Positions 1-37,491 of a stretch of DNA of 37,491 nt are shown in pieces. The first letter of the stretch is position 1. The number at the start of each line of letters is the position of its first letter. Below the pieces are notes generated by a model. It saw only the letters and a program-made list of their open reading frames with translations, was not told where the DNA came from and did no database searches. Location of the stretch: NCBI GenBank assembly GCA_945900945.1, contig CAMDKL010000046.1:1-37491 (forward strand), read 5' to 3'. The stretch is from Pirellula staleyi DSM 6068. Its GTDB lineage: Bacteria > Planctomycetota > Planctomycetia > Pirellulales > Pirellulaceae. Made by a program: the position numbers and the translations under genes.

Positions 1-513
1 AGTCAATACACTTCGGTGTACGAGCGCGTTCAGGCGGAGAAAGCGAGTCGCAAGGATAAGGCTCGAGCGAAAGTTCGCAGGCGACAGGTGTCGCGAAGCC
101 GTTCACCCGTTGCATCGGACGGAGGGCAAGCGGCTTACGTTCGCGGTGATGACTGGCTGACGCCGGTAACGGTCGACGAGCGTTCGGCAGCTTATCGTGG
201 CGCCATGCCGAGCAAGACTGGCAAGCGGGCTAGTGACAAAGGATTTCTGGGTATAAGTTTCGAGTTGTATTTGAAGCTGTTGGATTGGACTGGCAGGCAG
301 ATACGCCGCGACAATAAGAAGGGCCGGATCCCAAGCGATTTGGCACCCATCCTGGAACGAGTTGGACTATCAGGCGAATTGTGGTGCGATTTAGTCAAGC
401 GATTCGGTAAGATCTTCAAACGTGTCGCCGGGACACCGGAGTCACTTGCTCAGGAAGCGATACGTCGAGGGCAGAGCGGCTACCGCACGGGCGGTTCGCC
501 CCTACCAGCGTGA
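1..513 (+). CDS. C-terminal part of an IS200-like/REP-associated transposase-type protein (5' end outside window)
   Basis: The reading frame is open from base 1, so the true start lies upstream; the GTG at 16 is only an internal codon. The visible 170 residues are basic and contain the block FELYLKLLDWTGRQIRRD followed by PSDLAPILERVGLSGELWCD and a short FG..FKRVAG segment. I recognise this pattern as the C-terminal domain of planctomycete Y1-type (IS200-like) transposases of the REP-associated (RAYT) kind. The catalytic HUH and Tyr motifs would be upstream and cannot be seen. RAYT proteins are known to act on palindromic REP repeats, and this window contains several such repeats (3857-3974, 9879-9907, 27305-27421, 32123-32173), but none lies beside this gene. 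It could instead be an unrelated planctomycete protein sharing the tail. Whether the complete gene is intact cannot be judged. Confidence 0.6.
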   Translation, partial: SQYTSVYERVQAEKASRKDKARAKVRRRQVSRSRSPVASDGGQAAYVRGDDWLTPVTVDERSAAYRGAMPSKTGKRASDKGFLGISFELYLKLLDWTGRQIRRDNKKGRIPSDLAPILERVGLSGELWCDLVKRFGKIFKRVAGTPESLAQEAIRRGQSGYRTGGSPLPA

Positions 514-792
514 CGTAAGTCCTCCGCCAATTGCTTTTCAGCCACCGTTGTTTGGTTGAATGAAATCGACAGGTGGAGTTTCGTTGCCTGATTCTAGGCA
601 CTGGCGTCCGGGAAGGGCGATTTCTTGTTGCGGAATTCGTCGTAGAGCTCTGTTCCGATCGTTGGAGATGTATTTAGGAATAGAATTTTCCAATCGATTC
701 CGGCCTCGGTAAGATGGATGGCCCGTGTGTTTTGTGTTTTTAACAAGCGTGTCTAATTAGCCGAATCTCCGGTGCATGCACAAAAAAGTGGC

Positions 793-2142
793 CTACGCTG
801 CCTTCGTTTTTTTACCGTTTTTCTTTGGAGCGTTGTTGGCAGGCTTATCCATGACGGTCGGTTCCGCTTGTTGGGCACTCCATCGGTCGTAGAGTTTTTG
901 CAACTCTACAACGCGTCCCGCTTCACTCGTTGCTAAATCTTTCGATTCACCAATGTCCTCGGCTATGTTGTAGAGTTCGGGCTTTCCACTGCCTCCTTTG
1001 GATACTACGAGTTTCCAGTCACCATGACGAACGGCCCACTGTTCACCAAAACGCCAAAACATCGTTTCGTGTGGTGACGTCGTTTTCTTTCCAGACAAGT
1101 ACGGAACTAAATCTAATCCATCGATGCCCGCAGTCGATTCGATGGGAGTTCCTGCAGCAGCCAAGCAGGTTGGCATCACATCGAGGTTCATGACCGGCAA
1201 TTCATAAATCTTGCCTGCTGGGAGGGTTCCTTTCCATTGAACAAAGAACGGGACGCGAGGGCCACCCTCAAATGTAGTCATTTTGAAACCACGGAGAACA
1301 CCGTTATTTGAAGTCGTCGATTGGGTCGGACCACCGTTATCGCCAATGAAGAACACTACCGTATTGTTTTCCTGACCAAGGGCACGAATCTTGGCGAGCA
1401 CGGTTCCGACGGCATCATCCATAGCAGACATCATTGCTGCAAACGTCCTTCGCTTTTCATCTGTGATCGAAGTGAATCGATCGAGATATTTTTTAGGTGC
1501 TTGCAACGGGGCGTGTTGCGCATTGAACGGCAAGTAGAGAAACCATGGTTTGTCTTGATTCCGGTCTAGCCAATCGACTGCTCGTTCAGCATACTTATCG
1601 GTCGTGTAAAAATCGATTTCATCAATAGCTTTCACTTCGCCGGAGACTCGCGAATCGATGAATTTTGTCGGGTGAAAAAAGGGCGTGTTAGCCAGTGTTC
1701 CGTAGAATTCATCAAATCCGCGTTTGGTTGGATGATAGTCAGACGAGTCGCCCAAATGCCATTTGCCGATAGCGGCTGTCGCATAGCCAAGTTTCTTCAG
1801 TCTGTCGGCAATCGTCGTTTCCTTTAGGGACAAACCACTTGTACGACAGATCGCGTTGAACTCGTGTCCGAACCGAGTCGGATACTTGCCCGTCATTAAA
1901 CCGGCTCGGGACGGACTGCAATAGGTCGCAGCCACGTACCCTTGGGTGCATTGCAGACCATTCTTGGCAATGGAGTCAATATGAGGCGTTGGAATGTCTT
2001 TGCAACCTTGGACGCCGGTTTCTCCAAAACCAAGATCGTCGGCATAGATGATCAGAATATTGGCACGCGGCGTTTCTGCGGCGAAGCCCGAAATCGGAAG
2101 TAACAGGAGGCAAATAAAGCAGGAAGCGGTTAAGAATCGCAT
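793..2142 (-). CDS. Secreted arylsulfatase
   Basis: A 449-residue sulfatase (alkaline phosphatase superfamily) that would hydrolyse a sulfate ester, probably on a polysaccharide, in the periplasm or outside the cell. Residues 1-21 form a signal peptide ending GFAA. The N-terminal metal site IIYADDLGFGETG follows at about 31-43. The formylglycine signature CSPSR begins at Cys75, and GRAGLMTGKYPTR-like sequence follows it. A second metal/active-site stretch, FFIGDNGGPTQ, is near residue 265. Length is normal for the single-domain planctomycete sulfatases. The C-terminus is a Lys-rich tail (KKNGKKTKAA). The start is the ATG at 2142, with AAGGTG a few bases upstream. The gene is divergent from the aldehyde dehydrogenase across about 200 bp with no repeat. 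Substrate cannot be told from sequence. No sulfatase-maturating enzyme is encoded in this window. Confidence 0.93.
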   Translation of the reverse strand: MRFLTASCFICLLLLPISGFAAETPRANILIIYADDLGFGETGVQGCKDIPTPHIDSIAKNGLQCTQGYVAATYCSPSRAGLMTGKYPTRFGHEFNAICRTSGLSLKETTIADRLKKLGYATAAIGKWHLGDSSDYHPTKRGFDEFYGTLANTPFFHPTKFIDSRVSGEVKAIDEIDFYTTDKYAERAVDWLDRNQDKPWFLYLPFNAQHAPLQAPKKYLDRFTSITDEKRRTFAAMMSAMDDAVGTVLAKIRALGQENNTVVFFIGDNGGPTQSTTSNNGVLRGFKMTTFEGGPRVPFFVQWKGTLPAGKIYELPVMNLDVMPTCLAAAGTPIESTAGIDGLDLVPYLSGKKTTSPHETMFWRFGEQWAVRHGDWKLVVSKGGSGKPELYNIAEDIGESKDLATSEAGRVVELQKLYDRWSAQQAEPTVMDKPANNAPKKNGKKTKAA

Positions 2143-2339
2143 GGGAACACCTTGGTTTTGACTTTTGTTTTTAGCGTTGAAGATGCACTAGCTTAGCAGT
2201 TGGTTGACCGAATTTGAAGCTAGCAGTTTCGAGAAATCGCTCCGACATTTGGCTAAGTTGCTTTCATTTCAGCGTGTTCGACGTTATTTTTGTAGGCAGA
2301 ATTTGATTCGATTTCCGCTCCTAACCAAGGTGTAGTTCT

Positions 2340-3833
2340 ATGGCCTCCGTGATTGCCCATTCGTTGCTTCCAGAAGTTCAGCAGTTTCTCGAGAGCGGAG
2401 TCAAGAAAGGTTTTGTCGGCGGCAAAGAGGTCGAGGCATCTAATAGCGAGACGTTCTTTACTAAAGATCCTGGGTCCGGTGCTACTCTTGCCGAAGTAGT
2501 CGCATTGCAGGCCAATGATGTGGATCTCGCAATCGATGCTGCCAACCTCGCATTCAAAAAGCAAGCTTGGGCTCGCCTTGCTCCCAATGATCGTAGCGCC
2601 ATGCTACATCGTTTGGCAGATGGCATTGAAAAGCACAAAGCGATCATTGGACAAATCGAAGCGTTGGATGCTGGCAAACTCGAGGCTCACGCTCAAGGAG
2701 ATGTGCAGAACTGCGCCGACACGTTGCGCTACTTTGCTGACTTGTATCAGCATGCGAGAATGCGGACGACATTGGCAGTTAAGGGCCATGATGCTTGGAC
2801 AAGCCGACAGCCATGGGGAGCCTGTGGATTCATCTTTCCGTGGAACTTTCCATTCCTGTTGATTGGCTGGGGGATCGCGCCAGCCTTGGCAGCCGGAAAT
2901 ACCGTTGTCATCAAACCCGCCGAGGATACGCCGTTGTCCACTATCTATTTGGCGCACCTTGCTCAAGAAGTGGGCATCCCTGACGGTGTCATCAATGTTG
3001 TTCCTGGATATGGCACAGTTGCTGGCGCAGCTCTCGCCGCAAGTGGTAAGATCAAACGCATGTCGTTCACGGGATCGCCAGAAGTAGGCCGATTGGTAGG
3101 CGAAGCGTGTGGCCGCAATTTGGTTCCAGTCAAACTGGAACTTGGAGGTAAAGGAGCTGCCGTTGTTTTCGACGATGTGGATATCGAGCAAACTGCACAA
3201 AAACTGGTCGGGGCCATTACGTTCCACACCGGCCAAGTCTGCTGCGATGCTACCCGGTGGTTTGTACACAAAAAGATATACGATCGCTTCGTGGGTGAAT
3301 GTGTCGATCGACTCAAAGCCGTTCAAATTGGATATCAAATGGACAGCAATACTCAGATGGGGCCAGTCGTTAGTGCCAAGCAACGTCAGCGAGTTTTGAA
3401 CTACCTAACCAAAGGAAAAGCGGAGGGAGCTGAATGCATACTCGAAGGGGGCATTGCGGAAGTGGAAGGATTTGAGGGCCACTATGTTAAACCCGCATTA
3501 CTGGCTGGTTCGATCGACAACGTTGCCGCCCGCGAAGAAATATTTGGGCCGGTTGCATTCTTGAGTCCATTCGATTCAGAAGAGCAGGCTGTCGAAATGG
3601 TCAACCACACCGACTATGGGCTTGCTAACAGTGTTTGGACAAGTGACCTAAATCGTGCCGCTCGAATCGCTGAAGGCATGTGTGCGGGAAATAGCTGGAT
3701 CAATGCCCATAACGTTTTCCCTCATGGTGTTCCTTACGCGGGCATCAACAAGAGTGGTATGGGAGGAGGCGTCAATTCGATCGAGACATTGTTTGATTAT
3801 CTGCGAAGCATATCGGTTGTTCGGCCCCTTTAG
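2340..3833 (+). CDS. NAD(P)-dependent aldehyde dehydrogenase
   Basis: A 497-residue member of the ALDH superfamily, oxidising an aldehyde to the acid. Expected landmarks are all present: FPWNFP with the oxyanion Asn at 169, KPAEDTP at about 192, the nucleotide-binding FTGSPEVGR, the general base Glu267 in KLELGGK, the catalytic Cys301 in GQVCCDATR (a second Cys follows at 302), and EEIFGPV near 400. Full length and cytosolic, with no signal peptide. The ATG at 2340 is preceded by CCAAGGTGTAG, a weak ribosome site. Overall it looks most like the betaine/phenylacetaldehyde-type ALDHs, but the substrate is not decided by any visible residue. It stands alone, divergent from the sulfatase, and is followed by a cluster of palindromic repeats. 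Confidence 0.95.
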   Translation: MASVIAHSLLPEVQQFLESGVKKGFVGGKEVEASNSETFFTKDPGSGATLAEVVALQANDVDLAIDAANLAFKKQAWARLAPNDRSAMLHRLADGIEKHKAIIGQIEALDAGKLEAHAQGDVQNCADTLRYFADLYQHARMRTTLAVKGHDAWTSRQPWGACGFIFPWNFPFLLIGWGIAPALAAGNTVVIKPAEDTPLSTIYLAHLAQEVGIPDGVINVVPGYGTVAGAALAASGKIKRMSFTGSPEVGRLVGEACGRNLVPVKLELGGKGAAVVFDDVDIEQTAQKLVGAITFHTGQVCCDATRWFVHKKIYDRFVGECVDRLKAVQIGYQMDSNTQMGPVVSAKQRQRVLNYLTKGKAEGAECILEGGIAEVEGFEGHYVKPALLAGSIDNVAAREEIFGPVAFLSPFDSEEQAVEMVNHTDYGLANSVWTSDLNRAARIAEGMCAGNSWINAHNVFPHGVPYAGINKSGMGGGVNSIETLFDYLRSISVVRPL

Positions 3834-3856
3834 TTTCAAGTCGGTACGGCTGTTCG

Positions 3857-3974
3857 CACGTAGGTCCGGCTGTCCTCAGCCGGACATCCTGAATAAGTTT
3901 TGCCGTCGCCATGTCAGCCTGAGGACAGGCTGACCTACGTGAAGAGTCAGCCTGAGGACAGGCTGACCTACGTG
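3857..3974. repeat. Three palindromic REP-like repeats (family 1)
   Basis: Copies lie at 3857-3885, 3913-3941 and 3946-3974, each 29 bp. Each has a CACGTAG head and a hairpin with 9-bp arms around a 4-base loop. Two copies have arms GTCAGCCTG and CAGGCTGAC; the first has arms GTCCGGCTG and CAGCCGGAC, so the changes are compensated on both sides. The first copy is in the opposite orientation to the other two. They follow the ALDH stop and precede the cytochrome gene; related copies are at 9879 and 27305-27421. Confidence 0.9.
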
Positions 3975-4133
3975 TTTTGTGCTTTCAATCATTTTGAATC
4001 TTGAATCCAACCAGGTTAGTTTGGGTTATACTAGTTGACGCACACGTCGAAATCCATAATGCATCTCAGCCTGAAAGAGGGTTGAGCAGCGTGATCGCCT
4101 TGCCCGCCTTACCCCCGCCTCAATTTGTCGTTT

Positions 4134-6578
4134 ATGCCCTTGATGTTTCTTCGATTAATTTGCTTTTGTGCAATTTCCTTTTCAATCATCGTGGGCTGTG
4201 GGTCTGCTTTTGCTCAAGCAATGCCGGACTTTGCAAAGACCGGCTTGCCTTTTCTTGAGAAACATTGTTTGGAATGCCATTCCAAAAGTGACGCCAAAGC
4301 TGAACTTCAGCTGGATAGTTTTCAATCTTCCAACTCCATCGTCAAGCAAAGGAAAACATGGGAGAACGTTTTGCGAATGGTTTCGAGTGGCGAAATGCCT
4401 CCTGAAGATCAAACGAGGCCGACTCCAATCGAAACAGAGTCGTTTGCGCAGCTCGTTCGGGACATCTTTCTCCAATTCGATCGGAATGCGAAACCAGATC
4501 CAGGTCGAGTCACCATGCGGCGATTGAATCGAGTCGAGTATCGCAACACGATTCGAGACCTGATCGGAGTCGATTTCGATCCCACCGAAGACTTTCCGTC
4601 GGACGATATTGGGCATGGATTCGATAACATTGGTGACGTCCTGACACTATCGCCTGTATTGATGGAACGCTATTTGGCCGCTTCTGCAGGGATTGTTCAA
4701 AGAGCGATTTTACCTGAACCTCCCCCGGTACCAAAACGCCATCTATCGACGCGGCACGCCGAGCCAGCATCGGGCGACGTGGAAAAGAAGCTGATGGATG
4801 GAAAGTTTCGACGCATGACATCGGATGCGAAGGAAGCGATCGAAACGGGACCGCTTAATACGGAATATAAGTGGGAGGACGATGCGGAGTATGTCTTTCG
4901 AACTCGCGTGTATGGTAAGAGCGAAGCAGGCCAAACGATTCGTTTGGCATTAATGATTCAAGGGAAATCTTTGGAAAAAGGGGCTTCCGGCGCGGAGCTT
5001 GCTTTGTGGGTGGGTGAATTCAAACGGCCAACCAAAATCCTCAAAGTCTACGAGGTGACTGCAACCAAAGCGGATGACGCCAACGTGTTTCAAGTTTCCG
5101 TACCAAGGATGCCAGGTCGCGACCGTATGCTGGTTGCTATCGAGAAACCAACCCATGAGCAACTGCCCGTTCAAGTTTTTGTCGAGTACTTAGCTTTAGA
5201 CGGTCCGCTTGATACTCGGCCTGCATCGCATCGTCGTTTGCTCGCCGTTTCACCAGACAAATCTTCTGGCGAGCAAACGCAAGAGGTGTTATCGCGTTTT
5301 CTGCGAAGAGCCTATCGACGGCCTCCCGTTGAGTTGGAATTGGCACGTATAACCCGTTTCGTTGAAAAGGAGATGTCGAGTGGTCAAAATTGGGAAGCGG
5401 CAATTCAGATGGCAATCCAAGCGACCCTCTGCTCGCCCAAGTTCCTGTTTCGCGTGGAATTAGATGATCGACCAGAAGGTAGCGAGAGCAGTAAGCTTGA
5501 TGAATTTCAGTTAGCTTCGCGCCTTTCGTATTTCCTATGGGGCACGATGCCAGACGAACCTTTGTTGGAACTGGCTGCCAACCATCAACTTACAAACAGT
5601 CTTGGTCCGCAAATCAGGCGAATGTTAGCCGATTCGAAATCCAACACATTGGTCGAACAGTTTGCAGTCCAGTGGCTGCAGATCCAAAGGCTGAGTACTT
5701 TTTCTCCAGATGCAAAGCTGTTTCCTAGTTTCGATGAGACGCTAAGAAAGGCCATGCTAAAAGAGACGGAGATGTTCTTCGAGTCAGTCATGAAGGAAGA
5801 TCGGAGCATTCTGGATTTGCTCGATGCGGACTATACGTTTCTGAATGAGTCGCTAGCGCGACATTATGGGATCGCCGATACAAATGGAAATCGCGTTGGA
5901 CAAGTCGCAACGCAGCCAAAGGGAGAACCGTTCCGCAGCGAGAAATTTCAACGGGTCATACTTCAAGACAAACAACGTGGTGGATTATTGACGCAGGCCA
6001 GTATTCTTACAGTTACTTCCAATCCTACTCGGACATCACCTGTGAAACGGGGGCGATGGGTGCTTGAACAAATCCTTGGCGCACCACCTCCGCCACCGCC
6101 ACCTAATGTCCCTGAACTGCCCGAAGGTGGCAACGCCGACGTAGGTGGAACGCTCAAAGAACGATTGGAAAACCACCGCACGAACCCAAGCTGTGCGAAT
6201 TGCCATGCTAAAATGGATCCCATTGGATTTGCACTCGAAAACTACAATGCTATTGGAGGCTTTCGATCCAAGGACGGCGAGTTCGACATTGACCCGTCCG
6301 GTGAATTTTCGGATGGTAGGGAATTACGAGGCCCCGATGGACTCAAGTCGGTTCTTCGGGAAAAGCAGGTTGAGTTTGTTCGATGTTTGGTCGAAAAGCT
6401 CTTAATCTATGCACTTGGACGCGGTCTCGAGTACTATGATCGACCGTCGGTCGAACGCATCGTGGAACAACTAGCAAAAAATGACTATCGATTTTCGGTA
6501 CTTGTAACCGAAATTGTCAGTAGCGATCCGTTTCGATTCCGCCGTAGTGCGAGTGATACCGAGTCAGAAGGAAACTGA
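4134..6578 (+). CDS. Planctomycete-type cytochrome c / DUF1592 protein, secreted
   Basis: An 814-residue exported protein with the multi-domain layout known only from Planctomycetes and relatives: PSCyt1-type cytochrome domain, DUF1587, a carbohydrate-binding-like stretch, DUF1595, DUF1592, DUF1588 and DUF1585. The signal peptide spans 1-27 (ends SAFA). A heme c motif CLECH is at Cys45-His49, and a second, CANCH, is at Cys687-His691 inside the DUF1588-like part (NPSCANCHAKMDPIG). VTMRRLNRVEYRNTIRDLIG is the DUF1587 start. A run of prolines lies near residue 660. The family is usually paired with DUF1552 proteins, as here; a role in oxidative attack on polymers has been proposed but is not established. 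I chose the ATG at 4134 over the TTG at 4125 because it gives a clean signal peptide. The next gene begins 4 bp after the stop, so the two form an operon. Confidence 0.9.
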   Translation: MPLMFLRLICFCAISFSIIVGCGSAFAQAMPDFAKTGLPFLEKHCLECHSKSDAKAELQLDSFQSSNSIVKQRKTWENVLRMVSSGEMPPEDQTRPTPIETESFAQLVRDIFLQFDRNAKPDPGRVTMRRLNRVEYRNTIRDLIGVDFDPTEDFPSDDIGHGFDNIGDVLTLSPVLMERYLAASAGIVQRAILPEPPPVPKRHLSTRHAEPASGDVEKKLMDGKFRRMTSDAKEAIETGPLNTEYKWEDDAEYVFRTRVYGKSEAGQTIRLALMIQGKSLEKGASGAELALWVGEFKRPTKILKVYEVTATKADDANVFQVSVPRMPGRDRMLVAIEKPTHEQLPVQVFVEYLALDGPLDTRPASHRRLLAVSPDKSSGEQTQEVLSRFLRRAYRRPPVELELARITRFVEKEMSSGQNWEAAIQMAIQATLCSPKFLFRVELDDRPEGSESSKLDEFQLASRLSYFLWGTMPDEPLLELAANHQLTNSLGPQIRRMLADSKSNTLVEQFAVQWLQIQRLSTFSPDAKLFPSFDETLRKAMLKETEMFFESVMKEDRSILDLLDADYTFLNESLARHYGIADTNGNRVGQVATQPKGEPFRSEKFQRVILQDKQRGGLLTQASILTVTSNPTRTSPVKRGRWVLEQILGAPPPPPPPNVPELPEGGNADVGGTLKERLENHRTNPSCANCHAKMDPIGFALENYNAIGGFRSKDGEFDIDPSGEFSDGRELRGPDGLKSVLREKQVEFVRCLVEKLLIYALGRGLEYYDRPSVERIVEQLAKNDYRFSVLVTEIVSSDPFRFRRSASDTESEGN

Positions 6579-6582
6579 AAAC

Positions 6583-7929
6583 ATGTCGACAAATCCTAGA
6601 AAACTATCGCGACGAACCCTCTTGCGCGGAGTCGGAGTATCGCTTTCACTGCCATGGCTTGAAGCGATGGGTCCGTCTGGTGCTTGGGGTAACGCACGTG
6701 AAGGTGCAGCATCGGCTCCAAACCGAATGGCGTTTTTGTATGTTCCGAACGGCAAAAACATGACGCAATGGACACCATCCAAGGAAGGCGTTGATTATGA
6801 ATTGCCAGCTACGTTACAGCCACTCGCTTCGGTCAAAGACAAGCTGCTTGTTCTATCTGGATTAACGGCCGACAAAGCAAGACCACACGGTGATGGCGGC
6901 GGCGATCATGCTCGGGCGTTGTCTGCTTTCCTGACCGGCACGCAAGCTCGCAAGACCGACGGAACGGACATTCGAGCCGGCGTGTCTGTGGATCAACTCG
7001 CGGCGGCAAGAGTCGGAGATTTGACTCGTCTCCAATCACTCGAAGTAGGTTGCGAGCAAGGAGCGATGGCAGGCAACTGCGATTCGGGATACAGCTGCGT
7101 TTATTCGTCGACCATGTCCTGGCGTTCCGCAACGCAACCCCTGCCCAAAGAAGTCAATCCGAAGCTTGTTTTTGAACGACTATTTGGATCTACACCCGAT
7201 GCTCAGCGGGCGGAGCGAGACGCACGTCGAAAGAGCATTCTCGATTTTGTACGGGAGGACTCACAAGACTTGTCGGGGAAGCTTGGCAAAAGCGATGTTC
7301 GCAAGCTGGACGAGTATCTGTCTTCCATTCGCGATATCGAAGCTCGGATTAATAGTGCGGAAAAGATGCCGCCGATCGTCGTTCCAACCATCGCTGCTCC
7401 GACTTCGATTCCGGCCGCGTACGATGAGCATATTCGGTTGATGTGCGACTTGATTGTGTTGGGTTTTCAAGCGGATGTGACCCGGATTGCAACCTTTGTC
7501 TTGGCCAATGAGGGGAGCAACAAGCCGTATCCGTTTATCGATGTTCCCGAGGGACATCACGACCTATCGCACCATGGAAACGATCAAGCCAAGCTTAGCA
7601 AAATTGCGCAGATCAACACATTCCACACGAAGCAGCTTGCTTATTTGCTTGAGAAGCTAGACTCGGTTTCCGAAGGGGATGGAACGCTTTTGGATCATTC
7701 GATGATCGCTTACGGCAGCGGCAATTCCGACGGCAACGCTCACAATCACGACGACTTGCCGATCCTATTGGCTGGTGGTGGTTGTGGAACGATCAAAACG
7801 GGACGCCACATTCGTTACAATAAAGACACACCGCTGAACAATCTCTGGCTGTCCATGCTCAATCGCATGCAGATTGATATCGCGCAGTTAGGTGACAGCA
7901 CCGGAAGTTTAACAAAGCTCGATGGCTGA
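6583..7929 (+). CDS. DUF1552 protein with Tat signal
   Basis: A 448-residue protein of the DUF1552 family, the regular downstream partner of DUF1592 cytochromes in planctomycetes; its biochemical function is unknown. The N-terminus SRRTLLRGVGVSLSLPWLEAM is a twin-arginine signal. Family landmarks include RMAFLYVPNGKNM, SGLTADKARPHGDGGGDHAR, FLTGTQARKT and, near the end, YGSGNSDGNAHNHDDLPILLAGGG. These resemble the alkaline-phosphatase-like fold of the related DUF1501 proteins, which is an inference. The ATG at 6583 has AGAAGGAA upstream and lies 4 bp past the preceding stop. The longer frame starting at 6514 overlaps the upstream gene and lacks a signal at its N-terminus, so I rejected it. 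Confidence 0.9.
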   Translation: MSTNPRKLSRRTLLRGVGVSLSLPWLEAMGPSGAWGNAREGAASAPNRMAFLYVPNGKNMTQWTPSKEGVDYELPATLQPLASVKDKLLVLSGLTADKARPHGDGGGDHARALSAFLTGTQARKTDGTDIRAGVSVDQLAAARVGDLTRLQSLEVGCEQGAMAGNCDSGYSCVYSSTMSWRSATQPLPKEVNPKLVFERLFGSTPDAQRAERDARRKSILDFVREDSQDLSGKLGKSDVRKLDEYLSSIRDIEARINSAEKMPPIVVPTIAAPTSIPAAYDEHIRLMCDLIVLGFQADVTRIATFVLANEGSNKPYPFIDVPEGHHDLSHHGNDQAKLSKIAQINTFHTKQLAYLLEKLDSVSEGDGTLLDHSMIAYGSGNSDGNAHNHDDLPILLAGGGCGTIKTGRHIRYNKDTPLNNLWLSMLNRMQIDIAQLGDSTGSLTKLDG

Positions 7930-7950
7930 TTTTGGCAGGGTAAACCTTCG

Positions 7951-8340
7951 GTGACGGATCCTAAAAATTTCTCGTGGCGCAATAGACGCTTGAGCTTTGC
8001 AAATGCCTTTCGGGGTATTCAAGACATGTTGATCACACAGCATAACGCTTGGGTTCACGCAATTGTCATGTTGATCGCTTGTGCGACTGGTATCGCGTTT
8101 CGGATATCGAACATGGAATGGTGCTGTCTCGTTTTATGCTTCATGGCCGTTCTGACGACAGAGGCTTTGAATACCGCATTGGAGTTGTTGACGGATCTCG
8201 CCTCTCCTGAATTTCACCCGCTCGCCGGCAGAGCCAAGGATGTAGCAGCGGGAGCAGTTCTAATCGCGGCAATCGGTTCGGTAATCGTGGGAGGAATCGT
8301 TTTTGTGCCGCATGTGTGGAAGTTGGCAACTCGAAATTAG
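7951..8340 (+). CDS. dgkA: Diacylglycerol kinase / undecaprenol kinase (DgkA family)
   Basis: A 129-residue integral membrane kinase that would phosphorylate diacylglycerol or undecaprenol at the inner membrane. It shows the DgkA layout: an amphipathic N-terminal part (FANAFRGIQDML), then three hydrophobic helices at about 36-53, 56-75 and 98-120. The diagnostic motif EALNTALE is at 71-78, with Glu71, Asn74 and Glu78 as the conserved active-site set, followed by KDVAAGAVLI. Length matches the family. The start is GTG at 7951, 22 bp after the DUF1552 stop, with AGGG about 9 bp upstream. It may be cotranscribed with the cytochrome/DUF1552 pair, though no functional link is evident. The substrate choice between the two lipids cannot be read from the sequence. 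Confidence 0.92.
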   Translation: MTDPKNFSWRNRRLSFANAFRGIQDMLITQHNAWVHAIVMLIACATGIAFRISNMEWCCLVLCFMAVLTTEALNTALELLTDLASPEFHPLAGRAKDVAAGAVLIAAIGSVIVGGIVFVPHVWKLATRN

Positions 8341-8441
8341 AATGTTACAGGTCGTTCGCGTCGATCCAAAGTACGGTCGAAGGGTTCTGAAACTCTACCG
8401 CAAACACAAGGCAGGTTAAGAAACATTCTGCCAGCATTCGG

Positions 8442-9713
8442 TTAATCGTTCACTGTAACAACAATCGACTCGATTGCAGCGTGGCCCGACTTGCGAAAAG
8501 GTCGTGGAAGTGGTTGTGCAATCCCTTTCTCATCGATCGTGCGGCAACGAAAAATGTATTCGCCCGCAGAGACTCCTGGAAGAACAACGGCCCAATGCGC
8601 ATTGGTGAATCGAATGGGCCAACTCTTGGGTAGGCCATTTTCGTCAAAGCCATGCGTTTTCGCGGGCACTTTGTTGTCGGTTAGGCCAGTCCAAATTGTT
8701 GGGGCAGGCAGTAACTCGGCATCACTCCAAGGTCCGAGTGTAAAATGGGGATCATCCACTGGCCTTGAAACGGTCTTCGATTCCATTGAGACTTGGACCT
8801 TGGACAATCCGGCAATACCGACCTGGGCATAGCCTGATACAGGGATCGGTTCACCGGACTTTACTTGTTTCGGAATCGAAAGCGTTGCGGCAAATGTTTT
8901 CAGTGAACTATCTACGTCGTTATTTTGCTCGGCATACGTATCGTTTGCATGTGCTAGATTTGTCAAAACGAGATGCGATAGCCACTTAATCGATTTGAAA
9001 CCGTAAGCGTCCGGTACGACGATTCGCACTGGCCCGCCACGTTCTGAATCCAGCCACTGGCCATTTAGTTTGTAACATAAAATGACGGGCGGCAAATCGA
9101 ATGGGTCCTCAAATACGCGACCGATGGGGAGCGAACTGCGAAACATTTGTTTGGGATCATCGTTGTGGTATCCATAGTAGAAAACGCGGCGAAGGTTTTC
9201 GGTCGGTTGCGTTAGCCATATCACTTCACGCAGCGGCACTCCTTCCCACAGTCCCATCCCAAGTGGGCAACCGACATTCAAACAAGTCATGACTTTTGGG
9301 AATCGAACCGCGTGCTTTTCTCCTAGCTTTAGGAGCGCGTCGAAATCAAAAGCGGTATCACTTGCATTTGTCAATGGTTTGCCAAGCGTGGCAGGAAAAT
9401 CGGGATCCGAGATGACCTCTAGTTTCCACGTATCGCGGGTCAGACCGACCTCGCGTTTCTTATCCTCAGCTAACGAATGGGGGAGCGGCTTGCCTCGCGA
9501 AACATCGCGAAAGTCTTCCGGTGGCGTAAAGTAGGGCTCTCGTTTCGCGCCCGCTTTATCCGGTTTCTGTTTTTTAATTGGTTTTGCAACTTTCTCATCG
9601 TCCGCAAATGCGTGCATGACCCACTGGGTTGCCGACAATCCGCAAATCCCGAGTTGTAAAAAATATCGACGCGCTAAACGAAAGTGCTCATCGACGAATT
9701 CATGTTGGTCCAT
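8442..9713 (-). CDS. Sulfite-oxidase-like molybdopterin enzyme, Tat-exported
   Basis: A 423-residue molybdopterin oxidoreductase of the sulfite oxidase superfamily, with an N-terminal Moco-binding domain (about 90-280) and a C-terminal beta-sandwich of the Mo-co dimerisation type (about 290-423). RLARRYFLQLGICG at 12-25 is a twin-arginine signal. Cys144 in VMTCLNVGC is the expected Mo ligand, where plant and animal enzymes have LQCAGN. RGGPVRIVVPDAYGFKSIKW matches the conserved cofactor-contacting block. The stretch after Cys144 (VGCPLGMGLWEGVPLREV) departs from classical sulfite oxidase, so the substrate may differ. I took the ATG at 9713, with AGGAA 8 bp upstream, rather than the TTG at 9731. 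It is convergent with dgkA, and no heme or cytochrome partner sits next to it. Confidence 0.85.
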   Translation of the reverse strand: MDQHEFVDEHFRLARRYFLQLGICGLSATQWVMHAFADDEKVAKPIKKQKPDKAGAKREPYFTPPEDFRDVSRGKPLPHSLAEDKKREVGLTRDTWKLEVISDPDFPATLGKPLTNASDTAFDFDALLKLGEKHAVRFPKVMTCLNVGCPLGMGLWEGVPLREVIWLTQPTENLRRVFYYGYHNDDPKQMFRSSLPIGRVFEDPFDLPPVILCYKLNGQWLDSERGGPVRIVVPDAYGFKSIKWLSHLVLTNLAHANDTYAEQNNDVDSSLKTFAATLSIPKQVKSGEPIPVSGYAQVGIAGLSKVQVSMESKTVSRPVDDPHFTLGPWSDAELLPAPTIWTGLTDNKVPAKTHGFDENGLPKSWPIRFTNAHWAVVLPGVSAGEYIFRCRTIDEKGIAQPLPRPFRKSGHAAIESIVVTVND

Positions 9714-9878
9714 GCTGATATTCCTGAACAAAAAACTAAATCGCTGGCTTCTCGCATTCTATCGCGTTTCGATTACTCCATCGCGTTTCGATTGTACAGT
9801 AGTAAAAAAAAGTGGCAGGAGTCATTGTTTTGAAATTCGGCTTGCCTAGGCTTTAGCCTGTCGCTCTCCTTATAGGAT

Positions 9879-9907
9879 GTCCGGCTGAGGACAGCCGGAC
9901 CTACGTG
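9879..9907. repeat. REP-like palindrome (family 1, CCGG variant)
   Basis: A single 29-bp copy of the same hairpin repeat found at 3857 and 27393, with arms GTCCGGCTG and CAGCCGGAC and the CTACGTG tail. It lies between two minus-strand genes. Just upstream (9845-9860) is a short CTAGGCTTTAGCCTG palindrome that may be a relic of another repeat. Confidence 0.88.
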
Positions 9908-9921
9908 AGAGGGGCGATCCA

Positions 9922-11043
9922 TCAGTGTGCTCGATTGAGCCAGTATTCAAAGAACCGATAGATCTGCTCGTTGGACTCCTCGGTGGGCGTATGTTTCTCG
10001 CGGTTGGTCATGGCAACGCGATCGTCGAAACCGAGCAGACGATTTACTGCAATGGAATGATTTAGAACCGCCCATCGCTTAGGCGGATCTTCTTCGCCTC
10101 CGGAGACCAGAAACGGTCGAGGAGCCATAAGGGCGTGCAGCTCGTGCAAATCACGACCTGTTTCCATCAACGTCTTGTAGGCGCCCGTTCGAGGACTATC
10201 CTCCCGGACTAGGCCCGGTTTGCGAGTAACGGTTGAGTCCAAACCGAGATACCACGGCTCTTGATAGTTAATACTCTCGCGTTTCTCATCGAAAACAATT
10301 CCAGGGTCGGACCACGCCGCACAGGCATATTTGTCCCACAGGCAAGAACCGAACATCGCCCACTTCCCACCATACGAATGCCCCACAATACCGATACGTG
10401 TGGCGTCCACCTCGGGCATCGACGCGAGCGTGTTCCAAGCATTGGCTGCAATGCAACCAAGATAGGAGAGTGGTTGGCATTTCGCTTGTTCGCTCATAAC
10501 GGGTTTACGAGCATCGCCACCAGGTGAACCGATTGCAAGACCTACAAAACCACGCAATGCGAGTTGCCATGCGAAGTCCCGATGCTGGTTTTTGCTAAGA
10601 CCAATACTCGTTTCGGCATCATAGTACGGCACAAACACGGCGGGAAAAGGCCCTGGACCTTTCGGTATGAGCACATAGCCATTGCTAGTTTGATCTGGAG
10701 CGATTTGAACGCGGATTCGGCGTTGCGTGATGTCTCCTCGGGCCGTTGAATCAAGAACAGCCATTTCCGGACGATCAACGATCGATGGCCATGGTCCCAT
10801 TATGCGATGCCAGTCGGTCAGGGTTTCGCCACGCCGTCTTTGCCAATCCTCCGGCGACTTGACAATACTACCATCGTTGAAAAGCAACGGCGATCGCAGA
10901 TCCGCAAGCCTGTTTGCGAAATCAGTCGGCACTTGTGCAAACGGAACGTCCCCTTGAGCCCTTGAAAAAGCGCCCGTCGCGACGACTGCAGCACCAACGC
11001 CTAGTTGCCCGAAAAATTTTCGTCTGCTGGTTTGGTGTTTCAT
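9922..11043 (-). CDS. Tat-exported alpha/beta hydrolase (acetyl-xylan-esterase-like)
   Basis: A 373-residue secreted hydrolase. TSRRKFFGQLGVGAAVVATGA is a clear twin-arginine signal. The nucleophile elbow GHSYGG places the catalytic serine at 223; a Gly-Asp-rich segment FSVGLAIGSPGGDARKP-like precedes it. Near the C-terminus, RPFLVSGGEEDPP probably carries the acidic residue and EKHTPTEESN the histidine. Family resemblance is to the large planctomycete group of abhydrolase/acetyl-xylan-esterase-type proteins, so a carbohydrate esterase or peptidase role is plausible but not shown. I started the gene at the ATG at 11043, because the extra 21 residues upstream would bury the Tat signal. It is divergent from the PepX-like gene across 230 bp in which I see no firm promoter. 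Confidence 0.82.
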   Translation of the reverse strand: MKHQTSRRKFFGQLGVGAAVVATGAFSRAQGDVPFAQVPTDFANRLADLRSPLLFNDGSIVKSPEDWQRRRGETLTDWHRIMGPWPSIVDRPEMAVLDSTARGDITQRRIRVQIAPDQTSNGYVLIPKGPGPFPAVFVPYYDAETSIGLSKNQHRDFAWQLALRGFVGLAIGSPGGDARKPVMSEQAKCQPLSYLGCIAANAWNTLASMPEVDATRIGIVGHSYGGKWAMFGSCLWDKYACAAWSDPGIVFDEKRESINYQEPWYLGLDSTVTRKPGLVREDSPRTGAYKTLMETGRDLHELHALMAPRPFLVSGGEEDPPKRWAVLNHSIAVNRLLGFDDRVAMTNREKHTPTEESNEQIYRFFEYWLNRAH

Positions 11044-11274
11044 GATATTAGAACGACAAATCGTCGGCCTTTCGATAGATGAGACTTCCAACAATAAAAC
11101 CGACAACCAAGTGGCAGCGAAATATCATAGCAGCAGTGAAAACACAAACGACCCCGATTGCAAATGTCAATTTAGCTCGAAAGCAAGCGAAATGGGTAAT
11201 GCATCGTAGAATTGCTTTTTGATTTCAGGTATTTTAGATAACACTATCTGGACTGTATTCTTCATTCTGGTGAA

Positions 11275-13164
11275 ATGACTCCCATGGCTCGCCGTTTTCG
11301 TCCCGACTATTTATGCTCCTGCGCACTAACCGCTCAACGCTCGATCTGGTTGGTTGCAGGCTGGGCAACCTTGAGTATATCGTTATTATCTGCCGAAGAA
11401 AAAGTCGTGCCTGTCTTCGTAGACGGTGAATCCCAGGTCGTGCCGGGCTTTAAGGATTCCAAAGATTGGATTCGCCACGACCTTTGGGTCGAGACGGAAT
11501 TTGATTCCGACGGCGATGGAAAACTAGATCGCATGCATGTCGACGTCACTCGGCCCAAACAAACGGATACTGAGGGCCTAAAGCTTCCGGTCCTATACGA
11601 GTCGAGTCCGTATTTTGCTGGTACGGGCTCGACGGACCCTAAACACTTTTGGAATCCTCGGCATGCGTTAGGAATTAGTCCACCGAAACATGATGACCCG
11701 CCCGCTTTTAGCGCCAAGTCGAAACGGCCGGTTATCTCGAATTCTCTAACCACGCAGTGGGTGCCTCGTGGCTTTATCGTCGTCCATTCGTCCTCGCCCG
11801 GCACAGGACTGTCTCAGGGTTGCCCAACTGTCGGTGGTGGCAATGAATCATTGGCACCCAAGGCTGTAATCGATTGGCTTTGTAGTCGAGCAAAAGGATT
11901 TACTGAAATCGACGGCACGGAACCAGTAAATGCATTTTGGTCCACTGGAAAAGTTGGAATGACGGGCACTTCGTACAACGGAACTCTTCCGCTTGCCGCA
12001 GCCACTACCGGCGTTGCAGGGCTCGAGGCAATCATACCGATCGCGCCGAATACATCGTATTATCATTACTATCGGTCGAACGGCCTCGTGCGCCACCCTG
12101 GCGGATACATGGGCGAAGACATCGACGTTCTTTACAATTTCATTCATAGTGGAAATGAAAGTCACCGCGATCATTGTGACTGCGAAGTACGTGACAAAGA
12201 GATGGCGAATGGACAAGATCGTATCACCGGTGATTACAACGATTTTTGGTCGGGAAGAGACTATCTCAACGCTATGGGCCCAATGCATGCAGCCTTGCTG
12301 ATGTCGCATGGTTTCAACGACTGGAATGTTGTCCCCGAACATAGCGTCCGCATATACGAAGCTGCGAAGGCGAAAGGACTACCTGTTCAATTCTATTGTC
12401 ATCAAGGAGGCCACGGTGGCGAACCGCCGCTGAAGATGATGAATCGTTGGTTTACAAGGTACCTTCACGGAGTGGACAACGGCGTCGAGAAAGATCCGCG
12501 ATCGTGGATTGTTCGAGAAACCGATAAACGAACTGACCCCACGGCGTATGGGGATTATCCGCATCCCGACGCTCAGTCCGTGTCCTTGTATCTGACTAAG
12601 GGCGGAAACGATCGAGGCGGATTGTCGACAACGCCACAGTCTGAGTCAGAATGCGAAACAATCGTCGATGACGCTTCCATGCTCGGGGCAAAATTGGCAC
12701 AAGCAGAGTCCTCCAAAAATCGATTGCTGTTCGAAACCCCCGAACTTATTGAACCGCTACATATCTCGGGCTATGCAAAGATCAGAATCCGATTGGCATC
12801 GAGCAAGCCAGCAGCCAATCTAACGGTTTGGTTGGTTTCGCTTCCGTGGATTGAGGACTCCAAGGGTAGGATTACGGACAACCTGATTACGCGGGGTTGG
12901 GCTGACCCTCAAAACCACCGATCGTTAACGGAGAGCGAACCACTTATTCCCAATCAGTTTTATGACGTGACTTTCTCACTTCAACCAGACGATCAAATCA
13001 TTCCGGTTGGCGAAAAAATTGGTCTCATGATCTTTTCGAGCGATAGGGAGTTTACGTTGCTGCCTGAACCAGGAACGGAACTCACAGTCAAACTCAAAGA
13101 GACTCTGTTGGAGTTACCCGTTGTGGGAGGAAAGACCGCCTACCTAAAAGCTGTGGCTAGGTAG
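11275..13164 (+). CDS. Secreted Xaa-Pro dipeptidyl-peptidase (S15/PepX-like)
   Basis: A 629-residue serine peptidase of the S15/CocE family that would release X-Pro dipeptides. An uncleaved or Sec signal is likely at about 22-42. DSDGDGKLDRMHVDV resembles the calcium-binding-like loop seen at the start of PepX catalytic domains. The nucleophile Ser233 is in MTGTSYNGT, the probable acid is Asp349 in SHGFNDWNV, and the base is His380 in HQGGHGGEP. NGLVRHPGGYMGEDIDVL is the block typical of PepX rather than cocaine esterase. The last 200 residues form the usual jelly-roll C-terminal domain. The ATG at 11275 was kept; an ATG three codons later is equally possible because neither has a good ribosome site. 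It is convergent with the SDR gene 27 bp away. Confidence 0.9.
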   Translation: MTPMARRFRPDYLCSCALTAQRSIWLVAGWATLSISLLSAEEKVVPVFVDGESQVVPGFKDSKDWIRHDLWVETEFDSDGDGKLDRMHVDVTRPKQTDTEGLKLPVLYESSPYFAGTGSTDPKHFWNPRHALGISPPKHDDPPAFSAKSKRPVISNSLTTQWVPRGFIVVHSSSPGTGLSQGCPTVGGGNESLAPKAVIDWLCSRAKGFTEIDGTEPVNAFWSTGKVGMTGTSYNGTLPLAAATTGVAGLEAIIPIAPNTSYYHYYRSNGLVRHPGGYMGEDIDVLYNFIHSGNESHRDHCDCEVRDKEMANGQDRITGDYNDFWSGRDYLNAMGPMHAALLMSHGFNDWNVVPEHSVRIYEAAKAKGLPVQFYCHQGGHGGEPPLKMMNRWFTRYLHGVDNGVEKDPRSWIVRETDKRTDPTAYGDYPHPDAQSVSLYLTKGGNDRGGLSTTPQSESECETIVDDASMLGAKLAQAESSKNRLLFETPELIEPLHISGYAKIRIRLASSKPAANLTVWLVSLPWIEDSKGRITDNLITRGWADPQNHRSLTESEPLIPNQFYDVTFSLQPDDQIIPVGEKIGLMIFSSDREFTLLPEPGTELTVKLKETLLELPVVGGKTAYLKAVAR

Positions 13165-13191
13165 TGGCCGATCGCGCCGCGATTGTGCTGC

Positions 13192-13974
13192 TCAATGCTT
13201 CACGGCAAAGTCGGCCAACACGGTGGCGACGGTGCGGGGGGCAAAGCGGAGCAGCAGATTTAGACTTTTATAGAGGATACCGGGCACAACGAGCGTTTTT
13301 CCTCGCAGCACACCTGCGATGCCTGCTCTGGCAACGCTCCTGCGATTCAGCATTAGCATCCGCACTAGGAAGGTCGGTTTCTGGCCAGCGGTGTCGAAGA
13401 ATTCGGAATCAAAAAAACCGGGACAGAGCGCACAAACACGTACCTGATGACTTCGTAAACCGTGATTCAGCGCTTGGGAAAATGCCAAGACGTAAGCTTT
13501 TGTTCCGGAATAGACTGCGTAATCAGGCGTGGGCTGGATGGCGGAAAACGAAGCAACATTAAGAATGTAGCCGCCTCCCGCCTGCGCCATCTGTTCGGCG
13601 AACAGTCGTGTTAACGTGGTCAACGACGTGAGGTTTACTTGGATCATCGATTGAATGTCTGGGAGCGACTGCGAATGGAAGGCTCCAAAATGTCCCAGGC
13701 CTGCGTTGTTGACCAGCAACCTGACTGGCAAAGAAAGTACTCGGAACTTGTCGAAAAGTTGCTGAGCACCGTCAGGATTGCCGAGATCAGCTACGAGCAC
13801 TTCGACGTGAATCGAAAAGCGTGCTGTAAGTTCACTTTTCAATTCCTCTAGCCGATCTCGTCGGCGAGCCGTCAGAATCAAGTCGTAGCCACGATCGGCC
13901 AATTCGCTTGCAAAATCGGCGCCTATTCCACTGCTTGCGCCCGTTACGAGGGCCCATCCGAGTTTGGACGACAT
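13192..13974 (-). CDS. Short-chain dehydrogenase/reductase
   Basis: A 260-residue classical SDR, an NAD(P)H-dependent oxidoreductase of unknown substrate. TGASSGIG is at 11-18, NNAG at 89-92, the catalytic serine near 142, and YxxxK at Tyr155-Lys159. TARRRDRLEEL after the second strand, with basic residues, suggests NADPH preference. The C-terminal part resembles the fatty-acyl/steroid-type SDRs (DltE/YqjQ-like group). The ATG at 13974 has GGAG 9 bp upstream; the longer frame adds 14 unlike residues. It is divergent from the epimerase gene (147 bp), and a TATAAT-like hexamer on the minus strand is near 14030. It may serve the same pathway as the epimerase/acyltransferase pair, which is inference. 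Confidence 0.92.
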   Translation of the reverse strand: MSSKLGWALVTGASSGIGADFASELADRGYDLILTARRRDRLEELKSELTARFSIHVEVLVADLGNPDGAQQLFDKFRVLSLPVRLLVNNAGLGHFGAFHSQSLPDIQSMIQVNLTSLTTLTRLFAEQMAQAGGGYILNVASFSAIQPTPDYAVYSGTKAYVLAFSQALNHGLRSHQVRVCALCPGFFDSEFFDTAGQKPTFLVRMLMLNRRSVARAGIAGVLRGKTLVVPGILYKSLNLLLRFAPRTVATVLADFAVKH

Positions 13975-14120
13975 GTTTTCGGCTCCGCAATAATCGTGTT
14001 TAAACAATTGACACAAATCTATCGATTATACTAAAACAAGTTTTTTCGGTAGCTGGTTTGCCTCAATAACCGCGTGGTGCGGTACGCGGCAGGGATTGTT
14101 CTAAAACGCCAACTTCATCC

Positions 14121-15098
14121 ATGTTGAAAAGGATTGCGATCACCGGCAGTTCGGGGTACTTGGGAACCAAGTTGATTGAGTACGCGCGCGCGGAGTTTCC
14201 TGGAGTTCAGATTCTGGGACTTGACATCAAACCGCCGACTAAAACTGCCGTGGATGTGTTTGTGCAAGCCGATATTCGCAGCCCAGAAGTGACACTCGCC
14301 TTGCGAGCTTTCTCGCCGGACACGGTCATTCACGCTGCATTTGTGTTTCAACCTATGCACGACGACGGCTTAATGCGGTCTATTAATGTCGACGGCTGTC
14401 GAAATCTTCTGTCGGCGGTGGCCGAACTTCAGCCGACTCGCTGCCATCTGGTTTCCAGTGCCACCGCATATGGGGCCTGGCCGGACAATGCAATTCCCAT
14501 CCCAGAAGATTGGCCAGTACGCGGCAGACCAGAATTTCGTTACTCGGCCGACAAAGCAGAGGTCGAAAAAATTGTCTTACAGTTTGCAATCGAGCAGCCA
14601 TCGGTGGAGGTGAGTTGGACTCGACCTGCGGTCATCGTCGGTCCTAACATGGACAACTATGTTCGACGATTTATTTTTGGGATGCCATTACTCGTGCGAT
14701 TGGATGGCTGTGACACACCGTTGCAATTTGTTCACGAGGACGATGTAACATCAGCGATCTTTACCATCTTAAAGCGCAACGGACGCGGGTCATTCAATGT
14801 GGGGCCGAACGATTGGTTGACTTCTTCTGACATTGCAAAAGCTACGCAACGGCGAGTGATTTCGTTACCGTTTTGGTTGGCTCGTTATATGACGAGAGTG
14901 GCTTGGTGGTTACGTCTTCCGGTACACGAATTTCCGTGTGGTTTTTTGTATTTTTGCCGCTACCCGTGGGTCGTTCAGTCTGATCGTCTAACATCTGAAT
15001 TGGGGTTTTGCTTTCAATATAGTTGCCGCGAAACTTTGGATTTGTTCCTGGCGAATCCTACGCAGCAAAAACAAAACACGAAAGCTGCTCGCCAATGA
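14121..15098 (+). CDS. NAD-dependent epimerase/dehydratase (extended SDR)
   Basis: A 325-residue extended SDR. The Rossmann motif GSSGYLG is at 9-15, the next acidic residue LDIKPP suggests NAD binding, and the active site YSADK gives Tyr141/Lys145. FVHEDDVTSAIFTIL near 210 is the usual epimerase landmark. The acidic/aromatic C-terminal half has no clear subgroup, so sugar epimerase, dihydroflavonol-reductase-like and sterol-dehydrogenase-like roles all remain possible. The stop TGA (15096-15098) overlaps the ATG of the next gene (15095-15097), which is strong evidence of translational coupling. The two products therefore probably act in one pathway. The pair lies divergent from another SDR. 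Confidence 0.9.
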   Translation: MLKRIAITGSSGYLGTKLIEYARAEFPGVQILGLDIKPPTKTAVDVFVQADIRSPEVTLALRAFSPDTVIHAAFVFQPMHDDGLMRSINVDGCRNLLSAVAELQPTRCHLVSSATAYGAWPDNAIPIPEDWPVRGRPEFRYSADKAEVEKIVLQFAIEQPSVEVSWTRPAVIVGPNMDNYVRRFIFGMPLLVRLDGCDTPLQFVHEDDVTSAIFTILKRNGRGSFNVGPNDWLTSSDIAKATQRRVISLPFWLARYMTRVAWWLRLPVHEFPCGFLYFCRYPWVVQSDRLTSELGFCFQYSCRETLDLFLANPTQQKQNTKAARQ

Positions 15099-16423
15099 TT
15101 TGGCCGTTGCAATTGACCGTGATGGAGCAACTGCTGCTCGCCGAGGATCGCCCGTCGTATCCGTGGATATTTTTCTTGCGACTTCGATTTTCCGGCCTAT
15201 TGAATGAGTTGGTCGCTCGAACCGCGATGCTAGCCGTGTTGCCTCGACACCCGCTGCTCAATTCGGTCATTCGGAACAAAAGTTGGGGGCGAGCGGAATG
15301 GGTGGCGGCAGAAAACCAAGTTCCGGATTTTCAATCTGTCGAGCGAGCGACGGGCGACGATTTTCCCACGTGCTCGTTTTTGGATTTGACCAAGGAGATT
15401 GGACTGCGCGTGCGATTTGTAACGTGCGGCGAGAAAACTGAAGTCGTCTTGCAAATGCATCACGCCGTTTGCGATGGTTTGGGAGCTCTCAGTTTCATCA
15501 ACGATTGGCTGATCGCTTATGCACTTGAAATCGGCGTGGACCCCATCGCTATTTCGTTTCCAAAACGTAACGAACAGAGGTTGCGATTGCGCGGCAAGTT
15601 TGGGCTAACATTCTGGAAGATTTTACGCATGTCGCGAAAGCAAATCCTCGGCCTGCAGGGCGTACGCGATTTTCTCAAAAATAAACCGACACCGCTAATT
15701 CCATTCGCTGCACGAGCGCCGAGCAAAACGGTGCCAAATCAATACCCTGCCATCCTGACGCACAATTTATCCAGCGAGGAGACCACTCGTCTAGCACAGG
15801 CCAGCAAACATCAAGGCGTTACTGTAAATGATTTACTGATCCAGAGTTTGTTGGTGGGGATCGGCAAATGGCAACGTCAAAACGGGTTTTATGATCCGAA
15901 TCGCTGCCTCAGGATAATGATTCCGATGAGTCTCCGGAGTCAAGAGGACTACGAAACTCCGGCCTCAAACATAGTCAGCTCGATTTTTGTAGATCGATGC
16001 GGAGCGGACAGTGATGATCCAAAGCGATTGTTGCAATCGATCCACGATCAAATGCAGACCATTAAGCAGAATGCGTTAGGGTTCACTTTTATCTTTTCAT
16101 TGCACTGTCGACACAGGTTGCCCGGTGGAGTAGCCAAGGCAGTACGCAGCGAACAGTGTACGATCTCCAGCATCCTCACCAATCTCGGCCCGATATTACG
16201 CCATTCACCACTGCCGAGGGACGAGCAAGGCAGACTATTGCTCGGTGATTTGGCGCTGGAACAGTTCGATTTTGCCGCTCCGCTGCGGCCCTATCTGTGT
16301 GCGTCCTTTGCCGTGGCCACCTATGCCAATCGACTTGGGATTGGCATGCAGTATGACCCAATCGCGATGAGCGAGTCACATGCGCGGGATCTATTGGCCA
16401 GTTTTGTGCGGCAAATAGTCTAA
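15095..16423 (+). CDS. HHxxxDG acyltransferase (condensation/wax-ester-synthase-like)
   Basis: A 442-residue protein of the condensation-domain superfamily, which transfers acyl groups from CoA or carrier protein to an alcohol or amine. HHAVCDG at 122-128 holds the catalytic histidine (His123) and structural Asp127. VMEQLLLAEDRPSYP at the N-terminus and SNIVSSIFVDRCG-like sequence in the second half follow the CoA-dependent acyltransferase fold. There is no carrier protein or adenylation domain here, so it is a stand-alone acyltransferase like PapA, alcohol acetyltransferases or wax synthases. I chose the ATG at 15095 because it overlaps the upstream stop as ATGA; the longer frame from 15023 lies inside the epimerase. 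The acceptor might be a product of the coupled epimerase/dehydratase, which is an inference from the gene overlap only. Confidence 0.8.
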   Translation: MIWPLQLTVMEQLLLAEDRPSYPWIFFLRLRFSGLLNELVARTAMLAVLPRHPLLNSVIRNKSWGRAEWVAAENQVPDFQSVERATGDDFPTCSFLDLTKEIGLRVRFVTCGEKTEVVLQMHHAVCDGLGALSFINDWLIAYALEIGVDPIAISFPKRNEQRLRLRGKFGLTFWKILRMSRKQILGLQGVRDFLKNKPTPLIPFAARAPSKTVPNQYPAILTHNLSSEETTRLAQASKHQGVTVNDLLIQSLLVGIGKWQRQNGFYDPNRCLRIMIPMSLRSQEDYETPASNIVSSIFVDRCGADSDDPKRLLQSIHDQMQTIKQNALGFTFIFSLHCRHRLPGGVAKAVRSEQCTISSILTNLGPILRHSPLPRDEQGRLLLGDLALEQFDFAAPLRPYLCASFAVATYANRLGIGMQYDPIAMSESHARDLLASFVRQIV

Positions 16424-16508
16424 TTCACATCGATGGGCAGAATAGGAGCACCTGTACATAAGTAAACTGGCATAACCATCACCCGTCGACACAGACGGAG
16501 AAACGAGC

Positions 16509-16738
16509 ATGGATTTACAAGATTTACAGGATGATCGTCGATCCGACTACCAGTCCGGAGAAATCACTGAGAAAATCATCGGTGGTGCATTCGAAGCCAT
16601 CAGGCTGCAAAGGCGATCGCTCCCGAGCACCAGGCCCAGATTATTAACACCCTAAAGGCAACTGGAATCGAGGTCGGCCTGCTGATCCATTTTGGCAATC
16701 CGAAACTTGAAACCAAACGATTCACACGACACAGGTGA
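16509..16738 (+). pseudogene. Decayed GxxExxY protein gene (internal deletion)
   Basis: From the ATG at 16509 the frame reads EITEKIIGGAFEAI, the start of GxxExxY proteins (PF13366-type), and then stops at TAA after about 49 codons. Shifting frame from about 16610 gives KAIAPEHQAQIINTLKATG, GIEVGLLIHFGNPKLE and TKRFTR with a TGA at 16736-16738, which is the C-terminus of the same family. The middle of the protein, including the Y motif, is missing, so an internal deletion with a frameshift has occurred. The first codons (MDLQDLQDD) are the translated repeat-like leader. The function of intact members is unknown. Confidence 0.75.
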
Positions 16739-16780
16739 ATCTAACAGCGAATTGAAATCATCCTGTGCATCCTGTCTATC
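16512..16780. repeat. Imperfect inverted repeats flanking the GxxExxY relic
   Basis: The left arm, 16512-16535, consists of GATTTACA-like units ending ACAGGATGAT. The right arm, 16757-16780, begins ATCATCCTGT and is the reverse complement at 19 of 24 positions. They bracket the pseudogene coding remnant, the left arm being inside its first codons and the right arm about 20 bp after its stop. This suggests the gene moved or was kept as a cassette bounded by these arms. Confidence 0.65.
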
Positions 16781-16897
16781 GATGTTACTTTGTTCTTTAA
16801 CCTATCGGCTTGCAGTTAGTGTTCATCAGCGGTTTCCCGAGTTCTCCCTGTAACTAAGACCTGAAAGGATGGCGACGCAGCGGATGACTGATTCTGC

Positions 16898-17626
16898 CTA
16901 TTTCTTTGCAGGTTGGCGCTTCGCAGAGAAATCGATCTCACCTTCGTTGCCATCCAAGTCGTATTGGATCCTACCCTTCATGACGTGACCATAAGGGCGC
17001 CCCGAGTAATCTGCTCGGATCTTGCGACCATCGATTGTTGCCTCAATCCGAAACGCTAGTTTGTTGTCGCGGATCTTCATTCCGGTTGCATCGACGACGG
17101 TTCCTTCGGCTACAGTGTATTTTCCTTGCAATGCTTCGCCCATTTTCGTGAGGACGATGCGTGGCTCGAGTTTGTTCCCGTCGGCATCGATTACAATATC
17201 CCACTGGCCAACGACGTCATCCCATTGGACGGATCGTTTGGGCGTCCAAGGATACTCATCGGTGCCAGCCTCGGTGGTTACGGTCACTGTTCCGTCGAGA
17301 TCATCTTGTTTGATCTTGCCAGTAAAGGCGAGCGAGACGGATTGATCCTTTATCTTGTACTCCACCGAGAAAGAAAGTTGATTGTCCTTCAGCACGACCT
17401 CCTGGACATCAATGGGTTTTTCCGGTTGACCGCGAAATGTGCCTGTTACTTTCCCGCTGTCGAGATTGAGCAATACCGCATCTTCTCGCGTCTTGCCATC
17501 CATCTCGTACTTCCATCGCCACGATCCTGAAGGATCTGTTGCCGAGTTTTGGGCCGCCGCGATTGAAGCGGTTGAACAAATGAGAATCAACGAAAGGATC
17601 TTCAAAACAGGAGAAGAATACGTCAT
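16898..17626 (-). CDS. Secreted protein with two tandem lipocalin-like repeats, function unknown
   Basis: A 242-residue exported protein with a signal peptide ending SIAAAQ at about residue 26. The mature part is two similar units of about 95 residues. The first runs from GSWRWKYEMDGKTRED, the second from GQWDIVIDADGNKLEP. Both continue with an L..........G.F/Y.....pidv.. pattern, then K..DN.LSF/LAF, and then a strand ending in G followed by a GT/GRI turn. The alternating hydrophobic pattern points to all-beta sheet or barrel repeats that arose by duplication. I know no named family for it. The ATG at 17626 has AGGAAG 6-7 bp upstream, so the start is secure. It ends with a basic tail (KRQPAKK). 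No enzymatic motif is visible. Confidence 0.8.
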   Translation of the reverse strand: MTYSSPVLKILSLILICSTASIAAAQNSATDPSGSWRWKYEMDGKTREDAVLLNLDSGKVTGTFRGQPEKPIDVQEVVLKDNQLSFSVEYKIKDQSVSLAFTGKIKQDDLDGTVTVTTEAGTDEYPWTPKRSVQWDDVVGQWDIVIDADGNKLEPRIVLTKMGEALQGKYTVAEGTVVDATGMKIRDNKLAFRIEATIDGRKIRADYSGRPYGHVMKGRIQYDLDGNEGEIDFSAKRQPAKK

Positions 17627-17694
17627 GTTGGACTTCCTGAATAAGAGATACTGAGGGAACTTACGGGTGGTTTGGCATCGAACCGATTTACGGA

Positions 17695-17726
17695 TCGGTA
17701 TGTCGGTAAGTCGGTAAGTCGGTATT
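17695..17726. repeat. Tandem repeat, four 8-bp units (TCGGTAAG-like)
   Basis: Four consecutive units read TCGGTATG, TCGGTAAG, TCGGTAAG and TCGGTATT, upstream of the minus-strand repeat-domain gene and followed by a run of eight or more T. It could be a variable-number repeat or operator-like array; nothing shows which. The rest of 17627-17990 holds only this repeat, the 28-mer at 17899 and no gene. Confidence 0.85.
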
Positions 17727-17898
17727 GTATCGTTTTTTTTTGCCGAGAAAACAACATTCTATAATCTGTCGCTACGCCTCGAAACGTATTTTTAGAATCA
17801 CCGTCGTGCTTCCTTGGCCAAGTTGCATGCGTGGTTCGCAAGTTGGTCTTCGCACGCTACAATCGGCAGACCCTGTTTGGTATTCTAAGTCGCGGGAT

Positions 17899-17926
17899 AG
17901 GCTGCCAGCCTTTTTATACCCCACAA
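17899..17926 (+). repeat. Solo copy of the 28-bp end repeat of the 29.15-kb element
   Basis: The sequence AGGCTGCCAGCC followed by TTTTTATACCCCACAA matches the left terminal repeat of the element at 29152-29419 with a single mismatch. No inverted partner is present nearby. It may be a solo end, or evidence that this 28-mer is a dispersed repeat in its own right. It lies 64 bp upstream of hemQ. Confidence 0.8.
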
Positions 17927-17990
17927 GACGTTCCATATCGCTCCCCTGCCAGCAGCCTTTCCAACGTAACTCTATTCGATCGCTTTTTCC

Positions 17991-18833
17991 ATGAGTCATC
18001 CCAACAGTTCTGCAGCCAATCTACCAGAGCCCTCCGTCACTCCCATCCAAGGATTGCACTGCGGTCATTACTTCTATCGCTGGAAACGAGAAGTGCTCTC
18101 GAGTATGGGTAAAACAGCCGTGCACGAAGCCAATGCTGATTTTGCCGCAGCGATCGCACCCCAGTCGACGGCTCGCCCCGAGCGGATTCAGTCGTTCATC
18201 GTCAGTGGACACAAAGCCGATTTCGCGACAATCATGATGGATCCAGATCCATTGCGAATCGATCGAGTGCATCAGCGAATCATGAGCTCAGCGTTGGGTG
18301 CCGCGATTGAACCGGTCTATTCGTTCGTTTCCATGTCGGAGATCAGCGAATACTTGCCTAGCAAAGAACAATACGGAGCAAAGCTTATTCGAACCGGAGA
18401 AGATCCGCAGTCGCCCACCTACCAAGCCAAAGTGGCTTCGTATGAAAAGCGGATTCCGATGATGCATGCACAGCGGCTTGCTCCCGAGTTTCCAAACTGG
18501 CCAGCCATGTGTTTTTATCCGATGAACAAAGTTCGGAACGTCGGAGCCAATTGGTTTCTTGAGCCGTTTTCGGCGAGAACCGACATGATGGCCGAGCATG
18601 CGCAAAGCGGCATGGCCTTTGCCGGTCGTGTTACGCAATTGGTAACCGCATCGGTCGGACTAGACGACTGGGAATGGGGAGTCACACTCTGGGCCCGCAA
18701 TCCGCAGTTCTTGAAAGATATTGTGTACACGATGCGATTCGATTCCGCGAGCGCACGTTTTGGCCAGTTCGGCACATTTTACACAGGGTACTTGGCAACG
18801 GGACCAGCGATCCTAGAGCACTGTATGGTGTAG
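17991..18833 (+). CDS. hemQ: HemQ-type coproheme decarboxylase (chlorite-dismutase family)
   Basis: A 280-residue protein of the Cld/HemQ family, which converts coproheme to protoheme with peroxide in the coproporphyrin-dependent heme route. Tyr176 in FYPMNKVR and the proximal His203 in MAEHAQSG are 27 residues apart, the same spacing as the catalytic Tyr and heme-ligand His of Firmicute HemQ. LDDWEWGVTLWARNP and MRFDSASARFGQFGTFYTG are the family's C-terminal signature. The N-terminal 20 residues are Pro/Ser-rich and not conserved. The Arg needed for chlorite chemistry is not evident, which supports the HemQ role. No other heme gene is in the window. The ATG at 17991 lacks a Shine-Dalgarno sequence; the run upstream is pyrimidine-rich. 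Confidence 0.92.
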   Translation: MSHPNSSAANLPEPSVTPIQGLHCGHYFYRWKREVLSSMGKTAVHEANADFAAAIAPQSTARPERIQSFIVSGHKADFATIMMDPDPLRIDRVHQRIMSSALGAAIEPVYSFVSMSEISEYLPSKEQYGAKLIRTGEDPQSPTYQAKVASYEKRIPMMHAQRLAPEFPNWPAMCFYPMNKVRNVGANWFLEPFSARTDMMAEHAQSGMAFAGRVTQLVTASVGLDDWEWGVTLWARNPQFLKDIVYTMRFDSASARFGQFGTFYTGYLATGPAILEHCMV

Positions 18834-18915
18834 AGTCCAGTTGCATTCACGTTGACGCTCAAATCGCTATCGAAGACCACGCATGGCAGTTCGTTGATCG
18901 CAGTTCTTGCTCGTT

Positions 18916-19323
18916 TCAATTTGTTGATTTCACCAGAAGTTTGGCTAAAGTTTCGGCCGTCAGCAGAGCACTATCGTTGGGCAGGGTCAGTCCAAGCTGA
19001 GGCCGGCCCGTTTCATCCCGGTCCACGCTTTCTTCCAGTCTCATGGGCTGAAGATGGAACACCCGAGTGATGACGCGATGCATTTGATCTCGCAAATCGA
19101 GCATGACGCGACAAATGCCCTTATTGCCAAATTGGCTTGCCAACAATAGATGAAAGCCCGCGTCCAATTCGACCCACTGAGCTACTTCAACGGATTTCCA
19201 ATTTTGTCCTTGAAGTGCAGGACAATTTCGCAACTCGGCAATCTGAGCTTCTGTTATTCGTTTCGCCAAGCCTCGAACAACATGGGTCTCCGGCGCGGTG
19301 CGAATTTCATATTGATCCGCAAT
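18916..19323 (-). pseudogene. C-terminal fragment of a GntR/FCD-family regulator
   Basis: On the minus strand the frame reads DQYEIRTAPETHVVRGLAKR, ITEAQIAELR, WVELDAGFHLLLASQFGNKG and VMLDLRDQMHRVITRVFHLQ, which is the FCD ligand-binding domain of GntR regulators. The winged-helix DNA-binding domain is missing: upstream of about 19323 the frame simply runs antisense through the glycosidase fragment below. After MRLEESV the usual EH..I..AI..GD tail is replaced by unrelated sequence (DRDETGRPQLGLTLPND), so the 3' end is broken too. It cannot act as a regulator. Confidence 0.65.
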
Positions 19324-19758
19324 AGCTCCGCCGAAGAAATGGTCCATCGCTTTTGGCAAGGAACGATCGCTGGTGCCCACGTTGGACATGGTGAAACCTA
19401 TCGACACCCAGAAAGTGTCATCTGGTGGGCAAGAGGTGGCGAGCTCCATGGCAAGAGCCCATCGAGAATCGCTTTCCTCCGTAAGATCTTGGAAGAAGGG
19501 CCACTGAGCGCATGGGAACCGATCGACAAATGGCAAGACTATCGTACCGCAGGCAAGAAGGGTGAATTCTACTTCGTCTATTTTGGCAAAGAGACGCCAA
19601 GCGAATGGAAACTCAATTTGCCGTTCGCTTGCGGTGCCTTTAGCAACCCAGCTCTTTTTCAATTCGCGATAATCTCTGGCGGTCAAGCGTCAACTGGGCC
19701 AATTGTCCCACAGGTTGCTAGCTTTCAGATCGGGAAGCCGCTCAATGTGACGGCGTGA
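19318..19758 (+). pseudogene. C-terminal fragment of an apiosidase-like (DUF5060/DUF5605) glycosidase
   Basis: The frame reads AEEMVHRFWQGTIAGAHVGH, GETYRHPESVIWWARGGELH, GKSPSRIAFLRKILEEGP and GEFYFVYFGKETPSEWKLNL, which I recognise as the end of the TIM-barrel and the linking segment of putative glycosidases of the DUF5060/apiosidase type. The whole catalytic N-terminal part is missing. After LNLP the sequence no longer follows the family (FACGAFSNPALF), suggesting a frameshift before the stop at 19758. The homology starts within a few bases of the point where the antisense GntR relic starts, so the two dead genes abut head to head. Confidence 0.65.
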
Positions 19759-19778
19759 ATTGTTCAGGGGAGAGATTG

Positions 19779-19835
19779 ACCACGAAGACACGAAGATACA
19801 AAGTAATGCATCTCTAATTTTGTACCTTTGTGGTT
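19779..19835. repeat. Inverted-repeat relic (ACCACGAAG ... CTTTGTGGT)
   Basis: The left arm, 19779-19804, begins ACCACGAAGACACGAAG and ends TACAAAGT. The right arm, 19816-19835, reads AATTTTGTACCTTTGTGGTT, the inverse of the left arm with one ACGAAG-type unit missing. Only 11 bp separate them and no reading frame lies between. The layout resembles the arms around the GxxExxY relic at 16512-16780, with a different arm sequence. Confidence 0.65.
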
Positions 19836-19862
19836 CCCAATTGAGCATGTGAGAAGCGGATA

Positions 19863-19937
19863 GCCGAGAACGACAAAATCGTCACGCGATACATGGAAGA
19901 CCAGGAATTTGGTAGCGAGGCGGATATTCATCGAATG
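19863..19937 (+). pseudogene. Possible short relic of a type I restriction HsdR C-terminus
   Basis: A 25-codon frame reads AENDKIVTRYMEDQEFGSEA and then diverges. This resembles the C-terminal end of HsdR-like DEAD/DEAH helicase subunits. The piece is too short for a firm assignment and has no start or partner genes. It lies between the inverted-repeat relic and the end of the ABC permease gene. Confidence 0.3.
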
Positions 19938-19957
19938 AATTTCCGCACTCCAATTGC

Positions 19958-21358
19958 CTACCTTCGAGCAAACGTTCTCTTGAGCAATTGGCTAATGGAT
20001 CGAACCCCTTCGTTTCGCAATAGGCCAGCTCGGTAGATGCGGCCAGCCAAGGTTACGATACCATAGGTGGATGCAATCATCACGATCGCGGCCAGTGGCG
20101 GTTGCCAGAATGGAACGGTCGTTCCAGACGCCAGTCGCAACACCATCATCATGGGACAAGACGGCGGGAAAAAACTCAAAGTTGTGGAGACGATTCCGTT
20201 GGGCTCTCGAACGGCAATAAACCACACCATCATCGGTGCCATCAACACTAACCACACCGGCAGCAACAAAGTCTGTGCTTCTTTTAGTTCATTGACTGAT
20301 GCGCCGACTGTTAGGAAAATCGAACTGAAGAAGAGAACTCCGAGCAGTTGAAATAAAAGGAACCATGGCAATACGGACAGAGGTATCTTGTCCGCTAATC
20401 CTTGGTAGTTGAGAAAGAACAGACCGCCGGAGCCGTAGAGCACGAAGATGACAAGCGAACCAGCAACGTTACCGAGCAGCTTGCCACCCATCAGCTGCGA
20501 AGGGGTAACCGAGCCCAAGAGGACCTCGGAGATGCGAAGGCTTTTTTCTTCCATAGCACTTTCCAGCATCGGCTGGGCGGCCATGAGGATGACCATGAAC
20601 ATCAACATCATCACACCAAACGGCAGGAACATGTTGACCAGCGAGTCCATCACAGAATGATCGTCCGACTTACCCACATCGGACGCTTTGATGGGCACGC
20701 TAGGCAGCAACTCAACCCTTGCATCGATCTGAGCAAAAATCTTTGGGTCGATTTTATCCAATCCAAATTGTTCCATTCGTATTTCTCGCAGTCGCTGGCT
20801 GATGAGCGTACTGAGCCAAGCCCGAGCGCCACTCATCAACGCATCTTGACTGAAAAACTTGGCCTTCGGATTCGGTATGTGCGTTTCGTCTTCGGTCGAT
20901 CCCTCGGGCGGGAAATCCTGTTTCGGATCGAGAAACGAATTCGGGATCTCGACCAACGCATAGATATCGCCGCTTCGAATTTGGTCGTTGAATTCCAACC
21001 GTTGAGCGTCCGAAAGTTCGTTGGGTACTGCAACAAACTCCCAGTTATCCGCTTTTTGGTCCATGAAGGAGTGGCGTGAGTCGATTTTGCTTTTTTGGGT
21101 TCCGATCGGTTCGGTTGGCATTGATCGGATCGACTCATTGCGCTGCGTTGCTGCTTTTTCGATGATTGCAAATAGCTGTCCTGTCCCATCGGCGACGGCG
21201 ATTTTTTGCGTTTTTCCGCCTGTGACTCGGTTGAGTACAGGCATCGCCAATAGGCTTCCAAACATCAGAATCGGCATCATGACGAGCGTAAACAGAAAAG
21301 CTTTGGTCCCGACCATGGCCACATACTCGCGGTGCGCAATAACCCAGAGTTTGAACAT
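19958..21358 (-). CDS. ABC-2-type transporter permease (NatB/YhaP-like)
   Basis: A 466-residue inner-membrane permease. One N-terminal membrane segment (about 20-42, AFLFTLVMMPILMFGSLLAM) is followed by a long periplasmic region (about 45-235), then five or more segments between 235 and 445 (LVNMFLPFGVMMLMFMVILM, VIFVLYGSGGLFFL, FLLFQLLGVLFFSSIFL and others). MEEKSLRISEVLLGSVTPSQLMGGKL is the cytosolic coupling region typical of the NatB group. The start is ATG at 21358. Permeases of this group need an ATPase, normally encoded just upstream; here that place holds an SMC-like ATPase relic on the other strand, so the partner must be elsewhere or lost. Substrate unknown; sodium or drug export is known for relatives. 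Confidence 0.88.
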   Translation of the reverse strand: MFKLWVIAHREYVAMVGTKAFLFTLVMMPILMFGSLLAMPVLNRVTGGKTQKIAVADGTGQLFAIIEKAATQRNESIRSMPTEPIGTQKSKIDSRHSFMDQKADNWEFVAVPNELSDAQRLEFNDQIRSGDIYALVEIPNSFLDPKQDFPPEGSTEDETHIPNPKAKFFSQDALMSGARAWLSTLISQRLREIRMEQFGLDKIDPKIFAQIDARVELLPSVPIKASDVGKSDDHSVMDSLVNMFLPFGVMMLMFMVILMAAQPMLESAMEEKSLRISEVLLGSVTPSQLMGGKLLGNVAGSLVIFVLYGSGGLFFLNYQGLADKIPLSVLPWFLLFQLLGVLFFSSIFLTVGASVNELKEAQTLLLPVWLVLMAPMMVWFIAVREPNGIVSTTLSFFPPSCPMMMVLRLASGTTVPFWQPPLAAIVMIASTYGIVTLAGRIYRAGLLRNEGVRSISQLLKRTFARR

Positions 21359-21468
21359 GGTTCTATTGGTTCGACGTGACGAATTGGTGAAATGGATCCA
21401 TAATGGATTTTTGATTTCATCACTGTAGCAAGTGGCGATAATTTCGGGGGCCTTTTGGAAGGCTCAAG

Positions 21469-21957
21469 ATGAAAGGTGTTCTTAAAGTGCACGAAACACT
21501 GATTTCCCCTGCGGAACGCGCTCCTTTCATTGCCGATCCCCAACAGATTCGCCGGAAACTAGATCAGTTTTCGTTCGCAAGGCAGGAGGCGATTCGAGAG
21601 TTAGACGGAAATCAAAACGGAAAACCATAGGATCTCATCAACGACCAAGGTGGCTCGGTCGCAAATATCGTAAGTGTTTGCCTGCGAATCTTTGCCCTGG
21701 CGACGCTTGACGAGGCGACGCATCGTCGCTTTTTGGTCCTGGACGAACAAGATTGCTGGCTGCGTGCAGATCTGGTTCCCAAACTAGTAAAAATCATTCA
21801 CGACGGTAGCCGGACTCTTGGTTTTCAAGTCCTGATGATCAGTCACCACGAGCGGCACCTTTTCGAGCAATACGCCGACAAAATCATTGAGTTGCAATGG
21901 CGAGACGGCAAAGTAGTCACGGTGGATACGACATCTGGGCCAACGCAAGCCGATTGA
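21469..21957 (+). pseudogene. C-terminal remnant of an SMC/Rad50-like ATPase
   Basis: From 21631 the frame reads LINDQGGSVANIVSVCLRIF, ALATLDEATHRRFLVLDEQD and CWLRADLVPKLVKIIHDG, ending LMISHHERHLFEQYADKI. Walker B (FLVLDEQD) and the H-loop (SHH) are those of the C-terminal head lobe of a planctomycete SbcC/SMC-like ATPase. An in-frame TAG at 21628-21630 precedes it. The same frame is open upstream from an ATG at 21469 for 53 codons (MKGVLKVHETLISPAERAPF...), which I cannot assign but which may belong to the same decayed gene. Walker A and the coiled coil are absent. Confidence 0.55.
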
Positions 21958-22135
21958 AACCGCAAAAGCCTATTGCCATGGCTCCGACGGCTGACACAGG
22001 GGCGGCTCGGGCCACTCCGCTGCTTTATTCGCAATGCAGCTTGTCTAAATTGGCTGATTGGGTACACTTCTAAAGCGATTGCACCACTCCTTTGGGTCAA
22101 TTTACTGTATTTATGTTAGCAAACACGTGATTCCC

Positions 22136-22804
22136 ATGGAACTCAAGACCCAATCCAACGACGAGCCGACCCGGCCTGTGGACCAGCTTGTTTTGAATTT
22201 ACTAAGACGGCAGGCTGGGCTGTCCGTTACCGACTTGATGGAACGTCTCGAAGTCACCGCGACGGCCATTCGGCAGCGGCTTGATCGACTTGAGGAATCC
22301 GGTTTGATAGAGCGTCGCAAGCAAGGCGTTGGTCGAGGCAGGCCTTCGTTCAATTACTTCTTGACCGCCAAGGGAGCTCAACAAGCGGGGGTGACCTACA
22401 GCGACTTGGCAATTGCGTTGTGGAACGAGATTAAAATGATCGAGTCCCCCGAGGTAAAAGCGACGTTGATTGAGCGGGTATCTCAGCGCATGGGGGGTTC
22501 TTTTCGGGAACTTTTGGCAGACGGTCCGCTCGAGGATCGAATGCAGTTGATGGCAGGTCTTTTGACGAATCGCAAGATTCCAACTTGTATGACCAGCGGC
22601 ATTGGATTGCCGATCCTCGAGGTTCAAGCTTGCCCCTACCCAGACTTAGTGGGGCACGAGCAAGATCGCAGCGTGTGCAACATGGAAACGAAAGTGCTAA
22701 GCACTGCGTTGGGACAGGAAATGGAGTTGTCTCAGTGTCGCCTGGATGGCCATAGTTGTTGCCAGTTCAAACCGACTGTTACCGTAGCAGGTGCGGCGAG
22801 TTGA
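22136..22804 (+). CDS. sufR: SufR-like iron-sulfur transcriptional regulator
   Basis: A 222-residue winged-helix regulator that probably represses the suf genes when holding a Fe-S cluster. Residues 15-65 are a DeoR/MarR-like wing (LSVTDLMERLEVTATAIRQR, with the wing GVGRGRPSFNYFLT). The C-terminal part has the SufR cysteine pattern: ACPYPDL (Cys166), DRSVCNME (Cys181), LSQCRLDG (Cys201) and SCCQF (Cys208/209). These match the cluster ligands of cyanobacterial and mycobacterial SufR. The ATG at 22136 was chosen over the 26-residue upstream extension, which is not family-like. It lies 70 bp upstream of sufC on the same strand. I did not find a clear CAAC-N6-GTTG operator, although the control region is probably 21958-22135 or the sufR-sufC gap. 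Confidence 0.9.
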   Translation: MELKTQSNDEPTRPVDQLVLNLLRRQAGLSVTDLMERLEVTATAIRQRLDRLEESGLIERRKQGVGRGRPSFNYFLTAKGAQQAGVTYSDLAIALWNEIKMIESPEVKATLIERVSQRMGGSFRELLADGPLEDRMQLMAGLLTNRKIPTCMTSGIGLPILEVQACPYPDLVGHEQDRSVCNMETKVLSTALGQEMELSQCRLDGHSCCQFKPTVTVAGAAS

Positions 22805-22874
22805 TCGTCCAGCATCGATATTAGATTTCTATTTTACTACCATTTTTCAAATTGAGCTTGGATCGAAAGAACAG

Positions 22875-23696
22875 ATGTCACACAAACTCCGAATCGAAAA
22901 TTTGCATGTCGCTGTCGACGGAAAACCGATTCTTCGCGGCGTTAATTTGGAAATAAAGTTTGGCGAAACACACGCTCTCATGGGCCCAAACGGTTCGGGT
23001 AAGAGCACGCTCGGCTTAGCAATCGCGGGCCATCCCAATTACGAAATTACTGAGGGAGCGATCTATCTTGACGATCAAAATATCACGGAGTGGGAAGCCG
23101 ACCAGCGGGCACGCGCCGGAATCTTCATGGCTTTCCAGCGTCCCATCGCTATTCCAGGTGTAAAGACGGCAGATTTCCTTCGTCATGCCACTACGAATGT
23201 TCGACGTCCCGACCGCAAGGAAGGCGAAGACTTGATTCCCATGCGGGAGTTTCGCAAAGAGCTCAAATCCAAGATGGAACAACTCAAAATGGATTCGGAG
23301 TTCGCTCGCCGTTACGTCAACGACGGTTTCTCCGGTGGTGAAATGAAGCGGGCTGAGATTTTGACGATGGCGATGTTGTTGCCGAAATTTTCTATTCTCG
23401 ACGAAACCGATAGTGGTCTTGATGCGGATGCTGTGAAGCTGGCCAGCGCATCGATTGCAGAAATTGGACGCGACAAGATGGGTCTGCTGATCATCACGCA
23501 CCACGACAAGCTCCTCGAGCACAACAAACCTCAGTTCACGCATGTCATGCTCGGAGGTCGAATTGTGGAGACTGGAGGACCTGAACTCGCTCGCGAACTG
23601 CACGATCACGGTTACGAACGGATCCGAAAAACATACCCAGACGCCGAAGCGGCCAACCAGGAATTGCTCGGCAAAGAAGAAGCGGTTGCTATCTAG
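22875..23696 (+). CDS. sufC: SufC, Fe-S assembly ATPase
   Basis: A 273-residue cytosolic ABC ATPase that powers the SufBCD scaffold. Walker A GPNGSGKST is at 37-45, the Q-loop at FQRP about 87-90, the signature FSGGE at 152-156 and Walker B LDE at 175-177, followed by TDSGLDADAV, which is characteristic of SufC. The H-loop is ITHHDKLLEH. It is slightly longer than typical SufC (about 250) at the C-terminus (DAEAANQELLGKEEAVAI). The start at 22875 is preceded by GAAAGA; the frame extends upstream into the end of sufR but without similarity. It is first of the sufC-B-D order used by Gram-positive and many other bacteria. Confidence 0.97.
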   Translation: MSHKLRIENLHVAVDGKPILRGVNLEIKFGETHALMGPNGSGKSTLGLAIAGHPNYEITEGAIYLDDQNITEWEADQRARAGIFMAFQRPIAIPGVKTADFLRHATTNVRRPDRKEGEDLIPMREFRKELKSKMEQLKMDSEFARRYVNDGFSGGEMKRAEILTMAMLLPKFSILDETDSGLDADAVKLASASIAEIGRDKMGLLIITHHDKLLEHNKPQFTHVMLGGRIVETGGPELARELHDHGYERIRKTYPDAEAANQELLGKEEAVAI

Positions 23697-23753
23697 CAAA
23701 CCATCCTTGAAACAATCTCAGCAAAACCTAAACAACCCAAAGAAAACCACATA

Positions 23754-25160
23754 ATGTCAACCGATATTGCATCCAATGAATCCGTAGGCGAAATAAACAA
23801 ATACAATTTTCGCACCGAAAGTAAAGCTGTTTTCAAAGCGAGAAAAGGGGTCGACGCCGAGATCGTCAATCAGATTTCGGAAATGAAGAACGAGCCGGAA
23901 TGGATGCGAGACTATCGCCTCAAGGGCCTTGAGATTTTCCAGTCCAAGCCTATGCCGAAGTGGGGCGGTGCCATCGACATCAATTTTCAAGATATTTTTT
24001 ATTACTTGAAACCGACCGACAAGCAGGGCAAGACTTGGGATGAAGTTCCGCAAGAGATCAAAGACACTTTCGACAAGCTTGGAATTCCTGAGGCGGAGAA
24101 AAAATTCTTGTCGGGAGTGAAGGCTCAGTTCGAAAGCGAAGTGGTCTACGGTTCGCTCAAACAAGATCTCGCCGACCAAGGCGTTATCTTTACGGACACC
24201 GACTCGGCCGTACGCGATTATCCCGAACTCGTCAAAGAGTATTTTGGGACGATCATCCCATCGACCGACAACAAGTTCGCGGCGTTGAACTCGGCGGTTT
24301 GGTCCGGTGGTTCGTTTATCTACGTTCCCAAGGGAGTCAAGATTGAGTTTCCTCTGCAAGCGTATTTCCGCATCAACGCAGAGAACATGGGGCAATTCGA
24401 ACGAACGCTCATTATCGTCGACGAAGGTGCTTCGGTTCACTATGTGGAGGGCTGCACGGCGCCGATGTACACGTCCGAGTCACTGCACTCGGCTGTCGTA
24501 GAAATCATTTGCAAACGTGGAAGTCGTTGCCGCTATACGACCATTCAGAATTGGGCCAACAATATTTACAACCTGGTCACCAAGCGAGCGGTTGCGTATG
24601 CAGACGCGACTATGGAGTGGGTGGACGGAAACTTGGGCAGCAAGCTCACCATGAAGTATCCTTCCGTCTATATGCTTGAACCAGGCGCTCACGGCGAAAT
24701 TCTCTCCATAGCGTTTGCCGCAAAAGGACAGCATCAAGATGCCGGTGCAAAACTCGTGCATTGCGCTCCTAACACAACGGGGCAGATCATCAGTAAATCC
24801 ATTTCGAAGGGTGGTGGCCGAGCAAGTTATCGTGGTCTGGTACGCGTCGAAAAGGGTGCCAAGAATTCAAAGTGCAGCGTTGTATGTGATGCATTGATTT
24901 TGGACTCCAAGAGCCGCAGCGATACCTATCCGTACATCGAAATCCTTGAAAAGGACGTAAGCGTCGGTCACGAAGCAAGCGTGTCCCGCATCGGCGAAGA
25001 GCAAATGTTCTATTTGATGAGTCGGGGTATGAGCGAAGCTGAGGCCAGCACCATGATCGTTAGCGGATTTATCGAGCCGCTCGTAAAAGAGTTGCCCATG
25101 GAATATGCGGTTGAAATGAACCGTCTGATTCAACTTCAGATGGAAGGGTCGGTGGGCTAA
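23754..25160 (+). CDS. sufB: SufB, Fe-S scaffold subunit
   Basis: A 468-residue scaffold protein of the SufBC2D complex. [40 protein letters not shown] and [20 protein letters not shown] are invariant-type SufB blocks. Cys378 in VVCDALILD corresponds to the essential cluster/sulfur-accepting cysteine of E. coli SufB (Cys405). DTYPYIEI and the [20 protein letters not shown] end complete the family. Length is normal. It begins 57 bp after sufC in an A-rich spacer with only a weak ribosome site, and ends one base before the sufD ATG, so the two are almost certainly translated together. Confidence 0.98.
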
Positions 25161-26483
25161 ATGTCGTCTGCTGTTGCTCGCAACGAAACTGCTGGATTTG
25201 ATCAAGCTGGCTTCGATCAGTTTATCGATCGACGCATCGATCCTGTTTGGATTACCCAAGCTCGCAAAGACGCTTGGAGCGCGTTTGCATCGATGGGATG
25301 GCCAAATCCACGCGATGAAAATTGGCTTCGGTCCGATCTTCGGGGCTTCAAACTAGCCAAATACAACCCCACCGATGAAACCGCAACGCAATCCGTTGCC
25401 AACGCACCGGTTCGATTGCTGGAGGGTGTCGATGTGGCGGGTTTGATCCGTTGCGAAAACGGAATGGTGACCTCGGAATCGCTGGACCCGAAATACGCAG
25501 CCAAAGGAGTCGTATTCGGTTCTTTGAGCCGCTGTGCCCGCGACCATGCTGAGTTGGTGAAAAAACACCTTCATGCTCAGATCAATATCAATACCGATCG
25601 GTTCGCAGCGTTGCAGGCTGCGATGTGGACGGACGGTTACTTTTTGTATGTGCCAAAGAACGTCGTTATCGACAAGCCGCTGCACATTCACGCCGCGATG
25701 GGGGACGGCGACGTCGACCTTTCGCATTCCTTGGTGGTCTTAGACGACGGAGCCGAGGCTACTGTACTGTTTGAGTCCAGTAGCGAGACTCCAAATGCCG
25801 GCGGTTTTCATTGCGGTGGCGTTGAGCTTGTCGTACAAGCTCGGGCCAATTTGCGCTTCGTTGGACTTCAAGATTGGGGCAGCAACACTTGGCACTTTGC
25901 ACACAAACGAGCTAGTGTTGGTCAAGATGCAAACATCCAATGGACGATTGCCGCAGTTGGCTCCAAGTTTGCCCAAGTGGACCAACGTGTCGCGCTGGTT
26001 GGCAAAGGGGCCAATAGCCATGTGAACGGCGTATTGTTTACTCGCGATCGCCAACATCTCACCTTCAATACACTTCAGCGGCATTCAGCGTCGCACTGCA
26101 CCAGCGACTTCCTTTACAAGGCGGTACTCCAGGACCGATCGCGTACGGTTTGGCGTGGAATGATCAAAGTAGATGAAGGTGCGGACAAGACGGATGGTTA
26201 TCAGCGGAACGATAATTTGCTGTTAAGCGACAACGCCCGAGCCGATTCCATTCCAGGTCTCGAGATCAAAGCGGACGATGTTCGATGCACGCACGGTAGT
26301 ACCAGTGGACGGGTGGACGAGGAACTGATTTTTTACGCACGTTCACGCGGTTTTACTCGGCAAGAAGCGATTCGTATGATCGTCACCGGTTTTTTTCAGC
26401 AAATTTTCGATCGCATATCGATCGAAAGTGTTCGCGAGGCTCTCGGAGCTGCAATCGCTCGCCAAGTTCGCCAATACGATTAG
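25161..26483 (+). CDS. sufD: SufD, Fe-S scaffold subunit
   Basis: A 440-residue partner of SufB. It shares the beta-helix core (FLYVPKNVVIDKPLHIH, VVLDDGAEATVLFES) and has the SufD C-terminal block LEIKADDVRCTHGSTSGRVD. His378 in CTHG matches the cluster-ligand histidine of E. coli SufD (His360), and FYARSRGFTRQEAIRMIVTG follows. The ATG directly follows the sufB stop (stop and start are adjacent), which fits equimolar synthesis of the heterodimer. The N-terminal 110 residues are less conserved, as usual for SufD (WPNPRDENWLRSDLRGF). Confidence 0.96.
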   Translation: MSSAVARNETAGFDQAGFDQFIDRRIDPVWITQARKDAWSAFASMGWPNPRDENWLRSDLRGFKLAKYNPTDETATQSVANAPVRLLEGVDVAGLIRCENGMVTSESLDPKYAAKGVVFGSLSRCARDHAELVKKHLHAQININTDRFAALQAAMWTDGYFLYVPKNVVIDKPLHIHAAMGDGDVDLSHSLVVLDDGAEATVLFESSSETPNAGGFHCGGVELVVQARANLRFVGLQDWGSNTWHFAHKRASVGQDANIQWTIAAVGSKFAQVDQRVALVGKGANSHVNGVLFTRDRQHLTFNTLQRHSASHCTSDFLYKAVLQDRSRTVWRGMIKVDEGADKTDGYQRNDNLLLSDNARADSIPGLEIKADDVRCTHGSTSGRVDEELIFYARSRGFTRQEAIRMIVTGFFQQIFDRISIESVREALGAAIARQVRQYD

Positions 26484-26501
26484 AAAGTTACGTGCTGAAA
26501 A

Positions 26502-26840
26502 ATGACCGCAAATTTGAGTAAAAACAAGTTTGAATTCGCTTGCAAGTTAAGCGAGTTGAAACCGAATCTAGCCAAAGCCATTGAAGTGAGCGATAGGTTT
26601 GTCGTCTTGGTGATGTTGGATGGTGGCAAGATTTTTTGCGTGGAAGACCTCTGCACGCATGACGGTGGGACACTTGGTGACGGAGAATTGGACGGAAACT
26701 GTTTGGTATGTCCAAGGCATGGAGCCAAGTTCGACGTCAGAACGGGTGACGCGATTTGCATGCCTGCCACGGAGGGAACGCTGTCGCATGAAGTGCGAAT
26801 CGAGAATGATGAAATTTTCATTCAATTGAAGGACAACTAG
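26502..26840 (+). CDS. Rieske-type [2Fe-2S] ferredoxin in the suf operon
   Basis: A 112-residue soluble Rieske protein. Cys51 and His53 (CTHDGG) plus Cys70 and His73 (CPRHGAKFD) make the complete cluster-binding set. There is no signal or membrane anchor, so it resembles the NirD/BphF-like small ferredoxins rather than a bc1 subunit. It begins 18 bp after sufD. A Rieske gene inside a suf cluster is known from Actinobacteria, where it lies next to sufD, so a role in supplying electrons for cluster assembly, or in being an early client, is plausible but unproven here. The start ATG at 26502 has no clear Shine-Dalgarno; translation may depend on upstream reading. Confidence 0.93.
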   Translation: MTANLSKNKFEFACKLSELKPNLAKAIEVSDRFVVLVMLDGGKIFCVEDLCTHDGGTLGDGELDGNCLVCPRHGAKFDVRTGDAICMPATEGTLSHEVRIENDEIFIQLKDN

Positions 26841-26940
26841 TGTAGCTCGGCTCTCCGAGCCGAGACCAACGGCACGGAGCAACGGCACGGAGTGCCGTTC
26901 TACACTGTGCCGTTCTAAATTATGCCGTTCTAAATTATGC
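26841..26940. repeat. Composite palindromic repeat between the Rieske gene and sufT
   Basis: Beginning one base after the stop codon, 26841-26864 forms a hairpin with arms CTCGGCT and AGCCGAG. It is followed by ACGGCACGGAG units (26869, 26882), an inverted GTGCCGTTCTA (26892) and two further GTGCCGTTCTA/ATGCCGTTCTA units at 26907-26937. The ACGGCAC and GTGCCGT units can pair. It is unlike the family-1 REP but looks like the same type of intergenic element. Confidence 0.8.
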
Positions 26941-26967
26941 AAAAATAAACCATGAGCTAGAGATAAA

Positions 26968-27285
26968 ATGCCAATCACTGAAGATCACGTACGAGAGCAA
27001 CTCAAACTGGTTATTGACCCGGAACTGTTCGTGAACATAGTCGACCTTGGGTTGATTTATGTCGTCGACATACAACCGGGCGACGAGGGCAAAGAAAGTG
27101 TCAACGTCGAAATGACCTTGACCAGCCCGATGTGCCCGGCCGGTCCTCAACTAGTCGCCAACAGCCGTCAGGTGATCGAAGCCATCGAAGGAGTTGGAGC
27201 GGTCGACATCAAGGTTGTGATGGATCCGCCATGGACTCAGGATAGAATGACAGAAGACGCCAGAGACCAACTCGGAATTTTTTAA
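26968..27285 (+). CDS. sufT: SufT-like MIP18/DUF59 Fe-S assembly protein
   Basis: A 105-residue MIP18/DUF59 protein. The family pattern is complete: DPELFVNIVDLGLIYVVDI near 17-35, VEMTLTSPMCPAGP with the conserved Cys56, and a C-terminal VVMDPPWTQDRMTEDAR. Relatives called SufT lie in suf operons of Actinobacteria and Staphylococcus and help mature Fe-S proteins; PaaD and the eukaryotic CIA protein share the fold. The TEDARDQLGIF tail is typical of the stand-alone bacterial form. AGAGATAAA precedes the ATG. It is separated from the Rieske gene by the 100-bp composite repeat and from the desulfurase gene by three REP copies. Confidence 0.92.
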   Translation: MPITEDHVREQLKLVIDPELFVNIVDLGLIYVVDIQPGDEGKESVNVEMTLTSPMCPAGPQLVANSRQVIEAIEGVGAVDIKVVMDPPWTQDRMTEDARDQLGIF

Positions 27286-27304
27286 AACACGTATCGCAGC
27301 CGTC

Positions 27305-27421
27305 CACGTAGGTCAGCCTGTACTCAGGCTGACACAACACGTAGGTCAGCCTGTCCTCAGGCTGACACAACACTTTCTAACCCAAGGTTCATGTCCGGCT
27401 GAGGACAGCCGGATCTACGTG
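27305..27421. repeat. Three REP-like palindromes inside the suf operon (family 1)
   Basis: Copies are at 27305-27333 (loop TACT instead of TCCT), 27338-27366 and 27393-27421. The first two have arms GTCAGCCTG/CAGGCTGAC, the third GTCCGGCTG/CAGCCGGAT with a T change at the arm end. The first two share orientation; the third is inverted. The third ends inside the possible GTG start of the desulfurase frame. Hairpins in this place could act on mRNA stability or attenuate transcription, but nothing in the sequence shows it. Confidence 0.9.
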
Positions 27422-27433
27422 AATCGCACTAAA

Positions 27434-29149
27434 ATGGACACTGAAATCAATTATCCCGACCTTTCGGAACTGCAAGAGGAACTGAACGATTTGGAAACGT
27501 CCGAAGAGCGAATCCAGTTTCTGATCGAACTGGGGCAATCGCTTCCTCCGTTCCCTGAAGAGTTTTGCACCGAAGAATTTAGGGTGATGGGTTGTCAAAG
27601 TATGGTATGGATCGTGCCTAACTGGGGCGGCGAGGTGTACCACTTTTTGGCGTCAAGCGATGCGCCGATGGTCCGAGGCTTGGTTGCCGTTTTGATGTCT
27701 GCTTATTCAGGAAAATCTCCTGGTGAGATCACTGCATTTCCAATCGAAAAGGTGCTCGATAGTCTGCATTTAAAATCGTTTCTTTCGCCGCTTCGAAGCA
27801 ACGGATTGCATTCGATGATCAAACGGATTCGTCTTTACGCTGAATCCATGCAAGAATTATCGAGTCCGACATCTCGCGACGACGCGTCGGCAAATGCCCC
27901 TCCCTTCCAAGACCATGGGCCGCTTCTGGCCAGAATGGAACCGATCCGGGCCGACTTTCCGATCCTCCAGCGGCAGAATCGCGATGGCGTCTCGATCGCT
28001 TATTTGGATAATGCGGCATCATCGCAACGGCCCCAATCGGTTATCGATACGCTGACTGGCGTTTTTTCAGAACACTACGCAAACGTTCATCGTTCGGGGC
28101 ATGAATGGGCAGTTCAGACGACAGAACGGGTCGAAGCTAGCCGAGAGTCAGTGCGACGGTTTATCAATGCGGCCAAAACAGAAGAGGTGATTTTTACCTC
28201 CGGTGCGACAGCCTCGGTTAATCTTATCGCTCATGCCTGGGGCGATGCCAACGTCGGTCGCGGCGACGAGATCCTGCTTACTGAGATGGAACACCATTCC
28301 AACATTGTTCCATGGCAGCAGCTTTGCGAGCGTAGGGGCTGTAAGATACGTTGGGTGCCGATTCGAACCGACTACCAATTGGATATCGATCGATTCGAAG
28401 GGTTGCTTTCACCACAGACAAAGCTTGTATCGTTTACTGCCGTTTCAAATGTTTTAGGAACAATCAATCCGGTGAAGCAGCTTGTTCAGTTAGCGCATCG
28501 AGTCGGCGCTGTGGTCGTCGTCGATGCGGCCCAAGCAACGCCTCATGGTGCGATTAACGTTCGGAACTGGGATGCCGACTTCGTAGTCTTCAGTGGTCAC
28601 AAAATGCTCGCATCGACAGGGGTTGGTGTTTGCTATGGAAAGCAATCGATATTCGAGAACATGCCCGCTTGGCTAGGTGGCGGCAGCATGATCAAGTCGG
28701 TAACGTTCGATGGTTTTTCGTTAGCGGATTTGCCCCATAAATTCGAAGCCGGTACTCCTGCGATTGCAGAGATCATAACGATGAAACCTGCAATCGAATA
28801 TCTAGAAGCAATTGGTCACGATCGGTTGATGGAACACGAGCGTTTGCTGACAAGGCAAGCGATGGACGGGCTCAGTAAGATCGCTGGCATTCGCATCTTT
28901 TCACCCCCGCTCGAATCCAAGAGCGGTGTGATTTCGTTTTCGGTCGATGGCATACACGGCGAAGCGATTGCAAGTGTATTGGATGGACGCGGTGTTGCGA
29001 TTCGCGTTGGGCATCATTGTGCGATGCCGCTGCATAGTCGGCTGGGAGTCTCGGTTACCTGCCGAGCGAGTTTTTACTTGTACAACACGCCGGATGAGGT
29101 AAGTCGATTGGTGGATTCTGTCGAGCACGCCGTAAGGATTTTGAAGTAG
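27434..29149 (+). CDS. sufS: SufE-SufS fusion: cysteine desulfurase with built-in sulfur acceptor
   Basis: A 571-residue fusion. Residues 1-140 are SufE: EERIQFLIELGQSLPPFPEE and GCQSMVW with the sulfur-accepting Cys54. A short linker (about 143-168) leads to SufS: AYLDNAASSQRP at about 189-200, HRSGHEWA at 219, the PLP lysine Lys390 in FSGHKMLASTG, and catalytic Cys529 in VGHHCAMP. Both partners therefore keep their reactive cysteines, so sulfur could pass from Cys529 to Cys54 within or between chains. I chose the ATG at 27434 over the GTG at 27419, because the GTG lies in a REP repeat and the MDTEINYPDL start fits SufE. It is last in the suf operon; in most bacteria sufS and sufE are separate genes. 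Confidence 0.94.
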   Translation: MDTEINYPDLSELQEELNDLETSEERIQFLIELGQSLPPFPEEFCTEEFRVMGCQSMVWIVPNWGGEVYHFLASSDAPMVRGLVAVLMSAYSGKSPGEITAFPIEKVLDSLHLKSFLSPLRSNGLHSMIKRIRLYAESMQELSSPTSRDDASANAPPFQDHGPLLARMEPIRADFPILQRQNRDGVSIAYLDNAASSQRPQSVIDTLTGVFSEHYANVHRSGHEWAVQTTERVEASRESVRRFINAAKTEEVIFTSGATASVNLIAHAWGDANVGRGDEILLTEMEHHSNIVPWQQLCERRGCKIRWVPIRTDYQLDIDRFEGLLSPQTKLVSFTAVSNVLGTINPVKQLVQLAHRVGAVVVVDAAQATPHGAINVRNWDADFVVFSGHKMLASTGVGVCYGKQSIFENMPAWLGGGSMIKSVTFDGFSLADLPHKFEAGTPAIAEIITMKPAIEYLEAIGHDRLMEHERLLTRQAMDGLSKIAGIRIFSPPLESKSGVISFSVDGIHGEAIASVLDGRGVAIRVGHHCAMPLHSRLGVSVTCRASFYLYNTPDEVSRLVDSVEHAVRILK

Positions 29150-29151
29150 TG

Positions 29152-29419
29152 CAGGCTGCTAGCCTTTTTATACCCCACAACTTAATAATTCGACTCCTGC
29201 GAGCTTGTCTCGCAGGTGAGAGAGTTTGGTAACCAGATCGGGCTTACCAATAATCCCCTCAAACTTGCTGGCCGCCGGAGGCGGCCAGCAAGTTTGAAAA
29301 TAGGGGGTATGCACGCAGTAGGGTAATATGCTGGTTACCAAACTTTGCTCTCCTGCCAAGCAAGCTGGCAGGAGAGCAGTATCAAACGATTTGTGGGGTA
29401 AAAAAGGGCTGGCAGCCTG
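29152..29419. mobile_element. Cloverleaf-like element with terminal inverted repeats (MITE-like, unassigned)
   Basis: The ends 29153-29180 and 29391-29418 are 28-bp inverted repeats matching at 25 of 28 positions (AGGCTGC.AGCC... ending CCCCACAA). Inside are four stems: A, 29196-29203 with 29209-29216 (8 bp, CCTGCGAG); B, 29223-29236 with 29331-29344 (14 bp perfect); C, 29259-29276 with 29280-29297 (18 bp perfect, 3-base loop), inside B; and D, 29347-29358 with 29366-29377 (12 bp perfect). The outer arms close a junction of three branches. No reading frame of note lies in it. The left end starts 3 bases after the desulfurase stop and the right end lies 5 bases before the uracil glycosylase stop, so it fills the convergent gap. 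No target duplication is visible. Confidence 0.8.
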
Positions 29420-29424
29420 TCCTA

Positions 29425-30165
29425 CTATTTGTTCCAGATACCGGCATCTTGCAATTGCTTGGTGGCTTGCTCGGCCCAGCCTCGATTGGCGGCAGGCGAA
29501 GCGGGGCTCGGGTGCAAGATCTTACAAACCGTCGTTGATTGGAGCTTTGCATGGTTGTTGCAGACTCGCTTGAGACAGTCTTGGGCATAGGCTCCAATGC
29601 CGACCGCGAACTCGGGCTTGAGCAACAAAAGGGACTTCTGCAAATGCTGGTCGCACTTGGCATCCAGGTCTTTCCTCTCGGACGCAGGTAGTTTGTCCGG
29701 AGTGACGTTGCGAGCACCGTCGTCCATGAATACAAGCGGGCAATAATTGGAAACGAAATGCTCTGCAAAGAAATCCTTTGCGATTGGATAGCGCGATGAA
29801 AAAAGCCCCCACAATCGTTTGCCAGAGACTTCACTACGAGTACAAGCAAAGCCTTCGATGGGTCTTTTCGGATGTTCGCGGTCAGGTTTGCCGATCTTCG
29901 TCTCAATCCTGAGGTAGTTTCGGACGGCATCGATCTCGCCGAACGGAACGCCGGTTTGAGCCATCCCCCAAGGGCCAGGATTCATTCCAAGAAGAAAGAC
30001 CCGGCAGAAAGAGCCGGCGTACAGGCTCAAGTATTTTTCTTGAGCGGACCAAGCATAGTGGAGCGGGTTATAAACCCAAGAAACCGGTGCTGAGAATTGG
30101 AGTAGATCCAGGTCGGATCGAAGTTGCTTTGCGGCTGCAATGAAACCTTGCGTAGTCTTGTTCAT
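29425..30165 (-). CDS. SMUG1-like uracil-DNA glycosylase
   Basis: A 246-residue base-excision enzyme of UDG family 3. GMNPGPWGMAQTGVPFGE is the SMUG1 water-binding and uracil-pocket motif, where the Asn in GMNPG activates the water. The second motif HPSPASPAANRGW is near the C-terminus and carries the intercalating loop. FVSNYCPLVFMDDGARNVTP and EFAVGIGAYAQ also match the family. Length is normal for SMUG1. I took the ATG at 30165 (MNKTTQGFIAA); the frame runs 17 residues further upstream with no family likeness. It is convergent with the desulfurase, separated only by the cloverleaf element. Confidence 0.92.
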   Translation of the reverse strand: MNKTTQGFIAAAKQLRSDLDLLQFSAPVSWVYNPLHYAWSAQEKYLSLYAGSFCRVFLLGMNPGPWGMAQTGVPFGEIDAVRNYLRIETKIGKPDREHPKRPIEGFACTRSEVSGKRLWGLFSSRYPIAKDFFAEHFVSNYCPLVFMDDGARNVTPDKLPASERKDLDAKCDQHLQKSLLLLKPEFAVGIGAYAQDCLKRVCNNHAKLQSTTVCKILHPSPASPAANRGWAEQATKQLQDAGIWNK

Positions 30166-30250
30166 GAAACCATTGTAGAAAAACAAAAACACCCTGCCAA
30201 TTGGCACGGTGTTCATTGTGTCTTTTGAGAGTGCTCTTTTTTAGGAGCAA

Positions 30251-31684
30251 CTAGAACGTAAAGAGCATGTCGCCACCGATTGCTGCTTGGCTCGACGCAT
30301 TGTTCTCGTTGAATCCGAATCGTTGACGATCCCAGACCCAACGGCATTCTGGCCGAAACATCAAGTTCGCATTGACCCTGTAATTTACGTTGGTGGTGAA
30401 ATTGAAGTTATCGTCGTTTTGAACGTTGTTGAAACCTGCACCGCCGAAGTTGAACCACTCAAATCGGTTTCCGAGCGATACGCAATCGTTCACCTTGTAA
30501 ATCAAGTAGTTGATGTTGCCAAACGTGTTGCGCTGTGTTCCGCCTGCATTGTTACGTGTGTACATCCAGTCAGTTTGCGAAATGTACGTCAACTCATCGG
30601 TTACGGCTGCAGTCAGGATCACGCTCTGAATATTTCCATTTTCACCATTTGCTTTAGTGAATGTTCCCAAAGTCGTGGTGTAAATCAAAGTGAAGGTGTC
30701 GTTCAACTTCTTCTTGAAGCCGCCGAGGTACGCATCGCCGTTATCTTCGAAGCCGCTGTCCCACCCCATGACATAGCCGTTGTACAGCTGGGTATCTGCA
30801 TCCACATTGTATGTGGTCAAGGCCCCCGTGTGTGTAAACGGTTCAGCGTTGTAAAACGTGAATTGACGGCTATAGAAGTGGTTGCCAGTGGCCTGAACGA
30901 CTTCGTTTCCAACGATGGTGAAGAAGTGTCCAACTTTGACACTCAAATCACCCATTGCAACTTCACCGTACAACTGAGGCATGGCATGGCCGTAACCGTT
31001 GCTCGCGCCACCAACTCCGGAAACTCCATTGTCCCAGCCATTATCCCAACTGTTGTTGGTCAGACCAAACGCTTGAGTATCAGGAGCGTCAGTACCATAG
31101 ATGTAGTCGACGCGTGCCCCGAAGCCAAGGCCTTCGCTGCCGTCGGCAATTTTCTCGGCATACAACCACTGTTGGCCGAGTTGCACTTGGTCTTTGTAGT
31201 TATTGAAGCTGTTCGGATTGTTTTTGTGGTAATATCCAACGCTCGTCCAACCGCCAATATTGAAACCTGCGACTGGGCTTGGTGCCAATTTCAATGGTTC
31301 CCCGATGCAGCAATTGCCACCGAGGAGGCCGAGGCCTAGCAGTCCGCCGGATCCGCATCCGCTACCGCTACCGCCACATCCGCCGTCACAAGCACCGTTG
31401 CCGCAACTGCAGTTTCCAAGGCTGTCGCAGCTGCTGCCTTTGCCTTTGCCGTTGCAAATGTCGGAAACATCGCAAGCTGGACTTTTGTCGCAGCAAGCGG
31501 AAGCGGAAGCGTTACTTGCGGAAGTGATGGGTGCTGGAGCTTGAGTTGCTGCTCCGTCTTGGTAATAACTGTAATAGGACGCTGGGTAATATCGGGGAGC
31601 AGTTCGGTTAGATTGACCGAAGGCCGTTCCCGCACAGCAAGCGCTTGCAATCATTGCAGTCAGCGCGAATTTGCTCATTTTCAT
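30251..31684 (-). CDS. Outer-membrane beta-barrel porin (BBP2/OmpL-like) with Cys-rich N-terminal region
   Basis: A 477-residue exported protein. The signal peptide ends near AFGQ (residue 24). Residues 64-126 carry 12 cysteines in a Gly/Ser/Cys-rich stretch (CCDKSPACDVSDIC ... SGCGSGG ... GGNCC). From about 130 on, alternating aromatic beta strands end in GGDMLFTF, a terminal Phe as in outer-membrane barrels. GWTSVGYYHKNNPNSFNN, GHFFTIVGNEVVQATGNHFY and PFTHTGALTTY are the planctomycete porin (PF07642-type) blocks. It would form a pore for small solutes. The ATG at 31684 has AGGAG about 10 bp upstream. The Cys region is an unusual place for disulfides or cross-linking to other envelope proteins, which is an inference. 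Confidence 0.85.
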   Translation of the reverse strand: MKMSKFALTAMIASACCAGTAFGQSNRTAPRYYPASYYSYYQDGAATQAPAPITSASNASASACCDKSPACDVSDICNGKGKGSSCDSLGNCSCGNGACDGGCGGSGSGCGSGGLLGLGLLGGNCCIGEPLKLAPSPVAGFNIGGWTSVGYYHKNNPNSFNNYKDQVQLGQQWLYAEKIADGSEGLGFGARVDYIYGTDAPDTQAFGLTNNSWDNGWDNGVSGVGGASNGYGHAMPQLYGEVAMGDLSVKVGHFFTIVGNEVVQATGNHFYSRQFTFYNAEPFTHTGALTTYNVDADTQLYNGYVMGWDSGFEDNGDAYLGGFKKKLNDTFTLIYTTTLGTFTKANGENGNIQSVILTAAVTDELTYISQTDWMYTRNNAGGTQRNTFGNINYLIYKVNDCVSLGNRFEWFNFGGAGFNNVQNDDNFNFTTNVNYRVNANLMFRPECRWVWDRQRFGFNENNASSQAAIGGDMLFTF

Positions 31685-31776
31685 GGTTCTGGAACTCCTA
31701 TCCTGAACAAGGGTGGAACGCAAAAGCGTTTTTGAAACGGCCTAAACACATAAGGGCCATTCATGTTTCGTAGCGC

Positions 31777-31838
31777 TCATGGATGGAAGGAGAGGCATCA
31801 TGCCCCCGGTTGAGAGATTCCCGACTGTCCATCCATGA
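31777..31838. promoter_or_regulatory. 11-bp inverted repeat in the porin upstream region
   Basis: TCATGGATGGA (31777-31787) is the exact inverse of TCCATCCATGA (31828-31838), 40 bp apart. On the minus strand this is about 95-155 bp ahead of the porin start and could be a leader hairpin or a dimer binding site. The rest of 31685-32253 holds the REP hairpin at 32123 and a poorly ordered AT-richer stretch, where I see no gene. Confidence 0.4.
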
Positions 31839-32122
31839 ACACTAGTCACAAGAAGTTATCGGAGAAGAGCTGAGTAAAAAATCACGAGAACAACACGAGC
31901 TAGAGGGACTATTTACAATGGTTTAGAACAAACTTGGTACTTTATGCGGGATAGGAGAAGATTTCCGCTTCCTTTTCCAATGAGCAAGGCAGGTTTGCGT
32001 TTAGCTTTGCCGATTGCGTATACTATCCAGGATTATTCATTAGCACGAGTCATGATTCTCGTAACGTATTTACTACGTTGCAAGTTATGTCATCTTGTCG
32101 AAAAGCAGTCTGTTTATCGTAA

Positions 32123-32173
32123 CCCGATGCGTAAGCGAGGGATTTGAATGGAATCCCTCGCTTACGCGTCGGG
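32123..32173. repeat. REP-like hairpin, 22-bp arms (family 2)
   Basis: The arms 32123-32144 and 32152-32173 (CCCGATGCGTAAGCGAGGG inwards) pair over 22 positions with one G-U-compatible difference around a 7-base loop. It is distinct from the GTCAGCC family. The hairpin is inside the longest possible frame of the alcohol dehydrogenase gene, which produces an artificial N-terminal extension (VTRCVSEGFEWNPSLTRRA); the real start is downstream. Confidence 0.92.
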
Positions 32174-32253
32174 CTATGAATAGTCCGGCCCAGCACCTAC
32201 ACAGGTGGCTTAATACCGCTGAGAAATTTATGAAAACGGGAAAACAGGGCTCC

Positions 32254-33438
32254 ATGCGGGAATTCGACTATCAACTTCGTCCACGAATCATTTTCGGTTC
32301 TCATGTTATCGCGCGATTGGGGCAACTGGCGAGGGAAATCGGATGTTCACGGGCCCTCGTCGTTAGCGACCCGGGCGTTGTAAAAGCAGGTCTTTTTTCA
32401 TCCGGAGAAGAAAGTCTCCTAGAAGCTGGAATTCAGGTAACGGGCTTCCACGATTTGACAGAAAATCCGACGAATTTGAATGTCGACCTAGGGCTGCAAT
32501 TCGCAAAAGAATTCCGACCGGACCTGCTCATCGGACTCGGTGGTGGTTCGAGCATGGACTGCGCCAAGGGAATCAATTTCGTTTATTCGTGTGGCGGCAG
32601 GATCCACGATTTTTGGGGGGTCGGCAAAGCGACGCAAAATATGCTACCGATGATCGCGGTCCCAACGACTGCTGGAACAGGCAGCGAGACGCAGTCCTTT
32701 GCCTTGATTAGTGACGCAGAGACCCATGTAAAAATGGCTTGCGGTGATCCGCGTGCCGCCTGCCGAATTGCCATACTCGATCCGACGCTGACACTAACAC
32801 AACCAACTTCGGTCACCGCGTTGACAGGAATTGATGCGATAACGCATGCCTTGGAAACGTTTGTCTGCAAAAAACGAAATCCGATTTCGGAATGTTATTC
32901 ACGCGAGGCGTGGCAATTGCTTTCGCAAGGATTTCCACAGGTTTTAGAAACCCCGGGTGAAATCGAAGGCAGGGGTCGAATGCAGCTCGGAGCTTGCTTT
33001 GCAGGAATGGCAATCGAGGCTTCGATGTTGGGTGCAGCTCATGCACTTGCTAACCCACTCACGGCCACGTTGGGCGTTGCGCACGGTCAAGCCGTCGGAC
33101 TCATGATGCCACATGTCATTCGATTCAATAGCCATTCCGTTGAAGAAAGTTATGTCGAACTAGCTAAGCTATTGCCCAAGGGTATAGGAGCCGGGATTGG
33201 GCCGTCCGCTTCTGAAATCATTGCGAAGGTCTTTACGAAGTGGATGCAACAAGCCTCGTTGGCAACTTCGCTCAAAGGCCTTCCACAGTGGCCAGAAGCG
33301 TTAACAGAAGACCGCAAGCAGACGATTGCGTTCCTTCGCGAGCTCGCCAGTTCTGCCTCAAAACAGTGGACTGCCTCGTTCAATCCAAGAGAGGTTACCG
33401 AGTCCGATATGCTTGCGATTTATCAGGCTGCACTATAG
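32254..33438 (+). CDS. Iron-containing alcohol dehydrogenase
   Basis: A 394-residue group III (iron-dependent) NAD(P)-linked alcohol dehydrogenase. GLGGGSSMDCAKG at about 94-106 binds the cofactor; VPTTAGTGSETQSFALIS follows. The metal ligands are Asp194 and His198 (GIDAITHALE), His263 (AAHALANP) and His277 (GVAHGQA), all in place. Length is normal for the family. I chose the ATG at 32254 because MREFDYQLRPRIIFG is the usual N-terminus; an ATG at 32230 is also possible. Anything further upstream comes from the REP repeat. It is convergent with the Cys-rich gene, 9 bp away. Substrate (lactaldehyde, ethanol, butanediol or other) cannot be told. Confidence 0.93.
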   Translation: MREFDYQLRPRIIFGSHVIARLGQLAREIGCSRALVVSDPGVVKAGLFSSGEESLLEAGIQVTGFHDLTENPTNLNVDLGLQFAKEFRPDLLIGLGGGSSMDCAKGINFVYSCGGRIHDFWGVGKATQNMLPMIAVPTTAGTGSETQSFALISDAETHVKMACGDPRAACRIAILDPTLTLTQPTSVTALTGIDAITHALETFVCKKRNPISECYSREAWQLLSQGFPQVLETPGEIEGRGRMQLGACFAGMAIEASMLGAAHALANPLTATLGVAHGQAVGLMMPHVIRFNSHSVEESYVELAKLLPKGIGAGIGPSASEIIAKVFTKWMQQASLATSLKGLPQWPEALTEDRKQTIAFLRELASSASKQWTASFNPREVTESDMLAIYQAAL

Positions 33439-33447
33439 CCCCGTCCC

Positions 33448-34566
33448 CTAACGCTTGGTTGGAACTCTCACTCTTGGCACCAAAGGTATTTCTTCGGAAG
33501 GACGTTTCTTCATCTCTTTTCGAACGATCGCCTTTCCCATTGATGCCTCGTTAAAGTTGGACGGGACGACTTGCGAGCTATTGCTCGACGCAGACTCAGT
33601 CGCCTCGAACTGAAGGTTTGGCCCATTTAGTTTTAAAGGCGAATGTCTTGATGGCTTCTGTGGCTTGATGGGTGTCGATTCCTCCTCTGCCACTTGATCG
33701 GAGGGCGCAAGCCTTAGGACCTTGGTGGAAAGCTGACGATCGCTAGTCAGAAGAATCCCTTCCATTTTCTGTCGTGTTCCTCTGAAACTCGCATCATCTT
33801 TGAACGGATCCATAAGGACATCGGGAAGCTTTGATTCAGAGGGAGTTATTGGATTCGTTTTCTGTGGAGGCTTCGAATCGGGAGCCCATGCAGGGGGCGG
33901 GTCTGATAGATCGGTGAGTTCAGGCGTAACCTTTAGAGGTTCGACAGGAACACGTTCGACGGGAAGGTTTTGCGCTGTCGGATCAGTGGCAGGAGTGTTG
34001 GGCGTCCTGGAGAGAGGGTCAGTGTGACCAGGAGCGATTATGTGTTTGTCGCAAATCGAATCGGTTGCGAATCGGTTCGGATCGTCGGGGAATGGACGAT
34101 CCGTTCCGGTTTCCAACGGAGAAAATCGAAAGGGTGAGGATGCATTCGACGGCTGAATAGAATTGAATTCGCATCCACAGCTTGGACTTTGCGTCGCGTT
34201 GCAGCCACACGTTTGGCTTGAGTTGTAACGGCTTCTCACGGCTTGATCGTACTGTCCGCTACTGGCGGTTTTTGCTTTCGCTTCAAGGCGATCCCCCATC
34301 TTATCAAAGTGGCTTAGAAGCTGTTCGCCAAGCGATAGCCTAGGTACACACTTGCGGTACCATTGCTCCGGTCCAGGCCTTTTTTCGGCTTCGCATCCAC
34401 ACTTCGGCGACTTCAACCCGGCGCATCGATCACATGACTGACCGTGTACTGGCCCTGCTACAAATGCGGGTCCGGCGCTTATCCCTAGTCCAACTATGAT
34501 TTGTGCGAGCAATCGAGCGTAGGTAGCTCTCGTTGGCTTCATTGGGAGATTGGCTGGGGTTAGCAT
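33448..34566 (-). CDS. Cys- and Pro-rich secreted protein, function unknown
   Basis: A 372-residue exported protein of no recognised family. A signal-like hydrophobic segment (LLAQIIVGLGISAGPAFVAG) ends before GQSCDRC at about residue 44. The first 140 residues hold ten cysteines, mostly as CxxC or CGC pairs (CDRC, CGC at KSPKCGCE, TCGCNATQSPSCGCE). The rest is low-complexity and Pro/Ser/Thr-rich (DPPPAWAPDSKPPQKTNPIT), without secondary structure I can predict. The ATG at 34566 has AGGAA 9 bp upstream, which decided the start; the frame also contains a later Met (34542) right before the hydrophobic segment. A surface or envelope protein is likely, by analogy with Cys-rich planctomycete wall proteins. 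Confidence 0.72.
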   Translation of the reverse strand: MLTPANLPMKPTRATYARLLAQIIVGLGISAGPAFVAGPVHGQSCDRCAGLKSPKCGCEAEKRPGPEQWYRKCVPRLSLGEQLLSHFDKMGDRLEAKAKTASSGQYDQAVRSRYNSSQTCGCNATQSPSCGCEFNSIQPSNASSPFRFSPLETGTDRPFPDDPNRFATDSICDKHIIAPGHTDPLSRTPNTPATDPTAQNLPVERVPVEPLKVTPELTDLSDPPPAWAPDSKPPQKTNPITPSESKLPDVLMDPFKDDASFRGTRQKMEGILLTSDRQLSTKVLRLAPSDQVAEEESTPIKPQKPSRHSPLKLNGPNLQFEATESASSNSSQVVPSNFNEASMGKAIVRKEMKKRPSEEIPLVPRVRVPTKR

Positions 34567-34980
34567 GAATGCAGGTTCCTTTGACAAGTCTTGGGTCTAC
34601 ACATTGAATATTTGTTGACGGGAGAGTTTCACCACACCGAAATGTTCATCGAACCGTTACGCTCGGAATCCGCAGAGCTTTCGCTAAAAACCGAAAAGTC
34701 GACCCAGGCTGCCTGAGTTACCAAGCTGGATGTGAAATAACAGAATTGTGGCCCAACAGATCCGCCTGCGGGGAGGAGGTTTCGTCAGCGGACAGATCTG
34801 CGGCCCCGCCTCCGCCCTCACAATCCGCATAAACCAATAGATCGTGCGTCGTCTTGGGAAAAAGAACGCGATTGAGTCAACTCTACCGACTCGACTCAAA
34901 CGCGCGGGTAGACTTTTGGGGGCAGGAAAGTACTGCTGGCTGTACCGATATTACGCTTGATAAAAACCCAGGGGTTGAGA
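34567..34980. other. Gene-poor stretch, GC-rich in its centre
   Basis: There is no convincing gene between the two divergent genes. A short region at 34756-34825 has GC-rich half-repeats (CCGCCTGCGGGGAGGAGG and CCCCGCCTCCGCC) that can pair weakly. An imperfect palindrome with GAGTC and GACTC ends is near 34870-34897. A minus-strand frame at 34684-34899 has no family-like content. Promoters for both flanking genes are expected here, but I see no firm hexamers. Confidence 0.4.
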
Positions 34981-35337
34981 ATGGCCAAAGCTGAAATTGC
35001 TGGAGAACAGATTGTGGCATTGGAACGACGTCGAGGAAGCCGGCGGATCGTGGAAGCATCCGAGCTACAGGTTCGAGCTGTCATCGCCGAAGAAAAGAAG
35101 CGAAATAAAACTCAACGGCGTCGTCAAATTGACCCCACTACCTGCGAACGCGATTATTCTGGCGATGAAGTTGAATTCATGCAGGCCATGGATGCGTATA
35201 AACGAAAAAATGGTCGCATGTTCCCCACTTGCAGCGAGATTTTGGAGGTCATTCGAGACCTCGGCTATGTGAGGCAATTGAACCATGAAGCGCCCCAGGT
35301 ATCGTCCGATACCGCCGTCGAAACCGCCTACGCCTAG
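34981..35337 (+). CDS. Small conserved planctomycete-type protein, function unknown
   Basis: A 118-residue basic protein. The first 45 residues are charged and probably helical ([20 protein letters not shown]). The conserved-looking core is [20 protein letters not shown] followed by [20 protein letters not shown] recognise this pattern from uncharacterised planctomycete proteins and know no function. The Arg/Lys-rich start suggests nucleic-acid or ribosome contact, which is a guess. I used the ATG at 34981, preceded by CAGGGGTTGAG; the frame runs 8 residues further up. It precedes the glycosyltransferase by 228 bp and may share a transcript. Confidence 0.72.
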
Positions 35338-35565
35338 CCTGATGACCCGCTCGGACATCTGAATTCCAACCGGAAAACTTCAACTAGTCAGCATTTTGTA
35401 CTGCTGGTTGTGTGTGTTTTCCCAGCTCGGAATCTGAAACCGTTGACCTGGATTTGCCTCCGTCTACAATGCCAGAGCTCGGAACGGCCCCTCGGGGCCT
35501 CCCGCGCAGGTATTTTCTACGAGGTATTTTGCTTGTTGACCGCCAGGTCCGGGACACAAAAAACG

Positions 35566-36318
35566 ATGACGAAGCGATGGCTAGCAGCTCTCCCTGTTTA
35601 TAACGAGGCGGGTTACGTCAACCATGTTCTCGATGAAGTGTTGAAATACGCTCCCGATGTTTTGGCAGTCAATGACGGTTCCAACGATGGAACGGGTAAG
35701 CTTCTCGATCAACGCTCGGACATTAGTGTCATCCACCATGACAAGAATCATGGATACGGAGCTGCGCTTAGAACGGCTTTTCAATACGCGATCGACGAGG
35801 GATACGAAATTATTGTGACCCTAGATTGCGATGGGCAACATCAACCCAAACGAATCCCGCAATTCGTTTCGGCTTGCAAGAACGTGGACATTGTTTCTGG
35901 ATCACGCTATTTGAAAAAGTACGATGGCGATAGCGTTCCTCCTGCTCAACGACTCCTCATTAATAAGCAGATCACCAAAACGATCAATGATCTATTCCAT
36001 TGGAATCTCACCGATACTTTTTGCGGTTTCAAGGCTTATCGGATCGAAGCCGTTGCAAAACTGGATATCACGGTGGATGGCTACGCAATGCCATTGGAGC
36101 TTTGGACGCAAGCTGCGATGCTCGGGATGCGAATATTAGAGGTGCCAGTTCCATTGATCTACTTGGATGAGAAGCGATCCTTTGGTGGTGCCCTCGATGA
36201 CGGCAGTCTACGGTTGACGTATTACAACAAGGTTATCGACCAAAGTATCAAGGCGATGCTTGATCGAGGATACGCGTTACCGATTGAGGCTACACCATTT
36301 TGCGTGGAGTGCCCGTAG
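35566..36318 (+). CDS. Family 2 glycosyltransferase (dolichyl/polyprenyl-phosphate type)
   Basis: A 250-residue GT2 enzyme. ALPVYNEAGYVNHVLDEVL at the start, VNDGSNDGT, TLDCDGQHQP with metal-binding Asp87 and Asp89, and SGSRYLKKYDG are typical of GT-A polyprenyl-phosphate sugar transferases. DTFCGFKAYRIEAV follows and then an acceptor-site stretch YAMPLELWTQAA. It lacks the C-terminal membrane helices of many such enzymes, so it is probably cytosolic or peripheral. The ATG at 35566 is where family likeness begins; the upstream 52 codons of open frame are not similar. It is followed after one base by a GTG that opens the next frame, so the two are likely an operon. Confidence 0.92.
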   Translation: MTKRWLAALPVYNEAGYVNHVLDEVLKYAPDVLAVNDGSNDGTGKLLDQRSDISVIHHDKNHGYGAALRTAFQYAIDEGYEIIVTLDCDGQHQPKRIPQFVSACKNVDIVSGSRYLKKYDGDSVPPAQRLLINKQITKTINDLFHWNLTDTFCGFKAYRIEAVAKLDITVDGYAMPLELWTQAAMLGMRILEVPVPLIYLDEKRSFGGALDDGSLRLTYYNKVIDQSIKAMLDRGYALPIEATPFCVECP

Positions 36319-36319
36319 A

Positions 36320-37491
36320 GTGTCAAGCTCGGCGCCTGCTGTCCAGTCTTCGCTCAAAGTCCCAAAAGAAAACAATCGCTTTCTGTGCTGGCCAAATGCG
36401 AACGATTCCAAGAAATTGCTTCATCGTAATCAAGCAATCCTGCATCAACCTAGTCTGCCGATTTGGTTTTGCCAATTGCGCAGTCTGGCGCGCGAACAAG
36501 CGTTGAGTGCGTCGAAAAAGTATATGTTAGGCTACGCACCGATTCTCGCTCAGTCGATTTCGATAGCGGATTTGGACAACACACGCTTGGTGGTTGGCGG
36601 CCATCAGCCAGAATTGTTCCATCCTGGAGTCTGGTTCAAGAACTTCTTGCTCTCGGAGATTGGAAAGCGAACGAACTCGGTCGGCTTGCAAGTGATTATA
36701 GATCAGGATGTCGCTCGGTCTGACTCGTTGAGGGTTCCAACGTGCTCGAGTCTGGCTGAGCGGACCGTTCCAGAATACTCGCAACGAACTATGATGCTGC
36801 CATTTCGAGCGGAATCGCAGCCCCGGATGCCTTGGCATGCGACAGGGACCGCTCCCATGAATCCAGCCCCTTGGATCAAAACCATTGAAAATGTTGATCA
36901 ATCGATGACAGCCTGCGGGCTAGCTCAACCCCTCCTCCTAAGTCGCGTTAAAACTCTCCAGCAATGCATTTTGACAACCAAAAATATTGGAGATGCCTTT
37001 TCGCAATTTCGTCATAGGATCGAGATGGAAAATGGGATATTGAATATAGAAGTTCCCATCGGCCATTTGTGCAACGAATCTGCATTTGGGTTCTTTGTCC
37101 TGCATTGTGTTCGCAACGCGGAGTCACTTTGGGATTCCTACAACAGTTGCCGAGACACGTATCGCTCGCGGCACAAGATTCGAAATCAAGCGCAGCCGGT
37201 TTTAGAACTGCAGAGGCGGGATGACTGGCTTGAATTGCCATTTTGGATTTATCGCTTGGGTGGTGAAGCGGTTGTTGAGCGCAAACGGCTTTGGGTCTGC
37301 AAACAGCACGATCAGTTGCTCTTAAGCGATCACGCCGAAGCAAATTTGAGAACGGTCTCGGTCGAGCTACCGTTCGATGAGCAAGGGCTTGCGATGACTT
37401 GGAATGAGATACAGCAAAGGGGCATTTGTATTCGACCGAGAGCTTTGATGACAACGATGTACTTGCGATGCTTTATAGCCGATCTATTCGT
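36320..37491 (+). CDS. BshC-like planctomycete protein (3' end outside window)
   Basis: An open frame of 390 codons runs off the window; it starts with a GTG one base after the glycosyltransferase stop. The block LVVGGHQPELFHPGVWFKNF at about 90-109 is followed by GLQVIIDQD and DSLRVP, and then PWIKTIENVD. The C-terminal visible part ends RPRALMTTMYLRCFIADLF. The order (GHQ..LF..G....K, then an acidic/Asp patch, then RP-type strand) recalls BshC, the bacillithiol cysteine-adding enzyme. The resemblance is weak and the HxxE-type metal residues of BshC are not evident, so the function is uncertain. I recall similar proteins in planctomycetes next to glycosyltransferases, without an assigned role. 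The start could also be further downstream. Confidence 0.7.
   Translation, partial: MSSSAPAVQSSLKVPKENNRFLCWPNANDSKKLLHRNQAILHQPSLPIWFCQLRSLAREQALSASKKYMLGYAPILAQSISIADLDNTRLVVGGHQPELFHPGVWFKNFLLSEIGKRTNSVGLQVIIDQDVARSDSLRVPTCSSLAERTVPEYSQRTMMLPFRAESQPRMPWHATGTAPMNPAPWIKTIENVDQSMTACGLAQPLLLSRVKTLQQCILTTKNIGDAFSQFRHRIEMENGILNIEVPIGHLCNESAFGFFVLHCVRNAESLWDSYNSCRDTYRSRHKIRNQAQPVLELQRRDDWLELPFWIYRLGGEAVVERKRLWVCKQHDQLLLSDHAEANLRTVSVELPFDEQGLAMTWNEIQQRGICIRPRALMTTMYLRCFIADLF

What the first reader, a model, noticed from the sequence alone, without database searches (positions are those of the whole stretch)
29152..29419. A cloverleaf-shaped element with terminal inverted repeats fills a convergent gap
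Seen directly: 28-bp ends match as inverted repeats at 25 of 28 positions. Inside them are stem A (8 bp), stem B (14 bp perfect, arms 95 bp apart), stem C nested inside B (18 bp perfect with a 3-base loop) and stem D (12 bp perfect). The nested order A, B(C), D gives a three-branched fold closed by the ends. Stems A and D share CTCCTGC/GCAGG. It starts 3 bases past one stop codon and ends 5 bases before the next, and its end repeat recurs alone at 17899. No coding frame. It could be a non-autonomous transposon, a structured RNA or a bidirectional terminator; the nested architecture does not match a simple MITE or REP.
Basis: seen in the sequence. Interest (0 to 1): 0.72.

Follow-up and report, generated by a model that had tools for sequence, protein, structure and literature searches.

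The report
Hairpin-rich MITE nested in REP repeats
The 'cloverleaf' is an old copy of a small mobile DNA element that cannot move on its own: its ends match a Tn5-like insertion sequence in the same genome, it lies in a palindromic REP repeat between two genes, and its paired stems have been kept across several planctomycete genera in a way that points to DNA hairpins rather than to an RNA.

Summary
The stems are there and the 268-bp fold is far stronger than shuffled sequence (z about -15). It is not single-copy: 21 places in this genome, itself included, carry it or pieces of it, and relatives of about 245 bp with the same layout occur in other genera of the family. Its ends equal those of an intact IS4/Tn5-type insertion sequence on contig C63, which has a perfect 9-bp target duplication; element copy C42 has one too. 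Stems A-D covary strongly across 33 copies, but G-T cells (23) are no commoner than A-C cells (30) of 1863, so DNA-level pairing fits better than a structured RNA. The element is a nearly full-length inverted duplication. In Neorhodopirellula pilleata 18 of 23 copies read show at least one arm of a larger REP-dimer repeat and seem to spread with it. Best reading: a foldback MITE with Tn5-like ends in a REP landing site. New family of a known kind, with unusual nesting and covariation.

The parts
   Evidence: sequence; REPs with this core occur alone and as head-to-head dimers in this genome
29164..29180 (+). left terminal inverted repeat of the element, 17 bases equal to the IS end
29196..29216 (+). 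stem-loop A, 8 bp
29223..29236 (+). left arm of stem B, 14 bp
29259..29297 (+). stem-loop C, 18 bp with 3-nt loop
   Evidence: 15 of the 26 pairs modelled for this helix across copies show changes on both sides
29331..29344 (+). right arm of stem B
29346..29378 (+). stem-loop D, 13 bp; inverted counterpart of A
29391..29407 (-). right terminal inverted repeat, 2 of 17 bases changed
   Evidence: compared by eye
29408..29425 (-). right half of a GTAG-tagged REP, inverted relative to the left half
29164..29407 (+). the whole non-autonomous element, 244 bp
   Evidence: boundaries inferred from the IS on C63 and copy C42 with perfect 9-bp duplications
17895..17953 (-). fragment of a second copy: right end plus part of the D region
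27419..29149 (+). left neighbour: SufE-SufS fusion, its TAG stop inside the GTAG tag
29425..30216 (-). right neighbour: uracil-DNA glycosylase superfamily protein, its stop sharing one base with the GTAG tag

Best explanation
It is a degenerate copy of a non-autonomous foldback transposon (MITE), 244 bp (29164-29407), with ends of the IS4 family, Tn5/IS50 type. Shown: its left end equals those of the intact insertion sequence on contig C63 over 17 bases and its right end differs by 2 of 17; family members occur at many sites and in several genera; the IS and one element copy (C42) carry perfect 9-bp duplications; many flanks are REP palindromes. Inferred: the C63 transposase, or an ancestor, cut the element out and joined it into the centre of a REP palindrome, which offers a GCTNNNAGC nonamer of the kind a Tn5-like enzyme favours (the Tn5 consensus is recalled; passages of PMC1525189 say that IS50 prefers a 9-bp target and that Tn5 sites are often palindromic). 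Shown: the inside is an imperfect inverted duplication of a module made of a hairpin and an arm, so it can fold as a cloverleaf or as one long hairpin. Inferred: its arms are kept matched at the DNA level, by template switching between arms during replication or by selection for a DNA hairpin, not as a transcript. At this locus it lies between convergent genes and may add transcription stops as a by-product.
For: Copies in own genome: 21 places aligned, some with shared internal deletions that define subfamilies, a sign of repeated spread. Ends: both ends of the C63 IS read the 19-base end without mismatch; its 489-aa ORF matches PF14706, PF02281 and PF01609 and NCBIfam NF033590. 9-bp duplication GCTGGCAGC at the IS (by eye) and ACCAACTGC at C42, 9 of 9, in a site that is no REP by eye. 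Covariation: 93.3% of 1863 cells paired, 25 of 58 pairs with changes on both sides, score 0.231 against 0.077 in shuffles (0 of 500) and at most 0.046 when slid. DNA rather than RNA: 1716 Watson-Crick, 23 G-T, 30 A-C, 94 other mismatches.
Against: The window copy has no clean duplication: its flanking nonamers agree 7 of 9 as direct and 8 of 9 as inverted repeats. Over 41 copies, inverted agreement beats direct in 22, direct beats inverted in 15, 4 tie; perfect direct 4, perfect inverted 7; flanks paired across different copies give 2.4% and 9.6% perfect, so both kinds are above control but few. Without four rows whose ends were misplaced it is 21, 13 and 3 of 37. In G266 and G309 the transposases found have other ends, and in five more genomes no relative of the transposase was found at E 0.001. 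No orthologous empty site was found for this locus. RNAalifold on its own recovers A and C but not B or D. The copies are related, so the covariation counts are not independent events.
Confidence: 0.86

Rival explanations
1. The unit that spreads, at least in some species, is the larger composite: a REP-dimer repeat (arms near TTAGCATCG) that carries the hairpin element as its inside, moved by another enzyme, for example a RAYT-type Y1 transposase or the enzyme of the outer repeat. The IS4-type ends would then be relics of how the inside was acquired. This does not exclude the best explanation for the origin of the element.
For: In N. pilleata 24 of 29 short-arm half-sites of the outer repeat hold the element and 5 do not, of which 2 are intact empty REP dimers; the element's orientation to that arm is 20 to 4 (sorted by eye), two-sided binomial p 0.0015. 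Of 23 N. pilleata copies read, 13 have the arm motif on both sides, 5 on one and 5 on none, against 1 of 46 background pieces. Transposases found there have other ends.
Against: In the window's genome a matching IS exists; C58 and C10 sit in one REP of a still visible dimer; C42 has a perfect 9-bp duplication. The window copy shows no such arms. No search for a RAYT or an outer-repeat transposase was made.
Confidence: 0.35
2. A structured regulatory RNA conserved for its cloverleaf.
For: Strong fold and strong covariation across genera.
Against: G-T cells are as rare as A-C cells (23 and 30 of 1863), whereas an RNA tolerates G-U on its own strand; dispersed copies in mixed gene contexts; losses of stem C or of the D apex shared by several copies; no Rfam match at gathering scores.
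Confidence: 0.05
3. A bidirectional transcription terminator for sufS and the UDG-family gene, domesticated at this site.
For: 5 terminator-like sites in the 801 bases scanned against 1.0 +/- 1.1 in shuffles; 2 of the 5 lie in the element or its REP half: 29153-29165 on the + strand and 29300-29256 on the - strand. Copy C126 sits 4 bases from both neighbouring ORFs in the same convergent way.
Against: 7 of 19 classified copies lie in convergent gaps, 7 in tandem and 5 in divergent ones, with a crude ORF caller and 2 of 21 unclassified; stem C has no good T-tract.
Confidence: 0.2

Closest known systems
IS4 family, Tn5/IS50 type (Tnp_DNA_bind PF14706, Dimer_Tnp_Tn5 PF02281)
   Same: ends shared with a resident IS of this type; 9-bp duplication at that IS and at copy C42; GC-edged palindromic target
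   Different: the element has no transposase; its inside shows no likeness to the IS beyond the ends by eye
ISRm22 of Sinorhizobium meliloti (passages of PMC1525189 seen)
   Same: IS4-family element inserted at the axis of REP palindromes; some copies with mismatched duplications, ascribed there to recombination between copies
   Different: an autonomous IS with 6-bp duplications; the word MITE does not occur in that paper's main text
GTAG-tagged REPs and REP dimers (passages of PMC3733652 seen)
   Same: GTAG/GTGG-tagged hairpins as singletons and head-to-head dimers, reported also from Planctomycetes; structured spacers between dimer partners known
   Different: here a 244-bp element with transposon ends lies in the REP
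Bacterial MITEs such as NEMIS, ERIC and RUP (named in a passage of PMC3733652; other properties recalled)
   Same: short, non-coding, inverted ends, strong fold, many dispersed copies
   Different: cloverleaf inside made of an inverted pair of hairpin modules, with stems that covary across genera; REP-centred sites

Membership tests
bacterial MITE | short, no gene, inverted ends | tested here: met
   244 bp; one mechanical ORF of 63 aa lies inside on the minus strand and others only overlap it; ends
bacterial MITE | many dispersed copies | tested here: met
   21 places in own genome, fragments included; 40 scored places in G266
bacterial MITE | ends shared with an autonomous IS in the same genome | tested here: met
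   C63 IS in the window's genome; not met in G266 and G309, where the transposases found have other ends
bacterial MITE | target-site duplication | tested here: inconclusive
   perfect 9 bp in 4 of 41 copies, C42 among them, and at the IS; 7 of 9 at the window copy; inverted REP flanks are as frequent
IS4 family, Tn5/IS50 type | Tn5-like DDE transposase that acts on these ends | tested here: inconclusive
   transposase identified by Pfam and NCBIfam; action on the element cannot be tested here
GTAG REP (flanking sequence) | GTAG-type tag plus short hairpin, repeated in the genome | tested here: met
   58 matches to GTRGNAYAGGCTNNNAGCCT with up to 1 mismatch against 1 for the reversed control; some of the 58 are flanks of the element or of the IS
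structured RNA family (Rfam) | match to a curated covariance model | tested here: not met
   0 matches at gathering scores in the window
structured RNA | G-U tolerated on the transcribed strand | tested here: not met
   23 G-T against 30 A-C cells
REPIN / RAYT-mobilised element | cognate Y1 transposase and single-strand mobility | not tested
   no search for Y1 transposases was made

The most novel reading that the evidence does not exclude
A concentric palindromic mobile element: an outer REP-dimer repeat, inside it Tn5-like ends, inside those an inverted pair of hairpin modules that also occur alone, and a hairpin at the centre. It spreads as a whole in some species, and its arms are rewritten in step by template switching, so that DNA palindromes evolve with Watson-Crick-only covariation that mimics a conserved RNA.
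Probability: 0.3. Interest if true: 0.62.

Novelty: new variant of a known kind. Interest (0 to 1): 0.45.

Why it matters
The element shows strong compensatory change without G-U tolerance. Covariation is often taken as proof of an RNA; here it occurs in a dispersed DNA palindrome, so the ratio of G-T to A-C is a cheap control for such claims. The finding also extends REP targeting by IS4-type elements to planctomycetes and to a non-autonomous passenger, and it gives a family across genera on which template-switch repair of palindromes could be measured.

Tried and rejected
Rfam at gathering thresholds: nothing. Orthologous empty site: the sufS C-terminus was found in 26 of 27 genus genomes, own included; I read the downstream stretch of 13 of the 25 best loci of relatives. 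By eye they carry other sequence after sufS; in one (L120, G022) a GTGG-REP dimer follows the stop. So I have no empty site for this locus. The window element as query in 27 genus genomes gave, besides its own genome, short matches in two. The better query L021 in 241 family genomes gave a match in 20, full-length or nearly so in five besides its own, with at most 3 candidates scored per genome. A G266 copy as query in 396 order genomes gave matches in 11, no full-length copy in another family, with 2 candidates scored per genome in the rows listed; these caps mean that copies may have been missed. First pattern in genome contigs: none. I considered that the whole 28-bp repeat is transposon end: rejected, because the duplications at the IS and at C42 place the boundary at CTTTTTATACC. 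I considered single-REP insertion for all copies: rejected for those with two inverted REP heads. The automatic MITE/noMITE label was too strict, so I re-sorted its 29 printed segments by eye. Of 55 loci given to the end finder, 14 had no pair of ends and were left out; 4 of the remaining 41 (L027, L177, L250, L252) had an end misplaced, and recounts without them. Searches used 33 of the copies fetched (the gene context, used 21 places of the own genome instead): 9 of the window's genome, 4 of G266, 11 of G308, 7 of G309, 1 each of G098 and G009. The paired columns were set by hand from one G266 copy, which favours the structure over its slid versions. Of the 40 places listed in G266 I fetched and read 23. 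Paper searches for a prior description: (the last two returned no paper); none of the titles and abstract starts listed describes such an element.

Full report
What is there. The stems described are in the sequence and are not chance. Small corrections: D is 13 bp, the arms of B are 94 nt apart, and the repeat at 17899 is part of a 59-bp match. As RNA the lowest-energy form is one long hairpin, since A and D are mirror counterparts; the DNA parameters give the branched form. Left half against reverse-complemented right half of the window element gives 88 identical of 143 aligned columns, score 20 against at most -47 in 200 single-base shuffles.

Copies in the genome. A search of the 6.47-Mb assembly gave 43 matches, many of them the two strands of one palindrome. 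I aligned 21 places, the window element and fragments included. Some deletions are shared: three copies (C9a, C21, C9b) lack stem C, and three others (C58, C87, C283) lack 12 bases of the D apex. Shared deletions suggest that altered copies were copied on.

The matching insertion sequence. On contig C63 two such ends enclose about 1.57 kb with a 489-aa gene. Its product matches the Tn5-type DNA-binding and dimerisation domains (PF14706, PF02281) and the DDE domain PF01609, and the NCBIfam model NF033590, IS4 family transposase. Both ends read CTTTTTATACCCCACAAGT without mismatch, and GCTGGCAGC stands directly outside both. Copy C42 has ACCAACTGC on both sides. Close relatives of the transposase are in two other genomes of the genus (L143, 79% identity over 489 residues; L144, 76% over residues 1-293), with ends that differ by one base.

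The landing sites. The outside halves are GTAG- or GTGG-tagged REPs, which also occur alone and as head-to-head dimers in this genome. Insertion of IS4-family and other elements into REPs is known: nine ISRm22 copies in REPs of S. meliloti (passages of PMC1525189). In the window one stop codon lies inside a GTAG tag and the other shares a base with one, which explains why the element seems to fill the gap so exactly. Duplications are often not clean: 4 of 41 copies are perfect as direct and 7 of 41 as inverted repeats; flanks paired across copies give 2.4% and 9.6%. Inverted agreement is higher than direct in 22 of 41, or in 21 of 37 without misplaced ends. REP dimers provide inverted heads, and PMC1525189 ascribes mismatched repeats to recombination between copies; either could act here.

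Relatives elsewhere. In 241 genomes of the family, full-length or nearly full-length relatives at 66-69% identity appear in five genomes besides the own one: G266, G308, G309, G098, G009. With a G266 copy as query, 40 of 99 first-look candidates in G266 were scored, and 40 places were listed at 92-100% identity; G308 and G309 gave 68 and 25 matches, both strands counted. Solo A-type and D-type hairpins, some in tandem, occur more widely.

Covariation and what it means. On 33 copies, 58 pairs were counted: 93.3% of 1863 cells paired, 25 pairs and 141 cells changed on both sides, 0 of 500 shuffles as high in the score. Helix B is the weakest at 86.4%; A, C and D are at 95% or more. RNAalifold by itself finds A and C only. 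If an RNA of this strand were selected, G-U would be tolerated and A-C would not; the counts are 23 and 30. I infer that the pairing matters, or is restored, in DNA. The copies are related, so the counts are not independent events.

Nesting. In G266 a larger palindromic repeat surrounds many copies: of 23 read, 13 have its arm motif on both sides, 5 on one, 5 on none; 1 of 46 background pieces has it. Of 29 sites that match its short arm, 24 hold the element (at least 4 of them truncated or rearranged in the stretch printed) and 5 do not, of which L288 and L299 are intact empty REP dimers; the D side faces the short arm in 20 and the A side in 4 (p 0.0015). This suggests that the composite spreads as a unit there. 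The transposases found in G266 and G309 have other ends, and no relative of the transposase was found in G308, G098, G009, G271 and G307.

Gene context. By a crude ORF caller, 7 of 19 classified copies lie between convergent genes, 7 in tandem and 5 between divergent genes; 2 of 21 were unclassified. Termination at the window locus is possible, but convergent placement is not a rule of the family.

Verdict. A foldback MITE with Tn5-like ends, degenerate at this site, in a REP landing site. The new parts are the family itself across genera, the covariation without wobble pairs, and the nesting in a REP-dimer repeat.

Noticed in passing
G000:C63:29331-30898 (L040 1032-2599): Intact IS4/Tn5-type insertion sequence whose stop codon lies inside its own terminal repeat; the only full-length copy of this transposase found in the genome.
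   Followed up: yes
L190 380-700, L191 300-560, L192 340-600: Solo D-type (L190) or A-type (L191, L192) hairpin modules, each with an arm like that of stem B, in tandem arrays with about 63-80-bp spacing in other genomes of the family; origin and role unknown.
   Followed up: partly
L092, L098, L085 (G000) and L288, L299 (G266): Outer repeat of about 115-120 bp: REP dimer with longer palindromic arms ending near TTAGCATCG, shared between genera; its own transposase is unknown.
   Followed up: partly
G002:C169, G002:C87, G008:C26, G007:C9, G115 (several): Fragments that match only the last 28-45 residues or so of the transposase; the one at G002:C169 has a matching end beside it. They may be another class of short derivative that keeps the 3' end of the gene.
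   Followed up: no
L148, L152, L153, L154: More distant Tn5-like insertion sequences of the family also seem to sit in short palindromes, some with GTAG tags (by eye).
   Followed up: no
window 27419-29149: SufE and SufS fused in one 576-aa protein.
   Followed up: no
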